Shown piece by piece: positions 1 to 53,706 of a DNA stretch of 53,706 bases. The stretch covers positions 1-53,706 of the forward strand of contig JAGWXY010000005.1 in assembly GCA_018969605.1 (NCBI GenBank), written 5' to 3'. Each line of letters opens with the position of its first letter. Positions within the stretch are counted from its first letter, which is position 1. The notes beneath the pieces were generated by a model. That model did no database searches and was not told the origin of the DNA. It worked only from the letters and a program-made list of their open reading frames with translations. Origin of the DNA: Verrucomicrobiota bacterium. Lineage in GTDB: Bacteria > Verrucomicrobiota > Verrucomicrobiia > Verrucomicrobiales > Akkermansiaceae. The position numbers were made by a program, and so were the translations under genes.

Positions 1-1035
1 CACGCGTGGTTCAACCCCTTTCGCGCGCTTTGCAACAACTCACATCCGGTCGCCGGCAATCATGTGGTGAAGGCGTCGCCACAAATCACCAAACGCTACG
101 GCAACATGACCTGGTGCGATCCGGCCAGCTCCGAAGCACGTGCCCGCGCGCTCAACGCGATCATGGATGTGGTGCGCCGTTATGATGTCGATGGTGTCCA
201 CCTCGACGATTATTTCTACCCCTATCCCGAGGGCGAACGCACCTTTGCCGATGGCAAATCACCCGCCGAACGCCGCGCCTACATCGATAGCTTTGTGAGC
301 AAGCTCTACTCGTCGGTCAAAAGCCAAAAATCATGGGTGCGCGTTGGCATCAGCCCCTTCGGCATCTGGCGACCCGGCGTGCCGGATGGCATCGAGGCAG
401 GCATCGACAGCTTTGAACACCTCGCCGGCGATTCGCGCAAGTGGCTCAAAAACGGTTGGGTCGATTACCTCGCACCGCAGTTGTATTGGCGCATCTCGCC
501 GCGCAAACAAAGTTTCCCGCTGCTCCTCGAATGGTGGCGCGAACAAGGCAACCGCCCGGTCTGGCCCGGCATCGCCACCGCTCGCATCCAATCATCCGAA
601 GACCCCGGACGCCCGGCATCGGAAATCACCAATCAAATCGACCTCTCCCGCAAAATCGGTAGAGGCCCGCAAGGCCATATCCACTGGAGCGCGAAAAGCC
701 TCGTCACCAACCGCGGCGGCATCGCCACCAAACTCGCAGGCAGCTACACGCAAGCTGCCGCCGTGCCAGCCATGCCATGGATCAACAACAATTCACCCGA
801 CGCCCCCGGCGTGAGCGCCCAAGCAAATGGCGATAGCACACTCGTGCGCTGGACGCCGGAAAAAGGCACCGCAAAAATTGCCATCCAAACCCGCATCGAC
901 GGCAACTGGCGCACGGCAAAAATCACCTCCGCCGGTTCCGGCCAAACCACAGTTCCGCGCGCCGATGCCATCGCCGTCACCGCGCTCGACCGCTTCGGCA
1001 ATGCCAGCTCACCGAAGGTCCTCGGCCTGCGCTGA
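1..1035 (+). CDS. GHL10/DUF187-type glycoside hydrolase, 5' truncated by the window
   Basis: The reading frame is open from base 1 to the TGA at 1033-1035 (344 residues), so the gene starts outside the window. An internal GTG at 64 is probably not the start, because the codons before it read HAWFNPFRA, a segment typical of the GHL10 (YngK/DUF187) family. Residues about 40-75 contain DPAS...DVDGVHLDDYFYPYP, the family's barrel strand carrying acidic residues. Later segments (WPGIATAR, GHIHWSAKSL) also fit a TIM-barrel hydrolase. The last 90 residues look like a small C-terminal beta domain. The family is mostly extracytoplasmic and acts on cell-wall or other polysaccharides; the substrate here cannot be told. 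The signal peptide, if any, lies outside the window. Confidence 0.85.
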   Translation, partial: HAWFNPFRALCNNSHPVAGNHVVKASPQITKRYGNMTWCDPASSEARARALNAIMDVVRRYDVDGVHLDDYFYPYPEGERTFADGKSPAERRAYIDSFVSKLYSSVKSQKSWVRVGISPFGIWRPGVPDGIEAGIDSFEHLAGDSRKWLKNGWVDYLAPQLYWRISPRKQSFPLLLEWWREQGNRPVWPGIATARIQSSEDPGRPASEITNQIDLSRKIGRGPQGHIHWSAKSLVTNRGGIATKLAGSYTQAAAVPAMPWINNNSPDAPGVSAQANGDSTLVRWTPEKGTAKIAIQTRIDGNWRTAKITSAGSGQTTVPRADAIAVTALDRFGNASSPKVLGLR

Positions 1036-1060
1036 AGACATGGCGTAACCCCATTCGAAA

Positions 1061-1675
1061 ATTCTGAAAACCCACCCAAATTTCCTGCTGCTTTGCGGCA
1101 TCCTGCCGGCACTCATCTGGTCGGCAATCGAACCCTTCGACCGCCTCACCTGGTGGCTCGAAGTGGCACCGGTGCTGATCGGCTTCGTTGCGCTGTTCAT
1201 CGCACAAGCGAAAGGCTGGCGCTTTTCCAATCTCGCGCTGTGGCTCATCGCTTTGCACATGCTGGTGCTGATCTTCGGCGGCCACTACACCTACGCACGC
1301 GTGCCGATCGGCGATTGGCTTCGCGATGGCCTCAACTTCGAACGCAACCACTACGACCGCCTCGGCCACCTGATGCAAGGGTTCGTCCCCGCGATCCTGC
1401 TGCGCGAAATTTTCCTGCGCAATCGAGTGTTTGCACGCAAGGGTTGGCTGGCGTTTTGCGTGATCTCATTCTGCCTCGGCTTCAGCGCGTTTTACGAACT
1501 CATCGAATGGGCCGCCGCGCTGGTCTCGGCGGAAGCGGCCGAATCATTTCTCGGCACCCAAGGCGACCACTGGGACACTCAGTGGGACATGTTTCTCTGC
1601 GGCGTTGGAGCCATCGCCGCGTTGCTGTTTCTATCCCGCGCGCACAACCGCTCGATAGGCAAAATCTCCCGCTGA
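1061..1675 (+). CDS. YjdF/DUF2238 family inner-membrane protein, unusual start
   Basis: This is a polytopic membrane protein of the YjdF (DUF2238) family, function unknown. Family-like segments are GGHYTYARVP, NHYDRLGHLMQGFVPA, FYELIEWA and GTQGDHWDTQWDM, in the expected order, ending in a TM helix. The first ordinary start codon is GTG 1163, but the frame upstream also encodes family-like sequence: a hydrophobic stretch (FLLLCGILPALIW) and then PFDRLTWWLEVAP. Translation must therefore begin earlier. The in-frame ATG at 1040 is followed by TAA at codon 3, leaving ATT 1061 or CTG 1064 as candidates. The coordinate given uses ATT 1061. It follows the GHL10 gene by about 25 bp and may be co-transcribed with it. 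Confidence 0.8.
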   Translation: MLKTHPNFLLLCGILPALIWSAIEPFDRLTWWLEVAPVLIGFVALFIAQAKGWRFSNLALWLIALHMLVLIFGGHYTYARVPIGDWLRDGLNFERNHYDRLGHLMQGFVPAILLREIFLRNRVFARKGWLAFCVISFCLGFSAFYELIEWAAALVSAEAAESFLGTQGDHWDTQWDMFLCGVGAIAALLFLSRAHNRSIGKISR

Positions 1676-1755
1676 AACCGTCAAATTTCGCCCTTCTCCG
1701 GCCTTGCATTGGCACGCTTCCGCGACTTGACTGGCGCTCACCCCATTTTCCCACC

Positions 1756-2256
1756 GTGAAAGCCTACGAAATTTACTCCGCCGTCGACCCGTCCATCGTC
1801 AACCAAATGCTCGATTGGTTCCGCTCGCACGACCGCAACGTGTACAAATCCGCCGTCGCATCGCTCGCCGAAAAACGCAAATTGCGCCCGGTATTCGTTG
1901 AGAAAAAAACGATGACCGAGCAATACGCGTGGATCCACAAAACCCTCAAGATCAACGCCTGCAACACGATCGGCGAACACCTCATGCAAGCCTACCTGAT
2001 GGCTGGCCAGCAATCGCTGCTCGCCATGTTCTGCGACGGCATGGGCATCCCGCACGATGGCAAGGGATCCGTCGTCGGCGAATTGCCGAAAAAACTCGAT
2101 GCCGAACGCCTCAACTCGACGATCGACAAACTCATCGAAATCTTCGACCCGAAACTCCTCACCCTCTACCTTCGTTGCTTCAACCTTCAGGTCCCCAACG
2201 GCTGGCCCGAACTCAGCGAAAAACTCGCCTCCGACTCAAGGCTTGTGCTTGCGTGA
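1756..2256 (+). CDS. Hypothetical protein, 166 aa
   Basis: The reading frame opens at GTG 1756 (protein begins MKAYEIYSAVDPSIV) and ends at TGA 2254-2256. The same frame is open further upstream only as a shadow of the YjdF gene. The predicted protein is soluble, mostly helical and charged, with no signal peptide and no motif I recognise. It has an LNSTIDKLIEIFDPKLL segment and ends in a short acidic/serine tail. It lies about 80 bp after the YjdF gene on the same strand, before a palindromic repeat and miaB. Even codon usage across the frame supports it being real. No function is assigned. Confidence 0.65.
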   Translation: MKAYEIYSAVDPSIVNQMLDWFRSHDRNVYKSAVASLAEKRKLRPVFVEKKTMTEQYAWIHKTLKINACNTIGEHLMQAYLMAGQQSLLAMFCDGMGIPHDGKGSVVGELPKKLDAERLNSTIDKLIEIFDPKLLTLYLRCFNLQVPNGWPELSEKLASDSRLVLA

Positions 2257-2288
2257 GATCTTACCCCATTTCTCTTTTCAAGCGCAAC

Positions 2289-2313
2289 GGACCTTTCGGA
2301 GAAAGGTCCCTGC
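2289..2313. repeat. Dispersed palindromic repeat, copy 1
   Basis: A perfect 9-bp inverted repeat, GGACCTTTC/GAAAGGTCC with a 3-nt loop, followed by CTGCC. The same motif recurs at 4584-4609 and, in diverged or inverted form, at 4431-4457 and 7986-8016. All copies are intergenic. There is no T-run after the stem, so a REP-like repeat is more likely than a terminator. Confidence 0.75.
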
Positions 2314-2351
2314 CTGTGAAAAGCCACATCTTTTCTTCCGTCTTCTGTCTC

Positions 2352-2387
2352 CAAGTCTTCCGTCTCTCACTTGAAACTGAAGACTTG
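2352..2387. repeat. Inverted repeat upstream of miaB
   Basis: CAAGTCTTC at 2352-2360 pairs with GAAGACTTG at 2379-2387 across an 18-nt loop. The surrounding 100 bp is a low-complexity run of CTTGAAACT-like words just before the miaB start. It may be a repeat remnant or a leader structure; there is no T-run. Confidence 0.5.
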
Positions 2388-2406
2388 AAACTTTAAACTT
2401 AAATTC

Positions 2407-3786
2407 ATGCCCAAGGTTTACATCAAGACCTACGGATGCCAGATGAACGAACGCGACTCTGAACAGGTTGCGCGCATGTTCGTCGAAGGGGGCTACACGG
2501 TCACGCCGACCGAAAAGGATGCGGATGCGGTGCTCATCAACACCTGCTCGGTGCGGGATCAGGCGGAGCAAAAAGCACTCGGGAAAATGGGCTCGATGAT
2601 GCATGCCGGCCGCGACCGACGGCATGTGGTTTATGGCTTCATGGGCTGCATGGCGCAGTCGCGCGGCGAGGAACTTTTCAAAGCCGTACCCAGTCTTGAT
2701 GTGGTCGCCGGCACGCAAAAATACCACAAGGTTTTCGACTATGTGGATGGCATCCTCAAGCGCCGCCTCGAGGCCCGAATGGATGACCCCTCACTCTCGC
2801 TGCGCGGTGAAACGGTTTGCGACATCGAAGCCGAAGAAGGCTCGCAAAACACCATTCGCGATCACATCCCCAAGGCCCGCGAAGCCTCGGCATTTGTCTC
2901 CATCATGCAGGGCTGCAACATGCGCTGCTCGTTCTGCATCGTGCCCGACACTCGCGGACGCGAACGCGGCAGGCCTATTGACGAAATCGTTGGCGAAGTC
3001 CGCCACCTCGCCGCGCAAGGCGTCAAGGAAGTGACACTGCTCGGCCAAATCGTCAACCTCTACGGCCGCACCGAATTCCCAATTATCGGCGGCAAATCAC
3101 CCTTCGTGCAGTTGCTCGAGGCCGTGCACGAAGTCGATGGCATCGAGCGCATCCGTTTCACTTCGCCTCACCCGATTGGCTATCGCGACGACCTCGTCGC
3201 CGCCTTCACCTACCTGCCCAAGCTCTGCTCGCACATCCACTTTCCTATGCAAAGCGGCTCGGACCGCATCCTCAAGGAAATGCGCCGTCCCTACAAAAAC
3301 GCGAAGTTTGTCGAGATCTGCGAGAAAATGAAAGCCGCCAGACCCGGCATCGCCATCACCACCGACATCATCGTCGGTTTCCCCGGCGAGACCGAGGAGG
3401 ATTTCCAATCTACGATGGACACCGTAGAAAGCCTGCAGTTCGACAACGCCTTCGTTTTCCGCTACTCCAAGCGCCGCAACACCCCCGCCGCCGAAATGGA
3501 CGGCCAACTCTCCGAAGAGGAAAAGGAATCACGCAACCAACGCCTCCTCGATGTGGTCAACCGCATCGCCATCGAAAAAAACGCGGCACTCGTCGGCACC
3601 CGCCAGCAAATCCTCTGCGAAGGCCCCTCAAAAAACAATCCGGACCGCCTTTCCGGCCGCACCTCGCACAACAAAATCGTCATCTTCGAAGGCGACCCCA
3701 ACCGCCACACCGGCCAAATCCTCGACATCCACATCGACGAATCCACCGGCTTCACCCTCTACGGCCACCTGCCGATTTCGATGTGA
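2407..3786 (+). CDS. miaB: tRNA-2-methylthio-N6-dimethylallyladenosine synthase MiaB
   Basis: A radical-SAM methylthiotransferase that converts i6A37 to ms2i6A37 in tRNAs reading UNN codons. The N-terminal UPF0004 domain has its three cluster-binding cysteines in YGCQMNERD, NTCSVRDQ and GFMGCMAQ. The radical-SAM CxxxCxxC is in the segment CNMRCSFC at about residue 172. Family motifs LLGQIVNLYG and DIIVGFPGETEEDF follow, and a TRAM domain ends the protein. The length, 459 residues, is normal. The ATG at 2407 directly starts the conserved MPKVYIKTYGCQMN and has only a weak SD. The gene stands alone between a palindromic repeat and a convergent pseudouridine synthase gene. Confidence 0.97.
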   Translation: MPKVYIKTYGCQMNERDSEQVARMFVEGGYTVTPTEKDADAVLINTCSVRDQAEQKALGKMGSMMHAGRDRRHVVYGFMGCMAQSRGEELFKAVPSLDVVAGTQKYHKVFDYVDGILKRRLEARMDDPSLSLRGETVCDIEAEEGSQNTIRDHIPKAREASAFVSIMQGCNMRCSFCIVPDTRGRERGRPIDEIVGEVRHLAAQGVKEVTLLGQIVNLYGRTEFPIIGGKSPFVQLLEAVHEVDGIERIRFTSPHPIGYRDDLVAAFTYLPKLCSHIHFPMQSGSDRILKEMRRPYKNAKFVEICEKMKAARPGIAITTDIIVGFPGETEEDFQSTMDTVESLQFDNAFVFRYSKRRNTPAAEMDGQLSEEEKESRNQRLLDVVNRIAIEKNAALVGTRQQILCEGPSKNNPDRLSGRTSHNKIVIFEGDPNRHTGQILDIHIDESTGFTLYGHLPISM

Positions 3787-3802
3787 AGCTGGTAGCAATT
3801 TT

Positions 3803-4369
3803 CTAGGCCCACACCTTTTCGAGATCGCCCTTCTCGAGCACCTTCCAATCGCCTTGGGCCAGCGCGCCAAGCTCGAAGCTTCCGATCGCCGCACGGATCA
3901 ATCGCAGCGTCGGATACCCCACCGCCGCAGTCATGCGCCGCACCTGACGATTCTTCCCCTGGGTCAGTCGCAGCTCAATCCATGAAGTCGGGATCAATTT
4001 CCGAAACCGCACAGGCGGATTCCGCTCAGCCACCTGGGGCTCGGGCTGCAGCAACTTCGCGCCACACGGCAGCGTGCGGTAATTTTGAATCTCGATCCCA
4101 CCACGCCGCAATCGCTGCAAGGCCCCCTCATCAGGCACTCCCTCCACCTGCGCCCAATACGTCCGTCCATGCGCTGCCAACGGATCCAGCAGCCGATGAT
4201 TGAACCCCGCCTCATCCGAGAGCAAAAGCAAACCCTCCGAATCCATGTCCAAGCGCCCCACCGGATACACCCCCGCCGGAAAACCAAAATCCGCCAAGGT
4301 CCGCTGACCCGGTTGATCCGGCGTAAACTGGCACAACACGCCATAGGGCTTGTGAAACGCGATCACCAT
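3803..4369 (-). CDS. rluE: Pseudouridine synthase, RluE/RsuA family
   Basis: A small single-domain Rsu-family pseudouridine synthase, most like RluE, which modifies one uridine in 23S rRNA. The protein opens with FHKPYGVLCQFT and contains the catalytic GRLDMDSEGLLLL motif, with the active Asp in GRLD. RLTQGKNRQVRRM and LRLIRAAIG close the fold. No S4 domain precedes the catalytic part, which fits RluE rather than RsuA/RluB. The start was set at ATG 4369 because homologous sequence begins there; an in-frame ATG at 4405 would add 12 unlikely residues. It is convergent with miaB, with 16 bp between the stops. The exact target uridine is inferred from the family. Confidence 0.88.
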   Translation of the reverse strand: MVIAFHKPYGVLCQFTPDQPGQRTLADFGFPAGVYPVGRLDMDSEGLLLLSDEAGFNHRLLDPLAAHGRTYWAQVEGVPDEGALQRLRRGGIEIQNYRTLPCGAKLLQPEPQVAERNPPVRFRKLIPTSWIELRLTQGKNRQVRRMTAAVGYPTLRLIRAAIGSFELGALAQGDWKVLEKGDLEKVWA

Positions 4370-4430
4370 GAGGTTGGAAAAAACCGGATCAGACCGATGA
4401 TGCAAGAGTTATGTGCGTCATCACTCACAT

Positions 4431-4457
4431 GGCAGGGACCTTTGTCCCTAAAGGTCC
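4431..4457. repeat. Dispersed palindromic repeat, copy 2
   Basis: GGCAG then GGACCTTT, a 6-nt loop and AAAGGTCC. It is the same family as copy 1 but with a longer loop, and is preceded by the GGCAGG word that follows the stem on the opposite strand in other copies. Confidence 0.65.
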
Positions 4458-4583
4458 GCCGCGATTGCTCAAGCAACTTCACCCGGTAGGGCGATGCGGC
4501 CCCGCAGCGCCGACTCATCGCCACAGGCGGGCAAGATGCCCTCGCTCCCGTGAAGCATCCTCTTCAAAGACGATTCATTCAGC

Positions 4584-4609
4584 GGACCTTTCGGAGAAAG
4601 GTCCCTGCC
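4584..4609. repeat. Dispersed palindromic repeat, copy 3
   Basis: Identical to copy 1 over the stem, loop and the following CTGCCT (GGACCTTTC, GGA, GAAAGGTCC). It is intergenic, about 75 bp downstream of the HAD gene's stop codon in transcriptional terms. Confidence 0.75.
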
Positions 4610-4674
4610 TTGAAGAAGTGGCTTCTTCAGGCTCTTCCCTCATTCAAAATTCATCATTCAAAATTTCACCCTCT

Positions 4675-5337
4675 TTACCCCATACGCCCGATCGCTTCCT
4701 CCAGCGATGAAACGACGAGTTCTGCGCCGTGGCTTTGGAGTTGGCTGCTGCTGAAGCTGCCGGTGGCCACTGCGAGACAGCGGGCGCCGATGGCTTTGGC
4801 GCAGGCGATGTCTTTGGGGGTGTCGCCGATGATCCATGTTTCCGCGGCCTTGAATGATTTGCCCGCGTGCACTTCCGCACGTTGCAGTGCGATTGGGCCG
4901 AGACGGTTGCGGTCGGCGTGATCACAGCCGTAAGCGCCGAAGGCAAAATAATCGGCCAAGCCGAAATGCCGCACCTTGATGCCCGCACCTAGCACCGTGT
5001 TGCCGGTGAGCAAGCCGAGCGTGGCGTGTTCACTTGCGGCAAGATGATCCAGCAATGGAAAAACGCCATCGATCACGCGTCCGGCGAATTCACCTCGCGC
5101 GAGATTTTCAGCAAGGCGCTCATGGTAAACGGCAAGGTAGTTTGCAAACCCCTCATCGGTGAACTCCACCCCGTAGTGACGGTGAATGCCACCCACGATG
5201 CCAAGGTCGGTTGCGCCAGCAAGGTCGAGCTCGGGACCATCGTCACCAAAGACTTCGCGCGTCGCTTGTTTCAATGCCGCCATGCCGGCGCCGCCGGTAT
5301 CGACGAGCGTGCCATCGATGTCGAATAGGTAAAGCAT
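4675..5337 (-). CDS. HAD-superfamily hydrolase, phosphoglycolate phosphatase-like
   Basis: A haloacid-dehalogenase phosphatase of the Gph/PGP type, 220 residues. Motif I, LFDIDGTLVDT, is right at the N-terminus with both aspartates. Motif II is LLTGNT and motif IV is WIIGDTPKDIACAKAIG. An alpha-helical cap lies between motifs I and II. The start is ATG 5337 (MLYLFDIDGTL); the frame runs upstream to 5484 but that part overlaps infC in another frame. The gene begins about 25 bp after the infC stop on the same strand, so it is probably read from the infC transcript. A second, distinct HAD phosphatase is at 44982. The substrate is uncertain. Confidence 0.85.
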   Translation of the reverse strand: MLYLFDIDGTLVDTGGAGMAALKQATREVFGDDGPELDLAGATDLGIVGGIHRHYGVEFTDEGFANYLAVYHERLAENLARGEFAGRVIDGVFPLLDHLAASEHATLGLLTGNTVLGAGIKVRHFGLADYFAFGAYGCDHADRNRLGPIALQRAEVHAGKSFKAAETWIIGDTPKDIACAKAIGARCLAVATGSFSSSQLQSHGAELVVSSLEEAIGRMG

Positions 5338-5362
5338 CGGCGACACGCGCGGGAAAAAAGCC

Positions 5363-6076
5363 TCAGGACTCAGCCTTGCCCGACTCCTCGAGTTTTTCTT
5401 CAGCAGCGCTTTCGCCATCGGGTGATTCGTCCGGCACTTCGTCGTCGAAGTCCTCGTCCGCTGCATCATCCTCATCGTGATCATCTTCTTCCATCAGCTC
5501 ACCGTGGAAGAGATGGAACTTGCGCTTGCGCTGATGCGCGGGCAGCGGTGAAAGGATCATGGCAACGGCCCGACCATTGAGGCGCGGCGGTTGATCCACC
5601 TGCGCCATGGTCTTGAGGTCTTCAATGATGCGGTTGAGCACGACAAAGCCGAGTTCCTTGTGCGCGTTTTCGCGGCCTTTGAACTGCAGCACGAAGCGGC
5701 ACTTGTGATTGGTGTCGAGGAATCCCTCCGCACGGCCGAGCTTGATGTTGTAATCGTGCTGACCCGTGCCAACGCGGAATTTTACTTCCTTCATGCGCGT
5801 AGCGCTCTTCGACTTTTGCTTTTTGAGCTTGGCCTGCTCGTACTTGAACTTGCCGTAGTCGATGATCTTGCACACCGGCGGATCCACCTGCCCGGCGATC
5901 TCGACGAGGTCGAGACCGAGCGACTGGGCCTTGGCAAGCGCCTCACGGGAGCCCATGACTCCAAGCTGTTGTCCGTCCGCCATGATGACGCGGACTTTCG
6001 GGGCGCGAATTCGGTCGTTGATCCGCGTCATGTCGCGGAAACGACCCCGGTTTTGGTCTCTTTGTGGCTTAGCGAT
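5363..6076 (-). CDS. infC: Translation initiation factor IF-3, probable AUC start, acidic C-terminal tail
   Basis: IF-3 binds the 30S subunit and checks start codons. The N-domain (RINDRIRAPKVRVI ... DPPVCKIIDYGKFKYE) and C-domain (KEVKFRVGTGQHDYNIK ... GRAVAMILSPL) are complete. The first ATG (6031) would remove about 15 residues before RIND. In the same frame an ATC at 6076 is preceded at 8-nt spacing by GGAGG and starts IAKPQRDQNRGRFRD, which restores the usual N-terminus length. A rare start codon is established for E. coli infC (AUU), where it allows autoregulation. The last 45 or so residues are a very acidic Glu/Asp tail that E. coli IF-3 lacks. The usual neighbours rpmI and rplT are absent; a HAD phosphatase gene follows. 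Confidence 0.93.
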   Translation of the reverse strand: MAKPQRDQNRGRFRDMTRINDRIRAPKVRVIMADGQQLGVMGSREALAKAQSLGLDLVEIAGQVDPPVCKIIDYGKFKYEQAKLKKQKSKSATRMKEVKFRVGTGQHDYNIKLGRAEGFLDTNHKCRFVLQFKGRENAHKELGFVVLNRIIEDLKTMAQVDQPPRLNGRAVAMILSPLPAHQRKRKFHLFHGELMEEDDHDEDDAADEDFDDEVPDESPDGESAAEEKLEESGKAES

Positions 6077-6084
6077 GGCTTTGT

Positions 6085-6089
6085 CCTCC
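6085..6089 (-). promoter_or_regulatory. Shine-Dalgarno site for the AUC start of infC
   Basis: On the minus strand GGAGG is followed by 8 nt and then the ATC codon at 6076-6074. No such site precedes the ATG at 6031. This decides the start choice. Confidence 0.7.
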
Positions 6090-6437
6090 GATGGGTGGAT
6101 GCGACGCCCAGGTCTGTGCGCGGACAGGGCCGCGGCAAATCCGGACGAAGAGTGTCGTGAAACGATGAGCCGGCGGCGAAATCATGAATTGCGGACAGCG
6201 GAAGTCATGCGGTCTTCTGGACCGGGCGTGGGCGTCATAGGGTATCGTTTCAAGGAAATCATGAGGCAGCCGATTGGCTTGCGACATCACCATGGAGCGG
6301 TGATGGCCATTTGATAAGCGATCCGGACGCTGCGGGCAAGACTCTTTTTCGGCCGCATTTCGAGCTCCATCGGACATGTTCGGGATTGCATCAAAGGAGG
6401 GCATGAAAAATGATCCGCATTTCCAAAACACCGAACC
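6090..6437. other. Divergent regulatory region infC/rhaB
   Basis: About 350 bp between divergent infC and rhaB. I see a 7-bp inverted repeat (CATCACC 6285-6291 / GGTGATG 6299-6305). Near the rhaB end is a strong SD-like AAAGGAGGG followed by two ATGs (6403 and 6410), upstream of the rhaB ATG at 6438, which has no SD of its own. A short leader frame coupled to rhaB is possible. No convincing -35/-10 pair or structured RNA could be identified by eye. Confidence 0.4.
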
Positions 6438-7910
6438 ATGTCATCCCACACCTTCATTGCCGTCGACCTCGGAGCGGGCAGCGGCCGCGTGATCGCCGCC
6501 ACCACCGATTTCCAAAAAATCGAACTGGAGGAAATTCACCGCTTCGACAATCCCGGCACCGAGCTACCCGGCGGATCGTTTTGGAACATCGTTGGACTTT
6601 ACCGCGACATTCTCGAAGGCCTGCGCCGCGCGGTCGAGATTCACGGTGATCGCATCGTTTCGATCGGCATCGATACCTGGGGCTGCGACCACGGCCTCAT
6701 CGGCCAAAACGGCACGCTGCTCGGCATGCCGCACCAGTACCGCGATTCACGCTTCGAGGGCATGGCCGAGCTGATGCACGGGCTGATGCCCGAGGCGGAA
6801 ATTTATCGCCACACCGGCATCAAGACGAATTTCTACAACAGCTCGCTGCATCTGCTTGCCGAGGCACACAAAAAAAATCCGGCACTCGATGCTGCCGAGA
6901 CGCTGCTCTTCATTCCCGACCTCCTCGCGTACTGGCTCACCGGCCGCAGAGCGGTAGAGCGCAGCATCGCATCGACCTCGCAACTCGTCGATCCCACGAC
7001 CGGCGAGTGGGCATGGCCGGTGATCGATGCCCTCGGCCTGCCGCGCAAAATGTTTGGTGAAATCGTCGCACCCGGCACCGTGCTGGGACCGATCCGCGAT
7101 GCAGTCGCCAGCTTCATCGGCAAGGCCGGCATCCCAGTCATCGCTTCAGCGAGCCACGACACCGCATCCGCAGTCGCAGGCATACCACTGAGCGAAGGAC
7201 AGAAACTTTGGCTCTCATCCGGCACATGGTCGATCATGGGTGTGGAAACCAAAACGCCGGTCATCACAGCCGAGTCCTTTGCACGCGGTTTCTGCAACGA
7301 ACTTGGCGTGAACAAAACCGTGCGTTTCCTCAAAAACATCGCCGGACTCTGGCTCATCCAAGAATGCAAACGCCAATGGGATCTCGATGGCGAATCGATC
7401 GACTATGCCACGATGACCCGCATGGCTGAAGCGGCGGAACCCTTCTCGGCATTCATCAACCCCGATGACGAAGTCTTCGCAAGCCCCGGCAACATGCCGG
7501 AAAAAATCCGCAAGTGGTGCGAAAAATCCGGACAAAAAATCCCCGCCGACAAAGGCACGATCCTGCGCATCGCCACCGACTCGCTCGCGCTGAAATACCG
7601 CGAAGTCTTCGATCACATCAAGGCCTTCACCGGCACGACATTCGACCAACTCAACGCCGGCGGCGGCGGCATTCAAAACGAACCACTCTGCCAATCGACC
7701 GCCGACGCCCTCGGCATCAAGGTCGTCGCCGGTCCGATCGAGGCGACTTCCTGCGGCAATGTGATCACGCAAATGGTCGGCACCGGCCACCTCGAGAACT
7801 TCGAAGCTGGGCGCGAGCTGATTCGACGCTCATTCGATTTCAAAACCTACGAGCCACACCAAAGCGCCGATTGGAACGCCGCCTACGAACGCTTCAAGGC
7901 ACTCGTTTGA
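6438..7910 (+). CDS. rhaB: Rhamnulokinase (FGGY family)
   Basis: Phosphorylates L-rhamnulose at O1 with ATP in the rhamnose catabolic pathway. The protein is 490 residues, the normal length. The N-terminal nucleotide-binding segment is IAVDLGAGSGRV; DTWGCDHGLI and MPHQYRDSR match rhamnulokinases rather than xylulokinases. The central SASHDTASAVAGIPL and SGTWSIMG, and the C-terminal NAGGGGIQN, are the ATPase-fold motifs of the second domain. The ATG at 6438 begins the conserved sequence but lacks an SD, while a strong one lies 35 bp upstream. No rhamnose isomerase, aldolase or transporter is next to it, so it is either an orphan or its partners lie elsewhere. Confidence 0.93.
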   Translation: MSSHTFIAVDLGAGSGRVIAATTDFQKIELEEIHRFDNPGTELPGGSFWNIVGLYRDILEGLRRAVEIHGDRIVSIGIDTWGCDHGLIGQNGTLLGMPHQYRDSRFEGMAELMHGLMPEAEIYRHTGIKTNFYNSSLHLLAEAHKKNPALDAAETLLFIPDLLAYWLTGRRAVERSIASTSQLVDPTTGEWAWPVIDALGLPRKMFGEIVAPGTVLGPIRDAVASFIGKAGIPVIASASHDTASAVAGIPLSEGQKLWLSSGTWSIMGVETKTPVITAESFARGFCNELGVNKTVRFLKNIAGLWLIQECKRQWDLDGESIDYATMTRMAEAAEPFSAFINPDDEVFASPGNMPEKIRKWCEKSGQKIPADKGTILRIATDSLALKYREVFDHIKAFTGTTFDQLNAGGGGIQNEPLCQSTADALGIKVVAGPIEATSCGNVITQMVGTGHLENFEAGRELIRRSFDFKTYEPHQSADWNAAYERFKALV

Positions 7911-7919
7911 AAAAGGCAG

Positions 7920-7976
7920 TGCTTCACGAGGGAGCGTCGATGGTTTCGGCACTGGCGGGGCCGCATCGCCCTACCG
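7920..7976. repeat. Composite intergenic repeat, related to 4484-4557
   Basis: The word TGCTTCACG (7920-7928), a variable spacer and a 22-bp block at 7955-7976 recur in inverted orientation at 4484-4557; the 22-bp block is identical. In both places the GGACCTTTC palindrome follows, so the two parts travel together. Confidence 0.6.
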
Positions 7977-7985
7977 AGCTTGATA

Positions 7986-8016
7986 GGCAGGGACCTTTCT
8001 CCGAAAGGGACGCTCC
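7986..8016. repeat. Dispersed palindromic repeat, copy 4
   Basis: GGCAGGGACCTTTC, TCC, GAAAGGGACG: an inverted and slightly decayed copy of the GGACCTTTC hairpin. It lies between the convergent ends of rhaB and dnaN. Confidence 0.65.
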
Positions 8017-8030
8017 AAAGGGGTGCCAAA

Positions 8031-9128
8031 TCAGTTGGTGACGCGCATCGGCATCAGCACATAGAGGAAGGTTCCCTCGATGCGCAGAACACCGGGGCTC
8101 ATCTCGTCGATGAGGTCGAGGTACACATGCTCGCTGTCGAGCGCACGCAGCGGGGCTTGAAGGAACTCAGGATTGAATGCGATCTGCATCGGCGGGCCCT
8201 GATAGATGACATCCATCGACTCCTGAGCTTCACCGACATCCGGCGAGTTGGCGGTCACTTCGATGCGGTTTTCGCTGAAGACCAGCTTCACAGAATTTGC
8301 CTTGTCGGAAGAGAGCAGCGAAACGCGGCGCACGGTTTCGAGCAGCGCCTCGCGCGAGATCACTACGCGCTCGTTGCTGTCGCCGGGAATCACCTGACGG
8401 TAGTTGGGGTAGTTGCCGTCGATGAGCTTGCTGCAAAGCAGCGTATCGCCGATCGCAAACGAGATCTGGTTGTCGTTGAGCTTCAAAATCAGGTCACCGT
8501 TGTCGCCGAGCAGGCGCTGCAGTTCCTGAACCGCCTTTGACGGGATGATCACATCCGTTTCGTGCGAGGCGGGAAACTCGAGGTCGGAGTCGACCATTGC
8601 GAGACGGCGTCCATCGGTCGCCACCAAAGTCATCTTGCCATCGCGGAACGAAGTGAAAATGCCGTTGAGCACATAGCGGGTCTCATCGGTCGAGATGGCA
8701 TAAGAGGTTTTTTTCAAACCATCGCGCAGGACATTTTGCGGAATGCGAAATTCCTTGGCGGCGGAGAAATCCGGCAGCGGCGGGAACTCGCTCTCGCCAA
8801 GGCCGATGATCTTGAAGAATGACGGACCGCTGCGGATCGACGCGTGGTTCTTCGAATCCACCGACACCTCAACCTCGCTTGATGGAAGTTCGCGCACGAT
8901 GCTCACCAGGCGTTTGGCCGGCAGCGTCGTGGCACCTTCCTTGTCGATCTGGGCTTCGACCGATCCAGTGATGCCGACATCGAGGTCGGTGGTGGTGAAC
9001 TGCAGGCGTCCGTCGCGGGCGACGAGCAGCACGTTGGAAAGGATCGGCAGCGTCGTGCGCGAGCTGACGACATGCTGGACTTTTTGCAGACCTTCGAGAA
9101 ACGCTTCCTTGGAAATACGGAATTTCAT
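8031..9128 (-). CDS. dnaN: DNA polymerase III beta subunit (sliding clamp)
   Basis: The ring-shaped processivity clamp of the replicative polymerase, 365 residues in three similar domains. The N-terminus MKFRISKEAFLEGLQKVQHVVSSRTTLPILSNVL is typical. ATDGRRLAMVD in the second domain and the C-terminal YVLMPMRV, part of the hydrophobic cleft that binds clamp-binding motifs, are all present. The start is ATG 9128; the open frame up to 9218 adds 30 residues without family likeness. It follows dnaA by about 100 bp on the same strand, the classic dnaA-dnaN order. It is convergent with rhaB. Confidence 0.96.
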   Translation of the reverse strand: MKFRISKEAFLEGLQKVQHVVSSRTTLPILSNVLLVARDGRLQFTTTDLDVGITGSVEAQIDKEGATTLPAKRLVSIVRELPSSEVEVSVDSKNHASIRSGPSFFKIIGLGESEFPPLPDFSAAKEFRIPQNVLRDGLKKTSYAISTDETRYVLNGIFTSFRDGKMTLVATDGRRLAMVDSDLEFPASHETDVIIPSKAVQELQRLLGDNGDLILKLNDNQISFAIGDTLLCSKLIDGNYPNYRQVIPGDSNERVVISREALLETVRRVSLLSSDKANSVKLVFSENRIEVTANSPDVGEAQESMDVIYQGPPMQIAFNPEFLQAPLRALDSEHVYLDLIDEMSPGVLRIEGTFLYVLMPMRVTN

Positions 9129-9230
9129 GAAATGGAACCAGGGTGGTTGACCAAGGGAGTTTCTGTTTTCGCCGGACCTTGGCAAGCCTATCTGTGCATT
9201 TGGCGGAAGAATCTCCACCGCCCGCCGGAA

Positions 9231-10646
9231 TCAGCGCTTGAGCCGCGATTCCAAACGCTCGATGAGCTCGCGCATGCCGGGCTCAGCATCGACTTTTTCC
9301 ACCACTTTTTTGCAGGCATGGATCACCGTGCCGTGGTCGCGACCACCGAATGCCTCACCGATTTCGACGAGCGAGCCTTTGGTCAGAGAGCGGCTCAGGT
9401 ACATCGCCACCTGACGCGGAAAAGCGATGCTCGCCGGGCGCCGGCGGCTGGTCATGTCGGCCAAGCGCACATCGAAGTGCTCGGCCACGGCCTTTTGGAT
9501 CGCGTCGATGCTCACCTGACGGCTGGCTTCCTCGCGGATCAGGTCTCGGAGCAGGTGCTCGACCTTTTCGACCGTGAGCGCGTCGCCTGCCAGAGAAACA
9601 TAGGTCGCCACGCGCATCAGGGCCCCTTCGAGTCGGCGGACATTGGTGCGGATTTTTTCCGCAAGGAACAAAAGGATCGATTCGTCGACGCGCACCTTCC
9701 AGTCCTGCGATTTTTTGTGCAGGATCGCGAGACGAGTCTCGAGCTGCGGCGGTTGCATCTCGACGGTGAGGCCGCATTCGAAACGCGAGATGAGGCGCGG
9801 CTCGAGGTTCTTGATTTCGCAGGCCGGGCGGTCGCAGGTCAGCACCACCTGGTTGCGGCCATCGAGGAGGGTGTTGAAGGTGTGGAAAAACTCCTCCTGC
9901 GAGCGCTCCTTGCCCGCGAGGAATTGAACATCGTCGATGAGCAAAACATCGGTGCTGCGATAACGCCGACGGAATTTCTCAAGATCACCGCGCCTCACTG
10001 CGTCGATGAACTCGTTGGTGAACTTTTCGCAGGTCAGGTACACGACCCGTGAGGCCGGGCGACGGCGCAAAATTTCTTGGCCGATTGCCTGCATTAGGTG
10101 GGTCTTGCCGAGGCCCGGGCCGCCGTAAATGAAGAGCGGGTTGTAGCCGATGCCTGCTTTTTTCGCCACCGCCTCGCATGCCGCGTGCGCAAACTGGCTG
10201 TTGGTGCCGACGACAAAGCTCGCAAAGGTATGCGAGGGATTCAGGCCCGAGCTCTTGATCCGCCGGTCGAGAGCCTCGCCCTCCAGGGTCGGGGTCCGCC
10301 CGGCGCGAATCTCCGCCGGAGCACCGGATCCGGCCGCCGCAGGCGACTTGTCTTGGTTGATGGCCACCACGACCTCGCGGGCATCGGAAAATGCCTCCAA
10401 CACCGCAGTCTGCAGCTCCGGCAGGTAATTTGTCTCGATCCACACTTGATGAATCTCGCCCGGCACCGCGAGGGTTGCGACACCGTCGTTCACACCCTTC
10501 CAAACTGCCGCACCGAACCAACGCTGAAACGCATCCTCACCGACCGAGCATCTCAATGCCGAGCTCACCGCATCCCATCCTCCCACACCATCCTCCAAGT
10601 TGTGATTCTCGATCACTTCACTCGCTGCCACCTCAACCGATTCCAT
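9231..10646 (-). CDS. dnaA: Chromosomal replication initiator DnaA
   Basis: AAA+ initiator that binds DnaA boxes and melts oriC. The 471-residue protein has domain I (about 24-95), a variable Ala/Pro-rich linker (about 98-130), then the AAA+ core. Walker A is GGPGLGKTH at about residue 172 and Walker B is VLLIDDVQFL at about 233. NLEPRLISRFECGL carries sensor and arginine-finger elements. Domain IV at the C-terminus has a recognisable DnaA signature, FGGRDHGTVIHACKKV. The start at ATG 10646 gives a full domain I. It is upstream of dnaN and divergent from nothing: the symporter gene before it is on the same strand, 335 bp away. Confidence 0.97.
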   Translation of the reverse strand: MESVEVAASEVIENHNLEDGVGGWDAVSSALRCSVGEDAFQRWFGAAVWKGVNDGVATLAVPGEIHQVWIETNYLPELQTAVLEAFSDAREVVVAINQDKSPAAAGSGAPAEIRAGRTPTLEGEALDRRIKSSGLNPSHTFASFVVGTNSQFAHAACEAVAKKAGIGYNPLFIYGGPGLGKTHLMQAIGQEILRRRPASRVVYLTCEKFTNEFIDAVRRGDLEKFRRRYRSTDVLLIDDVQFLAGKERSQEEFFHTFNTLLDGRNQVVLTCDRPACEIKNLEPRLISRFECGLTVEMQPPQLETRLAILHKKSQDWKVRVDESILLFLAEKIRTNVRRLEGALMRVATYVSLAGDALTVEKVEHLLRDLIREEASRQVSIDAIQKAVAEHFDVRLADMTSRRRPASIAFPRQVAMYLSRSLTKGSLVEIGEAFGGRDHGTVIHACKKVVEKVDAEPGMRELIERLESRLKR

Positions 10647-10981
10647 TGCTTCGCCGTAAATTTAAAGAGTTTTTTTGATGCGCATCAGACCCACTTCATC
10701 GAGCAGTGGCGTCATGCGTGTGGGGAACTCTGAACGACAAAATCGCGTGATGGAAAAATAATTTTTTTAGCCACTGATCGCGCATCGCGAAGCACGCGAT
10801 TCCACAAGCGTTCCACGAAAAGATTTTTTTGAAACTTGACGAACGATTTACTTCGATTTTCCAAAGCAAACCATGACGCGCGATCGCGGAATTTCGCTAT
10901 CCCCTTGAAAAACAAGAACATTGCGATGCTTGGCCCGCGACGAAAAGTTTTACGGCGGCGCCGATGTGCAAATCGCATCTG
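10647..10981. other. dnaA upstream region, possible oriC
   Basis: A gene-free stretch of 335 bp upstream of dnaA. It has three short A/T runs (around 10658-10678, 10755-10769 and 10820-10832) and many GATCGCG/CGCGATCG words. Matches to the DnaA box TTATCCACA are weak: the minus-strand word read from 10721-10730 (TTCCCCACA, 7 of 9) and GATTCCACA at 10798-10806 (6 of 9). Position next to dnaA-dnaN is the main argument; it could simply hold the dnaA promoter. An open frame at 10712-10978 (minus) looks spurious. Confidence 0.35.
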
Positions 10982-12610
10982 TTAGGACAGCTGGCTTGAT
11001 TGCGCGCGTTCGCTCTTGAAGCACAATGCGACCGCCACCGTCACCAGAGTGCCGGCCATGATGCACCACGGGAACTCAATCACAGGAAACCAATCGGGAT
11101 TCGTGTACAAATGCCCGCCCGCGATCATCTTCCAGAGGTCGTTGGGCAAGTTGCTCAAGAATGCCACGGCCACAAATCCAGCGAGCATCGCGATCGGATT
11201 TCCAAACTCGCTGCCGCGGTTGCGGGTGAACAAGGCGACCATGAAAATCCCCAGTAGCGAGCCGTATGTGTAGCCGAAACTTCCAAGAATGATCCCAATG
11301 ATGCTGAGCCCGGGGTTGTGCGCCTTGACGAAGGCGGTGGCGAGGCCAACGCCGATCAGAATGAGCGTGAACCACAGCGTCGACCACTTGATCACCCGCA
11401 CACGCGCCGCGTCGTCATCCGGCGTTTTGAACCATCGGAAATGGAAATCGCGCGAGTAACTTGTCGCCAGCGAGTTCATCGCCGTGCCCAGGGAGCCCAT
11501 CGTGGTCGCCAGCACGCCCGCAATCACCAAGCCCCTCAGGCCACCGGGCATCACATCGATCACAAAATACGGAAAAACCCTCGTGCTGTCGGGTTGACCC
11601 CCGGCCATCGGCAGATTTGCGTCGCTCACCACATGACCGTAGTAAACCGAGAGCAGAATCCCGATGGTCAACACAGCATAGGTCACCGGAATGTCGGCGA
11701 CGCCCGAGAGAATGGTTGCCACCGCACTCTGTTTCTTGTCCTTGGCGGTGAGCATGCGTTGTACCATGTCCTGATCGGTGCCGTGCGTGGCCAGCGTCAC
11801 AAACAGTGAACCAAACAATGCCGCCCAGACGGTGAATTCGGTTTCGAGCACACTCTTGATTTTTCCCCAAGTGCTGTCCGCCGGTTCGTCACCCTCCCAC
11901 TGCCACAGCCTCAAGTCACCCGCCGCTGTAAGATGGGATTTTGCCCCCTCCCATCCGCCGGGAATGTGCCCTAACAGGAAAAATACCGAGAATCCCAGCG
12001 CGCAGAACAACACCAGAATTTGCAGCACATCGGTCCAGATCACCGCCTTGATCCCGCCGATCGCGGTGTAGGCGGCGGTTAGAAGGCTGATCACTACCAG
12101 CGCCGCGCCGGTAAACCAAAATTGCTCCCAATTTCCCAAAGGGTTTCCGGGGTTCATGCGATCCCAGATCACCAGCAGCAGCAAGGTCGGCACCCACAGG
12201 CGCGAGCCGCTGGCCAGGGAACGGGTGAGCAAAAATACCGCGCTCGCAATCCGCCGCGTGCGTGGGCCGAAGCGGGCTTCCAAAAATTCGTAGATGCTCA
12301 CCACATTGTGGCGATAATACGCCGGAATGAAGACCGCGCTCACGATCAAGCGCGCCAGCAGGTAGCCAACCATCAACTGCGCGTAGGTATAATTTCGCGA
12401 ACGAAACCCCTCGCCTGGCGAACCGAAAAAAGTCCCCGCGCTGATCTCCGAAGCCAGGATCGAGGCCAGCACCGCCCACCATGGGATCGAGCGCCCCCCG
12501 AGCGCGAATTCCGACACATCGCGGTTGCGGCTGCTGAAATGCACGCCGATTGCCACAATGATCGCAAAATAAATACCGATGACTAAAAGGTCGAACGCGA
12601 TAGCTGACAT
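10982..12610 (-). CDS. Sodium:solute symporter (SSS family)
   Basis: A 542-residue inner-membrane transporter with about 13 hydrophobic segments, matching the LeuT-fold SSS family that couples Na+ influx to uptake of sugars, amino acids or other solutes. The N-terminus FDLLVIGIYFAIIVAIGV with SEFALGGRSIPWW, the SILASEISAGTFFG segment, TAIGGIKAVIWTDVLQ in the middle and the SSL-type TMGSLGTAMNSLATSYSRDF segment are characteristic. The ATG at 12610 begins the first TM. The substrate cannot be read from the sequence; there is no linked catabolic operon. It may be transcribed after the phosphohexomutase gene, 200 bp upstream. Confidence 0.9.
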   Translation of the reverse strand: MSAIAFDLLVIGIYFAIIVAIGVHFSSRNRDVSEFALGGRSIPWWAVLASILASEISAGTFFGSPGEGFRSRNYTYAQLMVGYLLARLIVSAVFIPAYYRHNVVSIYEFLEARFGPRTRRIASAVFLLTRSLASGSRLWVPTLLLLVIWDRMNPGNPLGNWEQFWFTGAALVVISLLTAAYTAIGGIKAVIWTDVLQILVLFCALGFSVFFLLGHIPGGWEGAKSHLTAAGDLRLWQWEGDEPADSTWGKIKSVLETEFTVWAALFGSLFVTLATHGTDQDMVQRMLTAKDKKQSAVATILSGVADIPVTYAVLTIGILLSVYYGHVVSDANLPMAGGQPDSTRVFPYFVIDVMPGGLRGLVIAGVLATTMGSLGTAMNSLATSYSRDFHFRWFKTPDDDAARVRVIKWSTLWFTLILIGVGLATAFVKAHNPGLSIIGIILGSFGYTYGSLLGIFMVALFTRNRGSEFGNPIAMLAGFVAVAFLSNLPNDLWKMIAGGHLYTNPDWFPVIEFPWCIMAGTLVTVAVALCFKSERAQSSQLS

Positions 12611-12756
12611 GGAACGAACCTAGCCCCCAGCGCGACCAGTCCAAGTACCGATTTTCACAGCAAAGACGGTCGCGTTGCGCCAGAAAGAATGACACCCGGA
12701 CGCAGACACTTACAGGGATCTTGAGTCAGAGAGAGCAAAAACGAATACTTGAAGAA

Positions 12757-12772
12757 CTGCCGCACGCGGCAG
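12757..12772 (-). terminator. Small hairpin after the phosphohexomutase gene
   Basis: CTGCCG/CGGCAG with a 4-nt loop. On the minus strand it is followed by a T-rich but interrupted tail. It lies about 37 bp past the stop of the phosphohexomutase gene, so a weak intrinsic terminator is possible. Confidence 0.35.
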
Positions 12773-12808
12773 CACGATAGAAAATCAACCAAGCCGGGGT
12801 GTCATGCA

Positions 12809-14743
12809 TCATGGCGCAACACGGCGTTTCGCCGCATCGGCCTCGATCCATGACCACAGCGAGTCGATCCCGGCGCTGACCTTGGCCTTCGAGGCCTCGA
12901 GGTCGGGACTGGGCGCGGCTTTGCCAAACAGGTAGAATTTGATCTTTGGCTCGGTGCCCGAAGGACGGACAGCGAACGAGCGGCCATCCTCAAGATCGAT
13001 GAAGAGCATCTTCTCTTTGGGGATGAGGTCACCTTCCTGATCGTAGAGGTCCTGGCGCGAGAAATCGCGGGTGCGCAGGACCGGCGAGCCATCGACGATG
13101 CCGGGCGGTTTATTCGCGTAGGAGTCGGCGAGCGCCTGGATTTTTGCGGCACCATCGGCACCCTCCATCACCACCGATTTGCCTGCCTCGAGGTGATAGC
13201 CGTACTCGCGGTAAATGTCGTCGAGCAAATCAGGGATCGTGCGCCCGAGGGATTTCGCGTAGGCGGCCACTTCGGCAAACATCAGCGTCGCACCATTCGC
13301 ATCCTTGTCGCGCACCGAATCGGAGCCGAGGTAGCCATAGCTTTCCTCCCCGCCGAACACAAAGAAGCGCGAGTACTCAAGTCGCAGCAGGCGTGTTTGC
13401 TCCTCGGTGAGCGAGCGGTAATCGCCCTTCTTTTCGCCCGGAATTGCGTCTTCGTATTTGCGGAGCTTCGATGAGATGTACTTGAAGCCGGTGAGCGTGT
13501 CGACGATGCCCACGCCAAAGCCATCGGCAATTGCGCGTTGAAGTTCGGTGGTGACAAAAGTTTTGATCAAAACCGCACGGCTGCGATTTGACTGGGTGAG
13601 CCAACCGAGTTCGAAGCAGGTCTTGAGGCGATACCATGCCATCAACGAGCCGATCTGATTGCCGGTCAGCAATTGCATTTCCCCTTTCGCATTGCGGACC
13701 ACCACGCCCATGCGGTCGGCGTCGGGGTCGGTGCCGATGACGATTTCGGCACCCGATGCGATCGCGAGATCGACGCCCATTTTGAGTGCGGGGGCATTCT
13801 CGGGATTCGGTGATTCGACGGTGGGAAAGCGACCATCCTGCACATCCTGTTCGGGCACGGTGAGCACCTCGAAGCCGAGACCGCGCAGCATTGGCACATT
13901 GATGTGGCCACCAGTGCCGTGGAGGTTGGTGAAGACTACCTTGGTCGAGACACCTTGCAGCAGGGTGGGTTTCAAAAGCAGGGATTTGAGGCGCTCGACA
14001 TAGCGTGCATCCATTTCGGCACCGAGCACGATGATCTTGCCGCGTTCATTTTCGGGCAATGCGTCGTAGCGCTCGCTGGTGACGGCATTGACCTCGGCAA
14101 TGATGGCAGAGGCATGTGGCTCGACGATTTGTGCGCCATCATTGAAGTAGGCCTTAAAGCCATTGTCATGTGGCGGGTTGTGACTCGCAGTGAGCACCAC
14201 GCCCGCATCGGCGCGAAGCTCGCGCACGGTGAAGGAAAGTTGCGGCGTCGAGCGTGGACCTTCGAAGAGGTACGCGTCACAGCCGTGCTCGGATGCGACC
14301 TTCGCGCAGAACTCGGCGAAATCGCGCGAGAAGTGACGCGTGTCGTGGCCGAACACAAGGGCGGGCTTGCGACCGGCCGGTGCGGATCTTTTTGCGTAGG
14401 CAACGAGCCCGCGAACCGCGCGGCCGACATTGTAGAAATTCATCGTCGCGGTTCCAACGCATGGATGCTCGGGGCGCCCGTTGGGCCCGCCGGCGCCTTG
14501 CTCGGATTTTGCAATCACGCGGCCGATCGTGCGTCCACGCAGACCACCGGTGCCGAAGGCGAGGGTTTTGTAAAAACGATCGTTGAGCTCGCCCCAATGG
14601 CCATCGGCCGCCAGCTCGCCGATCACTCGCGCGGCAAGATCCGAGGATGATCCTTGGATGAGGGCTTCGATGTTGGTTTTTGCCGATGCCAGCAATTTGC
14701 CTTCGGCCACAGCAGCGGTGAGAATCGCATCAAGGTTGCTCAT
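12809..14743 (-). CDS. Phosphohexomutase (phosphoglucomutase/phosphomannomutase family)
   Basis: An alpha-D-phosphohexomutase, 644 residues, probably interconverting glucose-1-P and glucose-6-P (or mannose phosphates). The phosphoserine loop is TASHNPPHDNGFK at about residue 183. The Mg2+ loop is GTDPDADRMG at about 335, the sugar loop is GGEESYGYLGSD, and the phosphate-binding RPSGTEPKIKFY is near the C-terminus. Size and the N-terminal TLAFGTGGLRGR place it with the long PgcA-like enzymes. The start is ATG 14743 (MSNLDAIL), not 14776. It likely supplies or uses glucose-1-P for the glycogen enzymes encoded later in the window. It lies 75 bp after pyrC's end in the other direction, on the same strand. 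Confidence 0.9.
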   Translation of the reverse strand: MSNLDAILTAAVAEGKLLASAKTNIEALIQGSSSDLAARVIGELAADGHWGELNDRFYKTLAFGTGGLRGRTIGRVIAKSEQGAGGPNGRPEHPCVGTATMNFYNVGRAVRGLVAYAKRSAPAGRKPALVFGHDTRHFSRDFAEFCAKVASEHGCDAYLFEGPRSTPQLSFTVRELRADAGVVLTASHNPPHDNGFKAYFNDGAQIVEPHASAIIAEVNAVTSERYDALPENERGKIIVLGAEMDARYVERLKSLLLKPTLLQGVSTKVVFTNLHGTGGHINVPMLRGLGFEVLTVPEQDVQDGRFPTVESPNPENAPALKMGVDLAIASGAEIVIGTDPDADRMGVVVRNAKGEMQLLTGNQIGSLMAWYRLKTCFELGWLTQSNRSRAVLIKTFVTTELQRAIADGFGVGIVDTLTGFKYISSKLRKYEDAIPGEKKGDYRSLTEEQTRLLRLEYSRFFVFGGEESYGYLGSDSVRDKDANGATLMFAEVAAYAKSLGRTIPDLLDDIYREYGYHLEAGKSVVMEGADGAAKIQALADSYANKPPGIVDGSPVLRTRDFSRQDLYDQEGDLIPKEKMLFIDLEDGRSFAVRPSGTEPKIKFYLFGKAAPSPDLEASKAKVSAGIDSLWSWIEADAAKRRVAP

Positions 14744-14818
14744 GTCGCGGCGGATCATAAAACAAACCTGCCGCATGGCAATGCCGCCCGTGAGCGAAAA
14801 TTCAGTCCGGCGCTGCGC

Positions 14819-16102
14819 TCAAACCCGGTCGAGCAGCACATCCTCGCCCAGCACCACCAAGTCCACCGAGCCATTCAGCGTCTTGTCGAGGAATGGCGTG
14901 TTCTGCGATTTCGACTTCATGAACTCATGGGTGAAGGTCGTCTCGCCCGCCGTGTTGAAAAGCAGCAGATCGGCAGCGGAGCCTTCCTTGATCGCGGGAA
15001 CTGGCAGCCCCATCAGGCGGCGAGGTTCAGCCGCAAAGCGCTTTACCACGAGGTCCCAGCCAAATTTGCCCGTCGCGACAAAGTGGTGGTAAAGCGAAAC
15101 AAGCGCCGTATCGAGGCCAGTGATGCCGTTTGGTGCATTGACAAAATCCAGCGACTTTTCGAATGGCGTGTGAGGCGCGTGATCGGTGGCGATGATATCG
15201 AAAGTGCCGTCGAGTAGTCCCTCAAGCAATGCCGCGTTGTCCGCCTTGGTACGCAGCGGCGGGTTCATTTTGTAGTGGGTGTCGTAGTCGCCGATGTCAT
15301 CTTCGCAGAAAATCAGGTGGTGCGGTGCTACCTCGGCGGTGACCTTTACATCGCCGCGTTGTTTCCACCAGCGGATCGTTTCCATGCCGATCTTGCTGGA
15401 AACATGCTGGATGTGAATGTGCGCGCCGGTCGCGTGAGCAAGGCGTATGTCACGATCGATAATGATCTCTTCGGCGCATGCCGGCGAACCTTGGATGCCA
15501 AGGCGATAGCTCATCGCGCCTTCGTTGAGCGCGCGTGGCCCGGCGAGCTCCGGGACTTCACAGTGGCTCGCGAAAAACATGCCCATTTCTCCGGCATATT
15601 GCATCGCGCGGAACAACACCGCCGCGTCGGCCGTGGTGTCGCCATCGTCGGTGAGCATCTTCACTCCCAGCGCACGCATGCCATCGATGCCCGCAAGCTC
15701 CATGCCCTTGCGTCCCATCGAGACACAACCGGAAGTGTAAACCGGGATCCGCGAATTTTTTGCGGCGATGGCAAGAACCTGCCCGACCACCGTCGCTGAA
15801 TCGATCGCCGGCACGGTGTTGGGCATCATCACCACGCCGGTGATGCCGCCATTGATCGCTGCCTCGGAACCTGTCGCGATGGTTTCCTTTGCCTCAAATC
15901 CCGGCTCGCGAAAGTGCACATGCGCATCGAACATGCCGGGCATCAAAATCCGCTCCTTGGCATCGATCACGCGGCAGCAGTCGGGCACCTTGATCCCCTT
16001 CCCAATTTTTCGAATCACACCGCCCTCCACCAGCACATCACCATGCACCAACTTCGGACTTTCTTCCGTGGCGATGAGGGCGTTTTGAATGAGAAGGTTC
16101 AT
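14819..16102 (-). CDS. pyrC: Dihydroorotase (class I)
   Basis: Zinc amidohydrolase making dihydroorotate from N-carbamoyl-aspartate, third step of UMP synthesis. Metal ligands are in DAHVHFREPG (about residue 54), HCEVPE, HIQHVSSK and the catalytic Asp motif ATDHAPHTPFEK. Further motifs are GSEAAINGGITGVVMMPNT and KMNPPLRTKAD. At 427 residues it is class I (long, PyrC/PyrX group). The ATG at 16102 starts the conserved NLLIQNA; the frame upstream overlaps pyrB's end in another frame. It follows pyrB by 31 bp, so the two act as consecutive genes of one pyrimidine operon. Confidence 0.95.
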   Translation of the reverse strand: MNLLIQNALIATEESPKLVHGDVLVEGGVIRKIGKGIKVPDCCRVIDAKERILMPGMFDAHVHFREPGFEAKETIATGSEAAINGGITGVVMMPNTVPAIDSATVVGQVLAIAAKNSRIPVYTSGCVSMGRKGMELAGIDGMRALGVKMLTDDGDTTADAAVLFRAMQYAGEMGMFFASHCEVPELAGPRALNEGAMSYRLGIQGSPACAEEIIIDRDIRLAHATGAHIHIQHVSSKIGMETIRWWKQRGDVKVTAEVAPHHLIFCEDDIGDYDTHYKMNPPLRTKADNAALLEGLLDGTFDIIATDHAPHTPFEKSLDFVNAPNGITGLDTALVSLYHHFVATGKFGWDLVVKRFAAEPRRLMGLPVPAIKEGSAADLLLFNTAGETTFTHEFMKSKSQNTPFLDKTLNGSVDLVVLGEDVLLDRV

Positions 16103-16133
16103 GGTTCGTTGCGCGAAGTTGATGGGGCGGTAA

Positions 16134-17063
16134 TCATGACTCGGATCCGGCATCGGGCTTGAGCCAGTAGAGGACTGCCATGCGGACCGCGATGCCATTT
16201 TCGACCTGGTCGTTGATGAGACTGCGTTCGTAGTCCATCACCGCGTCGCAAAGTTCAACCCCGCGGTTCACCGGGCCGGGATGCATGAGGTAGAGTCCGC
16301 GTTGGCGGATCTCCTCCAGGCGCGCATCGGTGATGCCATAGAGGCGGTGGTACTCGCGCAGACTCGGGAAAAACTGGGCCTCTTGGCGTTCCATTTGCAC
16401 GCGCAGCAGGTAGACCACATCCGGCGACCATGCCATTGCCTCTTGATAGTTGGTAAAGCGGCGGATGTTCTCCGGTCCTTTTTGCGGCACCAGCGAACCC
16501 GGGCCGAGGTAGGCGACATCGACGCCGATCTTCTTGAGGATCGTGCTCGTCGATCGCGCAACCCGCGAGTGGAGAATGTCGCCAATAATGAGAACTTTTT
16601 TGCCAACCGGATCAGGAAACTTTTCCTTGATGGTGAAGGCATCGAGCAGCGCTTGGGTCGGATGTGCATGAGCACCGTCGCCGGCATTGATCACCGAGGC
16701 GCGAGTCTGTTTTGCGATCATGCCCGGCAGCCCGGAGCGCGCGTGGCGCACGATGATGAAGTCCGTGCGCATCGCTTGCAGCGTTTCCACTGTTTCGCGC
16801 ACCGACTCGCCTTTGGTGATCGATGAGTGCCCGACATCAAAGTTGGTGACATCGGCCGAGAGACGTTTGGCCGCAACTTCGAATGAGGAATGAGTGCGCG
16901 TACTTGGCTCGTAGAAGAGCATCAGAACCGACTTGCCTTTGAGCGCCGGCACCTTTTTGACCGACCGGGTAAAGAGCTCTTTGAACGGAACGGACTGGTC
17001 AAGAAGATGGTCGATCTCTTCGCGACTGAGTGATGATATATCGAGCAGGTCCTTACGCGGCAT
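16134..17063 (-). CDS. pyrB: Aspartate carbamoyltransferase catalytic subunit
   Basis: Transfers carbamoyl from carbamoyl phosphate to aspartate, the committed step of pyrimidine synthesis. Carbamoyl-phosphate binding is FYEPSTRTHSSFE at about residue 53, GDGAHAHPTQALLDAF carries the catalytic His region, and aspartate-binding residues are in LLRVQMER and MHPGPVNRGVE. The 309-residue length fits a stand-alone catalytic chain; no pyrI lies nearby. The start is ATG 17063 (MPRKDLLDISSL). This overlaps the 3' end of the preceding membrane-protein gene by 11 bp, so the two are probably translationally coupled. Confidence 0.95.
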   Translation of the reverse strand: MPRKDLLDISSLSREEIDHLLDQSVPFKELFTRSVKKVPALKGKSVLMLFYEPSTRTHSSFEVAAKRLSADVTNFDVGHSSITKGESVRETVETLQAMRTDFIIVRHARSGLPGMIAKQTRASVINAGDGAHAHPTQALLDAFTIKEKFPDPVGKKVLIIGDILHSRVARSTSTILKKIGVDVAYLGPGSLVPQKGPENIRRFTNYQEAMAWSPDVVYLLRVQMERQEAQFFPSLREYHRLYGITDARLEEIRQRGLYLMHPGPVNRGVELCDAVMDYERSLINDQVENGIAVRMAVLYWLKPDAGSES

Positions 17064-17748
17064 GCCGGAGCTGGGGAAAGTAGTGGAGGATTCCAAAGGC
17101 GATTGCGAGAAAACAAATCGCAAAAATGAATGCCGCATGGTGGCGCGAAATCGGCTTGCGAAGAAGCACGTACAGCGCAACGAGCATCGAGATGGCCACA
17201 AATGGCGCGGTTGCGATGATCGGCTGATTGTAAAACCAGGCGATCGAGGCGCCGATCAAAACAGGAATGTAGCCAAGCGCCACGAGAAAAGGGTGGGCTT
17301 TTTGCAGCCGCGGATCATAGACCTGCTCGACCTGCGTAAAAGCAATCTGACGGCGCAGACGGTCGATTTCATCGGGGCTGTGCTTGCGGCTGGGGATTTT
17401 TCCATCCGACTCCACGTTCATCGGCAAGGGGGCGGCGATAGGCTCGGGCTTGGGTTCTTGCTCGACGATTTTGGCTGCTGCGGGCTTGGATGGTGGCGAG
17501 GGCAGTTCTCCGACGCTTGACTCATGGTCGGTCGATGGATCAATCGCAAGGGTCGGCACGAATGAGAAATCCTCGATGCGTGATTCGACCTTTTTCATTT
17601 CCGAGGCATCGACATCGATCTTCGGCAGAGGCGCGGCATCGGCGAAGGCCGCAGTTTCATCGGCGGGGCTTTGAGTCGGAATGCCGAGGTTGCTGCGGAG
17701 CTCAGCAATCTCCTCGGCGGATTTTTTGCGCTGTGGCAAGAGACTCAT
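17053..17748 (-). CDS. Hypothetical membrane protein within the pyr operon
   Basis: A 231-residue protein of unknown function. The N-terminal 145 residues are charged and Pro/Glu-rich, likely disordered and cytoplasmic, with a short SAEEIAELRSNLG helix at the start and a second SPDEIDRLRRQIAF helix near residue 125. The C-terminus holds three hydrophobic segments (about 152-173, 177-196 and 203-224). It overlaps pyrR by 4 bp at its start (ATGA) and pyrB by 11 bp at its end, so it is firmly embedded in the operon. The two short SxxEI...LR helices resemble each other. I recognise no family. A link to pyrimidine enzymes at the membrane is only a guess from context. Confidence 0.8.
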   Translation of the reverse strand: MSLLPQRKKSAEEIAELRSNLGIPTQSPADETAAFADAAPLPKIDVDASEMKKVESRIEDFSFVPTLAIDPSTDHESSVGELPSPPSKPAAAKIVEQEPKPEPIAAPLPMNVESDGKIPSRKHSPDEIDRLRRQIAFTQVEQVYDPRLQKAHPFLVALGYIPVLIGASIAWFYNQPIIATAPFVAISMLVALYVLLRKPISRHHAAFIFAICFLAIAFGILHYFPQLRHAA

Positions 17749-18278
17749 GGCGAATCCTTTTGAATGACCCGGACCTGATCGAGGCCGTCGGTTTCTTCGA
17801 GAGACACCTTTACATGATCGAGGCGGCGGGTGTCGAGGGCGATGCCAACATAATCTGCGGAAATCGGCATTTCACGGTGACCGCGATCGATCAGCACGGC
17901 CAATTCGATGCAGGCGGGTCGGCCGTAATCCGAGAGAGCACCCAGCGCGGCGCGGATCGTGCGACCCGTGAACAGGACATCGTCGACAAGGATGATGTGC
18001 GCGTCCTCGACGGAAAACGGAATGTCACTTTCCTGCAGCGCAGGGTTTTCGCGCAGATGCTCGAAGTCGTCGCGGTAAAGGGAAATGTCGAGCACGCCGA
18101 AGGCGATCTCGCGGTCATCCTCGGTCAGCAGATCGATCAGGCGTTTGGCCACTTCGTCGCCACGACTGCGGATGCCGACCAACGCGATCGGCCGACCCGC
18201 GGTCTTGTCGCGGATCGCCGCGGCGAGGCGGCCGATGGCGGCCTCGATATCGTTGGCATTGAGGATTTGCTCGCTCAT
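17745..18278 (-). CDS. pyrR: Pyrimidine operon regulator / uracil phosphoribosyltransferase PyrR
   Basis: A 177-residue type I phosphoribosyltransferase. The PRPP loop is ILVDDVLFTGRTIRAAL, and LVGIRSRGDEVAKRL and LAVLIDRGHREMPI fit PyrR. In Bacillus it binds UMP and pyr leader RNA to attenuate transcription, and also has UPRT activity. It starts at ATG 18278, overlapping the purD stop by 4 bp (ATGA), and overlaps the next gene by 4 bp too. I saw no obvious PyrR RNA-binding loop upstream of purD, so regulation by attenuation is not shown here. Confidence 0.94.
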   Translation of the reverse strand: MSEQILNANDIEAAIGRLAAAIRDKTAGRPIALVGIRSRGDEVAKRLIDLLTEDDREIAFGVLDISLYRDDFEHLRENPALQESDIPFSVEDAHIILVDDVLFTGRTIRAALGALSDYGRPACIELAVLIDRGHREMPISADYVGIALDTRRLDHVKVSLEETDGLDQVRVIQKDSP

Positions 18279-19540
18279 GGGTTTTCGCTGCCGAAGTGGA
18301 GAATGCCGATATCTCTGCGACGTTGCAAGCCATCGAATCGGATCCCGTCGGCGGCCAGATGCGCGGCTTTGACCGCTTTTTCACGGGTTTCGGCCCCGCA
18401 GACCACGGCCAGCACGCGTCCACCGGCGGTTTCCCACTGACCATGGGCATTGAGCCGTGTGCCGGCGTGATACACGCGGTAGCCGCCTGAAACATCGAGC
18501 CCGTCGATGCGGTCGCCCGAACGCGAAGTTTCGGGGTAGCCGGCCGAGGCCAGCACGACACAAACACTCCAGCCTTCGTCGAAGGAAAGAAGATCGCCGC
18601 GCAGTTCACCCATGGCACCGGCGTGACAGAAGGCGGCCAAATCCCCTTTCACCAGCGGCATCACCGCTTGGCATTCGGGATCGCCAAAACGGCAGTTGTA
18701 TTCGATCACCTGTGGACCACTTGGCGTGAGCATGAGGCCGAAGTAGAGAAATCCGCGATAAGGCAAACCCTCGCGACGCAAACCCTCAACCGTCGGACGC
18801 ACAATCTCGCGCTCGATCGTTTGCATCAGTTCGGACGATACCAACTGACGGCTCGCCACCGCGCCCATGCCACCGGTGTTGGGTCCGTGGTCGCCATCCT
18901 GCGCGCGCTTGTAATCGCGAGCCGGCGTGAAAATCAGATACTGGTCATCGACGATCGCTGCAAAAACCGACACCTCGGGACCAGTGAGGCATTGCTCGAC
19001 CAATACGCGGCCTGGGCCAAAGCGTTGCTGCGTGAAAACCTCATCGAGGAAGTCCATCGCCTCTTTTTCGCTAGCACAAACCGCAACCCCTTTGCCGGCA
19101 GCCAAGCCATCGAACTTGAGCACGGTCGGGTATTCACCCGCGATCGCGGCCACTGCTTCATCAAGCGTCGCCGTCGCGGTCGCACGCGCAGTCGGGATCT
19201 TGTGACGCACGAGAAACTCCTTGGCAAATTCCTTGCTGGCCTCGAGTTGCGCCGATTCCTTCGGGGGGCCCCAACATGCAATGCCCTCTTTCGCGCAAAG
19301 GTTGGCAAGCCCCTCGCCTTTCACGAGATAGCTCTCCTCACCCGCCACGCAGAGGTCGATGCCATTTGATTTCATCCACGCGATCAACGACTCCAGCCCA
19401 TCGACCGATACCGGCTTCGCCAGCGTCGCAATCGCATCACTGCCAGGAAAACAATAAAGCTCCGGCTTGCCCGGAGATTCCGACAATGCCCTCACCAGCG
19501 CATGCTCACGCCCACCCTTGCCAACAACGAGAATCTTCAT
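18275..19540 (-). CDS. purD: Phosphoribosylamine-glycine ligase (GAR synthetase)
   Basis: ATP-grasp enzyme of purine synthesis that joins 5-phosphoribosylamine and glycine. The N-terminal KILVVGKGGREHALVRAL, the ATP-grasp segment LKFDGLAAGKGVAVC, the ARDYKRAQDGDHGPNTGGMGA signature and YNCRFGDPECQ with metal ligands are all intact. The length of 421 residues is normal. The ATG at 19540 starts the conserved region. It leads the co-directional chain purD-pyrR-membrane protein-pyrB-pyrC, so purine and pyrimidine genes appear to share a transcript. About 350 bp of gene-free DNA lies upstream. Confidence 0.96.
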   Translation of the reverse strand: MKILVVGKGGREHALVRALSESPGKPELYCFPGSDAIATLAKPVSVDGLESLIAWMKSNGIDLCVAGEESYLVKGEGLANLCAKEGIACWGPPKESAQLEASKEFAKEFLVRHKIPTARATATATLDEAVAAIAGEYPTVLKFDGLAAGKGVAVCASEKEAMDFLDEVFTQQRFGPGRVLVEQCLTGPEVSVFAAIVDDQYLIFTPARDYKRAQDGDHGPNTGGMGAVASRQLVSSELMQTIEREIVRPTVEGLRREGLPYRGFLYFGLMLTPSGPQVIEYNCRFGDPECQAVMPLVKGDLAAFCHAGAMGELRGDLLSFDEGWSVCVVLASAGYPETSRSGDRIDGLDVSGGYRVYHAGTRLNAHGQWETAGGRVLAVVCGAETREKAVKAAHLAADGIRFDGLQRRRDIGILHFGSENP

Positions 19541-19897
19541 CCGCGAAAGTTCTCGCCGAATTTCCCCAGCGACTCAATACCGAAAGGCAGGCATCGTGCT
19601 GAAGCGAAGACTGCTTGAAACGGTGAGTTCAACGCGCAGATGTATTTTCTTTCGCATGCAATGATGACATCGGCCTACCTGTCGCCAATCACCCCAAAAA
19701 ATCCATCCATGCTTCATGCGGTCCTTCGCCAGGTCAGCGCCCAAGTACCCAAACCTAACATCAAAGCACGGGAATTTATGAGGATTTGTGTATCAAGATT
19801 TCTACTCATTTGATGGAAATCTCAATGTGCACAAACGCAAATTCATGGTTGATTTATACAAGAAAGTTGCATATATTACAACCATCTTGTTCAAATA
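19541..19897. other. Divergent intergenic region purD/abiE
   Basis: About 357 bp. The half next to purD resembles core DNA. The half next to abiEi (about 19760-19897) is clearly AT-rich, unlike its surroundings, and contains the promoter described separately and an interrupted palindrome GTTG...CAAC at 19866-19882. No open frame there looks real. The base-composition step suggests the left edge of acquired DNA. Confidence 0.5.
19849..19877 (+). promoter_or_regulatory. Probable sigma-70 promoter of abiEi-abiEii
   Basis: TTGATT (19849-19854), 17 nt, then TATATT (19872-19877), 20 bp before the abiEi ATG. An interrupted GTTG/CAAC palindrome overlaps the -10 region and could be an operator for AbiEi autoregulation, as known for AbiE systems. 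Confidence 0.55.
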
Positions 19898-20503
19898 ATG
19901 CATCAAATTACCATCAACGAGCCGATCTTGGACACCCTCCGGATGCGTCAGTCCCTAAGTGACTTGGCGGATCCAAGGGGCAAGATCGCCCGAATGTTGG
20001 AATCCGGCGAGCTGATTTCTCTGCGACGCGGGCTTTACGCTGGCCGACACGATCTGGATCCCTTGTGTCTTGCTGGCTCAATCTACGGACCCTCCTACAT
20101 CAGCTATGAGACCGCACTGGCATGGCACGGAATGATTCCTGAGGGAGTGAAGGAAATTCTATCCGCCACCGTGAGGCGCGCGGCCGAATTCAGCAACGAT
20201 TATGGAAGGTTTCGTTACTTCAAGATTCCAAAGGCCGTTTATCCGATCGGCATTCAACGCATCGTCGACGCGGAGCTTCCATTTCTCATCGCAAGCCCAA
20301 CCAAGGCGCTCGCCGACAGCATCGCACGCGAGACTGAATTCCGTTCAATGGCAAGTGTCGGACGCTGGATGAACGAAATGCGAATGAATGTGGGCACGGG
20401 CCTCAAGCGCGAAGAGTTGAGGGAGTGTGCGCAATTTTACGGCCGCCCTGCGGTTCGCTGGCTGATGCTTTATGCCGAAAAAAACCAACTTTTCACATCA
20501 TGA
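19898..20503 (+). CDS. abiEi: AbiEi-family antitoxin / transcriptional regulator
   Basis: A 201-residue protein matching the type IV antitoxin AbiEi group. The N-terminus is helical, then GKIARMLESGELISLRRGLYAG is the characteristic winged helix-turn-helix wing. YISYETALAWHGMIPE and the C-terminal ASPTKALADSI...L region fit the antitoxin domain. In known systems AbiEi represses its own operon and counteracts the AbiEii nucleotidyltransferase. The gene overlaps abiEii by 4 bp (ATGA), giving coupled translation. A clear promoter lies upstream. The pair sits in AT-rich flanking DNA between purD and a core cluster, as expected for an acquired module. Confidence 0.88.
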   Translation: MHQITINEPILDTLRMRQSLSDLADPRGKIARMLESGELISLRRGLYAGRHDLDPLCLAGSIYGPSYISYETALAWHGMIPEGVKEILSATVRRAAEFSNDYGRFRYFKIPKAVYPIGIQRIVDAELPFLIASPTKALADSIARETEFRSMASVGRWMNEMRMNVGTGLKREELRECAQFYGRPAVRWLMLYAEKNQLFTS

Positions 20504-21363
20504 ATCCCGCCCTCAAGGACATGCTGGATGCCTACCAGCCGCAAACTCCCACCGACTATCAGAATGCCGCTCGCGAGGTCGTGCAGGAAATTGCATTGCT
20601 TGGACTATGGCGCGGAGGATTTTTTGAGAAGGCTGCCTTCTACGGTGGAACCGCCTTGCGGATTTTTCATGGGTTGCGCCGCTTCTCGGAGGATCTTGAT
20701 TTCACGCTGCTGTCGGCCGATGACAAGAGCCGGCTTGAAACCTATCTCCCATCCGTAGCCACTGAACTTGAATCATGGGGGTTTTCTTTTGAGGCCGAAA
20801 AAAAATCGGCAGGAGAAAAGACAGGCATCGAATCCGCATTTCTGAAGGGCGGCACCCAACTCAACCTGCTGCACATCGGCGCACCCGCCGACCTTGCCAA
20901 CAAGCTACCGCGCCGCCAGTCGTTGAAAATCAAATTGGAACTGGACCTGCGGCCACCACCTTTTGCCACAACCGAAGTTCGCACCCAACTCCTACCTAGC
21001 CCGTATCAGGTGACCCTCTATGACATTGAAAGTCTCTTTGCCGGCAAACTCCATGCCGTGCTCTGCCGCGGATGGAAAAGCCGAATCAAAGGTCGCGATT
21101 TTTATGACTTCGTCTGGTACGTCAGCAGAAACATCAGACCGAATCTCGCCCATCTCGACGCACGCATGCGCCAGACGGGGCACTGGAGCGGCGAACCGAT
21201 CAACGCGCGATCTCTCAAAGAATTGCTGCTGGCTCGATTTGCCGAAATCGATTTCAAAAAAGCTGCTGATGAGGTCCGGATATTCATTTCCGACCCCCGC
21301 GAACTCGAGCTTTGGTCACCATCGTTTTTCAATGAACTCGCCGGAAGAATCAGTGCTGGTTGA
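20500..21363 (+). CDS. abiEii: AbiEii-family nucleotidyltransferase toxin
   Basis: A 287-residue DNA polymerase-beta-like nucleotidyltransferase. The core motif GGTALRIFHGLRRFSEDLDFTLL at about residue 47 contains the G-G/S helix and the DxD metal ligands (EDLDF). The downstream Asp-containing strand LKIKLELDLRP and the FAGKLHAVLCR...KGRDFYDFVWY segment match AbiEii toxins. Related enzymes add nucleotides to tRNA or use GTP to arrest growth during phage infection. ATG 20500 overlaps the antitoxin stop. An earlier in-frame ATG at 20425 lies inside abiEi and is unlikely. All motifs needed for activity look intact. Confidence 0.9.
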   Translation: MNPALKDMLDAYQPQTPTDYQNAAREVVQEIALLGLWRGGFFEKAAFYGGTALRIFHGLRRFSEDLDFTLLSADDKSRLETYLPSVATELESWGFSFEAEKKSAGEKTGIESAFLKGGTQLNLLHIGAPADLANKLPRRQSLKIKLELDLRPPPFATTEVRTQLLPSPYQVTLYDIESLFAGKLHAVLCRGWKSRIKGRDFYDFVWYVSRNIRPNLAHLDARMRQTGHWSGEPINARSLKELLLARFAEIDFKKAADEVRIFISDPRELELWSPSFFNELAGRISAG

Positions 21364-21373
21364 TGACACCAAA

Positions 21374-22051
21374 CTACGGGGTTGATGAGAAATTCTTCAC
21401 CCCAAACTCAAGCACCACCCTCGCTTGTTCTTCTTTGAGCGCTGGCAGTTCGGATCGCAGGCACTTGGTTCCCATGATTTCACCCAAGGCCCCCTGCTCC
21501 ATCTGCACGACGCGAGGATACTTGGCGAAGATGGCCTGCATGGGGTTGTGATATTCGATGATCTTCACAAAGCCCGCCGTCATCTCATCGATGCGCCAGA
21601 TGCAGCCGTCGACCTCGCGCAGCTGCATCAACACGGCGGTTTTTTTCTCCATCGTGTCCGCTGCCGACACAGACGGCTGATACCTCGTCTTGAGTCCCTG
21701 AAAGTACTGAAAAATCAGTCGCTCCGGCGCGCTCTCGCCGTGCATGCGTTTCACCAGGTCGAGCAACTCAAGCGTGAAGCCGGGCCCGCATTGCGGAAAC
21801 AAGTGCGAAGCTTTTTCGGAGAGGCTGAAGATAATTTCCGGCCTGCCAACGATCTTGCCAGCCTGGCGCGTGCGATTGAGATAACCGGCCTTTACCAGGT
21901 CTTCGCAGCTCTTCCTCGCGGCCATGTAGCTGCCGCCAAATTTGGCCGATAGCTCACTGGCAGGCATCGCGCCGGACACCTTCAACTCGAACAAGACCGC
22001 TCGCCAACGCGGGCGAATCAAATCCCAAAACGCGGGGATCCGTAGAGACAT
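21374..22051 (-). CDS. Winged-helix transcriptional regulator, SufR-like
   Basis: A 225-residue regulator. The N-terminus is a winged HTH of the ArsR/DeoR type (FELKVSGAMPASELSAKFGGSYMAARKSCEDLVKAGYL, then the wing RQAGKIVGRPEIIFSLSEKASHLFP). The C-terminal half resembles the SufR group, which senses iron-sulfur status, but only DGCIWRID and MGTKCLRSE supply cysteines there, so cluster binding is uncertain. No suf genes are near. The gene ends 10 bp from the convergent abiEii stop and starts downstream of the rpsA terminator, so it likely has its own promoter. Its targets are unknown. Confidence 0.7.
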   Translation of the reverse strand: MSLRIPAFWDLIRPRWRAVLFELKVSGAMPASELSAKFGGSYMAARKSCEDLVKAGYLNRTRQAGKIVGRPEIIFSLSEKASHLFPQCGPGFTLELLDLVKRMHGESAPERLIFQYFQGLKTRYQPSVSAADTMEKKTAVLMQLREVDGCIWRIDEMTAGFVKIIEYHNPMQAIFAKYPRVVQMEQGALGEIMGTKCLRSELPALKEEQARVVLEFGVKNFSSTP

Positions 22052-22107
22052 GACGAAGAATTCATCGCGGCGCGCATGGCCGCAATCCGCAATTTTACCA
22101 ACAAATG

Positions 22108-22143
22108 AAAAAACCGGACGAGCCTGAGCCCGTCCGGTTTTCC
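22108..22143 (-). terminator. Intrinsic terminator of rpsA
   Basis: AAACCGGACG (22111-22120) and CGTCCGGTTT (22131-22140) form a 10-bp stem with a 10-nt loop. On the minus strand the stem is followed by a run of six T. It lies 20 bp beyond the rpsA stop. The + strand also has a short T-run, so it may act in both directions. Confidence 0.88.
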
Positions 22144-22161
22144 ATGATGATCATGCAGATC

Positions 22162-23871
22162 TCAGGCGTTTTCGCCGGGACTCCACTCCTCGGAGGCAGC
22201 CGCCGCGAGATTGAAGGCCTGCTCGAGGCCGACCATTTCGCTTGAAGGACGCAGGCTTTCGAAGCTCGCGCTCTCCTTCTTGAGTTGCTCTTCGCTGTAA
22301 CCAACGGCCTTGATCGAAAGTCCGACGCGGCGCTCGACCTTGTCGACCTTGATCACGCGGGCCTCGATCTCGTCGCCGACCTTGATGATGTCCTTGACCT
22401 TCTCCACATGGTCTTCGCTCAGTTGCGAGATGTGGATGAGACCGTCGATGTCGCCAGCAAGGCTAATAAATGCGCCAAACGAAGCGATCTTCGCGACAGT
22501 GCCCTTGACGAGGTCGCCGACCTTGAAGCGCTCGTCGATGAGGCTCCATGGATCCTCTTCGGTTTGCTTGATGCCAAGCGAGACGCGTTGGTTGGCCTTG
22601 TCGATGGCCAGCACGACCGCCTCGACTTCGTCGCCCTTCTTGAGGACTTCAGAGGGGTGGTTGATCTTGCGGGTCCACGACATGTCGGAAACGTGGATCA
22701 TGCCATCGATGCCTTCCTCGAGTTCGACGAATGCGCCGTAAGCGGTGAGGTTGCGGACCGGGCCCTTGATGGTTGCGCCGACCGGGTAGCGAAGCTCGAT
22801 CTCGTCCCATGGGTTCGAATCAAGCTGACGCACGCCGAGCGAAATTTTCTGCTCTTCGATGCTGATGCCGAGAACGACCGCTTCGATCTCCTGGCCGATG
22901 TCGAGCACATCGCTCGGACGGGTGATGCGCTTGACCCATGAGAGCTCGGAAACGTGGACGAGACCTTCGACGCCGCGCTCGATTTCGATGAACGCACCGT
23001 AGGGAAGAAGCTTGGTCACGCGGCCTTTGACGCGCTGACCGATCGGGTACTTGCGCTCGATGTCTTCCCATGGGTTTTCGGACATCTGCTTGAGGCCGAG
23101 CGAAACACGCTCTTTCTCGCGATCGACATCGAGGATGACGACATCGACGGCTTGGCCGATGTGCAGCAACTCGGAAGGATGGTTGATGCGGCCCCACGAC
23201 ATGTCGGTGATATGGAGAAGACCGTCCATGCCTTGGAGGTCGACGAAGGCACCGAAGTCGGTGAGGTTCTTGATCGCGCCGGTGACCTTGTCGCCGATCT
23301 TGACCGATTGAAGGAATGTCTGGCGGAGCTCGGAGCGCTCGGCTTCGATGACTTCGCGGCGGGAAAGGACGATGTTCTTGCGCTCGTCGTTGACCTTGAC
23401 GATTTTGAACTCGTAGACATTGCCAACGTACTCGTTGAGGTCTTTCGGCGGGATGATGTCGACTTGCGAGCCTGGCAGGAATGCCTCGACACCGACATTG
23501 ACGGTAAGGCCGCCTTTGATGACGCCCTTGACCTTGCCGCGGACGAGTCCGCCATCTTGGAACACCTTGACGATTTTTTCCCAGTTTTGTTTGTGGGCGG
23601 CTTTCTCTTTTGACAGGACAACCATGCCCTCGTCGTTTTCAAGTTTCTCGAGAAGGACTTCGATCTCGTCGCCGATTTCAATTTCCTCGTCCTCGAATTC
23701 GTTGGACGGGATGGCTCCTTCGGATTTGTAGCCGATGTCGACGAGGACGACCTGCGGGCGGATTTCGAGGATCGTGCCCTTGACGATCGATCCTTCGCGG
23801 AATTCGCGGAATTTGGAATCGATCAGGTCGCTCAGTTCAGTGTTTGCGGGTGCCGCGGTGGCGTTGCTCAT
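22162..23871 (-). CDS. rpsA: 30S ribosomal protein S1
   Basis: A 569-residue protein with six S1/OB-fold RNA-binding repeats in series, the number found in E. coli S1. Each repeat shows the G.V..I...G.FV.L..G..G..H.S pattern, for example LTDFGAFVDLQGMDGLLHITDMSW, LTAYGAFVELEEGIDGMIHVSDMSW and IASFGAFISLAGDIDGLIHISQLS. It helps bring structured mRNAs to the 30S subunit. The ATG at 23871 is preceded by a leader without SD but with CTAAC repeats. A strong intrinsic terminator follows the stop. The C-terminus after the last repeat is short and Ser/Ala-rich. Confidence 0.97.
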   Translation of the reverse strand: MSNATAAPANTELSDLIDSKFREFREGSIVKGTILEIRPQVVLVDIGYKSEGAIPSNEFEDEEIEIGDEIEVLLEKLENDEGMVVLSKEKAAHKQNWEKIVKVFQDGGLVRGKVKGVIKGGLTVNVGVEAFLPGSQVDIIPPKDLNEYVGNVYEFKIVKVNDERKNIVLSRREVIEAERSELRQTFLQSVKIGDKVTGAIKNLTDFGAFVDLQGMDGLLHITDMSWGRINHPSELLHIGQAVDVVILDVDREKERVSLGLKQMSENPWEDIERKYPIGQRVKGRVTKLLPYGAFIEIERGVEGLVHVSELSWVKRITRPSDVLDIGQEIEAVVLGISIEEQKISLGVRQLDSNPWDEIELRYPVGATIKGPVRNLTAYGAFVELEEGIDGMIHVSDMSWTRKINHPSEVLKKGDEVEAVVLAIDKANQRVSLGIKQTEEDPWSLIDERFKVGDLVKGTVAKIASFGAFISLAGDIDGLIHISQLSEDHVEKVKDIIKVGDEIEARVIKVDKVERRVGLSIKAVGYSEEQLKKESASFESLRPSSEMVGLEQAFNLAAAASEEWSPGENA

Positions 23872-23936
23872 GGTATTGTTTGGTTAGGGTTAGGTTAGTG
23901 GTTCGTTTTCCTTCCGACAGTGCCCCGTGAAATGCT

Positions 23937-23971
23937 TTCTGCAGGCACCGGGGCTCCAACCGCCTGCAGAA
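23937..23971 (-). promoter_or_regulatory. Hairpin in the rpsA leader region
   Basis: TTCTGCAGGC (23937-23946) and GCCTGCAGAA (23962-23971), a perfect 10-bp stem with a 15-nt loop, about 65 bp upstream of the rpsA start. There is no T-run on either side. Since S1 autoregulates its own synthesis in E. coli through its leader, this could be a control structure; that is inference. Confidence 0.45.
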
Positions 23972-24111
23972 GAAAGAAAAACGGACCGCGAAACTAGCCT
24001 CCTTGCAGCCTCTGGCAAGGCCAAAGGTGGTAAATTTCGGGCTTTTGCATGGTGCTCAGATGGGAAAATTTCGTGGTTTCCACGGCACAAATCGTTTTTG
24101 ATTCAAGCAGC

Positions 24112-24648
24112 GTGAGCCATGAGTCTCCAAGCATTCTGAAATCCCGGCTGCGGGGAATGCTGCGCCGCGAGGCACGCAGTAATGATTCGGAAGCCGTGCG
24201 CAATGCCGTCGCTGATTGGATCAGGCGGCATCCGCAGGTCCATACGATCGCCACATTCGCCGCGCTGCCCGACGAGGTCGACCTCACGGAGCTCGTCACG
24301 CTCTTCCCTGAAAAACGCTGGCTGTTTCCCCGCGTCGATGGCGAAGGGGTTTGTTTTCATGCATCCGCCGATCCCACCAAGGACCTCGTTCGCGGCGCCT
24401 TCGGCATCCTCGAACCGCGCGCGGATTCACCTACCGTGCCACTCGACGAAATCGACGCCTTCCTCTGCCCCGGCATGGCCTTCGATCACCAAGGCGGCCG
24501 ACTCGGACGCGGCAAAGGATTCTACGATCGCCTGCTCTCACATGCACGCACCGATGCCCACAAAATCGGCATCGCCTTCCCCTCACAAATCGTCCCCAAC
24601 ACCCACTGCGAACCTCACGACATCCTCATGGACGAAGTCATCTCTTAA
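24112..24648 (+). CDS. 5-formyltetrahydrofolate cyclo-ligase
   Basis: Converts 5-formyl-THF to 5,10-methenyl-THF with ATP. The C-terminal signature PGMAFDHQGGRLGRGKGFYDRLL is unmistakable, with the ATP-binding GRLGRGKGFYD. The N-terminal LKSRLRGMLRREA segment and ATFAALPDEVDLTEL also fit. The start is uncertain: GTG 24112 gives the usual N-terminal helix directly, while ATG 24049 adds 21 residues that look unlike the family. It is transcribed divergently from rpsA. The stop at 24646-24648 is followed by a GC-rich hairpin and a hexanucleotide tandem repeat. Confidence 0.9.
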   Translation: MSHESPSILKSRLRGMLRREARSNDSEAVRNAVADWIRRHPQVHTIATFAALPDEVDLTELVTLFPEKRWLFPRVDGEGVCFHASADPTKDLVRGAFGILEPRADSPTVPLDEIDAFLCPGMAFDHQGGRLGRGKGFYDRLLSHARTDAHKIGIAFPSQIVPNTHCEPHDILMDEVIS

Positions 24649-24651
24649 AAA

Positions 24652-24670
24652 CGGGACCGCGGGCGTCCCG
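24652..24670. repeat. GC-rich hairpin after the 5-FTHF cyclo-ligase gene
   Basis: CGGGAC (24652-24657) pairs with GTCCCG (24665-24670), with a further GCGGG/CCCGC alternative pairing. No clean T-run follows, but a C/T-rich repeat does. It could be a REP-like repeat or a weak terminator. Confidence 0.45.
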
Positions 24671-24684
24671 CCCGCCTTCTTCTC

Positions 24685-24744
24685 TTCCTCTTCCTCTTCC
24701 TCTTCCTCTTCCTCTTCCTCTTCCTCTTCCTCTTCCTCTTCCTC
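24685..24744. repeat. (TTCCTC)10 tandem repeat
   Basis: Ten perfect TTCCTC units in a row, followed by three overlapping TTTCGAA words (24748-24772). It lies between the convergent 5-FTHF cyclo-ligase and apaG genes. A pure polypyrimidine tract of 60 bp is likely to be unstable in unit number. Confidence 0.95.
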
Positions 24745-24784
24745 TTTCGTTTCGAATTTCGAATTTCGAATTTAAAATTTCACC

Positions 24785-25171
24785 TCACACCCACTCCGGC
24801 ATCTCCAAACGAAACTCCGGAATGCGCGTAAAGATCCAATCACCCGCTGCCGTTTCACCAAAAAACGCGCCCTCGACGACCGCGGGTCCGGCCACCACAT
24901 GGTAGCTGTTGTACGAAAAGTGCCCGCCCGGCTCGATGCACGGATTTTGTCCGACAATCCCCTCGCCTTCGACGACCGTCACCTCGCCATCCAATTCACG
25001 CACCACCCATTTGCGACCACGCAAAGTCACCGGCACTGCCGAGTCGTTGAAAATCGAAATGAAATACACAAACGGATGAGGCTTGTTCGCCGGCGCCTCG
25101 AGGTTGGGCATGTAAACGACATCATCCACCTTCACGCGGAGACCCTCGTATTCCTTCATTGCTCCGGACAT
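24785..25171 (-). CDS. apaG: ApaG domain protein
   Basis: A 128-residue single-domain protein of the ApaG/DUF525 family, with an immunoglobulin-like beta fold. Recognisable segments are PFVYFISIFNDSAVPVTLRGRKWVV, the glycine-rich VVEGEGIVGQNPCIEPGGHFSY and GAFFGE. The biochemical role is not settled; in enterobacteria mutants affect Co2+/Mg2+ efflux. Start candidates are ATG 25171 and ATG 25159; the frame further upstream runs into the 46-bp direct repeat and is not family-like. It is divergent from thiD if the RhuM cassette between them is disregarded. Confidence 0.87.
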   Translation of the reverse strand: MSGAMKEYEGLRVKVDDVVYMPNLEAPANKPHPFVYFISIFNDSAVPVTLRGRKWVVRELDGEVTVVEGEGIVGQNPCIEPGGHFSYNSYHVVAGPAVVEGAFFGETAAGDWIFTRIPEFRLEMPEWV

Positions 25172-25178
25172 GCAGCGA

Positions 25179-25224
25179 ATGCTTGGCAGTCCCACACCCC
25201 TTGCCAAGCATGAAAGAAGTTTGC
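25179..25224. repeat. 46-bp direct repeat, copy A, with internal hairpin
   Basis: Identical to 26354-26399 over all 46 bp. Its first 33 bp form a hairpin: ATGCTTGGCA (25179-25188), a 13-nt loop, TGCCAAGCAT (25202-25211). Together with copy B it brackets the rhuM gene. Confidence 0.95.
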
Positions 25225-25257
25225 TGGGCTATTCCAAGGGATGCGGCTATGTCTTTT

Positions 25258-26328
25258 TTAAGACTCCTTTTCTTTGGCTTTAGCTTCCAAATTCATCAAT
25301 TCTGCATCGAAGTCGCTAACATAGAGTCGATCTTGAATGATGCGGTATTTTTCAAACTCGCTCTCGGCATGGGTCTTGGCCAATTCCGCCGTCACCTTGC
25401 CAGCATCCTGAAGGATCTCCCGATCCCAGAGTTGAAGAAATCCGCTCAGGCGCTTTTCCCAGTCTTCCATGGTCATTGGAATTTTTCGCATGGCCTGCAT
25501 TTCAGCCATATCGAGGTAGGCTGAAACAATGCGCTGCATTTGCCCAAGCTCAAAGTCCGTGAGGTAGTTCTTTGCAATGGAAACATCATAGCGATGGATT
25601 TTTCCTTTGGGCGCACCTTCCCAACTGGTCAAACCCATGTTCTCGCGGTCGTGGTTGGCGCGGTCCACGATGACTTCCGCTGCCGTCTGACCATGCACGG
25701 CGTAGTGCATCTTGTTTTGAACCGCCGCAAAGAACCGTTTCGTCGCCGAAGCTGACGGATCATAATCCAGCGCAGTAGAGTAGATGTCGGTGACTTTCTG
25801 GTAAAACTTGCGTTCAGAGAGCCGGATCTCTCGGATCTTCTCGAGCTGACGCTCAAAAAACTCATCAGTCAGGATACCACCTTGCTTGAGGCGCTCGGCA
25901 TCCATCGTCCAGCCCTGAATGGTGTAGTCCTTCACGATCTGGTTCGCCCACTTCCGAAATTGCACAGCGCGCTCGTTCTCAATTTTGAAGCCCACCGCGA
26001 TGATTGCTTGTAGGCTGTAGTGCTCAACGGATCGTTGAACCTGCCTGCTACCCTCGGTTTGAACGATTAAGTATTTCTTAATAGTTGCCTCTGGCTCCAG
26101 CTCATTGTCGCTGAATATGCGCTTTAGGTGCTGGTTGATAGCGGGCACAGAAACATCATAAAGCGCTGCCATCATCTTCTGCGTCAGCCAGATGTTCTCA
26201 TCCTCGTAACGCATTTCCACGCTGGCATCCGATTCGCCCCCTGCAGCCACAAAGGTCAGGTATTCCGCCGCAGAGGAACGGATGATAGAGACCTCTGTGG
26301 GTGTTTTGGACTGTTTTTTTCGGGGCAT
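25258..26328 (-). CDS. rhuM: RhuM family protein
   Basis: A 356-residue protein of the RhuM ('virulence RhuM') family, named from a Salmonella pathogenicity island gene; the molecular function is not established. The N-terminal third, WLTQKMMAALYDVSVPAINQHLKRIF, looks like a helix-turn-helix, followed by VEHYSLQAIIAVGFKI and QFRKWANQIVKDYTIQG, the family core. The C-terminal half is helical, with HYAVHGQTAAEVI and a Lys/Glu-rich end. ATG 26328 was chosen; the open frame to 26577 crosses the direct repeat and thiD. The gene and the two flanking 46-bp repeats form a 1.2-kb unit between apaG and thiD. RhuM genes often accompany restriction systems, and hsd genes are close here. Confidence 0.85.
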   Translation of the reverse strand: MPRKKQSKTPTEVSIIRSSAAEYLTFVAAGGESDASVEMRYEDENIWLTQKMMAALYDVSVPAINQHLKRIFSDNELEPEATIKKYLIVQTEGSRQVQRSVEHYSLQAIIAVGFKIENERAVQFRKWANQIVKDYTIQGWTMDAERLKQGGILTDEFFERQLEKIREIRLSERKFYQKVTDIYSTALDYDPSASATKRFFAAVQNKMHYAVHGQTAAEVIVDRANHDRENMGLTSWEGAPKGKIHRYDVSIAKNYLTDFELGQMQRIVSAYLDMAEMQAMRKIPMTMEDWEKRLSGFLQLWDREILQDAGKVTAELAKTHAESEFEKYRIIQDRLYVSDFDAELMNLEAKAKEKES

Positions 26329-26353
26329 AAACGGAATCTCCAAAGTGCTACCC

Positions 26354-26399
26354 ATGCTTGGCAGTCCCACACCCCTTGCCAAGCATGAAAGAAGTTTGC
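26354..26399. repeat. 46-bp direct repeat, copy B, with internal hairpin
   Basis: A second perfect copy of 25179-25224, including the ATGCTTGGCA/TGCCAAGCAT hairpin. It lies 12-30 bp upstream of the possible thiD starts. Confidence 0.95.
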
Positions 26400-26428
26400 G
26401 CCACCGTGCGATGGGGTTAGTCATGGGC

Positions 26429-27241
26429 ATGCAACGCACGATCCCCGCCGCTCTGACCATTGCCGGATCCGACTGCTCCGCAGGAGCCGGCGCGCAGGCC
26501 GACCTCAAAACCTTCCAGCACTTCCGCGTCCACGGACTCACCGCCATCACCTGTGTGGTTTCGGAAACTGCCCTCACCGTCCGCGGCGTGCACGCAGTGC
26601 CGCCGGCGATGCTCGAGGATCAACTGAGCCTCATGCTCGAATCCTTTCCGCTGCGCGCTGCCAAAACCGGCATGTTGCTAAGCGCCGCTCACATCGAAAC
26701 CACCGCCCGCGTGCTGCGCAACTACCCGCAGCTGCAACTGGTGGTCGACCCGGTGATGATCGCCTCGACCGGCGACCCCTTGCTCGAACCTGATGCGATC
26801 GATGCCTATCGCGAATTGCTCTTCCCACTCGCCACCCTCATCACCCCCAACCTCCACGAAGCCCAAGCCCTGCTAGGCAAAACCATCGCTCACGAATCCG
26901 AACTCGATGCCGCCGCCATCGAACTTCAGCAAAAATGCCACACCCACGTCCTGCTGAAAGGCGGTCACCTCGACCACCCCGAATGCATCGACGCCCTCGC
27001 CGATGCCAACGGCATCCAACGCTTCAGCTCACCACGCCTAGCCGTCCAAGCCTCCCACGGCACCGGCTGCACCCTGTCCGCCGCCATCACCGCCCAACTC
27101 GCCCTCGGCGCAGAGCTTCCCGTCGCTGTCGCGAACGCCAAATCCTACCTCAACGAAACCCTCCGCCAGTCCTACAGCTTCCACTCACCCAGCGGCGAAG
27201 TGATCCACGCGCTGAATCAGGGAACGGATTTTGAGAAATGA
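26429..27241 (+). CDS. thiD: Hydroxymethylpyrimidine/phosphomethylpyrimidine kinase
   Basis: Ribokinase-fold kinase that phosphorylates HMP and HMP-P in thiamine synthesis. Family motifs are ALTIAGSDCSAGAGAQADLKTF at the N-terminus, VVDPVMIASTGDPLL, TPNLHEAQALLG, VLLKGGHL and the anion-hole motif SHGTGCTLSAAI near residue 212. The length of 270 is normal. ATG 26429, 26423 and 26411 are all possible; conserved sequence begins just after 26429. No other thi genes are adjacent. It ends 4 bp before the convergent hsdR stop, so the restriction operon abuts it directly. Confidence 0.93.
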   Translation: MQRTIPAALTIAGSDCSAGAGAQADLKTFQHFRVHGLTAITCVVSETALTVRGVHAVPPAMLEDQLSLMLESFPLRAAKTGMLLSAAHIETTARVLRNYPQLQLVVDPVMIASTGDPLLEPDAIDAYRELLFPLATLITPNLHEAQALLGKTIAHESELDAAAIELQQKCHTHVLLKGGHLDHPECIDALADANGIQRFSSPRLAVQASHGTGCTLSAAITAQLALGAELPVAVANAKSYLNETLRQSYSFHSPSGEVIHALNQGTDFEK

Positions 27242-27245
27242 GCGA

Positions 27246-29549
27246 TCAAGCGACCTGCTCGTAGAGATACCTCTGAAAACTGGCGAACACTTTTCCGATT
27301 TCCTCGGGCTTGCCGAGATCCGCCACGGCATCAGAGATGGAATCGTGGTATCTGAGGCGAAGCAGCGGAGTGAGCTTATCCTGATCGAGCTCTTCCACAC
27401 CTACGCTGACATAATGCTGAAGGACAAAATCAAGGAATGCCTGGTGCTTGGCGCTAAAGTGACTGTGAATCGATAGCCGCGCATGGCTTGCCCGAAACTC
27501 TCGGGTGACGGGTGGTGAGGCGTAGGCAACATATGAAAGCACATCGAAGATATCGGATTTCTCGGCATTGATGATCTTCTGCATTTCGGCGAGTTGTTCG
27601 CTGCCGAAACCCTGCTCGGCGAGACCTTCGAGAAGGTGCTTTCTTGTCTCGGGATTGCTCCAAATGGCCCGCAATTCGTTCTCGTTCTTAAAAAATTCAG
27701 GCAACTTTCCGAAGAGCGATTCCATGAACTGCTGAGCAGACATGGGTGTGCCATCGGGGTGCCAAAAACTCGTCATCATCATGTGCTGGATGCTGCGAGC
27801 TTTGCCGTCGGCGAGCTTGACCTGCACCTTATTGCGTGGGGCGGGAACCTTGGGCCCTTCCTCGGTTGAGGGTGGCTTCGGATTGGGATTCTCTGGCGCA
27901 TGCTTGGGCTCCGGTTCCAGTGGCTCGCCATCCCACTCGGGATCGCTGAAATGGAGGTGCGCTTTGACGAAGTCGTAAATCGTGAAGTAATCCTTACCGT
28001 CGTAGAGCCGGGTCCCGCGTCCGACAATCTGTTTGAACTCGATCATCGAATTGACCGGCCGCATCAACACGATGTTGCGCACATTGCGGGCATCCACTCC
28101 GGTCGAGAGCTTCTGTGAGGTGGTGAGGATGGTCGGGATGCTTTTCTCGTTGTCTTGAAAATCCCGCAGATGCTTCTCACCCAGCGCACCGTCATTCGCC
28201 GTCACACGGTGACAGTAGTCCGCGTCCTTGCTGGTAGAAATCTGGTTGATGCAGTCGCGGACGAAAAGCGCGTGCTCCTGAGTGGCACAGAAAACCAGAG
28301 TCTTCTCGCTTTGTTCGATCATGCTCATGAAGATCTCCACGCGTTTGCGTTCGCGCTCCTTGATCTCGATGTTGCGGTTGAAATCCGCCTCCTCATAGAC
28401 CTTTCCCACCTCGATATCACCATTGATGACCGTGTCGTCAGAGGTGAAGGTGTAATAATCCATCGTTGTCTGGATCTGCTTCACGCGGAAGGGCGTGAGA
28501 AATCCATCGTTGATTCCATCCTTGAGCGAGTAAGTGAACACCGGCTCGCCGAAATAGGCGTAGGTGTCGACGTTGTCCTTGCGCTTTGGCGTGGCAGTGA
28601 GACCGAGATGCACGGCGGGTGAAAAATAATTCAGGATCTCACGCCACGAGCTTTCATCTTTCGCGCCGCCGCGATGGCATTCGTCGATGACGATGAAGTC
28701 GAAAAAGTCCTTTGTGTATTCTCCGAAGTAGGGCGAATCGCCCGGCCCGCTCATGAAGGTCTGGAAGATCGTGAAAAACAAACTGCCGTTCTTCGGCACC
28801 CGGCCCTTCTTGCTGATCTCGCTCGGCTCGATCCTTACCAGCGCGTCTTCCGCAAACGCCGAGAACGCGTTGAACGCCTGATCCGCCAGAATGTTTCGAT
28901 CCGCGAGAAACAAAATGCGCGGGCGGCGCGACGGTTCGCCCGTCAAGTTCCAGCGGCTTTGAAAAAGTTTCCACGCGATCTGAAACGCGATGAAAGTCTT
29001 GCCCGTTCCTGTCGCCAGCGTGAGCAGGATGCGTTTGCGTTCAGCGGCAAGGGCTTCCAGCACACGCTCCACCGCGATGTCCTGATAGTAGCGCCCTTGA
29101 AAAAAACCGCCGCGATCCTCGAAGGGCACTGCCGCGAAACGATCCCGCCATGCATTCTGTTTGGCGAAGGTGAGATTCCAAAGATCCTCCGGCGTCGGAT
29201 AAATGGAAACATCGCCTTCGTGTCCGTGCTCCATGTCGATGCCATAGATGCCCTGCCCGTTGGTGGCGTAAGTGAAGCGGATTCTCAGCTTGTCAGCATA
29301 AGCCTTGGCCTGCGCCACGCCTTCGGTATGAGGCTTGTTCCATGCCTTAGCCTCGACCACCGCCAGTTTGAGATTCCGATACACCAGCACATAGTCCGCG
29401 ATCTCCGGAGTGCCACGCCTCCCACGACCCTCAATGCGGCCGGGGCTGATCTTGTACTCGCGCAAAATGCGGCTGCCTTCCACGACACCCCAACCCGCCG
29501 CCTTGAGGGCGGGGTCGATGTGCTCGGCGCGGGTTTCGGCTTCGTTCAT
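27246..29549 (-). CDS. hsdR: Type I restriction enzyme, R subunit
   Basis: Motor and nuclease subunit of a type I restriction enzyme, 767 residues, close to the EcoAI-like class. The N-terminal nuclease (PD-(D/E)XK) motif is ADYVLVYRNLKLAVVEAK at about residue 50. The SF2 helicase part has LATGTGKTFIAFQ (Walker A, about 185), VIDECHRGG (DExH), GLTATPKR, TSQKLSTGVDARN and QIVGRGTRLY. A C-terminal HsdM-binding helical domain follows. ATG 29549 starts MNEAETR; the longer frame to 29765 overlaps the four-helix gene. It is last in the operon, separated from the four-helix gene by TGAC repeats. All motifs are intact. Confidence 0.94.
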   Translation of the reverse strand: MNEAETRAEHIDPALKAAGWGVVEGSRILREYKISPGRIEGRGRRGTPEIADYVLVYRNLKLAVVEAKAWNKPHTEGVAQAKAYADKLRIRFTYATNGQGIYGIDMEHGHEGDVSIYPTPEDLWNLTFAKQNAWRDRFAAVPFEDRGGFFQGRYYQDIAVERVLEALAAERKRILLTLATGTGKTFIAFQIAWKLFQSRWNLTGEPSRRPRILFLADRNILADQAFNAFSAFAEDALVRIEPSEISKKGRVPKNGSLFFTIFQTFMSGPGDSPYFGEYTKDFFDFIVIDECHRGGAKDESSWREILNYFSPAVHLGLTATPKRKDNVDTYAYFGEPVFTYSLKDGINDGFLTPFRVKQIQTTMDYYTFTSDDTVINGDIEVGKVYEEADFNRNIEIKERERKRVEIFMSMIEQSEKTLVFCATQEHALFVRDCINQISTSKDADYCHRVTANDGALGEKHLRDFQDNEKSIPTILTTSQKLSTGVDARNVRNIVLMRPVNSMIEFKQIVGRGTRLYDGKDYFTIYDFVKAHLHFSDPEWDGEPLEPEPKHAPENPNPKPPSTEEGPKVPAPRNKVQVKLADGKARSIQHMMMTSFWHPDGTPMSAQQFMESLFGKLPEFFKNENELRAIWSNPETRKHLLEGLAEQGFGSEQLAEMQKIINAEKSDIFDVLSYVAYASPPVTREFRASHARLSIHSHFSAKHQAFLDFVLQHYVSVGVEELDQDKLTPLLRLRYHDSISDAVADLGKPEEIGKVFASFQRYLYEQVA

Positions 29550-29575
29550 GGTTTGGGTGGCTGTGGAAACTTCGC

Positions 29576-29607
29576 TGACATCATTGACGACACTGACGAA
29601 GAGGTCA
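29576..29607. repeat. TGAC motifs at 9-bp spacing, hsdR side
   Basis: TGAC occurs at 29576, 29585 and 29594, exactly 9 bp apart, followed by GTCA at 29604. The same periodic motif is found on the other side of the four-helix gene (30422-30477). Confidence 0.7.
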
Positions 29608-29628
29608 ATCGCGGCGCACGGTCTTGCT

Positions 29629-30384
29629 TCATAGCGGCTTGGTCCCTTTGCATTCGGGGTATGCCGTGCAACCCCAGAACTCCCCTTTCGCCGACCTCCG
29701 GCGACGCATGGGCGTGGCGCACAGTGGACAGTCTGGGGCGGGTTCCTTGGCGCGCTGGCCTTCACGGGCTTCGAGGCGCCGGGTGTGAAGGCGCTCGCTG
29801 AAGCCGCCGGTTTCCTCGAAGGCCTTGCCTTGCGCTGCGATCTGCGATTTGAGCATGTTGAGCGATCGCCCGATGATGTGGAGCATCGCGTTGGCCACGA
29901 TCACCGGATCATCCGAGTCCAGCCAGCGAGCGTACTTGCGGCGTTGCTCGAACGCGTGCTTGGCCGACTCGTGGACCATGTCGTCGACAAAGGGTGGTGG
30001 GTCCAGCGAAATGGCATTCACCGCCTTTGCTTCGGGCGAGTGTACCGACCATGGCAGCTCGCCGCGGTCGATGATGAAGACCTCGTAGTCGCCGCGCAGT
30101 TCGCTGAGGCTCGCGCGGGCCACATCGGTGAGTTTCATCTCGGTGTCCTTCGAGGTCGACGAGCGTTCCGAGCCTTCGATGATGTTCTGACGGCCGCTGC
30201 GTGCGGCTTGGGTCATCTGGTCGTATTGTCGGCCCTTGGGGTCGTAAAATTTTCGAGCCGCTTCGCGCGGATCTTGGGTAAGGAAACGCCGGCAAAATCG
30301 CAGCGTCTCTAGCTGCACGATCGTCGCCAGCGTGAACGAATGCAGCTTGCGGAAGCCACCGTGTTTGTCAAAAAGCTCGGCCAT
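29629..30384 (-). CDS. Four-helix-bundle protein with C-terminal C4 zinc finger
   Basis: A 251-residue protein. Residues about 20-120 resemble the four-helix bundle (S23/IVS) family: ATIVQLETLRFCRRFL, MTQAARSGRQNIIEGSER, TEMKLTDVARASLSELRGDYE. A second helical part follows (KYARWLDSDDPVIVANAMLHII). The C-terminus carries a topoisomerase-type zinc ribbon: CPLCATPM, a basic spacer, then GCTAYPECKG. Zinc ribbons of this type bind DNA. The gene sits between hsdS and hsdR on the same strand and is flanked on both sides by 9-bp periodic TGAC repeats, which suggests it entered the operon as a unit. A role in DNA binding or in modulating the restriction system is inference. Confidence 0.8.
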   Translation of the reverse strand: MAELFDKHGGFRKLHSFTLATIVQLETLRFCRRFLTQDPREAARKFYDPKGRQYDQMTQAARSGRQNIIEGSERSSTSKDTEMKLTDVARASLSELRGDYEVFIIDRGELPWSVHSPEAKAVNAISLDPPPFVDDMVHESAKHAFEQRRKYARWLDSDDPVIVANAMLHIIGRSLNMLKSQIAAQGKAFEETGGFSERLHTRRLEAREGQRAKEPAPDCPLCATPMRRRRSAKGEFWGCTAYPECKGTKPL

Positions 30385-30410
30385 GGCGTGGCGTGTTTGG
30401 GTTGGGGTTG

Positions 30411-30488
30411 GGGGACCTTGTTGACAGAGTTGACACTCTTGACCGCGTCAGCAAGGTCATCTCCGTCACTTCTGTCAACAAGGTCCCC
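30411..30488. repeat. 17-bp inverted repeat with 9-bp periodic TGAC/GTCA
   Basis: A perfect 17-bp inverted repeat: the arm at 30411-30427 starts GGGGACC and pairs with 30472-30488. Inside, TGAC falls at 30422, 30431, 30440 and GTCA at 30447, 30456, 30465, 30474. The spacing is 9 bp except in the middle (7), so the whole block is nearly symmetric. It lies in the gap between hsdS and the four-helix gene. Confidence 0.85.
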
Positions 30489-30512
30489 ATCTCTCTTTCT
30501 CACAAGTTCCGG

Positions 30513-31592
30513 TCACAAGTCCCCGCTGAAGGCTTGGTGCAGCAGCGACTTCTTCAACTCCTCCAGCGCGGCGAGCTTCCGCTCGTAGAGGCGCGCAAGG
30601 CGTTGGGTTTCTTCTTCGAGTTCGTCGAGCGAATCCACAATGCGAAGCTGAGCTTCCGAATCTTCCGGCACGACAATCTGAAACTTCAGAATGTCGCCCT
30701 TGGCGATGAATGGCTGCGCCGCACCACGCTTGGGGAGTTCAACATGAGTCAGCAGCCGATACAAAAACTTCCCAGCGCAAGTGCCGACGCGAGGCGTCAG
30801 CGTGATTGTGTTCTTGATTGCCGTGAAATCTTCCTCGGGGAGAAACATTCGTCCGCACTGTGCGCCAATCGCGGAGAGAACAGGCGTGTGCTTCGCGTGT
30901 TCCTTGTGTCCAATTCTTCCGTCACAGCCTGCCGCCGAGACGGCTAGATACTTTCCACCATCGACATAGGACGATTTCGTCAGGTCAGTGTTGCCCCAAT
31001 CAACGACGCAAATATCACCAAGGGTCGTCTCCACCCACCCCTCCCCACGCTGGGTGAAGACCGCTTGGAGGTGGCTTTCGAAGAGGGCGCGGGCGTTTTG
31101 GAGGTTCTTTTCGGCGTTGGCTTTGGCGGTGGCGAGGCCCTCAAACGCTTCGTTCAGCAGGCCGACGATCCGCTGCTGCTCGGCCAGCGGGGGGACGGGA
31201 ATTGGTATCTCACGCAGACTCCCTTGGTTGAGCTTCGGAACGGTTAGCCCTGAAACGAAGTCGGTGAGATCGGTGTGATTGAGGTGGTAGATGAGCCAGT
31301 TATCGAGGAGCGTGTTTCGATGCGGCCTCAGTACATGAGCGTGATTGTTGACCCAGATTTTACCTTCGACTGCAAACGCGGTGTTCTCGCCTGATGCCCA
31401 CTTCGCGCCATCTTCGCCGACGAGGACAAGAGGCTCATCAAACAAGTAGCCGGCAACATGATCGAGGACTCCGGTTGCGCCATAGTAGGGATAATCTCCC
31501 GCCTTGCGGTCTCGCTTGGTGATTGGCTTTCGTTTGCTGTCGAGCACGTCGCAAAGCTCGCCCAGCGCCTTTATTTCCCACCCCTTCTTCAT
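30513..31592 (-). CDS. hsdS: Type I restriction-modification specificity subunit
   Basis: DNA-recognition subunit, 359 residues, with two target-recognition domains. TRD1 ends in VPKLNQGSLREIPIPVPPLAEQQRIVGLL, followed by a helical spacer; TRD2 ends in GDILKFQIVVP...AQLRIVDSLDELEEE and a final coiled coil, LYERKLAALEELKKSLLHQAF. This duplicated layout is diagnostic. Start: ATG 31592 opens the family-like MKKGWEIKALGEL. It overlaps by ATGA the stop of a leftover hsdM 3' tail, which marks it as the ancestral start. ATG 31649, with a good SD, now overlaps the KilA-N stop and would add 19 unrelated residues. Recognition sequence cannot be predicted by eye. Confidence 0.92.
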   Translation of the reverse strand: MKKGWEIKALGELCDVLDSKRKPITKRDRKAGDYPYYGATGVLDHVAGYLFDEPLVLVGEDGAKWASGENTAFAVEGKIWVNNHAHVLRPHRNTLLDNWLIYHLNHTDLTDFVSGLTVPKLNQGSLREIPIPVPPLAEQQRIVGLLNEAFEGLATAKANAEKNLQNARALFESHLQAVFTQRGEGWVETTLGDICVVDWGNTDLTKSSYVDGGKYLAVSAAGCDGRIGHKEHAKHTPVLSAIGAQCGRMFLPEEDFTAIKNTITLTPRVGTCAGKFLYRLLTHVELPKRGAAQPFIAKGDILKFQIVVPEDSEAQLRIVDSLDELEEETQRLARLYERKLAALEELKKSLLHQAFSGDL

Positions 31593-31633
31593 AGCAGCGC
31601 CTTGATGTTGCCCAGCACTTCCGCGCTCCCGGC
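31589..31633 (-). pseudogene. Duplicated remnant of the hsdM 3' end
   Basis: On the minus strand this reads ...AGSAEVLGNIKALL-stop, close to the hsdM end ESAEVLGNIKQLLN. The DNA segment 31601-31633 matches 32502-32534 at 31 of 33 bases. Its TGA overlaps the hsdS ATG (ATGA), the usual hsdM-hsdS junction. It therefore looks like the original hsdM end, stranded when the KilA-N gene came in between. Confidence 0.75.
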
Positions 31634-31645
31634 TTTCAATGGTTT

Positions 31646-32476
31646 TCATTTCTCCTGCCTCCCTTCCGGCAGCCGGGGCGTGCGTTCGTCGGCGGTGAGC
31701 AGTTTCATCTGCTGGATGGCGATTTGGTTGAGGCGGGTGAGGCGTTCGGATTGAGGCAGAGCTTGACCGATAAAGAGCGCGTTGAGGTTTTCGAGGTTGG
31801 AGAGGCAGACGAGCTGAGCGCCAGTGGCTTGGTCGCGGATGTTACCTTTTTCGTCGAGGTTCTTGGCACGCCATTGGGCGGCGGTCTGACCGAAGAGGGC
31901 CATGTTGAGCACATCGGCTTCGCTGGCATAAACGAGGCTGGTCTGGGCTTTGCCCAACTCCGGCGGAATGAGGTGGGTCTGGATGGCGTCGGTGTGGATG
32001 CGGTAGTTGATTTTGGCGAGGTTGCGGCGGATGTCCCAGCCGAGGGTCTGGCGCTCAGTTTCCTTGAGCCGTTGAAACTCTTTGATGAGGTAGAGCTTGA
32101 ACTCGACCGAGATCCACGCGGCAAACTCCAGGGCGATGTCCAAGTGGGCATAGGTGCCGCCGTAGCGACCGGCCTTGGATTGGATGCCGGTGGCACCGGT
32201 ACGCTCGATCCACTGCTTCGGGGTGAGGGTGAAGCTGTTGAGGCCTGCCTGCATTCTAATCCCGTCGAATTCGACGGGATTAAAACTGGGGTTATTGATC
32301 TGCTCCCAAAGCCCGAGGAACTCGAGGGTGTTGCGGTTACGCAGCCAGTTGCGGATCAGGTCGTCACTGGCATCCGCGTTTTTGTACCGGGCGATGTCGG
32401 TCAGGCAGACGTAATCCTGGTCGTTGACCCCGGTGAGGCGGACTTTGCGGGTGAGAACTTCGATTTTCTTAGGCAT
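31646..32476 (-). CDS. KilA-N domain protein inserted between hsdM and hsdS
   Basis: A 276-residue protein with a KilA-N DNA-binding domain, common in phages and large DNA viruses. The domain spans about residues 20-130: YVCLTDIARYKN, IRNWLRNRNTLEFLGLWEQINN, then GRYGGTYAHLDIALEFAAWISVEFKLYLIKEFQRLKE, the typical end. The C-terminal half is helical (NRIHTDA-like region, ASEADVLNMALFG, CLSNLENLNALFIG). It overlaps the hsdM end by 8 bp and is followed by a copy of the hsdM tail before hsdS, so it was probably inserted within the operon. Effects on the restriction system are unknown; a regulatory or anti-phage part is a guess. Confidence 0.87.
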   Translation of the reverse strand: MPKKIEVLTRKVRLTGVNDQDYVCLTDIARYKNADASDDLIRNWLRNRNTLEFLGLWEQINNPSFNPVEFDGIRMQAGLNSFTLTPKQWIERTGATGIQSKAGRYGGTYAHLDIALEFAAWISVEFKLYLIKEFQRLKETERQTLGWDIRRNLAKINYRIHTDAIQTHLIPPELGKAQTSLVYASEADVLNMALFGQTAAQWRAKNLDEKGNIRDQATGAQLVCLSNLENLNALFIGQALPQSERLTRLNQIAIQQMKLLTADERTPRLPEGRQEK

Positions 32477-33944
32477 GGGTATGATCGGTGTTCAAGAGTT
32501 GCTTGATGTTTCCCAGCACTTCCGCGCTCTCGGCGTCCAGCGCGGTGATTTCGTCCATGATTTCCTGCGGGCTGCGGTGCGTGATTTCCTCACCGCCGTT
32601 GGGATTCTTCACGGACAAATCAAAGGTCTTCGGGTCGATGTCCGCCACATCCACGCTCCAACTTTTCGCCGAATCGGCAAAGGTCCGCTGCTGCTCAATG
32701 AAATCCGCCAGGTCCGCATCATTCAGCGGGTTGGTCTTCCCCATATTACGGCCGGGGTCGAGCTGATAGAACCACACCTTGCGCGTCTTCGTGCCTTTCT
32801 CAAAGAAGAGCACCACCGTCTTCACGCCCGCGCCGATGAAGGTGCCGCCGGGGCAGTCGAGCACGGTGTGGAGGTTGCATTCTTCGAGGAGCTTCTGGCG
32901 CAGGCTCACCGAGGCGTTGTCGGTGTTGGAGAGGAAGGTGTTCTTGATCACAACGCCCGCGCGGCCTCCGGCCCTGAGGATCTTGATGAAGTGCTGGAGA
33001 AAGAGGAACGCCGTCTCGCCGGTGCGGATCGGGAAGTTTTGCTGCACTTCCTTGCGCTCTTTGCCGCCGAAGGGCGGATTGGCCAGCACCACATCGAAGC
33101 GGTCCTTTTCCTGAATGTCCGAGAGGTTTTCCGCGAGGGTGTTGGTATGAACGATGTTTGGCGCCTCGATGCCGTGGAGGATCATGTTCATCACGCCGAT
33201 CACATAAGCGAGCGACTTCTTTTCCTTTCCGTAAAAGGTGCGGCTCTGGAGGGTCGTGAGGTCCTTCGTGGTCAGGTTGGCGGAGCTTTTGAGGAAATCG
33301 AAAGACTCGCAAAGGAAGCCGGCGGAGCCGCAGGCGGCATCGTAAATCGATTCGCCGATCTTTGGGTTCACCACCTGGATGATGGCGCGAATGAGCGGGC
33401 GCGGCGTGTAGTATTCGCCGCCGTTGCGCCCGGCATTGCCCATGTTCTTGATCTTCGCCTCATAGAGGTGGGACAGCTCGTGTTTCTCCTTCTGCGAGCC
33501 GAACTTCAATTCGTCAATGTGGTCAATGATGTCCCGCAAGTTGTAGCCGCTGCTGATCTTGTTTTTAATTTCCCCGAAAATCTCGCCGATCTTGTACTCG
33601 ATGGTACCCGGTCCGGTGGCCCGCTGCTTGAAGCCGTGCAGGTAGGGGAATAGCTTCTGGTTGACGAAGTCCCGGAGGTCATCGCCAGTGAGGGCCTGGT
33701 GGTGGTCGATTTTGCCCGAGCCATCCCTTGGTGCGGCCCAAGAGGACCAGCGATAGGGAGCTTCCAGAATGTGGGTGTATTTCCTGCCCTCCAACGCCGC
33801 GACATCGGCTTTTTCATGCTCGAGGCTGTCGAGGTATTTCAAGAAAAGCAGCCAAGAGGTCTGCTCGGAGTAATCCAGTTCGCTGGTGCATCCGGCGTCC
33901 TTGTAGAGGATGTCGTCGATATTTTTGAAGGTCTGTTCAAACAT
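32469..33944 (-). CDS. hsdM: Type I restriction-modification methyltransferase subunit
   Basis: N6-adenine DNA methyltransferase, 491 residues. The N-terminal helical domain is MFEQTFKNIDDILYKDAGCTSELDYSEQTSWLLFLKYLD. The SAM-binding region is GEYYTPRPLIRAII ... IYDAACGSAGFL (motif I, about residue 205), and the catalytic motif IV is VVLANPPFGG (about 280). The C-terminus interacts with HsdS. It is first in the operon hsdM-KilA-N-hsdS-four-helix-hsdR. Its last residues, beyond VLGNIK, differ from the remnant near hsdS, which may mean that the tail was re-formed when the KilA-N gene inserted. The gene looks functional. Confidence 0.95.
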   Translation of the reverse strand: MFEQTFKNIDDILYKDAGCTSELDYSEQTSWLLFLKYLDSLEHEKADVAALEGRKYTHILEAPYRWSSWAAPRDGSGKIDHHQALTGDDLRDFVNQKLFPYLHGFKQRATGPGTIEYKIGEIFGEIKNKISSGYNLRDIIDHIDELKFGSQKEKHELSHLYEAKIKNMGNAGRNGGEYYTPRPLIRAIIQVVNPKIGESIYDAACGSAGFLCESFDFLKSSANLTTKDLTTLQSRTFYGKEKKSLAYVIGVMNMILHGIEAPNIVHTNTLAENLSDIQEKDRFDVVLANPPFGGKERKEVQQNFPIRTGETAFLFLQHFIKILRAGGRAGVVIKNTFLSNTDNASVSLRQKLLEECNLHTVLDCPGGTFIGAGVKTVVLFFEKGTKTRKVWFYQLDPGRNMGKTNPLNDADLADFIEQQRTFADSAKSWSVDVADIDPKTFDLSVKNPNGGEEITHRSPQEIMDEITALDAESAEVLGNIKQLLNTDHTHA

Positions 33945-34246
33945 GGGTGGAGAGTGCGTTAAACGGGGCGACAGGCAAATCTTGGCAGAGGGGGTGGGAC
34001 AATTACAGGGTCACATACAAAATTTTCGAAAAAATTTTCAGAGAGCTTCCGAGCTGCATCCGAGTAACCTCTTAAACCACAGAATCCCATCCGCCCTCAA
34101 GGCCAAACATGCCTCACTCCACCCACATTCTCCCCTCGCGGCGGCCTCCTCAGTCTCTCATAATCACACACGCGGAAAGGTGAAACTGTGAGATTTCTGA
34201 ATATTGTACTGAAATTCAGTTGCAAGGACCTTGCCAGGCAAACCAC
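33945..34246. other. Upstream region of hsdM
   Basis: About 300 bp without a real gene. The hsdM promoter must be here; I cannot assign -35/-10 boxes with confidence. It holds a short copy of the tilS 3' end at 34114-34144 (listed separately) and AT-rich patches at 34015-34035 and 34195-34215. Confidence 0.45.
34114..34144 (-). pseudogene. Duplicated remnant of the tilS 3' end
   Basis: On the minus strand it encodes RREGRMWVE-stop, the same last residues as tilS at 36667-36697. The DNA matches 27 of 29 bases (34116-34144 with 36669-36697). With tilS it brackets the TPR and glycosyltransferase genes. Confidence 0.7.
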
Positions 34247-35104
34247 TTATTTTTTTGAGGAATTGGCGGGTTGTTTGGCGAGCCATGCCTTGGCGGCTGG
34301 ATGAGCGTTCCATGCCATTAAGAGCATGTTGCCGAAACAGATTGCCTCTTCTTTGCTGCCAAAGCTGTAACCGTATGGCAGTGTTTTAGGCAGCTTGCGG
34401 GTGCCTTTGAGGTATGCCTCCACATGGGCGTTCTGTTTTCGCGCCTGAGTCAATGCATCGGCCGAAGCTGCCTCGTCATTGGTAAGAACTCGCTCCAGCA
34501 CTCGCCCCCAGAGAAAAACTATACTCGACTCGCCATCATATGGGTAGCGGTCAAACAATGCGCGAGCTTCATCGAGACGCCCCAAAACCAGAAGCACCGT
34601 GAGCAACTCGTAGCGCATGCCTTGGTTGTCCCCTTCATTCAATTTGAGCATTTCATTGAATTCAGATGCCGCTTCGTCCAGTCGACCTGCATCGCGCAAT
34701 GCAATGGCCAACTGAGCCCGAGCACGCATGTACGGTCTCGTTTCGATAAGTCCCCAGAAATGTGGCACCAACTCTTTGAAAGCCTTTTTTCCAAGGCGGT
34801 GTGCTCCGGCAGCAACGACGGTGCGAAGCGCCTCAATTTTCTCATCCCCTTCAATATCTGTCACATTCACTATCATCAAAAGCGCGTCCACATTCTCGGG
34901 ATCAAGATCAAGCGCCTGTCTTGCCAGATGTATTCGTTGCTCCCAAGTGGAAGCCTCCATGGCATCGTAGACCAAATCCTGTGCCCGCTGCTCGTTGTTA
35001 GGTTTGTCCGGACCGAAACCACTAAGGGTGCGCTCCATGAAGGCGCGCATCGCGGTAGAATCAAAGGAAGGCTTAGGAGTAGATTTCTTTGAGGATTTTG
35101 GCAT
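34247..35104 (-). CDS. Tetratricopeptide-repeat protein
   Basis: A 285-residue protein with no signal peptide. After a basic N-terminus (PKSSKKSTPKP) come helix pairs with TPR spacing: DLVYDAMEASTWEQRIHLARQALDLDPENVDALLM (residues about 42-78), RAQLAIALRDAGRLDEAASEFNEMLKLN and MRYELLTVLLVLGRLDEARALFDRYP. The C-terminus, LPYGYSFGSKEEAICFGNMLLMAWNAHPAA, resembles a domain seen in other bacterial TPR proteins of unknown role. The gene follows the glycosyltransferase-like gene by about 140 bp on the same strand, and both are bracketed by tilS tails. It presumably mediates protein contacts; no specific partner is known. Confidence 0.75.
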   Translation of the reverse strand: MPKSSKKSTPKPSFDSTAMRAFMERTLSGFGPDKPNNEQRAQDLVYDAMEASTWEQRIHLARQALDLDPENVDALLMIVNVTDIEGDEKIEALRTVVAAGAHRLGKKAFKELVPHFWGLIETRPYMRARAQLAIALRDAGRLDEAASEFNEMLKLNEGDNQGMRYELLTVLLVLGRLDEARALFDRYPYDGESSIVFLWGRVLERVLTNDEAASADALTQARKQNAHVEAYLKGTRKLPKTLPYGYSFGSKEEAICFGNMLLMAWNAHPAAKAWLAKQPANSSKK

Positions 35105-35227
35105 GCTGTTGTTTTTGATTTTTTCAAGAGTTTGGTGTGAGCAACGATGACCTACTAAGACAAAAAGTCTGATATTGGAGATTTGAAACTGAATGCCCTA
35201 CTCTCTCAAGCACAATTAAACCTCACC

Positions 35228-35259
35228 ACATCACCACATCACCGCATCACCGCATCACC
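35228..35259. repeat. 8-bp tandem repeat over the end of the glycosyltransferase gene
   Basis: Four units, ACATCACC, ACATCACC, GCATCACC, GCATCACC. The gene's stop codon (35247-35249) lies inside, so unit changes could alter the last residues. Confidence 0.75.
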
Positions 35260-36566
35260 GGATCGCTGGCCCGCTCAAGATAGCCGTTTTCGATCACTCG
35301 CCTCACATTGAACGAGCCAAGTTTGCGCGTTTTTAGAAATCCATCCCAGGCACATTCGGCAAGGGTGCCGCGGTGCAGCGAGTCAAACAGCCATTGATCG
35401 GTGTAATCCGGATTTTCCTGTTTCACGCCGGCCCGGATTTCCCTGAGCCACATCTTGTTGAATTTTTCCTGCGAACCAATACTTGGGCAAACCACGATGG
35501 GCATTCCAAGTCCGCAATAAAATGACAGCTCACTTGGCTTAGTCCAAAGGATGTCGGTTTCGTGCAGCGCGTTGTGAAAGAGGTCGAAGTATTCGTGAAG
35601 TGATTCGGAATAAATGACCCTGATCGCGTCACCGCCGGGGTCGACCTGCGCTTTGGTCTCCTCGAAGTACTCTTTGACTTCCTTTCTGATGCCAGCGACC
35701 AAGATCAATCTCAGCGCACCCGTCTGCAATTTCGCCTTCAGGCTATGTGCGATTTTACGGCCGATCTCTTTCTGGGCGCCGGCGCCTCCAACGGCGAAAG
35801 CAATCGTCAGTTTCCTGTCATTCCTGAACACGCAATTTTCCTTACCGAGGAAAAATTCCACATTCCGGCCATGTCGGGCCCGAAATTTCCCCAAGGGATC
35901 GAGGTGAAAAAGCCGCTGACCCAGATCTCTCTTGAGCACGGACAAATTTTCGTCACCAAGAAGGCCGGTGGGCAGTGGAAAACCGGTGAGATGAATTCTT
36001 TCCTCAGGCACCCCGTAGGCCTTCAGGCGGTGCGCTGCCTTGCCGCAGGGCGCAAAGTATTCCACCCGGCTTTCCCACGGATTTTTTGCAACCCAGACCC
36101 GGTTGATGTCCGCATCGCAGATGATGCAATAGACCCGATTGAATCCCTTTCTGTCCGCTGCAATCGCCGAGGCATAAAAGGAAGTGACGATCGGAATGTT
36201 TTTTTCCGAGGTGATTTCAAGCATGCCCTTGCACAGGCCCTTATCGATCTGCGACTCGAGTAAATTGACTTGGAATGTGGTGCTGGAAAGATTCCGCATG
36301 GGATAGATCGACGGAATCTTCAGCATCGAATCGAGCAAGGAAAACAGAGGAGGTCCAATCAAAGGGATGCCTTTGGCGCGTGAAAAAAATTCGTAAACAC
36401 CCAAAAGCCTTCGCCACATTTTGCGCTCCGATTGTGAGATCCTTCCGCCAGATCCAACGGTGATGATTCCCTCCTCAGCGAGGTCCTTTAGCGGGTAAAT
36501 TGCACGCTGGTGACCGTAGCCCATGTCCGCCGATACAAGCCAAACTTTGTATGTGGAATCATTCAT
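35247..36566 (-). CDS. GT-B-like glycosyltransferase family protein
   Basis: A 439-residue protein that looks like a GT-B glycosyltransferase of the MurG / diacylglycerol-glycosyltransferase type. The N-terminus VWLVSADMGYGHQRAIYPLKDLA has the Gly/His loop of that fold. The middle contains YCIICDADINRVW and FAPCGKAAHRLKAYGVPEERIHLTGFPLP, typical of the domain linker. The C-terminal domain shows TIAFAVGGAGAQKEIG and the TKPSELSFYCGLGMPIVVCPSIGSQE acceptor/donor region. It has no TM segment. It is next to a TPR gene, in a block inserted at the tilS 3' end. Donor and acceptor are unknown, and a non-catalytic role cannot be excluded. Confidence 0.6.
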   Translation of the reverse strand: MNDSTYKVWLVSADMGYGHQRAIYPLKDLAEEGIITVGSGGRISQSERKMWRRLLGVYEFFSRAKGIPLIGPPLFSLLDSMLKIPSIYPMRNLSSTTFQVNLLESQIDKGLCKGMLEITSEKNIPIVTSFYASAIAADRKGFNRVYCIICDADINRVWVAKNPWESRVEYFAPCGKAAHRLKAYGVPEERIHLTGFPLPTGLLGDENLSVLKRDLGQRLFHLDPLGKFRARHGRNVEFFLGKENCVFRNDRKLTIAFAVGGAGAQKEIGRKIAHSLKAKLQTGALRLILVAGIRKEVKEYFEETKAQVDPGGDAIRVIYSESLHEYFDLFHNALHETDILWTKPSELSFYCGLGMPIVVCPSIGSQEKFNKMWLREIRAGVKQENPDYTDQWLFDSLHRGTLAECAWDGFLKTRKLGSFNVRRVIENGYLERASDPVMR

Positions 36567-36666
36567 CGGGATTCATTGGATTCAGCGATCGCTATCGCAA
36601 AAATCAGTAAGACCAAACAACCATATCGGCCACGCTGATTTTTTTCGAGCGATTTTTGGAATTCCC

Positions 36667-37620
36667 CTACTCCACCCACATTCTGCCCTCACGGCGGCGG
36701 AGGCGTTTGCTAGCGGGAAGATTGAGCACCGCGCTACCGCCGGGTTCGAGCATTGCGAGGGCTTGATCGATCATGCGTCGGTCGATGTTGCTGATGCCGG
36801 CGACGCTAAGAAATTTTCGCAGTGCGGCGCGTTGCAGAGTCGGCCCGAATTTTTTGAGCGTGGGAAGGTGAAGGCGGCCTAGCGGATCAAGTAGGTGCAC
36901 GCTGTCGAGTTGCTCGTGAATGACGCTTTCACACTCACTAAAATCAGCCGCCGCGCGGACGAAGGCAGCAACCGCATCGCGGCCGGAAATTTCACTCATC
37001 AATGGAAACACCTCATTTCGCAGGCGGTTGCGCACCGCGACCGGTTCGCTGTTGCTCGCATCTTCGCGCCAAGCATGACCGCGCTCTTGCAACCACCCCA
37101 CCAACTCGGCATGACGCAGCGCGAGCAAAGGCCGATGCAATTCGAGCGAGCGGCGGTAGGGCAACACGATCTTTTGCACCTCGCGCATGCCTTTGAGCCC
37201 GTGTGATCCACGCAGCAAATTCCACAGCACCGTCTCCGCCTGGTCATCCGCATGATGCGCGAGCAGCACCTTGCGGCAGCGATGCTTGGTGGCGCAGTCG
37301 GCAAAAAACGCATGCCTCGCGTGGCGCGCGGCGGTCTCCATCGATTCGCCGGATTCTTTCATCCGCTGGCGAATGTCGCTGTGGCCGATCTCACAGGTCA
37401 GGCCGAGTTTTTCGGCAAGATTTTCGACAAAACGCGCATCGGCGTTGGAAGCCTTGCCGCGCAGTTGATGGTCGAGATGGCAGACGACCAAATTTTGAAA
37501 TCCCGCATCAACCAGCATGTGAAGCATCGCGACCGAATCCGCGCCGCCGGAAACACCGATCAGATAACGCGAGCGCCGCGATGCGTGGGTGAACCAGGGA
37601 ACCCTTGAGGAAACATTCAC
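36667..37620 (-). CDS. tilS: tRNA(Ile)-lysidine synthase
   Basis: Puts lysine on C34 of the CAU-anticodon tRNA-Ile so that it reads AUA. The PP-loop is YLIGVSGGADSVAML near residue 20, followed by VVCHLDHQLRGKAS, AARHARHAFF, LLAHHADDQAETVLWNLLRGS and the WREDASN..RNRLRNEVFP signature. The short C-terminal domain ends RRREGRMWVE. The ATG at 37701 would overlap tRNA-Phe, so the GTG at 37620 is preferred (317 residues). The last bases are duplicated at 34114-34144. It lies right after tRNA-Phe on the same strand, at one edge of the accessory block. Confidence 0.93.
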   Translation of the reverse strand: MNVSSRVPWFTHASRRSRYLIGVSGGADSVAMLHMLVDAGFQNLVVCHLDHQLRGKASNADARFVENLAEKLGLTCEIGHSDIRQRMKESGESMETAARHARHAFFADCATKHRCRKVLLAHHADDQAETVLWNLLRGSHGLKGMREVQKIVLPYRRSLELHRPLLALRHAELVGWLQERGHAWREDASNSEPVAVRNRLRNEVFPLMSEISGRDAVAAFVRAAADFSECESVIHEQLDSVHLLDPLGRLHLPTLKKFGPTLQRAALRKFLSVAGISNIDRRMIDQALAMLEPGGSAVLNLPASKRLRRREGRMWVE

Positions 37621-37656
37621 ACTGCCGAAAAAATTTGCAGGAACTTGAGGGAAAGG

Positions 37657-37732
37657 TGGTGGCTCGAGCCGGGATCGAACCAGCGACACGCGGATTTTCA
37701 ATCCGCTGCTCTACCAACTGAGCTATCGAGCC
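37657..37732 (-). tRNA. tRNA-Phe (anticodon GAA), CCA encoded
   Basis: On the minus strand the acceptor GGCTCGA pairs with TCGAGCC, with discriminator A and an encoded CCA. The D-arm is GCTCAGTTGGTAGAGC; the anticodon stem GCGGA/TCCGC encloses a TTGAAAA loop with anticodon GAA; the T-arm is GCTGG-TTCGATC-CCGGC. All stems close. It lies just upstream of tilS; a promoter is visible before it. It is a plausible anchor for the neighbouring accessory island, though no att duplicate of the tRNA was found. Confidence 0.97.
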
Positions 37733-37758
37733 ATACACTCCCTTGCGGGCGGGCGGAA

Positions 37759-37787
37759 ATTTAAGTGGGGTCGCTGGATTTTGACAA
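37759..37787 (-). promoter_or_regulatory. Promoter of tRNA-Phe
   Basis: On the minus strand TTGTCA (37787-37782), 17 nt, TTAAAT (37764-37759). The tRNA 5' end is 26 bp past the -10 box, giving a short leader. Confidence 0.65.
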
Positions 37788-37837
37788 CACGAAAATGACG
37801 GGTTGGTGGATTTTCGCCAAACACCGCGCATCGCGGG

Positions 37838-40297
37838 TCATTTCAGGTAGACCTCACGGGGCTTGGCCCCCTCGCCTGGCCCGACGATGCCGCGTTGCTC
37901 GAGGATGTCGACCATCCGCGCCGCACGCGTGTAACCGAGACGCAGGCGGCGCTGAAGCAGCGAGGTGCTGGCCTTTTGCTCCTGCCGCACGACCTCAATG
38001 CACTTCATAATCAATTCCTCATCGGCATCCGAGACTTCTTCTTCGTCCTCGTTATCGGCGCTGTTGATCGATGCCTGGATGTCGTTCTCAAACTTCGGCG
38101 CACCCTGCGCTGCGCAGTGGTCGATGATGCGCTCGACTTCGGCATCGGTGACGAAGGCACCCTGCGATCGCTCGAGCTTCGCCGAGCCCGGTGGCAGGTA
38201 GAGCATGTCGCCCTTGCCGACGAGTTTCTCCGCGCCCTTCGTGTCGAGGATCACGCGCGAGTCGAGCTGCGACGAAACCTGGAACGCGATGCGCGAAGGA
38301 ATGTTCGCCTTGATGATGCCCGTGACCACATCCGCGCGCGGTGTTTGCGTCGCAATGATCAAATGAATGCCGGCCGCGCGGGCCTTCTGCGCAATGCGCG
38401 CGATGCACATTTCGACATCGGCCGGAGCGGTCTGCATGAGGTCGGCCAACTCATCGATGAGCACGACAATGTACGGAAAACGATCGGGAATTTTCTCCTC
38501 TTCGATCTCCATTTCCTCCTCGTCCTCCTCAGGCATCAAGTCGCCGGACTCGAGCGCCGAGGCAATTTCCTCGATTGCCTCTTCGTCGACTTCTTCTTCC
38601 TCTTCCTCCGCGTCGAATTGCAGCTCCTGCTCGACCGGCGCCGACTTGTCCGGCCGCACGCGGTTGTTGAATCCATCGAAATTCCGAACCCCTTCCTTGG
38701 CGAAAATCCGGTAGCGTTTCTCCATTTCGTTCACCACCCACTTGAGCGCGGCGACGGTTTTTTTCGGGTCGGTCACCACCGGCACGACGAGGTGCGGGAG
38801 GCGGTTGTACATCTGCATTTCGACCACCTTCGGATCGACCATGATGAAGCGCAGTTCGTCCGGGCCGAATTTGAAAAGCATCGAGGCAATGATCGAGTTG
38901 ATGCACACCGACTTGCCCGAGCCAGTCGCGCCCGCAACGAGCAAATGAGGCATCGCGGCCAAGTCGCCGATGACCGCGCGGCCATAGACATCCTTGCCTA
39001 GCGCGAGCGGGATTTTTTTCTTCGCCGAGCGAAACTCCGGATCGTGCAGCAACTCGCGCAGCGGCACGGCAATCTTCTGAGTGTTGGCAATTTCAATGCC
39101 CACCGTGTCCTTGCCGGGAATCGGCGCGAGAATGTTGATCCGTTCCGCGCGGGTGGCGCGGGCGAGGTCGGCCTCAAGCTGAGAAATTCTCGAAACGCGC
39201 AAACCGGTCGACGGGTAAATTTCGTAACGCGTGATCGTCGGACCCCGCGTGATGTCGCCCGCGGTGACATCAATCCCGAAGGCCTTGAGCGTGTCGATGA
39301 TGACCCGTTGCGTATCAATCAACTCATCGCGATTGGTCTCCGGCGCATCATCCGTGTTGATGGCGTCGAGCATATCAAAGCCCGGCAGTTCGTAGTTTTC
39401 GAATCCGCTGACCGATAAAAACTGGTGTGAAGGCTTCTTGCGTTCGAATGGCTTCGTGCCTGGCAGCAAAGGTTCGTTGGCACGGCGCTGCGAGGCATCG
39501 ATAATCTGCGGCGTCGGAGTTTCGCGCAGCGGCAGCATTGGCTGCCTTGCTTCTTCTTCAGCTTTCTCGGCCGCCTTCTGAGCTTCCCGTTCTTTGCGCC
39601 GCTGTTCGCGTTGACGCTCGCGTTCGCTGACAAACTCCGCTTCCTTCGCCGCAAGTTCATCCGCCTCGCTGCGGCTCTCGCGCCACTCACCATATTTTTC
39701 CCATGCGGCGCGCACACACGATTTTACAAATGCCACCGGCTGCTGGCCCGTAATCAAAATCATCGCCACCAGATACGCCGTAGCTGTGATGATCAATGTC
39801 CCCGTGCGACCAAGCAGGCCGATCATCACAAATCCGCCCAGACCATTTCCCACCACGCCACCCGGACTTGGCAAATTGCATCGCTCGGCCCATCCGGTGA
39901 AAAACCAATCGGCCGCATCGAGAAAAATCGCGCCGCTCAGCAACAACACCGCAAAGCCCAGCAGCGGTCGCGGCCACAGACGACCATCGAGCACGAGCTT
40001 GATGATGCCAAACCAGATCAGCCCCACCGGTGCGATCGACGCCGCCGCACCAAAAAGCAGGATCTGCAAAAATCCGAGAATGCCACCGACCGGGCCAATC
40101 AGGTTTTCCCCCTTTGCTCCCGACTTCGATGCGAAGGCTTCAAGAAACCCCCAGCGCGGCAAGTCGGCCGGACTATAGCGCACCAGAGAAAGCAAGAGCA
40201 ACAAGCCCACCAGAATCAAAATGAGCCCGATCACCTCATTCGACCAGCGGGGAGCCTCATCCGCCACCCCGCGCTTTCTGTTGTCTTTTGCTGCCAT
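37838..40297 (-). CDS. ftsK: DNA translocase FtsK
   Basis: Septum-bound motor that moves chromosome termini at division, 819 residues. The N-terminus has four TM segments (about residues 20-195), then a basic/acidic coiled linker (EREAQKAAEKAEEEAR). The motor has Walker A GATGSGKSVC at about 453 and Walker B YIVVLIDELADLMQ at about 610. The C-terminal gamma winged helix (TSLLQRRLRLGYTRAARMVDILEQRGIVG) recognises KOPS. Between Walker A and B is a strongly acidic insert at about 551-600, absent from E. coli FtsK. ATG 40297 (MAAKDNRKRG) is preferred over 40315. It ends about 105 bp before tRNA-Phe. Confidence 0.95.
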   Translation of the reverse strand: MAAKDNRKRGVADEAPRWSNEVIGLILILVGLLLLLSLVRYSPADLPRWGFLEAFASKSGAKGENLIGPVGGILGFLQILLFGAAASIAPVGLIWFGIIKLVLDGRLWPRPLLGFAVLLLSGAIFLDAADWFFTGWAERCNLPSPGGVVGNGLGGFVMIGLLGRTGTLIITATAYLVAMILITGQQPVAFVKSCVRAAWEKYGEWRESRSEADELAAKEAEFVSERERQREQRRKEREAQKAAEKAEEEARQPMLPLRETPTPQIIDASQRRANEPLLPGTKPFERKKPSHQFLSVSGFENYELPGFDMLDAINTDDAPETNRDELIDTQRVIIDTLKAFGIDVTAGDITRGPTITRYEIYPSTGLRVSRISQLEADLARATRAERINILAPIPGKDTVGIEIANTQKIAVPLRELLHDPEFRSAKKKIPLALGKDVYGRAVIGDLAAMPHLLVAGATGSGKSVCINSIIASMLFKFGPDELRFIMVDPKVVEMQMYNRLPHLVVPVVTDPKKTVAALKWVVNEMEKRYRIFAKEGVRNFDGFNNRVRPDKSAPVEQELQFDAEEEEEEVDEEAIEEIASALESGDLMPEEDEEEMEIEEEKIPDRFPYIVVLIDELADLMQTAPADVEMCIARIAQKARAAGIHLIIATQTPRADVVTGIIKANIPSRIAFQVSSQLDSRVILDTKGAEKLVGKGDMLYLPPGSAKLERSQGAFVTDAEVERIIDHCAAQGAPKFENDIQASINSADNEDEEEVSDADEELIMKCIEVVRQEQKASTSLLQRRLRLGYTRAARMVDILEQRGIVGPGEGAKPREVYLK

Positions 40298-40439
40298 GAT
40301 CGATTGGTTGAACAAATTTAAGCCTTTTCATGCCCAGCTCGGCAAGATCGATTTCCGTATGCTGAAAATCAGGATTTCCGTATCAATTTCGGCCATTTCC
40401 CAGATTGCCACTTTGCCAAATGCCCATCCGAGCGTAGAA

Positions 40440-41393
40440 ATGTGCATGCGCCCCGCCCTGCTTGCCATGTTGCTGATTCTCACTGCCGGACTCGCATCGG
40501 CGCAGCGGGCGGTCCCGCCACCGAGCCCGGCACGACTGCCGATGTCGACGGTGTTCAAGGGTGAATCGAAATTTTACGCCCTTGTCGCCAAGGCCGAGAG
40601 GGAAAATTGGCGAAGCCTGCCGCTGGGCGATCGCACCGTGCGCGTCGCCCGCGAGTTGGTCGGCACGCCCTATGTGAATTACACGCTCGAGGTCGACGAC
40701 ATCATCGAGTCGCCGGTCGTGAATCTCAAGGCGATGGACTGCTGGACCTATTACGAGAACGCCCTCGCCTTCGCGCGGATGCTGAGGTACCAGCCACCAC
40801 CCTACAAGCCGGCCCATCTGCTGCACATGATAGAAATCGAGCGCTATCGCAACGGCATTTGCACCGGCAGCTATCTGAGCCGCATGCACCACCTCGAGGA
40901 GGTTTTTTACGACAACCAAAAACGCGGCTATGCCACCAACATCACCAGCCGACTTCCCGGTGCCGTTCGCATTCAACGCGAAATCCGCGAGATGACCGTG
41001 CAGTGGAAAAGCTACCGCTACCTGCGCTCGACGCCGTCGCTCATCGAGCCCATGGGCAGCATCGAATCCCAAGTCTCACGATTGCCGGTCTATCATGTTC
41101 CAAAGTCCAAGGCCCGCGCAGCCGAAGCCTACCTTCAAAATGGCGACATTTGCGCCATCACCACCAAAGGCCCCTACGGCTACACATCGCATGTCGGCCT
41201 CATCATGCGGGTCAACAACCGCGCCTATTTCTCCCATGCCACTTCCGATCGCGACAAAGGCCGCATGACCATCATCGACCGCCCGATCACCGATTACCTC
41301 AACGAAAATTCCAAGCACGCCGGCATGATCATCTGTCGGCCCAACGATGTGCCACCATCGCCGCTGTGGAAACAATCGGTGGTGCAGCGCTGA
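40440..41393 (+). CDS. Secreted DUF1460 (amidase-like NlpC-fold) protein
   Basis: A 317-residue protein with a signal peptide: MCMRPALLAMLLILTAGLASA, with ASA-Q as a likely cleavage site. The mature part matches DUF1460, a papain/NlpC-type fold linked with N-acetylmuramoyl-L-alanine amidase activity. The catalytic Cys would be in VNLKAMDCWTYYENALAFARML, the His in GYTSHVGLIMR and a further ISHAT-like segment in AYFSHATSDR. It probably trims peptidoglycan or recycles muropeptides in the periplasm. The upstream open frame from 40221 overlaps ftsK's start region and is not used. A long palindrome follows the stop. Confidence 0.85.
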   Translation: MCMRPALLAMLLILTAGLASAQRAVPPPSPARLPMSTVFKGESKFYALVAKAERENWRSLPLGDRTVRVARELVGTPYVNYTLEVDDIIESPVVNLKAMDCWTYYENALAFARMLRYQPPPYKPAHLLHMIEIERYRNGICTGSYLSRMHHLEEVFYDNQKRGYATNITSRLPGAVRIQREIREMTVQWKSYRYLRSTPSLIEPMGSIESQVSRLPVYHVPKSKARAAEAYLQNGDICAITTKGPYGYTSHVGLIMRVNNRAYFSHATSDRDKGRMTIIDRPITDYLNENSKHAGMIICRPNDVPPSPLWKQSVVQR

Positions 41394-41406
41394 GGAAATT
41401 GCAGGA

Positions 41407-41618
41407 GATTAGAGCAGTTTGCGAAAAGGTGTAGCCGGTGGAGCGAGAATATTTTGGCCAGGGCAAGGCGTTGCGATGGAGTGGATAGACATCCACGACT
41501 GAGCAAGAACGCAGCCATGGACAAAATATTCCGCTCTTTTCGAAGTCTCGGCGAAGCCGCAAATTTTCCACACGAAACCCAAGCCACCGGCTACAGATTT
41601 GAGCAAAATGCTCTAATC
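41407..41618. repeat. Long imperfect palindrome (about 210 bp)
   Basis: The outer arms are 41407-41441 and 41584-41618, complementary at 30 of 35 positions. Inner arms at 41441-41459 and 41519-41536 share AATATTTTG/CAAAATATT, and the centre is GTGGAT-AGAC-ATCCAC (41481-41496). The right side has an extra 45-nt segment. The right arm covers the glgA stop codon. It is probably a MITE-like or REP-like element, possibly also ending transcription of both convergent genes. Confidence 0.75.
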
Positions 41619-43178
41619 CTGTTTCCCCGCTGCCATTGCCTTGATCGCTTCGCCCGACTCGGTCTCGACCAAGGGTCTTTCGAGCATCTGCTCGTAAATG
41701 TCGATGTAGCGCCTCGCCACTTCCTTGTGGCTGAATTCACGAACGCTTTCGACCATCACGCGGCTGATCTCGCGCGCGCGGACCTCGGCCGGCAAGGCAT
41801 GAAATGCCATTGCCTGGTCGATCGCCCAACGCAGACCATCGGAGCCGTAACATTCAAAGCGAAACCCGTTGCCGGTCGATTTTTCCACATCGAGCACACG
41901 CACGGTGTCGTACAAACCACCGGTCGAATGCACCACCGGCAAGGAGCCATAAATCGGTGCCGTCATTTGCGGCAGACCGCAGGGTTCGAACAAGGATGGC
42001 ATCAACATGAAGTCGGACGCCGCGTAAGCAAGACGCGAGAGGCGCTCGTCGAAGTCGACCGCGGCGACGCGTTTCTGCAGGTCGAAGTCGGTGATGATCT
42101 TGCGGATCCACGGCTGATGCGGGCCGTTGGCAACGACGACAATTTGCAGATTCCGATTCCAATAGGCGGACACGACCTGATGCAAAATTTCTGTTAGAAG
42201 CTGCGGCCCCTTCTGGAATGGATCCAGCCGCGAAGGCCAGAAAAACATCGGCGCATTGGGGTCGACCTTCAGTTTCAGCTCCTGCTGCAAGGCCACCTTG
42301 TTCGCCGCCTTGCCAGCCATCGCATCTTCGCTCGTGAAGCACGCGGCCAAGGCATCATCGGTCGCCGGATGATAGGTCGGATCGGGCGCGTTGAGAATCC
42401 CCGCCGAACAACCCGCATGAAACTTGTTGCGCAATTCGACGCGTACGGAATCCGGCACCACCGAATGCCAGCCCTCGACGATTTCCCACAAAAACCTCGG
42501 GCTCACGGTGTTGATGTAGTGCGCGGCAAAAATCCCCGAGGCCAAAAGGTCGACCGGAAGCTGTGAGCGAGCGTGATCGTAATTTTGCGGCAGACCGCAA
42601 AAATACAAATTCATCCAAAACTCCGCCGCATCGATGCCGGATTCCTCGATGCGCGGCAGCGGCACCTCGCGGGTGTGGATGTTGTGAACGGTGAACAAGC
42701 TCTTGATCCCGCGCCGTTTGGCCATCGCCGGGATCAGCGCCGTCATCCAATCATTGCAGTGGATCAAATCCGGCCTCACCAAGGGAATGATGTGGTTGAT
42801 GACTTCCCGCTGGAACACCAACGCGATGTTCATCGATTCGTCGGAATAGCCGCTGTAAACTTGATCTCGGTAATAAAAGATGCGGTCCTCGGCCAAATGG
42901 ATGTTCGAGCCCGGCAGCACCTCGTGGTATTTTCTTAGCTCCTTTTCGTGCAGCGAAAAAATGTCGCCTTGAAACATGCGCCGGTAGTTCGGCAGCGCGA
43001 CATGGACATCGGCTCCAAGCTCGAACAGCGCAGAAACCAATGAAGCCGACACATCCGCAAGCCCCCCAGCCTTGGCCGACATCCGCTGTGTCATGTTGCC
43101 CATGCCCTGCGGCAGATAAGTGATCTCCGGGGTGACAATCAGAATGCGCGGATTGTTGGGCTTTCGGCTCTTGGGCAT
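41613..43178 (-). CDS. glgA: Glycogen synthase (GT5)
   Basis: Extends alpha-1,4-glucan from ADP-glucose, 521 residues. The N-terminal KAGGLADVSASL holds the donor-binding loop (Lys and Gly-Gly, about residue 36). HCNDWMTALIPAM and the C-terminal FFWPSRLDPFQKGPQLL, with MLMPSLFEPCGLPQMTAPIYGSLPVVHSTGGLYDTV, are the GT5 signature and nucleotide-binding region. ATG 43178 begins a short basic leader before the first strand ILIVTPEITYLPQGMGNM. The last codons lie inside a long palindrome. It goes with malQ and the phosphohexomutase encoded in the same window as a glycogen/maltodextrin set. Confidence 0.93.
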   Translation of the reverse strand: MPKSRKPNNPRILIVTPEITYLPQGMGNMTQRMSAKAGGLADVSASLVSALFELGADVHVALPNYRRMFQGDIFSLHEKELRKYHEVLPGSNIHLAEDRIFYYRDQVYSGYSDESMNIALVFQREVINHIIPLVRPDLIHCNDWMTALIPAMAKRRGIKSLFTVHNIHTREVPLPRIEESGIDAAEFWMNLYFCGLPQNYDHARSQLPVDLLASGIFAAHYINTVSPRFLWEIVEGWHSVVPDSVRVELRNKFHAGCSAGILNAPDPTYHPATDDALAACFTSEDAMAGKAANKVALQQELKLKVDPNAPMFFWPSRLDPFQKGPQLLTEILHQVVSAYWNRNLQIVVVANGPHQPWIRKIITDFDLQKRVAAVDFDERLSRLAYAASDFMLMPSLFEPCGLPQMTAPIYGSLPVVHSTGGLYDTVRVLDVEKSTGNGFRFECYGSDGLRWAIDQAMAFHALPAEVRAREISRVMVESVREFSHKEVARRYIDIYEQMLERPLVETESGEAIKAMAAGKQD

Positions 43179-43348
43179 CGCTTTATGATCGTTGGCAGAC
43201 GGTACAGCCGGAGGGACATTGACCAGTCACCTGCCCCCCTGCCACACCAAAGTTCCGCCATACCGCGATAAAGGCAATGATTGGACGGAATCCCAAACTG
43301 CGCAAAATTTAGCACACCGCGTGCCAAGCCGGATGCGATCGGAAAATC

Positions 43349-43972
43349 TCAGCCGCGCATTTCGGCCAAATGGCGCACACAGAATGCCGACCAAGTTTCA
43401 AGCCGCTCAAAGTGTTCGCCATTCAGCTCCGCAAGCGGCGAAAATCCGAGATTTGCCAGCGCATCCTCACGCGAGGAAACGACGTCGGACTCGAGATCAA
43501 TCAGGTGCACGATGCCCAAATGGACCCTGCCAACCGGATTGGAATCGTCGTTGAGCAAGCCAATGATCCGCTGGCTGTGGCCACCAGGAAGCTCGAGCTC
43601 CTCCTTAAGTTCGCGCGCGACCGCAGCATGGTAGACCTCAGGTCCGGTCCGGCCGCTGTCGGCGTCGACCGGGTTGATGTGACCACCCACGCCGACGGAG
43701 ATTTTTGCATGCAGGCGGCTCTCACCGCCGGATTTTCCGCGCGTGTAATGCAGGATGCGCTCCCCATGACGGAACACGCAATAGGGAATGAGCTGCTTGA
43801 ATGAGGGATCCTCCTCGGCCTCGGCGCGATCCATGAAAAAATGATTCGCGGGATCCAACAAACGCTGGACCGCATCATCCATGCCGTCCGTGCGAAGCCC
43901 CTCAAAAACTCCGAGTTCCTCAAACAACTCGCGCTTCACCACCAAGACCAACTCTCCTGCGTATTTCGACAT
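43349..43972 (-). CDS. NUDIX-like hydrolase
   Basis: A 207-residue protein. A NUDIX-box-like segment, GGHINPVDAD...YHAAVARELKEELELP, begins at about residue 96 with the REL-EEL core, but the spacing is longer than the canonical box. Around it are ILHYTRGKSGGESRLHAKISVGVGG before and VGRVHLGIVHLIDLES after, as in the NUDIX fold. The ATG at 43972 opens MSKYAGELVLVVKRELFEELG. Substrate unknown. It lies about 170 bp after glgA's start on the same strand and about 70 bp from the pyrophosphohydrolase gene. Confidence 0.75.
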   Translation of the reverse strand: MSKYAGELVLVVKRELFEELGVFEGLRTDGMDDAVQRLLDPANHFFMDRAEAEEDPSFKQLIPYCVFRHGERILHYTRGKSGGESRLHAKISVGVGGHINPVDADSGRTGPEVYHAAVARELKEELELPGGHSQRIIGLLNDDSNPVGRVHLGIVHLIDLESDVVSSREDALANLGFSPLAELNGEHFERLETWSAFCVRHLAEMRG

Positions 43973-44042
43973 GCGTGCAAACTATCAATTCCCCGCCACA
44001 GGCCAAGCGCGGAACTGAAAAAAACACCCGCGCGCAGATCTG

Positions 44043-44393
44043 TCACAGCTCGGAATACTTGAGATTATTACCGCGCGACTTGGCCACCGGATAACGCTGC
44101 TCATTGCGGGCAATTTTCTCAGCCATCACATCGCCCAGCTTGAAACCAAGATTGTCGGCAAATTCGAACAACAAAATCGCGACATCGGCGATTTCCGAAG
44201 CGATCTCATCGCGCTTGCGCTCCAGCCGGGCCTCAATCTGCTCAGGCTGCTGCCACACGAAATGCTGCATCAACTCGCCCGCCTCCGCCGCGATCGCCAC
44301 CGACAAATCCTTGGGGTTGTGAAACTGACGCCACTCGCGGGCATCGACAAAATCCTGGATTCGCGCGGTCAGTGATGAGATCGAGTCGTTCAT
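44043..44393 (-). CDS. MazG-like nucleotide pyrophosphohydrolase
   Basis: A 116-residue all-alpha NTP-PPase of the MazG/RS21-C6 type, which hydrolyses (d)NTPs or modified nucleotides to monophosphates. The Mg2+-binding helices are FHNPKDLSVAIAAEAGELMQHFVW (EAGEL) and EIASEIADVAILLFEFAD (EIADV). The basic C-terminal NEQRYPVAKSRG fits homologs. ATG 44393 is chosen (MNDSISSL); the ORF can extend to 44411. It could clean the nucleotide pool together with the adjacent NUDIX-like protein. It is divergent from the small membrane protein gene at 44530. Confidence 0.85.
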   Translation of the reverse strand: MNDSISSLTARIQDFVDAREWRQFHNPKDLSVAIAAEAGELMQHFVWQQPEQIEARLERKRDEIASEIADVAILLFEFADNLGFKLGDVMAEKIARNEQRYPVAKSRGNNLKYSEL

Positions 44394-44529
44394 GGCCGGA
44401 GACTGGACCAATGCACCCGCGCCGTGGAAGGTTTTTCACGCCCGAAGTCGGCACCCAGACACAAAATTTCTCCTGACTGCTGAAATGACGCAACTTTTCC
44501 ACCCGCACGGGGTTGAATCGGGCGTTGCG

Positions 44530-44916
44530 ATGAAAGCGAAGAAAAATCAGCCCGAAGATGCATGGGAAACGGATGCCGTGTGGAAACTTCTCGACGCCGC
44601 ACCAGCGCTTAAGGCAGGTCCGCGCTTTGCCGAGAAAGCCCTTCGCGCCGCGCGCAACAGCGCACAAAGCACCCCATGGTGGAAGTCATGGAAATCCCTG
44701 TTCGCCCCAATCCCGCTGGCCGGCCTGAGCACCGCCGCGGCCCTTGCCGCTGTGCTCATCGCATTGGCCCCAAGATCGGAAAACACCCTTCTTCCCGACG
44801 ATTCAACGCTGAGCGCCGAAACCGAAGAAATCACCGACATGGAAAACCTCATCGCCTCGATTGACCACATCGATGAGCTCAGCGACTCGGAATTGATCGC
44901 CCTGATCGGATACTGA
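44530..44916 (+). CDS. Small single-pass membrane protein
   Basis: A 128-residue protein of unknown family. The N-terminal 50 residues are charged and helical (DAVWKLLDAAPALKAGPRFAEKALRAARN), then a TM segment, PLAGLSTAAALAAVLIAL, at about 70-90, and a short acidic tail ending DELSDSELIALIGY. This layout recalls small proteins found beside sigma factors, but no sigma gene is here. The start is ATG 44530; frames extending to 44392 overlap the divergent promoter. The gene precedes the gph-like gene by 65 bp and may share its transcript. Confidence 0.65.
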   Translation: MKAKKNQPEDAWETDAVWKLLDAAPALKAGPRFAEKALRAARNSAQSTPWWKSWKSLFAPIPLAGLSTAAALAAVLIALAPRSENTLLPDDSTLSAETEEITDMENLIASIDHIDELSDSELIALIGY

Positions 44917-44981
44917 ACATCGCTCAAAATTCTTCGCTCGCCAGCCTTCACAAACGGCGGCATGGGCCACATGATCGCTGG

Positions 44982-45653
44982 GTGAAACCTTTGCTCATCC
45001 TCGATCTCGACGGCACACTCGTCGACTCGCTCACGGGCATCGCCACGTCGCTCAACCACAGCCTCGCGGAGCACAAACAAGCGACCCATCCGCCATCCGC
45101 TGTGCGCTACTTCGTCGGCGATGGGGTCGTGATGCTGGTAAAGCGCGCGCTCGGCGAAGCGCACGAACCAACCCTCGCCGCCTCGGTCATCGATGGCTTC
45201 AAAGATCACTACGACGCCAATTGGAAAACTGGCACCCACCCCTACGAGGGCATCACTGAGACCCTCGAGTCACTTAGCGAATCCGGCTACCCACTCGCCG
45301 TGCTTTCCAACAAGCCCCACGCGTTCACCACAGCGATGACGACACGCGTTTTCCCCAAAATCAAGTTCGCCGCCGTCCTTGGCCAACGCGACGGTATCCC
45401 CAACAAACCCGAACCGCAGGGCGCGCTCGAAATTGCAAAAAAGACCGGCCACGCGCCGCAGGATTGCATCGTCATCGGCGATTCCACCATGGACCTCGAG
45501 ACCGCCCGCCGCGCCGGCATGCGCGCAATCGCCGTGACATGGGGCTATCACGATCGCAATCGCCTCGTTGAGGCAGGCGCTACCCACATGATTGATCATC
45601 CGAATCAACTCAACGCCGCATGCATTGCCTCGCGGCTTGATTCCAAAATCTAA
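44982..45653 (+). CDS. gph: Phosphoglycolate phosphatase-like HAD hydrolase
   Basis: A 223-residue HAD phosphatase of the Gph group. Motif I is LLILDLDGTLVDS at the N-terminus, motif II is LAVLSNKPH, the motif III lysine is in PNKPEPQG, and motif IV is CIVIGDSTMDLETARRAGM. A helical cap with YFVGDGVVMLVKRAL precedes motif II, as in Gph. It starts with GTG at 44982 followed by AAACCTTTG; no nearer ATG is suitable. Gph removes 2-phosphoglycolate produced by DNA repair or photorespiration-like reactions. It is 20 bp from rnhC and likely co-transcribed. Confidence 0.87.
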   Translation: MKPLLILDLDGTLVDSLTGIATSLNHSLAEHKQATHPPSAVRYFVGDGVVMLVKRALGEAHEPTLAASVIDGFKDHYDANWKTGTHPYEGITETLESLSESGYPLAVLSNKPHAFTTAMTTRVFPKIKFAAVLGQRDGIPNKPEPQGALEIAKKTGHAPQDCIVIGDSTMDLETARRAGMRAIAVTWGYHDRNRLVEAGATHMIDHPNQLNAACIASRLDSKI

Positions 45654-45672
45654 CAGACAACAATCAGCAACA

Positions 45673-46620
45673 GTGAACACCTTCACCGCGCCACTCACAC
45701 CGGATCAGGTCAAGACCCTGCGCCAGGTGCTGGAGCAAAACGGCTTTGAGTTCGTAGCCAGGGAGTACGCGCTCTTTTCCGCACGCAAGGCAAAGCTCAA
45801 TGTCACGGCGTACGAAAAAGGCCCAAAGGTGCTAGTCCAGGGAAAAGATACCGAGGACTTTGTCCGATTCACCCTCGAGCCGGAGGTGCTAAAGGAAGCT
45901 CGCATCGGCTATGAAGAGGTGCTCGACCCGGAGCATTTCTCCCCGCACTTCGGCATCGATGAGAGCGGTAAGGGAGATTACTTCGGTCCGCTTGTCATCG
46001 CCGGAGTCTACACCGATGCCGCGATCACCCGACAGCTGATCGCCGCCGGCATCATGGACTCGAAGCGCATCACCGGAAGCGACCGCATCCGCAAACTCGC
46101 CGACATCATCCGCGCCACCCCCGGCTGCACGTACGAAGTCGTGTCGATCGGCCCCGAGCGCTACAATGAGATGCACGCCTCGTTCAAAAACCTCAACCGC
46201 CTGCTGGCATGGGGCCACGCCCGCGTGATCGAAAAACTCTGCGCCGCAAGACCCGATTGCCCGCGCACGCTCAGCGACCAATTTGCCCGACCCGAGGTCC
46301 TCCAGCACGCGCTTCGCGAAAAAGGCCTCACGATCCAGCTCGACCAGCGCACGAAAGGCGAGTCCGACACGGCTGTCGCCGCGGCCTCGATTCTTGCACG
46401 CGAACGCTTCGTCGATTGGATGGACAAAACCTCCGCCGCCGCAGGTGTGAAGCTCCCGCTCGGCGCCTCCGACAGCGTCATCAAGGCTGCCCGCGAACTC
46501 ATCGCACGCCACGGCCCCGATGCCCTCGGCAAAGCAGCCAAACTTCATTTTCGCACGACCACCAAGGTCCTCGGGAAGCCCGCAAGCGGTCACCCCCCCG
46601 AGGAAGAGGAAGCGCAATAA
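45673..46620 (+). CDS. rnhC: Ribonuclease HIII
   Basis: Cuts RNA in RNA-DNA hybrids. The 315-residue protein has a TBP-like N-terminal domain (about 1-90: LTPDQVKTLRQVLEQNGFEFV...VLVQGKDTEDFVRFTLEP) and an RNase H core. The catalytic DESGKGDYFGPLV (Asp, Glu), IMDSKRITGSDRI and TKGESDTAVAAASILARERF are present; the GKG after DES is typical of HIII rather than HII (DEAGRG). The GTG at 45673 is the best start. The C-terminus is short and acidic (PPEEEEAQ). RNase HIII is less common than HII in Gram-negatives. Confidence 0.94.
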   Translation: MNTFTAPLTPDQVKTLRQVLEQNGFEFVAREYALFSARKAKLNVTAYEKGPKVLVQGKDTEDFVRFTLEPEVLKEARIGYEEVLDPEHFSPHFGIDESGKGDYFGPLVIAGVYTDAAITRQLIAAGIMDSKRITGSDRIRKLADIIRATPGCTYEVVSIGPERYNEMHASFKNLNRLLAWGHARVIEKLCAARPDCPRTLSDQFARPEVLQHALREKGLTIQLDQRTKGESDTAVAAASILARERFVDWMDKTSAAAGVKLPLGASDSVIKAARELIARHGPDALGKAAKLHFRTTTKVLGKPASGHPPEEEEAQ

Positions 46621-46776
46621 GCAACGCCCCGCGCTTTATCCTGCATATGGCACTAGAATTGCTCTACTCTACCTCAAGCCCTCAAAACCCTGCACCGACA
46701 GCATATTTATAGCGACAGTTCCTCTTCAAATTTGTAACCATCGCCGCCGCCCACTCAACTCCAACGCCTTCAGCCC

Positions 46777-47109
46777 ATGCCCACCATCACCAAACGAGAA
46801 CTGGCCATCAAGATCACCGAACAACTCGGCAGCGAAGGGCACTCAATCTCCCAACAGGATGTGCTGGAAGTCATCCAACGGCTCATCATCGTCGTTGCCG
46901 ATTCACTGGCCGATGGTGACCAAGTGGTGATGCGCAATTTCGGAACCTTCCAAGTTCGCGAAACAAAAGCAAAAATCGGCCGGAATCCAAAGAAGCCAAG
47001 CAAAACTATCAAGATCCCCGCACGCGCCGCCGTGAAGTTCAAGCCCGGCCTCAAACTCAAGCATCAGGTCGCCACAAGCCTCCGCGTGGTGCGCGAACGG
47101 AAAGGTTAA
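46777..47109 (+). CDS. HU/IHF family DNA-binding protein
   Basis: A 110-residue nucleoid protein. The helical N-terminus TKRELAIKITEQLG...QDVLEVIQRLIIVVADSLADGDQVVMRNFGTFQV carries the HU signature; the DNA-binding arm is IGRNPKKPSKTIKIPARAAVKFKPG. Sequence after KPG extends by about 20 residues with basic character. HU-like proteins bend DNA and support replication, recombination and transcription. The ATG at 46777 begins MPTITKREL. About 155 bp of likely promoter DNA lies between rnhC and this gene, and rlpA follows closely (16 bp). Confidence 0.93.
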   Translation: MPTITKRELAIKITEQLGSEGHSISQQDVLEVIQRLIIVVADSLADGDQVVMRNFGTFQVRETKAKIGRNPKKPSKTIKIPARAAVKFKPGLKLKHQVATSLRVVRERKG

Positions 47110-47125
47110 TTCCTCCGCACTCACC

Positions 47126-47635
47126 ATGCGTCAGATGCTTCATGCCGCCAGCATCGCATTCGCCTTTTCGATTTTACTCTGCTCATGCAGCCCCCGCCCG
47201 TCGGGCTACGAGGGATACATGACAAGGCCCTACACGGTGCGGGGCGAATCTTATCAACCGATGAGCGTGAAGGCCGCGCTGAAATTCGAGGAGACCGGCA
47301 CCTGCTCGTGGTACAACGAATCCACTTTGTTCGGACTCCGACGCGGCAACACATCGATCGGCGAAAAAGTGATGCCATGGCACCTCACCGGCGCACACAA
47401 AACGTTGCCCCTGCCCTGTCTCGTCAAAGTCACCAACCTCGAAAACGGCAAATCGCTCAAAATCCGCATCAATGACCGCGGACCCTTCATCGCCGGACGC
47501 CACCTCGATGTGACACCGCGCGCAGCCAAAAAACTTGGTTTCTACGATCAGGGTCTCACCACCACACGCATCGAGGTGCTCTCGGTCGGCGACGGGTCCT
47601 ACAAACGCAAGCGCCGCTCGTGGTGGCCGTTCTGA
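47126..47635 (+). CDS. rlpA: RlpA-like double-psi beta-barrel lipoprotein
   Basis: A 169-residue envelope protein. The N-terminus is a signal sequence with a probable lipobox LCS-C (SILLCSC), placing it in the membrane as a lipoprotein. The double-psi beta-barrel covers about residues 55-150: GTCSWYNE, GEKVMPWHLTGAHKTLPLPCLVKVTNLENGKSLKIRINDRGPF and RHLDVTPRAAKKLGF. RIND-RGPF holds the conserved Asp of RlpA transglycosylases, which cut naked glycan strands at the septum. The basic C-terminus (KRKRRSWWPF) is unusual. It follows the HU gene by 16 bp. Confidence 0.88.
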   Translation: MRQMLHAASIAFAFSILLCSCSPRPSGYEGYMTRPYTVRGESYQPMSVKAALKFEETGTCSWYNESTLFGLRRGNTSIGEKVMPWHLTGAHKTLPLPCLVKVTNLENGKSLKIRINDRGPFIAGRHLDVTPRAAKKLGFYDQGLTTTRIEVLSVGDGSYKRKRRSWWPF

Positions 47636-47745
47636 AAACCGATCGCCGCACGCTCTGCCGCTTTCCGGGCTTGAACAATGCCAAGTACCGCTCCATGACT
47701 CTCCCCCGCCCACTGCCACGCAGTTGAGCCACAGCCTCTCCACCC

Positions 47746-48687
47746 ATGGCCTCCTATTCCGAAATCCGCGTTTTTGCACCCGCCACCGTCGCCAACGTCG
47801 CCTGCGGCTACGACGTGCTCGGCTTTGCCATCGACTCGCCCGGCGACGAAATCGTCGTGCGCCATTCAAACAAGCCGGGACTGCAAATCACCAAGATCAC
47901 AGGCGATGACGGCAAACTGCCAAAAAATCCCGCGCAAAACACCGCCGGCGTCGCCGCACTCGATTTGCTCAAGCACCTCGGCATGACCGATCGCGGCATC
48001 GAAATGGAGATCCACAAGAAAATGCCCTTCGGCTCGGGTCTCGGATCCTCCTCGGCCTCCGCGGTCGCCGGCGCTTACGCGGTAAACAAACTCATCGGCG
48101 AACCTCTCAGCAAAAAACAACTGCTGCCCTTTGCCATGGCCGGCGAGGCCTCGGCCGATGGCGCATGGCATGCCGACAATGTCGCTCCCTGCCTACTCGG
48201 CGGCATCGTCTTCATTCGCTCCAACGAAGAACTCGACTTCGCACAAATCGCCCCACCGAAAAACCTTTGGGCTGCGGTGGTGCATCCGGACATCGAGATC
48301 CTCACCAAGGTCGCCCGCGAAATTTTACCGAAGGAAATCCCGCTCGAAAACGCCACCCAGCAAATCGGCAACCTCGGCGGACTCCTCTGCGGCATCATCC
48401 AGGAAGACTACGGCCTCATCTCGCGCTCAATCCACGATGTGATCGCCGAGCCGCGCCGCCAAAAGCTCATCCCGGATTTCTACAAAGCCAAACGCGCCGC
48501 CCTCGCCGCTGGTGCACTCGGATTTTCAATCTCCGGCGCAGGTCCCTCGGTGTTCGCACTTTGCGAAGGTGAAGAAATCGCACGCAAGGTCGCCGATGCG
48601 ATCAGCAAGGTGTTTTCCGCGATTCCGATCAACTGCCAAGCCTATGTGTCGCGGATCAACCCGCACGGCGTTCATGTGGTAGCGTAA
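47746..48687 (+). CDS. thrB: Homoserine kinase (GHMP)
   Basis: Phosphorylates homoserine in threonine synthesis, 313 residues. GHMP motif 1 is FAPATVANVACGYDVLGFAI, the ATP loop is PFGSGLGSSSASAV at about residue 94, and the C-terminal GFSISGAGPSVFALC is motif 3. Length and motifs match ThrB rather than mevalonate kinase. ATG 47746 starts MASYSEIRV. The other threonine genes are not adjacent. It is convergent with sucD, and a terminator lies between them. Confidence 0.93.
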   Translation: MASYSEIRVFAPATVANVACGYDVLGFAIDSPGDEIVVRHSNKPGLQITKITGDDGKLPKNPAQNTAGVAALDLLKHLGMTDRGIEMEIHKKMPFGSGLGSSSASAVAGAYAVNKLIGEPLSKKQLLPFAMAGEASADGAWHADNVAPCLLGGIVFIRSNEELDFAQIAPPKNLWAAVVHPDIEILTKVAREILPKEIPLENATQQIGNLGGLLCGIIQEDYGLISRSIHDVIAEPRRQKLIPDFYKAKRAALAAGALGFSISGAGPSVFALCEGEEIARKVADAISKVFSAIPINCQAYVSRINPHGVHVVA

Positions 48688-48709
48688 AAAAACGGCGCCT
48701 TAAGGCGCT
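48687..48709 (-). terminator. Intrinsic terminator of sucCD
   Basis: A perfect GCGCCTTAAGGCGC palindrome at 48695-48708; on the minus strand it is followed by a run of seven T. It is 10 bp beyond the sucD stop. It may also end thrB, but only weakly, as the + strand lacks a T-run. Confidence 0.8.
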
Positions 48710-48718
48710 GCAGTTAGA

Positions 48719-49615
48719 TCACTTGCCCCAAGCATTGAGCAGCGTCTTGGCCATCACGCCCGGCGTCTCGGCCACGGCGATACCACACTCGGCAAGGATG
48801 CGCTTTTTCGCCTGCGCGGTGTCTTCTTCACCGCCGACGATCGCACCAGCATGACCCATGCGACGCCCCGGAGGCGCGGTCGCACCGGCAATGAATCCGG
48901 CAATGGGCTTCTTGCAATTTTCCTTGGCCCAACGCGCGGCCTCAACCTCGGCATTGCCGCCAATCTCACCAATCAAAATGATGGCTTCGGTTTCAGGGTC
49001 TTCGTTGAACATTTGAAGCACATCGAGATGCGAGGTGCCATTGATCGGATCACCGCCAATGCCCACGCAGGTGCTTTGACCGTACCCAAGTTGCGTCAAC
49101 TGCCACACGGCTTCGTAGGTCAGCGTGCCGGAACGCGAAACCACACCGACATTGCCGCGCTTGTGAATGTATCCCGGTGCAATGCCAATGCGACAACCGC
49201 CATGGCTTTTCTCACCGCGACCCGGCGTCACCAGTCCCGGGCAGTTTGGCCCGACGAGGCGTGACTTCGATCCGGCAAGCATCGCTTTGACCCGCATCAT
49301 GTCCATCACGGGAATCCCCTCGGTGATGCATACGATCAAATCCACACCGGCATCCGCCGCTTCAAGAATCGCATCGGCCGCAAAGGCTGGCGGCACGAAA
49401 ATCGCCGATGCCGTGGCACCGGTTTCCTGCACCGCTTCGGACACAGTGTCGAAGATCGGCACGGTGTTTTCAAATTTCTGACCACCCTTGCCCGGCGTGA
49501 CGCCGCCCACCACCTTGGTGCCATATTCGAGTGAAAGCTGCGTGTGGCGCGCGCCAAAACTGCCGGTGATGCCTTGGATGAGCACCTTGGTGTTTTCGTC
49601 AATGAGAATGGACAT
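48719..49615 (-). CDS. sucD: Succinyl-CoA synthetase alpha subunit
   Basis: TCA-cycle enzyme interconverting succinyl-CoA and succinate with NTP. The 298-residue chain has the CoA-binding Rossmann domain ([23 protein letters not shown]), [11 protein letters not shown] and [11 protein letters not shown]. The active-site phosphohistidine is in [18 protein letters not shown] near residue 250. It starts at ATG 49615, 36 bp after sucC, and is followed by an intrinsic terminator, so sucC-sucD form a two-gene operon. Confidence 0.96.
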
Positions 49616-49651
49616 GGTTGAAAGGAGTTTCGGTTGTTTGTGAAAATAAAA

Positions 49652-50830
49652 TCAGGCAACGGCGGCGACAATCTTGGCGGCACCGTCATCCATGCCGTCG
49701 GCGGAAACGATGTTGAGTCCCGATGCAGCGAGCGTGGCCTTGCCGGCCTCGACATTGTTGCCCTCGAGACGCACGACCAGCGGCAGTGAAAGACCGGTCT
49801 CACGCGCGGCGGCAACGACACCTTCTGCGACGATGTTGCAGTCCATGATGCCGCCGAAGATGTTGATGAAAATTCCGCGCACATTCGGATCACCGAGGAT
49901 GATCTTGAAGGCTGCTGTCACTTGGTCCTTGGAAGCGCCACCGCCGACATCAAGGAAGTTCGCCGGATCTCCGCCGTGGTGCTTGATGATGTCCATGGTC
50001 GCCATCGCGAGACCGGCACCATTCACAAGGCATGCGATGTTGCCATCGAGGCCGATGTAATTGAGATCGTGCACGGCGGCCGCAACTTCGCGCGGGTCTT
50101 CCTCGTCGTGGTCGCGCATCGCGGAAATTTCCGAATGACGGTACAGCGCGTTGTCGTCGAAGTTGAATTTCGCATCGAGCGCGTAGACCTGATTGTCGGT
50201 GGTCACCACCAGCGGGTTGATCTCGACCATCGAGCAATCGAGCGAGATAAAGAGCTTGTAGAGTGCATTGATCAGTTGGCTGAACTGCTTGGCGTGGGCT
50301 TGAAGACCAAGCTTCTTGCACATCTTGCGGACCTGATAGGCCTGCAAGCCGCCAAGCGGATTGACATACTCGCGCAAAATTTTCTCCGGCGTGCGCTCGG
50401 CCACCTCTTCGATGTCCATGCCGCCTTCGGTCGATACGATGATCACCGGCTTGCTGGTCTGACGATCGACGAGAATCGCGAGGTAAAGTTCACGGCTGAT
50501 GTCCACCGACTCGGCGACCATCACCTTGCGCACCAGGCGGCCTTCGTCACCGGTTTGTTTGGTGACGAGCACTTCGCCGAGCATCTTGCCCGCGACTTCC
50601 GCAGCCTTATCGGCCGACTCGACGAGATGAACCCCGCCCTTGAAACCATTTTTGAAAACTCCCTTGCCGCGCCCGCCAGCATGGACCTGGGCCTTGACGA
50701 CGAGGTTTTTGACTCCGAGCGCCGCAGCGGCGTCGCCCGCTTCCTTGGCACTCGATGCCGCAGCACCTTTCGGGCTGGGGACTCCAAATCGGTCAAAAAG
50801 CTCCTTGGCTTGGTATTCGTGAATGTTCAT
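49652..50830 (-). CDS. sucC: Succinyl-CoA synthetase beta subunit
   Basis: Nucleotide-binding partner of SucD, 392 residues, ATP-grasp fold. The N-terminus [22 protein letters not shown] is typical; the ATP-grasp lysine and glycine loop are in [31 protein letters not shown] carries the Mg2+ ligands and [30 protein letters not shown] is the C-terminal signature. ATG 50830. About 100 bp upstream separate it from malQ's end; the sucCD promoter is probably there. Confidence 0.97.
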
Positions 50831-50929
50831 CGGCGGTCGTTTGGTAAAAGTGTTCGGCTAAAACCGCGCGAACCCTATTGCCCCCACGTCCGACAGGTCA
50901 AGGCATCCTCAACGAAATTTTCGAGCCGC

Positions 50930-53635
50930 TCAGCGGCCTGAATTTCCGATCATTTCACGCAGCCTCGCATTGAATCCGCTGGCCTTCGCCAAGCCATCGA
51001 GACCGAGGTGCATGCGGTATCTCCAGTAGAACGGCATGATCGCCGGCACATTGATTCGCTCGATGTCGACATCCGCATTGCGCAGCTGCTCGTCCATGCC
51101 GAGGAGGTCCTGCAACGGGAAAATCGCCCACATCGCCGGAGAATGAAGATGCTGATCAATGATTTGCGCCGCAAGGTCGCCCGGCAGATCGGTCGGCGGA
51201 AATGCCACCCCGAGCATTTTCCAAGCAAACTGACCACTCACATGCATATTCTCCCGCCACCATCCGCGCAGCGTCGGCATGTCGTGGGTCGATGGGCTCA
51301 CGACACTCAAGTACGGCGCCCATGCAGGGTTGGAGAACTCAACATCGGAGGACTTAGGCATGCGCTGGATCTCGAGCGAAAGAATGCCGAGCTCTTTCAT
51401 CACACCCGGCACACAAGCCGGCACCATTCCAAGATCCTCACCGCACAGCAACATGCGGCTGGCCTTTCTCATTGCCGGCAATTTCTCATAACCCCGCGCC
51501 TGCCAGAAATTTTCCTGACGACGGTAAAAATAATCCACATACAGATCCTCGATCCGCCACTTGGCGTCGCCATCAAGCTCCTGATACGAACGCGTCATCT
51601 GCATCGAACAACGCGGGTGAAATTGCGAACCGTGCGAACCGGGCACTTCAAGCAACAAGACCTCGCTCGCACAATCCAACAAGCCCTGGCACAGCCGCTG
51701 TTTCGCGCCCTCATCGCCATCCTTCTTCGCCGCGAAATGATCGACGATCTTGCGCTGGGTCGAAACATGCTCCTTGAGCCGATAGACTCCGTGCCCGCAA
51801 TCGTCGAGATAACCTTCTTTCGCCGCGCCCGTCTGATCGCCGAATCTCTCCCACAGGAAATGCTCGCGAATGTATGGCCTGCAATAACGCTCGTAATCGA
51901 ACGCAATGCCACGCCCGCGGATCTCATCGATGTGCACCGGCATCGCCGGATCAAACCATCCCATGATGCCCTCAACTTGTTCGTAAGGCACCTGCCAGAT
52001 ACGGAAAAACCCTAGAATGTGATCGATGCGGTAAGCATCAAAATATCGGCTCAGTTGCTCGAAGCGCGAACGCCACCATGCGTAACCATCGCGGCGCATG
52101 ACCTCCCAGTTGTAAGTCGGAAACCCCCAGTTTTGTCCCTTCATCGCAAAGGCATCCGGCGGAGCCCCGGCCTGCGCGTCCATCTTGAACAAATGCGGCG
52201 CCGACCACGCATCCACCGACTGACGGTCAATCCCGATCGGCAGATCTCCCTTCAGCGCGATCCCTTTGGCATGCAAATGCGCAACGGCATCCGAAAGCTG
52301 GCGATCAAGCTCGTATTGCAACCAGATGTGATAGGAAAGCTCCGGCCACTCGGCATGCGAAGCGACCGCTAGAGCATCGACCTTTTTCGCATCAAACACC
52401 GACCACTCGCCCCATTGCGAAAAGTCCGCCGTACCATAGTGGTCGCGCTTCACGCAGAAAACCGCATAAGGAAGCACCCAATGGCGGTTCTCACTGAAGA
52501 AATCTTTGAACCCGACCGCCGCGGTGATCGCCTTGGCGTGTTTGGCAAAAACCCGCTTGAGCAAGCGCGTCTTGGCCGCCATCACGCCTTCGTAATCGAC
52601 TTGCGCCAGCGCATTCAACTTCCCACGCTCATCCTTGAGTTCCTTGGCGAAATCCGCCGGCATGGCAAAGCCGAGGTCATCTAGACGCAGGTAGATCGGA
52701 TGCAACGCGTAGACGCTGATGGCCGAATACGGATAAGAATCAGTCCAATCATGCGACGAGGTGGTGTCATTGATCGGCAAAATTTGAATGAGCTTGAGCC
52801 CCGTTTGTGATGCCCAATCAGCGAGCGGTTTGAGGTCGGCAAATTCCCCGACACCCAATCCGTTTTCACTGCGCAAGGAAAACACCGGAATCGCCACCCC
52901 TGCCCCGCGGTAAAGGCCCGCCTCATCGCGGCGATAACCTTCGTCACTCACCGCCGTCCATTGGCTCTGCGCCAATGACCTCGGCTCAAGCGAGCGATTC
53001 TCACCAGCCTCGAGCGACACGACCCGTCCCGATTTCACATCGCAAAGCCCGTACTTGTACTCGATGCGCCAGTCGGTCGGCAGGTAAAGGTTCGCTTCCC
53101 AGCGGTTCGCCGCGACCTCCTTCATCGGCACTGCCTTGGCCCAGTCCCAATCACCAATTTCCCGCACCCCACCCAAGACGCATGGCACCATGCCCTCGGG
53201 CACCGCCGCCATTCGCAGGCTGAATCCATGATTTGCCCCCTTCGGCACGGCTGCCGCCGCAAATGGCCCGCGCGCCGGCAAAATCGCATCAAAGCCCTTG
53301 GTCTCAAACGCATGATCCACCGTGCCCGCCGAACACCAGGTATCCCTCCGCAACACGACATCATGCTTCGCAAAATCCACTTCCACAACCCGCGGCCCAT
53401 CCCATTCGTCGAGCTCGACCCCATTTCCCTCCTGCCTCAGTTGATAAGAATACTCCACCCGCAGCGTGCCAGCCCCCGCCAGATCAACGCCAATCTCCCA
53501 CTGCGAGCCATTCAGCCAGCGCATCGGCAGCACTTGCTCAACCCTCGCAGCCCCTGCCCCAAGGACGGTGGCATGCCTGAGCCAAAGCGATTGGCCGGGA
53601 TCGGTACGGAAGTTGACGCGAAAAACAATTCTCAT
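50930..53635 (-). CDS. malQ: 4-alpha-glucanotransferase with two N-terminal CBM20 domains
   Basis: Amylomaltase (GH77), 901 residues, of the DPE2-like layout known from plants and some bacteria. Two starch-binding CBM20 domains come first (about 1-110 and 130-235; second one has PCVLGGVREIGDWDWAKAVPM and EANLYLPTDWRIEYKYGL). The GH77 barrel follows from about 250: GVGEFADLKPLADWASQTGLKLIQILPINDT, GDLPIGIDRQSVDAW, the nucleophile region FDAYRIDHILGFFRIW, the acid/base CGEDLGMVP and SPSTHDMPTLRGWW. It transfers glucan chains from maltose or maltodextrins and fits with GlgA. ATG 53635 starts the first CBM20. The protein has no signal peptide, so it is cytoplasmic. Confidence 0.95.
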   Translation of the reverse strand: MRIVFRVNFRTDPGQSLWLRHATVLGAGAARVEQVLPMRWLNGSQWEIGVDLAGAGTLRVEYSYQLRQEGNGVELDEWDGPRVVEVDFAKHDVVLRRDTWCSAGTVDHAFETKGFDAILPARGPFAAAAVPKGANHGFSLRMAAVPEGMVPCVLGGVREIGDWDWAKAVPMKEVAANRWEANLYLPTDWRIEYKYGLCDVKSGRVVSLEAGENRSLEPRSLAQSQWTAVSDEGYRRDEAGLYRGAGVAIPVFSLRSENGLGVGEFADLKPLADWASQTGLKLIQILPINDTTSSHDWTDSYPYSAISVYALHPIYLRLDDLGFAMPADFAKELKDERGKLNALAQVDYEGVMAAKTRLLKRVFAKHAKAITAAVGFKDFFSENRHWVLPYAVFCVKRDHYGTADFSQWGEWSVFDAKKVDALAVASHAEWPELSYHIWLQYELDRQLSDAVAHLHAKGIALKGDLPIGIDRQSVDAWSAPHLFKMDAQAGAPPDAFAMKGQNWGFPTYNWEVMRRDGYAWWRSRFEQLSRYFDAYRIDHILGFFRIWQVPYEQVEGIMGWFDPAMPVHIDEIRGRGIAFDYERYCRPYIREHFLWERFGDQTGAAKEGYLDDCGHGVYRLKEHVSTQRKIVDHFAAKKDGDEGAKQRLCQGLLDCASEVLLLEVPGSHGSQFHPRCSMQMTRSYQELDGDAKWRIEDLYVDYFYRRQENFWQARGYEKLPAMRKASRMLLCGEDLGMVPACVPGVMKELGILSLEIQRMPKSSDVEFSNPAWAPYLSVVSPSTHDMPTLRGWWRENMHVSGQFAWKMLGVAFPPTDLPGDLAAQIIDQHLHSPAMWAIFPLQDLLGMDEQLRNADVDIERINVPAIMPFYWRYRMHLGLDGLAKASGFNARLREMIGNSGR

Positions 53636-53706
53636 GGCAGGTGCGGATGACTCAGCCTAATGTCGACAATTCGGAATCCGATGAAAATATTTTGAACCAA
53701 ATTTCC

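What the first reader, a model, noticed from the sequence alone, without database searches (positions are those of the whole stretch)
31589..32534. KilA-N gene inserted between hsdM and hsdS, leaving a copy of the hsdM tail
Just before hsdS, the minus strand carries a stop-terminated copy of the hsdM C-terminus (SAEVLGNIK..LL), whose TGA overlaps the hsdS ATG as in ordinary hsdM-hsdS junctions. The true hsdM has the same segment (31 of 33 bases match) but now runs on into the KilA-N gene with 8 bp overlap. The simplest reading is insertion of a KilA-N gene with duplication of the hsdM end, preserving expression of all genes.
Basis: partly seen in the sequence, partly recalled or inferred. Interest (0 to 1): 0.7.

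Follow-up and report, generated by a model that had tools for sequence, protein, structure and literature searches.

The report
Defence gene insertion leaves gene-end scar
A candidate anti-virus gene sits wedged between two genes of a bacterial DNA-cutting defence system, and a leftover copy of the first gene's end shows how it got in without breaking its neighbours.

Summary
Confirmed: a 38-nt copy of the hsdM 3' end (34/38; core 31/33) lies between the KilA-N gene and hsdS; the 863 nt between the copies hold only that gene. Relatives without KilA-N show the empty site: hsdM overlaps hsdS by ATGA, and in L173 the 45 nt ending there match the remnant at 44. So the remnant is the displaced native hsdM end. 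Two corrections. (1) The insertion probably did not happen in this genome: the junction recurs in a clade of KilA-N genes, and window hsdM is a mosaic (breakpoint ~nt 864, 0/1000 permutations), its 3' third resembling another class member's. (2) hsdS may now start at an ATG overlapping the KilA-N stop, reading the remnant in another frame as a 19-aa leader. KilA-N matches PADLOC's unvalidated candidate PDC-S22. Tail copies recur with other hsdM families and other inserted genes, and host-sequence repeats flank PDC-S22 elsewhere (e.g. a radA-like gene). They are not the rule: 3 of 20 inserts in an hsdM-based survey, all in the window's phylum. Best mechanism (inferred): recombination anchored in the upstream gene with an illegitimate far junction.

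The parts
32469..33944 (-). hsdM, type I DNA methyltransferase subunit; its C-terminus runs on to ...LGNIKQLLNTDHTHA instead of ending ...LGNIKALL*
   Evidence: Pfam N6_Mtase E 3.7e-65, HsdM_N; tail compared with relatives
32469..33081 (-). 3' part of hsdM with other ancestry (mosaic breakpoint near nt 864 of the gene)
   Evidence: max-chi-square test, 0 of 1000 permutations as high; sliding identity
32502..32539 (-). upstream (coding) copy of the hsdM tail repeat
32469..32476 (-). 8-bp overlap of hsdM end and KilA-N start
31646..32476 (-). KilA-N gene, 276 aa, PADLOC candidate defence family PDC-S22; the only gene I assign to the insert
   Evidence: Pfam KilA-N E 3.5e-21; PDC-S22 E 3.8e-129; predicted fold KilA-N plus helical C-terminal part
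31646..31649 (-). ATGA: KilA-N stop overlapping an in-frame, SD-preceded candidate start of hsdS
31589..31638 (-). remnant: displaced native end of hsdM including stop TGA overlapping the classic hsdS ATG; repeat core 31601-31638
   Evidence: empty-site relative L173 matches 44 of the 45 nt 31633-31589 and the next 11 nt
30513..31649 (-). hsdS, specificity subunit; classic start ATG at 31592 (MKKGW), longer in-frame start at 31649
   Evidence: Pfam Methylase_S E 2.8e-37
29629..30384 (-). four-helix-bundle suffix plus Zn-ribbon gene between hsdS and hsdR
27246..29765 (-). hsdR ORF (EcoEI-type R subunit; true start probably lies inside the ORF)
   Evidence: ResIII E 1.6e-37, EcoEI_R_C E 7.9e-32

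Best explanation
A single candidate defence gene (KilA-N, PDC-S22) was embedded at the hsdM/hsdS overlap of an ancestral type I restriction operon by recombination that extended or replaced the end of hsdM and left the native hsdM end, with the hsdS start, displaced downstream. Shown: the empty site, the displaced native end, a one-gene insert, the same junction in other operons of one KilA-N clade, and a mosaic hsdM in the window whose 3' third resembles that of another class member. Inferred: the window lineage received [hsdM 3' third, KilA-N, remnant] by homologous recombination; the founding insertion used homology on the hsdM side and an illegitimate junction on the other (homology-facilitated illegitimate recombination); hsdS is now started by re-initiation at the KilA-N stop, so that the remnant no longer serves hsdM and is read in another frame as an HsdS leader; the KilA-N protein is a DNA-binding accessory of the defence operon.
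For: Relatives without KilA-N have hsdM ending at the remnant's stop with ATGA overlap to hsdS. L173 matches 44 of 45 nt of the remnant through ATGA and the next 11 nt; over a 52-nt core it matches 47, the window's own upstream copy 37. Same junction in L032, L033, L061, L066, L069, L070, shortened in L064, decayed in L065; these lie with the window in one strongly supported KilA-N clade. hsdM mosaic: left of nt 864, 116 of 159 informative sites match same-genus L172 rather than L173; to the right 26 of 105 do (0 of 1000 permutations as high). L184 (a different inserted gene): hsdM 97-100% like L197 in most windows (83-93% in some), falling to about 77-85% over the last ~100 nt, with a native-type tail left before hsdS. 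In-frame ATG at the KilA-N stop in 6 of 6 loci of the clade with hsdS directly downstream; SD energy -10.6 there versus -2.7 at the classic start in the window. Tail copies with other hsdM families: L042, L092, L090.
Against: In the hsdM-ascertained survey only 3 of 20 inserts carry a tail copy, all in the window's phylum; 0 of 12 in the two other phyla, so duplication is not a necessary result of embedding. Mosaicism is not special to the window: L173 itself gives 14 of 1000 as a control, and with L171/L197 as parents the window's best breakpoint moves to nt 1323 (1/1000). For L184 only one of three parent pairs puts the break at the tail (L197/L175, nt 1368, 8/1000); the other two put it at nt 139 and 178, in a badly aligned 5' end. 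Both window copies share the LGNIK motif, which also fits plain in-place duplication. No donor was found. The HsdS start rests on sequence only; the anti-SD was recalled, genome-wide SD use could not be tested, and in L066 the classic start also has a strong SD (-9.8). In L074, L042 and L092 the hsdS frame is not open through the remnant.
Confidence: 0.7

Rival explanations
1. In-place duplication: the KilA-N gene was put in by a transposition-like or break-repair event that duplicated about 33-60 nt of target, with no donor hsdM involved.
For: Both window copies share LGNIK, while the KilA-N-less hsdM ends read LKSIK, LKTIR, LETIR or RKNIG; insert is one gene. L173, however, has LGNIK without KilA-N.
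Against: Repeats around KilA-N genes reach 230-260 nt at 82-87% identity (L103, L105), unlike usual transposon target duplications (recalled); no transposase or integrase in the insert; in L184 the hsdM end looks exchanged, not copied (but see the mixed test).
Confidence: 0.22
2. The KilA-N family is itself a single-gene mobile element (homing-like) that moves from gene end to gene end and carries or copies the host gene's end.
For: Direct repeats flank KilA-N genes more often than other genes of the same loci (18 of 94 versus 11 of 343, Fisher p 1e-6; size-matched others 5 of 157), also outside restriction operons: a radA-like gene in L132, a helicase gene in L105, the start of an aminotransferase-like gene in L054; I see KilA-N alone between the repeats in these. 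Repeat cases outside the window clade are scattered on the KilA-N tree (10 changes for 11 rows).
Against: No nuclease or recombinase seen in Pfam, NCBIfam or the PDB fold search, weak negative evidence; the test can only find one-gene inserts and compares a gained gene with mostly resident ones; other genes (four-helix, DUF3800, TPR, GmrSD-like) leave the same scars, so the mechanism need not be KilA-N's own; the 18 hits include the same genome twice and several members of the window clade.
Confidence: 0.2
3. The repeat is a general hsdM/hsdS regulatory or translation signal, not a scar.
For: In the tail-copy cases looked at closely (window clade, L042, L092, L074, L184) the copy runs into the hsdS start.
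Against: It codes for the hsdM C-terminus in empty-site relatives; SD strength in the tail is weak in the window and L173 (-2.7), though strong in some relatives; inserts without a tail copy exist; the remnant decays (internal stop in L066 and L070, short repeats inserted in L198 and L061).
Confidence: 0.03

Closest known systems
Defence genes embedded in type I R-M operons ('guilt by embedding'; PADLOC PDC/HEC families)
   Same: KilA-N gene matches PDC-S22 and is embedded between hsdM and hsdS; embedding of a defence pair within a type I system is described in PMC12255303 and PDCs in PMC12988326 (passages read)
   Different: The displaced hsdM end and mosaic hsdM, which bear on how a gene gets in, were not in the passages or listings I saw. 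The founding preprint (10.1101/2024.01.29.577857) is not held and was not read
Integrative elements that replace a host gene's 3' end and displace the native end (icd/e14, tRNA genes; recalled)
   Same: Host gene keeps a working end on the incoming side; the native end is left downstream
   Different: Here the insert is one ~830-bp gene without an integrase gene
Homology-facilitated illegitimate recombination (PMC3240628, start of abstract seen in listing)
   Same: Homologous crossover on one side, illegitimate junction on the other
   Different: Inferred from scars, not observed; here it would insert a gene between two overlapping genes
hsdM-hsdS overlap of EcoKI (PMC3510504, passages)
   Same: Native junction overlaps and is translationally coupled in EcoKI
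   Different: Here coupling seems moved to the KilA-N stop, with the old overlap kept as relic
DdrC of Deinococcus radiodurans (PDB 8u0g, 7qvb)
   Same: Predicted KilA-N protein resembles full-length DdrC (Foldseek E 2e-3; VIA Z 9.8 over 191 residues)
   Different: 12% identity, rmsd 15.5 over both domains; a shared fold does not show a shared function

Membership tests
Type I restriction-modification system | HsdM, HsdS and HsdR domains in one gene cluster | tested here: met
   N6_Mtase/HsdM_N, Methylase_S, ResIII/EcoEI_R_C
Type I restriction-modification system | methylation and cleavage activity | not testable with these tools
   needs methylome sequencing and restriction assays
KilA-N domain family | Pfam PF04383 above gathering score | tested here: met
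   75.5 bits versus 23.8
PADLOC PDC-S22 | profile match over nearly the full protein | tested here: met
   E 3.8e-129, residues 3-270 of 276
PDC-S22 as a defence system | protection against phages | not testable with these tools
   a candidate family; most PDCs await validation (PMC12988326 passages)
Integrative element with displaced 3' end (icd/e14 type) | integrase gene inside the insert | tested here: not met
   insert holds only the KilA-N gene
Integrative element with displaced 3' end (icd/e14 type) | displaced native gene end downstream of the insert | tested here: met
Homing endonuclease gene | nuclease domain | tested here: inconclusive
   no Pfam or NCBIfam nuclease, none noted among the best folds; a fold that is not listed is not excluded
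Homology-facilitated illegitimate recombination product | homologous exchange on one side of the insert | tested here: met
   mosaic hsdM in the window, 0/1000 for 4 of 5 parent pairs and 1/1000 for the fifth, breakpoint differing in that one; L184 mixed
Homology-facilitated illegitimate recombination product | illegitimate junction on the other side | tested here: inconclusive
   insert end abuts the middle of the hsdM tail, but the founding donor is not known
DdrC-like proteins | shared fold of both domains | tested here: inconclusive
   Z 9.8, 9.7 and 8.2 for three DdrC entries, next unrelated rows 6.2, but rmsd about 15 and largely helical

The most novel reading that the evidence does not exclude
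KilA-N genes of the PDC-S22 family spread as integrase-free one-gene cassettes that settle at the ends of host genes, in and outside restriction operons, and each arrival leaves the host gene's native end as a displaced scar. Such scars date and orient the building of embedded defence operons, and the displaced end can be turned into new coding sequence for the next gene.
Probability: 0.3. Interest if true: 0.75.

Novelty: new variant of a known kind. Interest (0 to 1): 0.52.

Why it matters
Embedding of accessory genes inside overlapping defence operons is a current route to finding new anti-phage systems, but how a gene gets between two overlapping genes without breaking either was not explained in the passages I could read. 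The displaced hsdM end, the near-exact empty site and the mosaic hsdM give a readable record of the event, and such scars can be searched for to tell recent insertions from old neighbours and to find other cassettes.

Tried and rejected
Generality of tail copies: tested on hsdM-ascertained loci and rejected as a rule (3 of 20 inserts). The set was 122 loci, 103 with hsdM and a downstream hsdS (19 without a detected hsdS were set aside). It came from 25 of 27 non-own places, 7 chosen places of the longer list, 46 of 48 places and 44 of 49; places left out were mostly those where hsdM was cut short or the contig ended. The null mixes related hsdM tails and is therefore strict.

An RBS inside the hsdM tail as the reason for the duplication: in the window and L173 the tail SD is weak (-2.7), while other relatives have a stronger one (-6.3 to -9.4), and the strong SD of the window lies at the KilA-N stop. 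I dropped it as the main cause.

A foreign tail on the radA-like gene of L132: both copies resemble the ends of this gene in relatives, so no donor is shown there.

Tandem KilA-N genes in L067 and L068: an early note of mine read them so. A check found only about 60 nt of a KilA-N 3' end plus a tail copy before the KilA-N gene, no second gene. Withdrawn.

A nuclease or recombinase in the KilA-N protein: none seen in Pfam, NCBIfam or the PDB searches; absence is weak evidence.

Control: of the 18 KilA-N hits, L032/L062 and L033/L063 are the same genomes in two collections, and L064, L065, L067, L068 belong to the window clade, so independent events are nearer 10. The 11 control hits include three 16-17 nt matches and two insertions behind hsdS. 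The window itself was not among the hits of that test, though its repeat is clear. The tree uses 81 of the 102 KilA-N proteins; of the ten rows labelled for the window junction, L065 is decayed, L064 short, and L067 has its copy before, not after, the gene. An earlier count gave '30 loci', '0 of 14' for the survey and 'tandem K'; right are 28, 0 of 12 and no tandem gene.

Plasmid and phage searches with the KilA-N protein (27 and 35 records, one of each at 60-80% identity, the rest below) were not followed up. In one search, L041 and L182 are the same place.
Full report
What is there. On the minus strand the cluster reads hsdM (33944-32469), a KilA-N gene (32476-31646), hsdS (start 31592 or 31649, end 30513), a four-helix-bundle/Zn-ribbon gene and hsdR. 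hsdM and KilA-N overlap by 8 bp. Between the KilA-N stop and the classic hsdS start lies a copy of the hsdM end: 34 of 38 nt, core 31 of 33, E 2e-10 against 4.5 kb of downstream sequence, while five other gene ends of the locus showed no such copy.

The empty site. A search of 59 related genomes found close hsdM relatives at 79-85% identity. In L003, L005, L006, L011 and L020 hsdM ends ESAEVL(KT, KS or ET)I(R/K)(A/G)LL*, its TGA overlapping the hsdS ATG as ATGA; L002 and L004 carry one codon more; L007 and L008 have another insert. A wider set gave L173 (G182, same class), whose hsdM ends LDAESAEVLGNIKALL*. The 45 nt from GCC to ATGA match the window remnant at 44, and the next 11 nt, the start of hsdS, are identical. 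Over a 52-nt core L173 matches the remnant at 47, the window's own upstream copy at 37. The remnant is therefore the displaced native hsdM end, and the hsdM of the window has a new C-terminus (QLLNTDHTHA).

Probably not a local event. The same KilA-N-remnant junction occurs in L032 (same genome as L062, L197), L033 (same as L063, L198), L061, L066, L069 and L070, shortened in L064 and decayed in L065. Record titles name Verrucomicrobia, Akkermansia, cyanobacteria and, for L064, a planctomycete; all are MAGs. On a tree of 81 KilA-N proteins the ten rows that I labelled for this junction lie in one starred clade of 13 rows and need 2 changes (shuffled mean 9.6; caveats on three of the ten under Tried and rejected). 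Window hsdM is a mosaic: of 264 sites that separate same-genus L172 (no KilA-N) from L173, 116 of 159 left of nt 864 match L172, against 26 of 105 to the right (0 of 1000 permutations as high). Four of five parent pairs place the break at nt 811-892; L171/L197 places it at 1323 (1/1000). Controls: L173 14/1000, L197 77/1000, so hsdM may recombine elsewhere too. Sliding identity to L173 rises from 61-86% to mostly 85-97% in the last ~600 nt, with one dip to 77%. The simplest reading is that KilA-N, the remnant and the hsdM 3' third came in together by homologous recombination.

How the founding event may have worked. The clearest sibling case is L184, where a four-helix-bundle gene (TIGR04258) sits between hsdM and hsdS. 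Its hsdM is 97-100% identical to L197 in most windows and 83-93% in some, then drops to about 77-85% over the last ~100 nt; a native-type tail (34 nt, 97% to L197; 83 nt including the hsdS start, 82% to L173) remains before hsdS. The break test for L184 is mixed: L197/L175 gives nt 1368 (8/1000), the two other pairs give nt 139 and 178 in a badly aligned 5' end. An exchange anchored in hsdM with an illegitimate far junction would leave this; the process is described as homology-facilitated illegitimate recombination (PMC3240628, start of abstract seen in the listing). It is an inference; no donor was found.

Expression. In EcoKI hsdM and hsdS overlap and are translationally coupled (PMC3510504, passages). 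In the window the hsdS frame is open from an ATG overlapping the KilA-N stop (31649) through the remnant: MKTIESRERGSAGQHQGAA-MKKGW. SD energy is -10.6 kcal/mol there and -2.7 at the classic ATG; in L069 -11.5 and -5.5; in L197 -6.2 and -2.7; in L066 the classic start has -9.8 (anti-SD recalled). In 6 of 6 loci of this clade with hsdS directly downstream (L001, L032, L033, L066, L069, L070) an in-frame ATG overlaps the KilA-N stop, with the classic start 54 or 102 nt after that stop; over all, 14 of 26 KilA-N/hsdS rows have such an overlap. The remnant no longer serves hsdM: in L066 and L070 its hsdM frame holds a stop, and in L198 and L061 short repeats are inserted. It may now be an HsdS leader read in another frame. 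In L074, L042 and L092 this is not so.

How general. Of 28 hsdM/hsdS loci with a gap of at least 250 nt, 21 of them with KilA-N, 13 show a tail repeat at E <= 0.01, one of them (L158) at chance level. Outside the window clade these are L092 (69 nt, 78%, E 9e-13), L090 (copy behind KilA-N, another gene before hsdS) and L042 (39 nt, 87%, E 6e-10), whose hsdM is only 24-28% identical to the window's; and, with hsdM of the window's wider family, L074, L097 (copy inside the KilA-N reading frame), L157 (the L184 genome) and L101 (RhuM-family genes between hsdM and KilA-N; copy before KilA-N, 29 nt, 93%). L061 carries two stacked inserts, KilA-N and a DUF3800 gene, each followed by a tail copy. Inserts behind hsdS leave hsdS-end copies in L063 (TPR gene, 92 nt, 97%) and L070 (GmrSD-like gene, 101 nt, 93%). 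Against this, a survey that started from hsdM found 20 inserts over 400 nt in 103 hsdM-hsdS pairs, with a tail copy in 3 (L184, L197, L198): 3 of 8 in the window's phylum (Verrucomicrobiota, judged from the titles of L062 and L063) and 0 of 12 in the phyla of L132 and L092. Tail scars are recurrent, not the rule.

KilA-N outside restriction operons. Flanking direct repeats within 250 nt were found for 18 of 94 KilA-N genes and 11 of 343 other genes of the same loci (p 1e-6; caveats under Tried and rejected). Examples are L132, where the gene follows a radA-like gene (name from memory; Pfam KaiC-type ATPase and LapB-type Zn ribbon) whose last 69 nt are repeated behind it (81%); L105, with a 231-258 nt copy (87%) of a DEAD-helicase gene's end around a broken KilA-N gene; and L054, with 64 nt of the start of an aminotransferase-like gene (name from memory) repeated. 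Relatives of L132 match both copies. KilA-N genes are patchy: 66 of 387 genomes of the window's phylum and 10 of 250 of L132's order (stricter E). This leaves open a bolder reading, that the family moves as a one-gene cassette.

What KilA-N is. It matches PADLOC's PDC-S22 (E 3.8e-129). PDCs are putative defence candidates found by guilt-by-embedding, most awaiting validation (PMC12988326, passages); embedding of DarTG2 in a type I system is described in PMC12255303 (passages). The predicted fold (mean pLDDT 86, pTM 0.56) has a KilA-N domain like Mbp1 (Z 6.2) and as a whole is nearest to the DNA-binding protein DdrC (Foldseek E 2e-3; Z 9.8, rmsd 15.5). No nuclease or recombinase was seen.

Novelty. 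Embedding of such genes is known. The displaced hsdM end with a near-exact empty site and a mosaic hsdM was not described in anything my searches showed (passages); the preprint that founded the PDC families is not held and was not read. I file it as a new variant of a known kind.

Noticed in passing
window 25258-26577 (-): RhuM-family gene (PADLOC PDC-S05), separated from hsdR by a phosphomethylpyrimidine kinase gene on the other strand (26282-27241); a second candidate defence gene near the operon.
   Followed up: partly
window 29629-30384 (-): Four-helix-bundle suffix gene with Zn ribbon between hsdS and hsdR; genes of this family occupy the hsdM/hsdS slot in L184 and, by similarity to L184, in L171.
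   Followed up: partly
L171:2419-3098: A four-helix gene lies where most of KilA-N would be; KilA-N pieces remain before hsdS and end in ATGA directly on the hsdS start.
   Followed up: partly
L061:5828-6820: Two stacked inserts (KilA-N, then a DUF3800 gene), each followed by an hsdM tail copy.
   Followed up: partly
L063:7071-8287 and L070:7047-9328: A TPR gene and a GmrSD-like gene inserted behind hsdS, each followed by a copy of the hsdS end (92 nt at 97%, 101 nt at 93%).
   Followed up: partly
L067:1352-1447 and L068:695-788: About 60 nt of a KilA-N 3' end and an hsdM tail copy lie before the KilA-N gene; no second KilA-N gene was found upstream.
   Followed up: yes
L132:4792-5862; L221:2879-2986: KilA-N behind a radA-like gene with a 69-nt copy of its end; in a relative a short KilA-N-like relic (45% over 38 residues, E 1e-6 in that locus) lies behind the same gene.
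   Followed up: partly
L198 and L061 remnants: A 24-nt repeat (CCTGCCCTGAGCAAAGTCGAAGGG) inserted in the remnant at the same place, a second in L198; the frame of the next gene (hsdS, in L061 the DUF3800 gene) stays open.
   Followed up: no
L097:5782-5825: The KilA-N C-terminus contains a copy of the hsdM tail, as if a scar became coding sequence.
   Followed up: no
KilA-N protein, model m587dcb89b7ef: Whole-protein resemblance to Deinococcus DdrC, a DNA-damage response protein.
   Followed up: partly
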